Shown here in pieces: positions 1 through 15,149 of a DNA stretch of 15,149 bases. The stretch comes from Clostridiales bacterium. Its GTDB lineage: Bacteria; Bacillota; Clostridia; Christensenellales; CAG-138. Numbering within the stretch: the first letter of the stretch is position 1; the number at the start of each line of letters is the position of its first letter. The stretch spans positions 1 to 15,149 of the forward strand of contig JAAZFD010000274.1 in NCBI GenBank assembly GCA_012511925.1, given 5' to 3'. The translations under genes were made by a program, and so were the position numbers. Under the pieces are notes generated by a model. The model saw nothing but the letters and a program-made list of their open reading frames with translations. It made no database searches and was not told the DNA's origin.

Positions 1-2
1 CC

Positions 3-1229
3 CCTAAGCCCTCGCCAACCCCTGCGCCATCGGTTGCGGATGCTTCGTATTATGCGTACAACATTTCAAAAAACGCAAATATGAGCGTTATCGACAACTA
101 TACGTTAAGAATTAAGATGCACAAGGGCGGACTTAGCTCGCTTTATGCGCTTACGTTCCCGATTATGTGTCAGGCAGAGGACGGCGGAGCAAAAATGGTT
201 GGCACAGGTCCGTACAAGGTTGTTGAAGCTAAGAAATCTAAGGTTGAGCTAACAATAAACGAATTATGGTGGCGCACATTGCCCTATATTTCAAATATTA
301 CGTTTGTACCTCGTGCGGATAATGCTACGGCTTTGGCTTCTTATGAGGCAAAACAGCTGAATTTTGTAACGACCTCTGTAATTTCTTCGGGAAAGTATCG
401 TGAGGAGGGCATAACCAAGGTTCTCGATATGATGACTAACAATATTGAGCTTATGATATTCAACTATGAAAACCCCATTTTTGAGGATTTGAATGTTCGC
501 AAGGCTATAATCTATGCTTTGGACGTTTCAAGGCTTGTTTCAAATGTTTATATGAACAAGTTGCAAGACGTTGACGTGCCTATTGCACCCGATTCATGGC
601 TATATTCAAGTAAATACAAGGTATATGAATACGATTTAGAGTATGCAAAGACCCTACTTGCAAATGCTGGCTATACGAAAGCAGACAAGGACGGCATTTT
701 GCGTCATAAAGACGATTCTACAAAAAAGCTATCATTTACGCTACTGGTGAATGAAACTACGGATAATGCAGTAAGAAAAAATGCGGCGGAAGCGATGAAA
801 TCACAGCTTTTGCTATGCGGTATTGAGGTTAATGTTGTTTCGTATGGCTTTTTGCCCTCTGCTCCACATTCAAAATCCGAATACATACAGCAGTTAAAAA
901 GTGGCAGCTTTGATTTGGCACTTGTGGGTTACAGCTTAAACCGAGATGGATATTTAGAGCCATTGTTTACGGATTCCGATATAAACTACGGCAAAGTGAA
1001 AAGCGAAAGGCTTCTTTCGCTTAACTCTAAAATGTTTTCTGCGGTTGATGAAATCACTCTGCGTGAAGCGGCGTATGCCTTTGAAGCAGCATTTGTTGAG
1101 GAGCTTCCCTTTATCGTGCTGGGCTACAGGCTAAACAGCATTATTTATGCGGCGAATATTCATGGGATTATGAGCATAAGAGAGCCGGATATGATGCGGA
1201 GTATCGATAAGTGGTATATGGTTGAATGA
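3..1229 (+). CDS. ABC transporter substrate-binding protein, family 5 (5' end outside window)
   Basis: This is the C-terminal part of an extracellular solute-binding protein of the SBP_bac_5 (oligopeptide/dipeptide/nickel) family, which captures a substrate outside the membrane and hands it to an ABC permease. The frame is open from base 3 with no stop, so the start and signal peptide lie upstream; the ATG at 81 is internal. Family signs are DNYTLRIKM, the GTGPYKV block, the hinge-proximal NVRKAIIYALD block, and AKTLLANAGY, followed by the C-terminal lobe ending LPFIVLGYR. The first codons read as a Pro/Thr/Ser-rich stretch (KPSPTPAPS) just before the conserved DNYT strand, where the family normally has ordinary lobe I sequence. 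It ends in TGA. No permease or ATPase gene follows, so any partner genes would be upstream or elsewhere. The ligand cannot be inferred. Family assignment is firm. Confidence 0.88.
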   Translation, partial: PKPSPTPAPSVADASYYAYNISKNANMSVIDNYTLRIKMHKGGLSSLYALTFPIMCQAEDGGAKMVGTGPYKVVEAKKSKVELTINELWWRTLPYISNITFVPRADNATALASYEAKQLNFVTTSVISSGKYREEGITKVLDMMTNNIELMIFNYENPIFEDLNVRKAIIYALDVSRLVSNVYMNKLQDVDVPIAPDSWLYSSKYKVYEYDLEYAKTLLANAGYTKADKDGILRHKDDSTKKLSFTLLVNETTDNAVRKNAAEAMKSQLLLCGIEVNVVSYGFLPSAPHSKSEYIQQLKSGSFDLALVGYSLNRDGYLEPLFTDSDINYGKVKSERLLSLNSKMFSAVDEITLREAAYAFEAAFVEELPFIVLGYRLNSIIYAANIHGIMSIREPDMMRSIDKWYMVE

Positions 1230-1235
1230 GGCACG

Positions 1236-1256
1236 TTTACTTTTCTTGCAAGTAAA
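1236..1256. repeat. inverted repeat (hairpin) after the substrate-binding protein gene
   Basis: Seven-base arms TTTACTT and AAGTAAA flank a 7-base loop, 6 bases after the TGA stop. There is no T-tract after it on the plus strand, so it is not a standard intrinsic terminator; it could stabilise the 3' end of the mRNA. A second, weaker inverted repeat (CAGCT/AGCTG) lies at 1293-1310. Nothing else recognisable is seen in 1257-1340. Confidence 0.4.
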
Positions 1257-1343
1257 GTAAGAAATTTGAACCCGTGACGTACTTTTGTGCACCAGCTTTT
1301 GCGACAGCTGAAACTTCACACTATGCTTAGTCATGATTTTATT

Positions 1344-1372
1344 CATATTAGCCCATAAACCTTGCATATCTA
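1344..1372 (+). promoter_or_regulatory. possible sporulation-type promoter for the carboxypeptidase homologue
   Basis: CATATT (1344-1349) and CATATCTA (1365-1372) are separated by 15 bases. They resemble the -35 and -10 elements of the mother-cell sigma factors (sigma-E -35 ends in ATATT; sigma-K -10 is CATAnnTA). The site lies about 30 bases upstream of the start codon at 1402. This is a match by eye in AT-rich DNA and is weak evidence. It is listed because dacF and dacB of Bacillus subtilis are sporulation genes. Confidence 0.25.
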
Positions 1373-1401
1373 TAAATAGGACTTGTTTTTCGGAGGTTAA
1401 T

Positions 1402-2568
1402 ATGCGTTTTTCAATACAAAAATACCTGTCTTTATGGCTTGTAGTGCTTATGCTTTGTGCGTTTTTCCCCTACTCTGCCACGAATGCGGCTGAACCTCCG
1501 TTTAGCATGGGTTCTGCAACCGCTATTGTTGTTGTGGCGAGAAGCTCACTTCAAATAATTGTGCAAAGAGAACTTGATACGGTTAACCCTGTTGCAGGGC
1601 TTTCTCGTATAGGACCAATGCTTATACTCTCTGAAGCGATTGACAAGGGGGATTATTCGCTTGATGGCAAGGTTACTATAAGTGCAAATGCCGCTAAAGT
1701 TCCCGGACCTACGGCATTTGTAGAAGCCAACGAGGTGATTTCTGCAGACGACTTATACAAAAGTGCGGTTATGATTTCGGCAGGTGATGCGCTTTATGCT
1801 CTTTGCGAAGCGGCATTTGGGAGCATGGATGTGTTCTTGTCTAAACTCAACAACCGTATGCAGGATATGGGGGTGCAGGCGGTTTATCAAGACCCAATGG
1901 GTACAAATCTAAAAATGTCGGTGAGCGACCTTGCGAAAATCGGCAGTGCGTTGGCGAACTCTACCGCTTTCAAGCGTTACAGCACAACATATATGAGCGA
2001 GATTATTCATTCGAATGGCGAAAGAACCGAGCTTGTGAATCCGAATCGCTTTGTGCGTGATTTAGTAGGCTGCACAGGGCTTATGACCGGCTCTTCAAAC
2101 GATGCCGGCTATTGCGGAGCGTTTTCGGTTTCAAGAAACGGTGCGGACTATGTAGCGGTTGTATTAGGAGCAAAGAACAGTGCAGATCGCTTTGAAGTAG
2201 CACGCGCGGCCATTGAATACGCTTATGCGAGTTATAAAAATGTGAATATTGCCAAAAAAGGAGATGCAATTATTAAGGGAGTGCCTATAAGCGGTTCGGT
2301 TATGAGAGCTGTTGACCTTGTGGCATTGAATGAGCTTTCGATACTTAGCGGAATGAATGACGAACAGCCCAATGCAGTTTACAATGTGCCACAAGCGTTA
2401 ATTGCACCAATTAAGGCTGGCGATTGCTTAGGAACTGTGGATTATTTCAACTCACAGGGCGAGAGGTTAGCAACGCTTGAACTGGGTGTAGAAACAGATA
2501 TAGAGCCTGCGACTTTCTCAGACTTTTTATCTATGCTACTAAGTTTCTGGGTGTGCATAAGAGGTTAA
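1402..2568 (+). CDS. S11 D-alanyl-D-alanine carboxypeptidase homologue, probably catalytically inactive
   Basis: This is a 388-residue secreted protein with the fold of DacA/DacF-type penicillin-binding proteins, which trim the terminal D-Ala from peptidoglycan stem peptides. ATG 1402 was chosen because GGAGG lies at 1392-1396 and a signal peptide (residues about 8-30, ending SATNAAE) follows at once; the upstream ATG at 1333 has no such site. Residues about 35-275 are the peptidase domain and 280-388 the PBP5-type C-terminal beta domain, with a hydrophobic tail (FLSMLLSFWVC) that may hold it to the membrane. Each catalytic motif is altered. The SxxK site aligns with AGLSRIGP, giving Gly66 for the nucleophile and Arg69 for the lysine. 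SxN is Ser126-Ala-Gly128. KTG is Met228-Thr-Gly230 in GLMTGSSNDAGYC. The surrounding sequence is well kept and the frame is intact, so this looks like a pseudoenzyme rather than a decaying gene. Family is firm; lack of activity is inferred. Confidence 0.88.
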   Translation: MRFSIQKYLSLWLVVLMLCAFFPYSATNAAEPPFSMGSATAIVVVARSSLQIIVQRELDTVNPVAGLSRIGPMLILSEAIDKGDYSLDGKVTISANAAKVPGPTAFVEANEVISADDLYKSAVMISAGDALYALCEAAFGSMDVFLSKLNNRMQDMGVQAVYQDPMGTNLKMSVSDLAKIGSALANSTAFKRYSTTYMSEIIHSNGERTELVNPNRFVRDLVGCTGLMTGSSNDAGYCGAFSVSRNGADYVAVVLGAKNSADRFEVARAAIEYAYASYKNVNIAKKGDAIIKGVPISGSVMRAVDLVALNELSILSGMNDEQPNAVYNVPQALIAPIKAGDCLGTVDYFNSQGERLATLELGVETDIEPATFSDFLSMLLSFWVCIRG

Positions 2569-3026
2569 CTTATATTTGGAAAGCCTAACTGGCGCATGGC
2601 TTCATAAGCGGCAACAGCAACCGAATTTGACAGGTTTAGCGAGCGCAAATTGCTTCTCATGGGGATTCTAACGCAATTATCCTTGTATTGAGAGATTAGC
2701 TGTGCGCCTAAGCCTGCAGTTTCTTTTCCAAACACTAAGAAATCACCGTCATTGTATTGAACATCGCTATAGCTTTTTTCGGCATGGGTTGAGAAAAGCC
2801 AAAGCCTTGCATTCGGGTTTTTCTCTAAAAAGTGTGCAAAATTTGAATAGGTGTGCAGGGATAATTCACTCCAATAATCAAGTCCTGCACGCTTAACATG
2901 CTTTTCGTCTATACAAAAGCCCAATGGCTCTATTAGGTGTAACGATGCGCCTATAACCGCACAGGTTCTGGCTATATTGCCCGTATTCTGTGGAATCTCG
3001 GGTTCTACAAGTACAATATTTAGCAT
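2565..3026 (-). CDS. trmL: tRNA (cytidine(34)-2'-O)-methyltransferase TrmL
   Basis: This 153-residue protein of the SPOUT (trefoil-knot) superfamily, TrmL/YibK/CspR group, methylates the 2'-O of the wobble base 34 in tRNA-Leu using S-adenosylmethionine and works as a dimer in the cytoplasm. Visible motifs are the N-terminal PEIPQNTGNIARTC block, the knot strand VFGKETAGLG, and the C-terminal IPMRSNLRSLNLSNSVAVA helix that builds the cofactor pocket. The length is typical. A GGGAG ribosome binding site precedes the ATG. It has its own likely promoter (3054-3082) although it follows the germination operon on the same strand. Its TAA shares bases with the TAA of the convergent carboxypeptidase homologue (overlap 2565-2568). 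Confidence 0.95.
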   Translation of the reverse strand: MLNIVLVEPEIPQNTGNIARTCAVIGASLHLIEPLGFCIDEKHVKRAGLDYWSELSLHTYSNFAHFLEKNPNARLWLFSTHAEKSYSDVQYNDGDFLVFGKETAGLGAQLISQYKDNCVRIPMRSNLRSLNLSNSVAVAAYEAMRQLGFPNIS

Positions 3027-3039
3027 AATACTCCCGTTT

Positions 3040-3050
3040 GTTTACTAAAC
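3040..3050. promoter_or_regulatory. 11-bp palindrome near the trmL transcription start
   Basis: GTTTACTAAAC is a perfect palindrome around a central base, lying inside a larger CGTTT...AAACG inverted repeat (3035-3051). It sits between the predicted -10 box and the ribosome binding site of trmL, a normal place for a repressor operator or a leader hairpin. No regulator is identified here. Confidence 0.3.
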
Positions 3051-3053
3051 GAG

Positions 3054-3082
3054 ATTATAACGCTTTAAGTGTTGAATTGCAA
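3054..3082 (-). promoter_or_regulatory. sigma-A-like promoter for trmL
   Basis: On the minus strand TTGCAA (3077-3082) and TATAAT (3054-3059) are 17 bases apart; the -10 is a perfect consensus and the -35 matches 4 of 6. The start codon is about 28 bases downstream of the -10. The promoter overlaps the last codons of the small ORF that ends the germination operon. Confidence 0.55.
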
Positions 3083-3223
3083 TAAAACAATTAACCCTAT
3101 TATTATAGCACAAACTATCACCGAGCCAGAAAAAGCTGCAAAGCATTTGCTTCTTATGCAATGTATTGCATAAAGGATGTTATATGTTACGGCTAATACC
3201 GCCAAAATCGTAAACCAAATCAT
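3065..3223 (-). CDS. small two-helix membrane protein, last gene of the germination operon
   Basis: This 52-codon ORF begins one base after the gerC TGA (ATG at 3223-3221) and ends TAA at 3065-3067. The predicted product starts MIWFTILAVLAVTYNILYAI, has a short basic/cysteine turn (HCIRSKC), then a second hydrophobic stretch (about residues 29-50), giving two membrane helices. There is no clear Shine-Dalgarno close to the ATG; a GGAGG lies about 30 bases upstream inside gerC, so translation would depend on coupling to gerC. Some Bacillus germinant receptor operons carry a fourth gene for a small protein with two membrane spans that tunes germination; the layout here is the same, but sequence homology cannot be claimed. 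Alternatively it is a chance hydrophobic ORF. Confidence 0.55.
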   Translation of the reverse strand: MIWFTILAVLAVTYNILYAIHCIRSKCFAAFSGSVIVCAIIIGLIVLLQFNT

Positions 3224-3224
3224 A

Positions 3225-4541
3225 TCAATCTATGTACGACGAAACGTACACATCCTCCATATCTATTTCTACATTAAATGTAACGAAAACATTTTGATAC
3301 CTTTCATCCTTATAATTAAAAGCCTCCCACTCCTTTGTAGAGAAGAATTTCAACGAAACATATTTGCCAATACCAAACGCATCGCAGTTAAGCTCTTGAA
3401 CATTGTTGAAAAGGTTGTTTAAGCCATTTTCGCAATACGCAACTATTTGCTGACTTAGTTCATCTAATAGCCCGCCTTTTTTTCGCATCTCTAATTCCTG
3501 CTCCTTATCGACCTGCATATCAAGGCGAACCCCGATAGATATGTTATACACAACATCAATTCTATCTTCTTTAATGGTTACATCTACTTTAGGTGAACTT
3601 GCATTCCCTAACCTAACAACATAATTTGTTCCTTTATCAGTTTCCAAAGAAATTCTCGCGCCGGGAAGCCCTCCTTGTGCAAGCAGTAAAAACTGGGTTT
3701 CTTCTTTTGTTATTACGCCTACCATTTTGACACCATCAAACAAAGCACTGCCATCAAAATATGCTTTTGTTCCGCCCTCACGCTTTACACCGCTTGTGGT
3801 ATCCTTCGGGGTTGAGGAAGGCTCGGGACTTGAATCTTCTTTCCCGCCGCCACCTCCTGAGCCACCGCCCGAGCCGCCTGAGCCGCCCGAGCCGCCACCT
3901 GAGCCACCACCACTATCTGTAGGTGTTTGAATTGAATCATCTATTGCTCCAAGAGTAACCACTGCATCGCTATGGCGGTTCTCAATCGCACAAACAAATT
4001 CGAAAATGCTACGAGTTACAATAAAGCCCGTTGCCTTTGCATAGTCAACTAACATGCTTTGTAGCTTAGAATAGCTTGCACTTTCCCCTGCAATTAACGA
4101 TTGAATAAAGTCATCTGCTCTTTCGCTTGAAATTACCATGATAGAAGATGTTCTTAGCTTGGTTGTACTCCAAGATACTCTGAACAAATCTGCAATAGCA
4201 CCTTTTTCCGCACATTCCTTCGAAATAATAAAAATATTCGAGCGTGAGTAGTTCATGCGTTGAGGTAATCCCATCTCGGCAACATTTATTGCTTCATACA
4301 GGTTATCGCCCTCCGCAGATGCTATCATTGTTTCACTTTCCCGCGGAGTTTCTGCCGAAGGCGCAGCGCTTTGCATTAAAAAGGTGAACTTGTATTTGAA
4401 TTGCTCTCCCATATCTACCCCAATGCCGAGAACATAGACAAATTCTGAGATTGAATCAGGATTCATACAGCCCGAAAATAGCGGAGCAATCATTGAAATG
4501 ATTAAGCATAGACAAATCGTTTTAACCAACGCCGACTTCAT
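3225..4541 (-). CDS. gerC: Ger(x)C family spore germination lipoprotein with Gly/Ser linker
   Basis: This is the C subunit of a GerA-type germinant receptor, the lipoprotein that joins the GerA and GerB subunits in the spore inner membrane and helps spores respond to nutrients. Residues 1-25 are a lipoprotein signal ending in lipobox LFSGC (Cys25 would be lipidated). The N-terminal domain follows (about 27-205, with EFVYVLGIGVD), and then a C-terminal half from about 258 containing YFDGSALFDGVKMVG and ending with the family's terminal beta-strands. Between them lies an unusual low-complexity linker: an almost pure Gly/Ser run at about 210-233, then a Ser/Pro/Thr/acidic stretch to about 250. 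This makes the protein about 60 residues longer than typical GerC proteins of about 375. It has an AGGAGG site 7 bases before the ATG and overlaps the end of gerB by 20 bases, implying coupled translation. Family assignment is firm; the germinant is unknown. Confidence 0.93.
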   Translation of the reverse strand: MKSALVKTICLCLIISMIAPLFSGCMNPDSISEFVYVLGIGVDMGEQFKYKFTFLMQSAAPSAETPRESETMIASAEGDNLYEAINVAEMGLPQRMNYSRSNIFIISKECAEKGAIADLFRVSWSTTKLRTSSIMVISSERADDFIQSLIAGESASYSKLQSMLVDYAKATGFIVTRSIFEFVCAIENRHSDAVVTLGAIDDSIQTPTDSGGGSGGGSGGSGGSGGGSGGGGGKEDSSPEPSSTPKDTTSGVKREGGTKAYFDGSALFDGVKMVGVITKEETQFLLLAQGGLPGARISLETDKGTNYVVRLGNASSPKVDVTIKEDRIDVVYNISIGVRLDMQVDKEQELEMRKKGGLLDELSQQIVAYCENGLNNLFNNVQELNCDAFGIGKYVSLKFFSTKEWEAFNYKDERYQNVFVTFNVEIDMEDVYVSSYID

Positions 4542-5646
4542 TTTGCTGCCTCCTATTTATTATACTTGCACGCACAATAGCAATGCCCGAAACGATTATT
4601 ATAGGCACTGATAATATGAGAAATGAATAGTTCCTCAATAAGTCGAGTACCTGCTTTACTATGGTTAAAGTTAGGTGCGAGCTAATCGCAATATAAAGCA
4701 TTATAATGCTTAATCCTATCGAGGCAGGTCTTGAATCGTTTTGCTTAAACATTTTTGCGTAAATGTTTGACGAAGCATACATATAGTACGAGCTCGCAAG
4801 CAAAACCGCCATAATCCAGATAAATGACATTATTTTATCCATCCTCAATATAAGGTTTTCCAAAGCCCTAACCATACTGTATCTGTAAAGCGGAGTATAT
4901 AAATTTGTTAGGTCGATATAGGTGAACATCATGGCAAGCGCAAGGAAGGTTAATCCGCAAACTATTGCAGTAATAGGAACGGAAAAATAACCTGCCCGCT
5001 TTGCGAACTTTAACCCATGAACACTTTTTGGATTCCATAGAATAAACAATAGCGCAGGCAAGAATAAGCCTGAAGCCTTTAGGCTAACAAGCGCAGTATT
5101 TTCTAAACCATCGCCCATAATTGGCGCAATGTGATAAACGTCAAGCTCACCTACCTCACTTATTAACGAAAAGAAATGCATGGCAAGTAAGAACCATACA
5201 AGCGCCCTTGCGGTTCTGCAAATAGGCTCAAGTCCTAATAGAGAAAAATATGCAAGTACAGGTATAATAAACAACGCAATAGAAAAATAGTTGGAATTTA
5301 TAAAAAAGCTATTATACATTATATTTAAAAACCTGTTCAATGGTAGGATTGCACAAGTAATGCAATATACAATAAGTATAGCAGAGATTATTCTTGCCAA
5401 AAATTTTCCAATGCTGAACTCGAACATATCCATCAAGTTATGAGCGTTACAAGACTTTATAGCTGCTACGGCAAGCAAAAACACAAGCCCTGCAATTATC
5501 GCACCAACAGGAAAGCTAACGTATGTTGAGTTGCCCAATGGATATAGCTCTCCCGAATAGAATGAAAACAGCCCAGTAGTTACCATTGCAACGCATGTCA
5601 TGCTTATAATGGCTTGTTGACCAGATTTACCCTCCGATAAATTCAT
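4522..5646 (-). CDS. gerB: GerAB/YndE-type spore germination permease
   Basis: This is the B subunit of a GerA-type germinant receptor, an integral membrane protein of the amino acid-polyamine-organocation (APC) transporter fold thought to bind the nutrient germinant. The 374 residues contain about ten hydrophobic helices, at roughly 12-30, 43-64, 82-105, 118-138, 146-163, 190-205, 219-243, 269-291, 309-330 and 338-360. The short N-terminus with GKSGQQAIISM and the YTPLYRYSMVRALENL region before helix 8 fit the endospore germination permease family. Length is normal. A strong AGGAGG (5652-5657) precedes the ATG by 5 bases and directly follows the extended gerA frame. It ends with TAA inside the beginning of gerC. 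The ligand cannot be deduced. Confidence 0.93.
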   Translation of the reverse strand: MNLSEGKSGQQAIISMTCVAMVTTGLFSFYSGELYPLGNSTYVSFPVGAIIAGLVFLLAVAAIKSCNAHNLMDMFEFSIGKFLARIISAILIVYCITCAILPLNRFLNIMYNSFFINSNYFSIALFIIPVLAYFSLLGLEPICRTARALVWFLLAMHFFSLISEVGELDVYHIAPIMGDGLENTALVSLKASGLFLPALLFILWNPKSVHGLKFAKRAGYFSVPITAIVCGLTFLALAMMFTYIDLTNLYTPLYRYSMVRALENLILRMDKIMSFIWIMAVLLASSYYMYASSNIYAKMFKQNDSRPASIGLSIIMLYIAISSHLTLTIVKQVLDLLRNYSFLILSVPIIIVSGIAIVRASIINRRQQNEVGVG

Positions 5647-5658
5647 ACATTCCTCCTA

Positions 5659-5793
5659 TCAATCGCCTTGTCTGTTCATATAGTCTTCGCCGCCCAAATC
5701 GTTGTTTTTCAACTTTCCACGCAATATAAGCGGTCGCCTTGAGTGAGTTTTTACGGCATAAGGTGCAAGAATCGGCACGCCATAGGATTTTAA
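5659..5793 (-). pseudogene. gerA: C-terminal tail of GerA, in frame after an amber stop
   Basis: Reading on past the TAG at 5794-5796 in the same frame gives 44 codons starting LKSYGVPILAPYAVK and ending TGA at 5659-5661, one base before the gerB AGGAGG. GerA proteins end with a conserved cytoplasmic tail of the form SLxSFGVPYLxPxAP followed by basic residues; this segment matches it in content and position (SYGVP.LAPYA, then RRP and RGK). With the TAG read as one residue, GerA would be 535 residues, a normal family length. The tail is either cut off by a point nonsense mutation or made by readthrough. It has no start codon or ribosome site of its own. Confidence 0.75.
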
Positions 5794-7266
5794 CTAGCAC
5801 ATATAGCCTGTAACAATCAATGTACCAGCTACTATTCCTAAGAAGCCTGCCATGATTGCGGCAAAAACAAAGCCAATTCTTATATAGAACGAGGTAAGCT
5901 GTAATGTATAATCGGGGATACAGAAATTGCCCAAGCCAACAAATGCAACGAGTATTAACACAACTGCACTTGCCAAGTTAGCAGCAACAGCCGCCTGCCC
6001 TAATACAAGACCACCTATTATGCCGAGTGCCTGCCCGATACTCCCTGGGACTCTCATACCTGCTTCCCTTATTAGCTGGAAAACGAGCATCAGCATTACA
6101 AGCTCTACGCTAATTGGCACAAATACCATTACACGAGAAGCAATAATTGTGTTTAGCAATTCTGGCGATAAAAACCCATGATGATACATTACTATGGCAA
6201 TGAATAGCCCAGGTAGATAAATCGATGTAATTGCCGCTATTATTCGCACTGCCCTAACGAAAGAAGCGGCGGGGCTGCGAGCGTAAAAATCCTCTGGCAT
6301 CGAAAACATCATATACAGGGTTGTAGGAACTATAGCAATAAGTGGACTACCATCACACACAAGTGCAACATGCCCTTCAAGCAAGAATGAAGCACATCTG
6401 TCTGGCTTTTCGGTCAGCAATGCACTCGTAAATGGCGAGTTTGGTGTGCTTTCCATCATTTGAATCAAGGTGCTAATCGCAAAAACTTTTTTTATGTTTA
6501 TTTTTGATAGTCTGCGCTTAACCTCGTTTACAAGTGCATTGTTGGCTACGCCCTCGCAATAAAGTATTCCGATTTTTGTGTTGCTCTCCTTGCCTGCTGT
6601 GCGCATTTCGCAAACTAAATTATCGGTTTGAATGCTTTTTCTAATCATTGAAACATTTGTCCTTAGGCTTTCAACAAATGCTTCCTTTGGTCCTAACACC
6701 GTTTTTTCGTTTTCGGATACATCAACGCTACGAGTTGGGTAAAGCCTTGAATCAAATACAAGCGCACGTTCCTCGCCTTCTATGAATATAATCGCTTGTC
6801 CAGCTAATATTTTTCTTTTTAGCTTTACGAATTTGTTTTCGGTTTTGGCGTCGCATACCGTAAATACGCTTTTTAGTACATACTCGTATAGGGGCTTAGT
6901 TGCATTTTTTATCGCCCCCTCCTTCATGCCATCTCGCAAAAGAAAATCATTGATTACCATGGCATTAGAAATTCCGTTAATGAAAACGATAGCCGCAGGA
7001 ACCTCACCGCCGAGCATAAATTCTCTAATCAATAGGTCGGGGTTTATATCCGTCCTAAAATCCTGCCTTATCATGGTTAGATTGCTATGCAAATCTTTAT
7101 TTATAGGTAAATCTTCTTTTACATTACTTTCAAGCTGTGTACTGCGTTCTCCACGCTCTTTTTCGTAGGGGTCGCCGTACTCGGTTTCGTATAACTCAAA
7201 ACGCCTGTCTGAATCGTCAAACTTGAATACATTCGAAAAAGAATTAAATACTTGCTTAATGCTCAT
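5794..7266 (-). CDS. gerA: GerA-type spore germination protein (GerAA/SpoVAF family), interrupted before its C-terminal tail
   Basis: This is the A subunit of a GerA-type germinant receptor, a spore inner-membrane protein whose oligomers are thought to form an ion channel opened by the germinant. Residues about 60-290 form the soluble N-terminal domain (NPDLLIREF, FINGISNAMVINDFLL, LGPKEAFVESLRTN). From about 295 the membrane domain begins: LLEGHVALVCDGSP, then helices near 340-360, 380-398, 412-440 and 460-487, with the hallmark IREAGMRVPGSIGQALG and GGLVLGQAAV blocks. Translation stops at TAG after GYMC (490 residues), though the family's final tail is still encoded in frame beyond it. GAGGAG lies 9 bases before the ATG. 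It is the first gene of the gerA-gerB-gerC operon. If the stop is real, the protein lacks only the cytoplasmic tail and may or may not work. Confidence 0.93.
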   Translation of the reverse strand: MSIKQVFNSFSNVFKFDDSDRRFELYETEYGDPYEKERGERSTQLESNVKEDLPINKDLHSNLTMIRQDFRTDINPDLLIREFMLGGEVPAAIVFINGISNAMVINDFLLRDGMKEGAIKNATKPLYEYVLKSVFTVCDAKTENKFVKLKRKILAGQAIIFIEGEERALVFDSRLYPTRSVDVSENEKTVLGPKEAFVESLRTNVSMIRKSIQTDNLVCEMRTAGKESNTKIGILYCEGVANNALVNEVKRRLSKINIKKVFAISTLIQMMESTPNSPFTSALLTEKPDRCASFLLEGHVALVCDGSPLIAIVPTTLYMMFSMPEDFYARSPAASFVRAVRIIAAITSIYLPGLFIAIVMYHHGFLSPELLNTIIASRVMVFVPISVELVMLMLVFQLIREAGMRVPGSIGQALGIIGGLVLGQAAVAANLASAVVLILVAFVGLGNFCIPDYTLQLTSFYIRIGFVFAAIMAGFLGIVAGTLIVTGYMC

Positions 7267-7355
7267 TATTGTTTACTCCTCAATGGAATAAGTATTTGCA
7301 TTTAAGTGAAAAATTATCCAAAACTTTTGCCTTTGATATTATTGGAATAGGATAT

Positions 7356-7380
7356 AAAAAGAGTACGTATTGTACTCTTT
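7356..7380 (-). terminator. intrinsic terminator-like hairpin after ftsY
   Basis: On the minus strand the perfect 9-bp arms AAAGAGTAC and GTACTCTTT flank a 5-base loop and run into five T residues (plus-strand A at 7356-7360). It lies about 60 bases past the ftsY stop and 90 bases before gerA, a sensible place to end the pgk-tpiA-gpmI-ftsY transcript. The stem has only four G/C pairs, so it may be leaky. The remainder of 7267-7440 is AT-rich and should hold the gerA promoter, which is not identified with confidence. Confidence 0.55.
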
Positions 7381-7440
7381 GTTTTCTGCTATGGTCTGCG
7401 GGCGCACACAGGTACGCCGCTGCTTTATGAATTTACGGAA

Positions 7441-8451
7441 TTACTTTTCGTCTAAAAGCGCCTTTGCAAAGTCATCAGCATTGAAAGGTCGCATATCGTC
7501 TATGCCCTCACCTACTCCGATAAAGCGAATTGGCAGGTTTAGCATATCTTTAATTGACACCGCTATGCCGCCCTTGGCTGTGCCGTCAAGTTTTGTGATG
7601 ATAAGCCCTGTTAGCCCACTCGATTCAGAAAACGCCTGTGCCTGTAAAACCGCATTTTGACCTGTGGTAGCATCTAAAACAAGCAATACTTCTACGGGTA
7701 CATCGGGCAGCTCTCTTGAAATAACCCGGCGAATCTTTGCAAGCTCGTCCATCAGGTTTTTCTTGTTGTGAAGTCTGCCTGCTGTATCACAAATCAAGAG
7801 ATTATGCTTTTTTGCTTTGAATGAAGCTATTGCATCGAACACGACTGCGGCAGGGTCTGCCCCCTCGCCATGCTTTATAATAGGAACATCGGCACGAGTT
7901 GACCAAACTGTAAGTTGCTCTGCTGCGGCGGCACGAAAGGTATCTGCAGCGGCAAGCAAAACACTTTTTCCGCTTAGCTTATAGTAGTTTGCCAGCTTTC
8001 CTATTGAGGTTGTTTTGCCAACTCCATTTACGCCTACTATCAATATAACCGCTTGATTGTCTGTAACTTGGAACTCGCTTTGTGGCTCCATTTTTTCGGC
8101 TAATAAATGCACTAATGCTTCCCTTGCTTCTGTTGGCAGGGTTAGCTTTTGCTCTTTTACTACCTTGCGGAGAGAGCTTAGCACTTCTGCGGCTGTGTCC
8201 ATTCCCATATCGGCTAAAATCATTGCTTCTTCTAACTCGTCGTAGAAATCATCGTCAATTCGCTCATGGGTTTTGAAAACAGAGCTTAAAAGCCCTCCGC
8301 CTGTTTTTGAAAGCGAGGTCTTTAGCTTTGCAAAAAATCCTTTGCTTTGCGGTTCGTCTTTCTTTTCGGTTGCAGGCTTTAGCGCTTCAGAGAATACAAC
8401 CTCTGAAACGCTTCTGTTATCCGTTTCCTTTTTCTTCTTGAAAATACCCAT
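7441..8451 (-). CDS. ftsY: signal recognition particle receptor FtsY
   Basis: FtsY is the membrane-associated SRP-family GTPase that docks the Ffh-4.5S RNA-ribosome complex at the Sec translocon. The 336 residues begin MGIFKKKKE, a basic membrane-binding start, followed by a short acidic/lysine region without the long A domain of enterobacterial FtsY. The N domain covers about 55-125 and the G domain 135-336. G-domain motifs are GVNGVGKTT (140-148, P-loop), AADTFRAAA (168-176), DTAGR (222-226), TKLDG (286-290, guanine specificity) and GVGEGIDDMRPF near the end. The start is two bases after the gpmI TAG and its Shine-Dalgarno (TATGGAGTAG) is made from the last gpmI codons, so translation is probably coupled. 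It is the last gene of a glycolytic operon; ffh is not in the window. Confidence 0.97.
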   Translation of the reverse strand: MGIFKKKKETDNRSVSEVVFSEALKPATEKKDEPQSKGFFAKLKTSLSKTGGGLLSSVFKTHERIDDDFYDELEEAMILADMGMDTAAEVLSSLRKVVKEQKLTLPTEAREALVHLLAEKMEPQSEFQVTDNQAVILIVGVNGVGKTTSIGKLANYYKLSGKSVLLAAADTFRAAAAEQLTVWSTRADVPIIKHGEGADPAAVVFDAIASFKAKKHNLLICDTAGRLHNKKNLMDELAKIRRVISRELPDVPVEVLLVLDATTGQNAVLQAQAFSESSGLTGLIITKLDGTAKGGIAVSIKDMLNLPIRFIGVGEGIDDMRPFNADDFAKALLDEK

Positions 8452-8453
8452 AA

Positions 8454-10007
8454 CTACTCCATAATCAGCGAAATTCCCGTCATTATTTCGGGTTTTTCAA
8501 TATTCATAAGCTGAAGAAGGGTTGGCGCAACATCGCATAGCTTCCCGTTTTCTCGCAATCCAATGTTGTTTTTCTCATTGTCTGCGACTATCAGCATAAC
8601 CTTTGAGGTTGTATGCTCGGTTAGCGGCTTTCTAGTTAGTCTATCTATCATTTTTTCCGCATTGCCATGGTCTGCGGTGATAATCGCCCTGCCGTTTTGC
8701 GCTAAGATTGTTTCTACTACTCGTTTTAGGCATTCGTCAACTACCTTAACTGCTTCTACGGTTGCATCGAAATCGCCTGTATGCCCTACCATATCGGGGT
8801 TTGCAAAGTTTAGCACTATAAAATCATACTTACCGCTTTCGATTCGCTTTACGCATTCCTCTGCCACCTCGTAAGCGCTCATTGCTGGCTTTTGGCTGTA
8901 TTTTTCAACCTTGGGAGAAGGGATTAACGCCCTGTCCTCGCCTAAAAACTGTGTTTCGCTGTTGCCGTTAAAGAACTTCGTTACATGGGCAAACTTTTCG
9001 GTTTCTGCGATTCTTAATTGCGTAAGCCCAAGTTTAGAGATATATTCGCCCAATGTGCCTTCAAGGCTTTTTCGGTCGAAAGCTATATTCATATGCGAGT
9101 CTATACTGCCCTTGTATGGCGACATAGAAGCAAAGTACGGGAAGCAATTTTCTTTCCTGTGGAAGTTTTCAACACCAAACTCCTCATCTGAAACGAGAAG
9201 CGTTTTTGCCAATTGGTACGCTCTGTCGGGTCGGAAATTATAGAATATTACGCTGTCTTGCTTTTCGATTGTTGCGACTGGAGCGCCATTCTCTACTATT
9301 ACAGCAGGCACAACATATTCGTCGAAAATACCTTCGGAATATGAAGAAAACACCGCTTCATGTGCGCTGCTGAACTCGTTACCCACACCGAAAACAAGCG
9401 CATCATATGCCTTTTGAACACGAGTGAAGTTGTTATCCCTGTCCATGGCGAAAAATCTGCCCATAACGCTTGCAATTTTACCGTTGTTTACGGAGTTTAG
9501 CTTGCTTTGTAGCTCGTCTATAAAGTCGATTCCGCTGTTTGGGGCGGTATCTCTGCCGTCTAAAAAGCAATGAATAATTAGCTTTTTTATATTGTGTTGC
9601 GTTGCCAAATCAATCAATGCGAACAGGTGATTTATATGGCTATGTACTCCGCCATCGGATAGCAAGCCGAAAATATGCAGGGCAGAATCATTCTCTTTGC
9701 AATTTTTTATTGCACCCAAGAACGCTTTGTTTTCAAAAAAACTACCCTTTTCAATGTGTTCGTTTATAAATAGCAATTCTTGAGGAACTATTCTGCCTGC
9801 ACCTAAATTCATGTGTCCTACTTCCGAGTTGCCCATTTGCCCCTCAGGCAAGCCAACATCCACCCCCGAGGCGGCAATAAACGTGTTGGGGTAGCTTTCT
9901 AAAAGTTTAGGAATGTAGGTTAAATCGGCGGCCGCTATGGCGTTTCCGAAAACCTCTTTTGTGCAGCCAAATCCGTCTAACACTATAAGTGCTGTGAGTT
10001 TCTTCAT
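8454..10007 (-). CDS. gpmI: 2,3-bisphosphoglycerate-independent phosphoglycerate mutase
   Basis: This glycolytic enzyme interconverts 3- and 2-phosphoglycerate through a phosphoserine intermediate and needs two manganese ions. It is an alkaline phosphatase superfamily protein of 517 residues, the usual length. Visible motifs are IVLDGFG (metal Asp11), GQMGNSEVGHMNLGAGR with nucleophile Ser61, HCFLDGRDTAPNSG (around 146-159, substrate site), NFANPDMVGHTGDFDA (metal Asp and His near 405 and 409), TADHGN (near 444-449) and TEHTT (His near 465). All catalytic positions are present. The ATG follows the tpiA stop by 6 bases with no good Shine-Dalgarno (AATACCGTATG), so it probably relies on re-initiation after tpiA. 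It ends in TAG, which also shows that TAG works as a stop in this genome. Confidence 0.98.
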   Translation of the reverse strand: MKKLTALIVLDGFGCTKEVFGNAIAAADLTYIPKLLESYPNTFIAASGVDVGLPEGQMGNSEVGHMNLGAGRIVPQELLFINEHIEKGSFFENKAFLGAIKNCKENDSALHIFGLLSDGGVHSHINHLFALIDLATQHNIKKLIIHCFLDGRDTAPNSGIDFIDELQSKLNSVNNGKIASVMGRFFAMDRDNNFTRVQKAYDALVFGVGNEFSSAHEAVFSSYSEGIFDEYVVPAVIVENGAPVATIEKQDSVIFYNFRPDRAYQLAKTLLVSDEEFGVENFHRKENCFPYFASMSPYKGSIDSHMNIAFDRKSLEGTLGEYISKLGLTQLRIAETEKFAHVTKFFNGNSETQFLGEDRALIPSPKVEKYSQKPAMSAYEVAEECVKRIESGKYDFIVLNFANPDMVGHTGDFDATVEAVKVVDECLKRVVETILAQNGRAIITADHGNAEKMIDRLTRKPLTEHTTSKVMLIVADNEKNNIGLRENGKLCDVAPTLLQLMNIEKPEIMTGISLIME

Positions 10008-10013
10008 ACGGTA

Positions 10014-10769
10014 TTATTTACTTGCCACCGCACAGATTGTAGCAAAATCCTCTGCCTTTAGGCTTGCGCCACCGATTAAACCACCGTCTATGTTCTCCAT
10101 AGCCATTAGCTCGCTTGCGTTCTTAGCGTTCATGCTTCCGCCATACTGAATGCGAGTGTTTTGTGCTGTTTCTTTACCAAATACTTTTGCAATAGTGTTT
10201 CTAATAGCAAGTATTGTATCGTTTGCTTCTTGGCTTGTGGCTGTTTTGCCTGTGCCTATCGCCCAAATAGGCTCGTAAGCTATTACAAGACTTTGTACCT
10301 GCTGACCGCTAAAACCATTTAGTGCCGCCACGATTTGTTTTGAAACAAAATCGTTTGTTGTGCCAGCTTCTCTAATTTCTAATGATTCGCCTACACAAAT
10401 AATAGGAATCAAGCCGCTTGTTAGTGCATATTTTGCACGTTGGTTTACGGTTTCGTCTGTTTCACCAAAGTATTGCCTGCGTTCGCTATGACCGACTATT
10501 GCATACTTAACACCAAGCTCTAAAAGCATTTTTGCGCTTATTTCGCCTGTGAAAGCACCGTTTTCCTTCCAATGAACATTCTGTGCGCCCAACTGAATAT
10601 TAGTGCCCTTTATGGCTTCGCTTACGGCTTGAATGTCGATTGCCGGGGGGCATACCACAACTTCGCAATTGCTGTTTTGCACCTTGGGTGCTAACTCTTC
10701 TACCAATGCCTTTGCCTCATTGGGCGTTAAATTCATCTTCCAATTTCCTGCAATAATATGCTTTCTCAT
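10014..10769 (-). CDS. tpiA: triosephosphate isomerase
   Basis: TpiA interconverts dihydroxyacetone phosphate and glyceraldehyde 3-phosphate and is a cytoplasmic (beta/alpha)8 barrel dimer. The 251 residues show AGNWKMN with Asn9 and Lys11, VGHSERR with electrophile His94, AYEPIWAIGTGKTA with catalytic base Glu166 and the flexible loop 6, and the phosphate-binding YGGSMNAKN and GGLIGGASL motifs. Nothing is missing. The start has a strong GGAGG 6 bases upstream and lies 14 bases after the pgk stop, so it is the second gene of the operon. Confidence 0.98.
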   Translation of the reverse strand: MRKHIIAGNWKMNLTPNEAKALVEELAPKVQNSNCEVVVCPPAIDIQAVSEAIKGTNIQLGAQNVHWKENGAFTGEISAKMLLELGVKYAIVGHSERRQYFGETDETVNQRAKYALTSGLIPIICVGESLEIREAGTTNDFVSKQIVAALNGFSGQQVQSLVIAYEPIWAIGTGKTATSQEANDTILAIRNTIAKVFGKETAQNTRIQYGGSMNAKNASELMAMENIDGGLIGGASLKAEDFATICAVASK

Positions 10770-10783
10770 TTTATTCCTCCGAA

Positions 10784-11992
10784 TTATTTATCTTGTATTG
10801 CCTCTATGCCGGGCAGTTTTTTACCTTCTAAATACTCAAGCGATGCACCGCCACCTGTAGAAATATGAGTCATTCTTTCCTCAAATCCCATTTGCATAAC
10901 TGCCGCCGCCGAGTCTCCGCCACCTATTATAGTGATTGCATCGCTCTCTGCGCAAGCCCTTGCAACCGCTTCCGTTCCCTTTGCAAACTCCGGGAACTCA
11001 AAAACGCCAACAGGACCGTTCCAAACAACGGTTTTTGCAGTTTTAATATGATGTGCAAAAAGCTCTCTTGTGTTTTCGCCTGCATCCATTCCCATCATAT
11101 CGGCTGGTATTTGCGTAGCGTTCACAGATATGTGCTTTGACTCGTTTGAGAACTCCTCTGCAACTATTACATCTATGGGCAAGAACAGGTTTACGTTTTT
11201 TTCCTTTGCTTCTATAAGTAGCTCTGAAGCTAAGGCAATGCTTTCATCGTCTGTTTTAATCGATTTTCCGATTTCATAGCCCTGTGCTTTCAAAAAGATA
11301 TACGCCATGCCGCCACCTATTAGAAGCGTATCGCACATATTTAGCAGATTTCTAATAACACCAATTTTATCCTTTACCTTTACGCCGCCTAAGATAGCTA
11401 CGAATGGGCGAGCGGGGTTTTTAAGTGCCGAATCCATAGCGGATATTTCTTTTTCGATTAGGAAGCCTACTGCCGAGGGGAGATACGCACATACTCCTGC
11501 GGTTGAGGCATGCGCCCTATGAACCGTTCCGAAAGCATCGGACACGAAAATATCAGCTAAGCTGGCTAATTTCTTTGCAAATTCGGAATCGTTTTGCTCT
11601 TCCTCGGGGTAAAATCTAAGGTTTTCTAAAAGCAATATTTCACCGTTTTGAAGGGCAGTAGCCTTTGCCTTTGCATCTTCACCTATGGTATCGCTTGCAA
11701 ATGTGATTTTTACATCGGGCAGAAGCTCGCAAAGCCTTTGATACACAGGCGCTAAGGACATCTCACTTACCACCTTGCCCTTTGGTCTGCCTAAATGCGA
11801 ACAAAGAATGACCTTTGCATTGTCCGCTAACAGATGCTTGATTGTTGGCATAGCCGCAACAATTCGCTTGTCGTCTGTAATTTGCTGATTTTCATTAAGC
11901 GGTACATTGAAATCGACACTAACGGGTACTCGCTTTAAGTCAAAATTGAAATCTCTTAAGGTTTTTTTCGAGATTCCTGGATTATTCAACAT
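10784..11992 (-). CDS. pgk: phosphoglycerate kinase
   Basis: Pgk transfers phosphate from 1,3-bisphosphoglycerate to ADP in the first ATP-yielding step of glycolysis. ATG 11992 (402 residues) is preferred to GTG 12001 because GGAGGTGA overlaps that GTG and is correctly spaced for the ATG. Family motifs are [77 protein letters not shown] and [14 protein letters not shown], which cover the 3-phosphoglycerate and nucleotide sites. One oddity is that the usually invariant Arg in the N-terminal signature (normally LVRVDFNVP) is Ser here (PVSVDFNVP). It is the first gene of pgk-tpiA-gpmI-ftsY, and gap is not adjacent. Confidence 0.98.
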
Positions 11993-12036
11993 TTTTCTCA
12001 CCTCCGAAATGTTTTGTGTTAAATTTTCCTATTGAT

Positions 12037-12064
12037 ATTCTACCACAAATAAACTTTCATTCAA
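12037..12064 (-). promoter_or_regulatory. sigma-A-like promoter for pgk-tpiA-gpmI-ftsY
   Basis: On the minus strand TTGAAT (12059-12064) and TAGAAT (12037-12042) are 16 bases apart, and TGG precedes the -10 (extended -10). The ATG of pgk is about 45 bases downstream of the -10, leaving room for the GGAGGTGA site. Confidence 0.6.
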
Positions 12065-12072
12065 CCATGGTT
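12063..12072. promoter_or_regulatory. 10-bp palindrome at the pgk -35 box
   Basis: AACCATGGTT is a perfect palindrome that overlaps the upstream edge of the pgk -35 element by two bases. That position suits a repressor or activator site for the glycolytic operon. It is short and could be chance. Confidence 0.3.
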
Positions 12073-12138
12073 TAGTCGAAATTCCAAGATTCAGCAAAAT
12101 ATAAGTTCTTTCAACCTTCTATTTATAAAACCATTATT

Positions 12139-12175
12139 AAAAAAAAATTCACAACCTATCCTAACATGGTATAAT
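12139..12175 (+). promoter_or_regulatory. strong sigma-A-like promoter for glgB-dgt
   Basis: TTCACA (12148-12153, 5 of 6 matches) and TATAAT (12170-12175, perfect) are separated by 16 bases, with TGG before the -10 (extended -10). A run of nine A (12139-12147) directly upstream of the -35 may act as an UP-like element. Transcription should start near 12182, giving a leader of about 20 bases before the chosen glgB ATG. The region between this and the divergent pgk promoter (12073-12138) is AT-rich with no other recognisable element. Confidence 0.7.
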
Positions 12176-12202
12176 AACATAACAATGCATTATGGAGAAA
12201 AA

Positions 12203-14050
12203 ATGGTAGAACAGGACATTTATTTATTTTTTGAGGGAACAGCCGCATATAGCTATAGGTTTTTGGGCTGCCATACAATCAAATTAGATGATAAAACACA
12301 GGCGAAGCGCTTTATTGTGTATGCGCCCCATGCAAAGGAAATTAGCGTTGTAGGTTCGTTCAACGATTGGGATATTAACAAAAACAAGATGGAAAAAATC
12401 GATGATGGCGGTATCTGGCAAGCGATTATTAAGAACGCTAACATAAACGATTTATATAAGTACGCAATTAGGACAAGCAACGGTAGCTTGATTTACAAGG
12501 CAGACCCCTACGCTTTTCGCAGTCAACACCGCCCCGAAACGGCTTCTGTTGTTTGGGATGTTGAAAACTACGAGTGGACAGACGAAAAGTATATGCAAGA
12601 GCGGCAAAAGAAAAACCCGTACAACTCCGCTATTAGCATATACGAGGTACATTTGGGTTCGTGGAAAAAAGATTTAGGCTTGTATCAGCTTTCAAAGGAG
12701 CTTGTTGACTATGTTTCCGACATGGGCTATACGCATATTGAGCTTATGCCTGTTAGCGAATTTCCGCTTGACGATAGCTGGGGTTATCAAATAACTGGTT
12801 ATTACTCCGTTACTACACGCTATGGAACTCCATGGGATTTGAAGCATTTTGTGAACGAATGCCACAAGCACAAAATAGGTGTAATTCTTGATTGGGTGCC
12901 TGCTCATTTCACAAGGGACGAGCACGGCCTGAGGCATTTTGACGGCGAGCCATTGTACGAGCATAGCGACCCACGAATAGGCGAGCAACCGCAATGGGGT
13001 ACGCAGCTATTTGACTTTTCAAAGCCTACTGTGCGTAGCTTTTTGATTTCTAATGCAGTATTTTTCTTGAAAGAATTTCATATAGACGGCTTGCGTGTTG
13101 ACGCTTGTAGATGCATGCTTTACCACGATTACGGCAAAGACCCAGGTCAGTGGGTTGCGAACAAGAATGGCGGCAGAGAAAACTTAGATGCAGTTGAATT
13201 TGTTCTTACGCTTTCAAAAACAGTTGGTAGAGAATGCCCCTCTGCTTTGCTTGTAGCCGAGGAAAGCACCACATTTCCGCTTGTAACTATGCCGCCCGAG
13301 CATGGGGGCTTAGGCTTTAATTTCAAGTGGAATATGGGTTATATGAATGATACGCTGTATTATATGAGCATGGATTCGTATTTTAGAAAGCATCACCACG
13401 ACAAGCTGACATTTTCCATGATGTATGCGTTTTCGGAAAACTACATACTACCCTTTTCACATGACGAGGTGGTGCATGGCAAGCGCTCTTTAATAGGCAG
13501 AATGCAAGGAGACTATGACCAACAGTTTGCTCAACTTCGTTTGCTTTATATGTATCAGTTTGCGCATCCGGGAAAAAAGCTAATGTTCATGGGTTGCGAG
13601 TTTGGGCAATTCATAGAATGGGATTTTAGGCGTTCTTTAGATTTTTTCCTGTTGGAATATCCAAGGCATAGAGAGATGAAAGACTTTGTGCGTGAGCTTA
13701 ATTCGGTGTATAAAAGCAATACTCCGCTATTTGCATACGATACAAGCTGGGACGGTTTTAGCTGGTTGGTAGCAGAAGATAAGGAGAGGTCTTTAATTGC
13801 TTTTATGCGCCACGACAAGCACAAAAAGGTTATTTGCGTTTGCAACTTTACACCTGTAAAATATGAGAGGTACAAAATTGAAGTTCCGCTTGCTTTAACG
13901 GCAGAGGTAATATTGCATTCAAGCGACTTAGGTTTTGGCGGATTTTTAGAGTACACAAAAAACATAGTGAAAAGCTACGAAGAAAACGGAAAGCATTTTA
14001 TCGATTTAGATATTGACAGCTATTCGGGAATTTACTTAAAAAGCATATAG
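12203..14050 (+). CDS. glgB: 1,4-alpha-glucan branching enzyme
   Basis: GlgB cuts an alpha-1,4 glucan and re-attaches the piece by an alpha-1,6 bond, making branches in glycogen. ATG 12203 (615 residues) is preferred to ATG 12185 because GGAG (12194-12197) is 5 bases upstream and the earlier ATG lies almost at the predicted transcription start. A CBM48 domain covers about 30-120 (VVGSFNDWD). The GH13 barrel follows (IYEVHLGSW, WVPAHFTRDEHGL), with nucleophile Asp300 in DGLRVDA, acid/base Glu353 in VAEEST and Asp421 in FSHDEVVHGK, and an all-beta C-terminal domain from about 515. The usual sequence after the nucleophile (VASMLY) is CRCMLY here. No other glycogen gene is nearby; it is instead joined to dgt, whose ribosome site overlaps its TAG stop. 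Confidence 0.97.
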   Translation: MVEQDIYLFFEGTAAYSYRFLGCHTIKLDDKTQAKRFIVYAPHAKEISVVGSFNDWDINKNKMEKIDDGGIWQAIIKNANINDLYKYAIRTSNGSLIYKADPYAFRSQHRPETASVVWDVENYEWTDEKYMQERQKKNPYNSAISIYEVHLGSWKKDLGLYQLSKELVDYVSDMGYTHIELMPVSEFPLDDSWGYQITGYYSVTTRYGTPWDLKHFVNECHKHKIGVILDWVPAHFTRDEHGLRHFDGEPLYEHSDPRIGEQPQWGTQLFDFSKPTVRSFLISNAVFFLKEFHIDGLRVDACRCMLYHDYGKDPGQWVANKNGGRENLDAVEFVLTLSKTVGRECPSALLVAEESTTFPLVTMPPEHGGLGFNFKWNMGYMNDTLYYMSMDSYFRKHHHDKLTFSMMYAFSENYILPFSHDEVVHGKRSLIGRMQGDYDQQFAQLRLLYMYQFAHPGKKLMFMGCEFGQFIEWDFRRSLDFFLLEYPRHREMKDFVRELNSVYKSNTPLFAYDTSWDGFSWLVAEDKERSLIAFMRHDKHKKVICVCNFTPVKYERYKIEVPLALTAEVILHSSDLGFGGFLEYTKNIVKSYEENGKHFIDLDIDSYSGIYLKSI

Positions 14051-14059
14051 GAGTGCAGC

Positions 14060-15070
14060 ATGATAGACGATATTTCAAAAGTAAAGGATTGGTTTGAAAA
14101 GAGAGAGAGGGAAACGCTTTCAAAGTATGCGGTATTATCTCAAAATACAAAGGGACGATTAAAGGCTATACAGCCATGTCCCTTGCGTTTGGAATTTAAC
14201 CGAGATAGGGACAGAATAATTCATTGCAAGTCTTTCAGGCGATTAAAGCATAAAACACAGGTGTTTTTTGCACCTGTGGGCGACCATTACAGAACCAGAT
14301 TAACACATACCTTAGAGGTTACGCAGATTGCACGCTCTATTTCACGCGGCTTACTTTTGAATGAGGATTTAACAGAGGCGATTGCATTGGGGCATGATTT
14401 GGGGCACACTCCATTCGGTCATGCAGGCGAAACACAGCTTAACGAGCTTGTTCCCACAGGCTTTGAGCATAACAAGCAGAGCCTACGCATGGTGGATAAG
14501 TTAGAAAACAGGGGTTTGGGCTTGAACCTTACCTATGAGGTGCGAGATGGCATTTTGAATCACAGAAGCGAGGATAAGCGATTAACACTTGAAGCGAGCG
14601 TAGTTAGCCTTTCTGATAAATTTGCTTATGTGAATCATGATATAGACGATGCCGTTAGGGCTGGTATTCTTAAAGAGAGCGATATTCCTAAAAGCTGCTT
14701 GGAGGTGCTTGGAAAAACGCATGGCGAGCGCATAAACACGCTGATAATCGATGTTATAAAAACTTCCTTCAACGAACCTATGATTGGAATGAGCGATATA
14801 ATTTCAAGAGAATTCGGTATTTTGCGAAACTTTATGTTTGAGTATGTGTATCTGAACAAGCAGGCAAGGCGTGAGGAGGGCAAGGCGAAGCATATAGTAG
14901 CCGCCTTGTATAAATATTACAAGGTAAATAATCATCTAATGCCACTTGAGTTCACACAATTCATAGACGAGGACGGAATAGATATTGTTACTGCCGATTA
15001 CATAGCCTGTATGACGGACAGATATGCGATAAACGACTTTATGAAATTGTTTATTCCGCATGATGTATAA
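14060..15070 (+). CDS. dgt: deoxyguanosinetriphosphate triphosphohydrolase (HD-domain dNTPase)
   Basis: This protein hydrolyses dGTP, and perhaps other dNTPs, to deoxynucleoside plus triphosphate, limiting dNTP pools. The 336 residues show the family start (ENTKGR-like QNTKGRLKA, EFNRDRDRIIHCKSFRRLKHKTQVF) and the HD metal site: His83 in LTHTLEV, His112-Asp113 in LGHDLGHTPFGHAGE, and Asp194 in VNHDIDDA. Its length fits the shorter Gram-positive Dgt-like group. The ATG is 9 bases after the glgB stop with AGGAG at 14049-14053, so it is in an operon with glgB. In many Bacillota this gene precedes dnaG and the sigma-A gene, which may lie just beyond the window. Substrate specificity is not readable from the sequence. 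Confidence 0.95.
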   Translation: MIDDISKVKDWFEKRERETLSKYAVLSQNTKGRLKAIQPCPLRLEFNRDRDRIIHCKSFRRLKHKTQVFFAPVGDHYRTRLTHTLEVTQIARSISRGLLLNEDLTEAIALGHDLGHTPFGHAGETQLNELVPTGFEHNKQSLRMVDKLENRGLGLNLTYEVRDGILNHRSEDKRLTLEASVVSLSDKFAYVNHDIDDAVRAGILKESDIPKSCLEVLGKTHGERINTLIIDVIKTSFNEPMIGMSDIISREFGILRNFMFEYVYLNKQARREEGKAKHIVAALYKYYKVNNHLMPLEFTQFIDEDGIDIVTADYIACMTDRYAINDFMKLFIPHDV

Positions 15071-15086
15071 AAAATATTTTTTATTT

Positions 15087-15110
15087 GGGGCATCAAGCCC
15101 TTTTTATTTT
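15087..15110 (+). terminator. probable intrinsic terminator after dgt
   Basis: GGGC (15088-15091) and GCCC (15097-15100) form a short stem, extendable by one G-U pair, with a 5-base loop, directly followed by TTTTTATTTT. It begins 17 bases after the dgt stop. The stem is short, so termination may be partial. The remaining bases to 15149 are AT-rich and show no gene. Confidence 0.45.
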
Positions 15111-15149
15111 CTTAATCGTATAAACAAAAATTTTTCGCATAAGTATTAC

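Follow-up and report, generated by a model that had tools for sequence, protein, structure and literature searches.

The in-frame TAG that divides gerA in the 15,149-nucleotide stretch analysed here (the window, which is contig C218 of a draft genome of 1,658,078 bases in 360 contigs, 86.6% complete) is most probably a single-base consensus error in a fragmented metagenome-assembled draft, and the real gene most likely runs on to the TGA at 5661-5659. Sequencing error, one of the causes listed in a preliminary description of this DNA, is the most likely of them on an assembly-wide pattern: nine or more further genes of the same assembly are each broken by an isolated in-frame stop, be it TAG, TAA or TGA, and valS and ileS are among them. 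The biological causes listed beside it are not supported.

It had been described that gerA is cut by an in-frame TAG, behind which the conserved tail of the family continues in the same frame, and both observations are borne out (Table 1). The 490-residue piece matches the Pfam GerA profile (PF03323) at 438 bits against a cut-off of 27, over profile positions 3-427 of 466, and ends in GYMC; the TAG (5796-5794) is followed by 44 sense codons that begin LKSYGVPILAPYAV, and the PF03323 match crosses the stop to reach profile position 458. Upstream of the TAG, gerA is 70% identical to that of the same-genus relative G001, which also shares 32 of 44 residues of the tail, and an alignment with 58 relatives places the SFGVPxL-type motif of the GerA C-terminal tail in frame after the TAG. 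The 44-residue tail alone had no Pfam match, as might be expected of a query this short. Judged from its sequence, the in-frame continuation is the family tail, chance being ruled out. The closing TGA of the extended frame lies, as had also been noted, right before the AGGAGG of gerB (5657-5652), whose ATG is at 5646. According to one published account of germinant receptors (PMC13170314), the A subunit has a small C-terminal tail at the inner membrane face.

At the column of the TAG, a stop codon occurs in 0/58 aligned relatives, where the residues are S (24), G (10), R (6), T, N and D (4 each), A (3) and Q, V and K (1 each); serine, proposed earlier as a frequent residue at this site, is indeed the commonest. 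The column is variable, and the motif downstream of it is strongly conserved. This alignment was drawn from 69 relative loci, 11 having been left out for identical last 200 residues. Within the family, 103 genomes were compared and 90 of them have GerA; a stop in gerA occurs in one of the 90, namely the present genome: the TAG is private to this assembly. In a protein collection, 194 relatives passed the cut-off; the best 120 comprise the window's own protein and 119 others, which measure 518-647 residues, none of them being cut at 490. The best match after the window's own protein is 71% identical to it, and the cluster to which the window's protein belongs has a second member. Its nearest relatives in the named collection are Clostridia assembled from metagenomes, for the most part of animal gut and rumen origin, and several bear the label Christensenella or Christensenellaceae.

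The genes adjoining gerA encode a B-subunit permease (PF03845) and a C-subunit lipoprotein (PF05504 and PF25198), and among the 11 genes listed in the window, part of which were compared with relatives, gerA is the sole one seen to be cut. No second GerA turned up elsewhere in the assembly. In gerC, a 24-residue glycine/serine linker, SGGGSGGGSGGSGGSGGGSGGGGG (3843-3914, minus strand), separates the two domains, and a similar glycine/serine gerC linker is present in DNA of a same-genus relative (L059).

Table 1. Features of the gerA operon (window coordinates) and isolated in-frame stops elsewhere in the draft genome (locus and position within it)
Feature	Position	Strand	Basis
gerA, germinant-receptor A subunit, N-terminal 490 codons as assembled, ends in TAG	5794..7266	-	PF03323
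In-frame TAG of gerA	5794..5796	-	sense codon in all 58 aligned relatives
Conserved GerA C-terminal tail, 44 codons and TGA, in the frame of gerA	5659..5793	-	
gerB, B-subunit permease, uninterrupted	4522..5646	-	PF03845 Spore_permease, 70.5 bits, profile 7-315 of 321
gerC, C-subunit lipoprotein, uninterrupted	3225..4541	-	PF25198 and PF05504
ileS, TGA	L170 303-305		TIGR00392 at 2-661 and 664-764
valS, TAA	L224 619-621		TIGR00422 at 1-594 and 605-802
ppdK, TAG	L160 418-420		TIGR01828 at 553-689 and 693-865
pgi, TAG	L132 1700-1702		NF010697 at 3-331 and 335-445
recD2, TAA	L217 4263-4265		TIGR01448 at 1-213 and 218-712
lplA, TGA	L117 1577-1579		TIGR00545 at 1-72 and 74-326
nrnA, TGA	L211 13168-13170		unbroken G001 alignment
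apbE, TAA	L227 2815-2817		unbroken G001 alignment
yetF-like gene, TAG	L202 2497-2499		unbroken G001 alignment

Nine further conserved genes of the draft (valS, ileS, pgi, ppdK, recD2, lplA, nrnA, apbE and a yetF-like gene) each carry a single in-frame stop, so that with gerA there are ten interruptions, four by TAG, three by TAA and three by TGA. For most of them, the pieces on either side of the stop match the same family model (Table 1), while one of the two pieces of nrnA, apbE, the yetF-like gene and gerA is too short or too divergent for a family match, and the basis there is an unbroken alignment with G001. Four of the genes (valS, ileS, ppdK and apbE) extend past a contig end. When the open reading frames of G001 were placed on the present genome (84 frames, 24,552 codons), five genuine internal stops emerged, in gerA, pgi and the yetF-like gene (TAG), in apbE (TAA) and in nrnA, where the TGA falls inside a GGGGHVHAAG stretch; no frameshift was flagged among these 84 frames. 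The reverse control, with frames of the present genome placed on G001 (86 frames, 24,514 codons), gave no genuine internal stop (Fisher p = 0.028 for the two directions; 0.056 if gerA is set aside, i.e. not significant at 0.05). These counts follow some judgement: ten internal stops were flagged on the present genome and five dropped, one upstream of a start codon, three in one overlapping shadow frame (L186/L100) and one in L174/L115, a 62%-identity match of ambiguous strand, and the single flag of the reverse control, also upstream of a start, was dropped as well. An unfiltered count, which put the genes with stops at 50, consisted mostly of antisense shadow frames and was set aside.

A scan of coding potential covered the readable sequence of the present genome, which comes to 423,591 bases in 76 stretches (of 100 contigs fetched from their first base, one of them cut at 20,000 bases, 39 read as N). 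Its first run gave 17 candidates, of which seven were kept and ten judged to be adjoining genes from the printed start; over the readable sequence it gave 11, including lplA, ppdK, the yetF-like gene, valS and apbE. The scan is far from complete for either the present genome or G001: it misses gerA, pgi and ileS, and both nrnA, which rests on the G001 alignment, and recD2, which rests on its family pieces, fall under the thresholds of the repeated scan. Applied to 345,631 bases of G001, the scan picked out four candidates, all resolved as complete or adjoining genes, and neither valS nor ppdK of G001 contains a stop. Candidate L094, with no near ATG, was rejected as a split gene, its two pieces belonging to two different families. 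An apparent in-frame stop in prfB turned out to be the normal end of that gene; between prfB and the next gene there are short tandem repeats of gtgatattgcttcgca type at L227 (G000:C181) 460-580.

The valS model had a match in 37 of 37 genomes, and the full-length valS of the present genome, the only full-length match of that genome among the matches listed, carries one TAA. In the other genomes of the 37, the valS matches over the cut-off are free of stops; among the weaker matches listed, a TGA is seen in one secondary match, in G006. The ppdK model matched in 33 of 37 genomes, and among the matches listed the only one with a stop is that of the present genome; the stop lies in the 3' portion of the gene, whose 5' portion sits on another contig. 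In another draft of the family, ppdK lies in two reading frames (G013:C67:36888-39510), which suggests a frameshift there; other drafts are therefore not free of damage either.

Cells require ValRS and IleRS. Given that truncated valS and ileS should not be survivable, consensus base errors are the best explanation for the stops, and the occurrence of all three stop codons with no frameshift flagged gives the pattern of random substitutions. Isolated stops were found here in genes needed for life, and none in G001 under the same scans. Thin read coverage would let uncorrected read errors enter the consensus, and random substitutions in such a consensus would account for all ten stops; about 4.5% of random substitutions in these genes give a stop, in the proportions 0.40 TAA, 0.38 TAG and 0.22 TGA. 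Ten stops in about 0.42 Mb would then correspond to an error in about one base of 1,900, a lower bound as the scans are incomplete, and at that rate about eight wrong bases would be expected in the window. A test for missense changes at near-invariant sites found no excess over G001 (2 against 5 in gerA, 18 against 18 in gpmI), and neither supports nor excludes the inferred error rate, its power at that rate being low.

The alternative with most in its favour, though an unlikely one, is that the TAG is a real and recent nonsense mutation private to the strain, which would make gerA a fresh pseudogene encoding a tail-less A subunit in a receptor that is perhaps crippled. The privacy of the stop and the undecayed tail are in keeping with it, as is the standing of gerA as the only GerA found; and gerA, unlike valS, could be lost without cell death. 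The tail was earlier described as being without further damage, which is true, but a base error predicts an undamaged tail equally well. SpoIVA and a high-scoring Spo0A, both present in G001, were not found in the present genome. However, sporulation is not generally lost: SigH, SigF with SpoIIAB, SigE with SpoIIGA, SigG and SigK are present, as called by best match, with SigF and SpoIIGA under their curated cut-offs, and these sigma factors argue that the organism probably still sporulates. The absence of Spo0A, moreover, is accounted for by a contig break: one contig stops within apbE, which precedes spo0A in G001. Sporulation loss as the background to gerA decay is accordingly not upheld, given the sigma set and a contig that ends before the expected spo0A; the contig end accounts for the absence of Spo0A, not for that of SpoIVA. 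(In G001, spoIVA sits within L208 (G001:C30) 5744-16649, among apparent prophage genes of portal, terminase and capsid types.) A real mutation also has against it the stops elsewhere in this assembly, which hit genes that one would not expect to be pseudogenes.

A leaky or regulated stop, at which readthrough of the TAG tunes the amount of full-length A subunit, is very improbable. The intact tail in frame would go with such a stop, but the TAG is shared by none of the aligned relatives and by no other of the 90 genomes with GerA, and similar interruptions, by all three stop codons, occur in unrelated genes. The 90 nt after the TAG fold no better than shuffled sequence (z = -0.36; 62 of 200 shuffles fold as well), giving no sign of a stimulatory RNA structure. 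The suggestion of a phase-variable or leaky stop tuning germination thus finds no support in either the relatives or the RNA. Slimmer still is the chance that the stops are real and tolerated, with ribosomes or a release system that let all three codons leak, and with full-length products of valS, ileS, pgi, gerA and others still being made.

Least likely of all is decoding of amber codons by a suppressor or pyrrolysine tRNA, or reassignment of TAG. Four of the ten interruptions are TAG, and the assembly yields just 20 tRNA matches, so that a CUA tRNA could be absent from it; but the six others are TAA or TGA, which means that no amber-specific mechanism explains them, and RF1 is present and uninterrupted. 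A search for PylS at E 0.001 found nothing in the genome, which is 86.6% complete, and no CUA anticodon occurs in the 20 tRNA matches, an incomplete set from which, for example, His, Lys, Gln and Arg tRNAs are likewise missing. TAG is besides a common normal stop: it terminates gpmI and glgB, as had been reported, and ends 47 of 217 listed open reading frames (a mechanical listing of frames of at least 200 residues in 99 sequences, partly masked). By a stop-extension statistic, which takes the open frame after each type of stop, TAG was not separable from TAA or TGA. The amber-decoding tRNA offered among the possible causes is not supported.

When one draft contains a striking split gene, its other genes deserve a look before anything else. 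In the present case, nine more interruptions, in genes that are unrelated and in part essential, turn what might have been a story of recoding or phase switching into a probable sequence error, and pseudogenes and gene losses called from the present assembly are unreliable. Should the gerA stop nevertheless be real, it would mean that the one GerA-type receptor detected in the assembly had recently been lost.

In its organisation the locus resembles GerA-family germinant receptor operons of the gerA-gerB-gerC type, with the order A-B-C, all three protein families and the tail motif in frame, and differs from them in that the A subunit of the present assembly is broken by a TAG ahead of its tail. 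With pyrrolysine and amber-suppressor systems it shares an in-frame TAG followed by conserved sequence; unlike those systems, it comes from a genome in which PylS was not found, RF1 is present and interruptions by TAA and TGA occur as well. The consensus errors of low-coverage draft and metagenome-assembled genomes share with the present case isolated stops that are private to one assembly, use all three codons and are spread across unrelated genes, essential ones among them.
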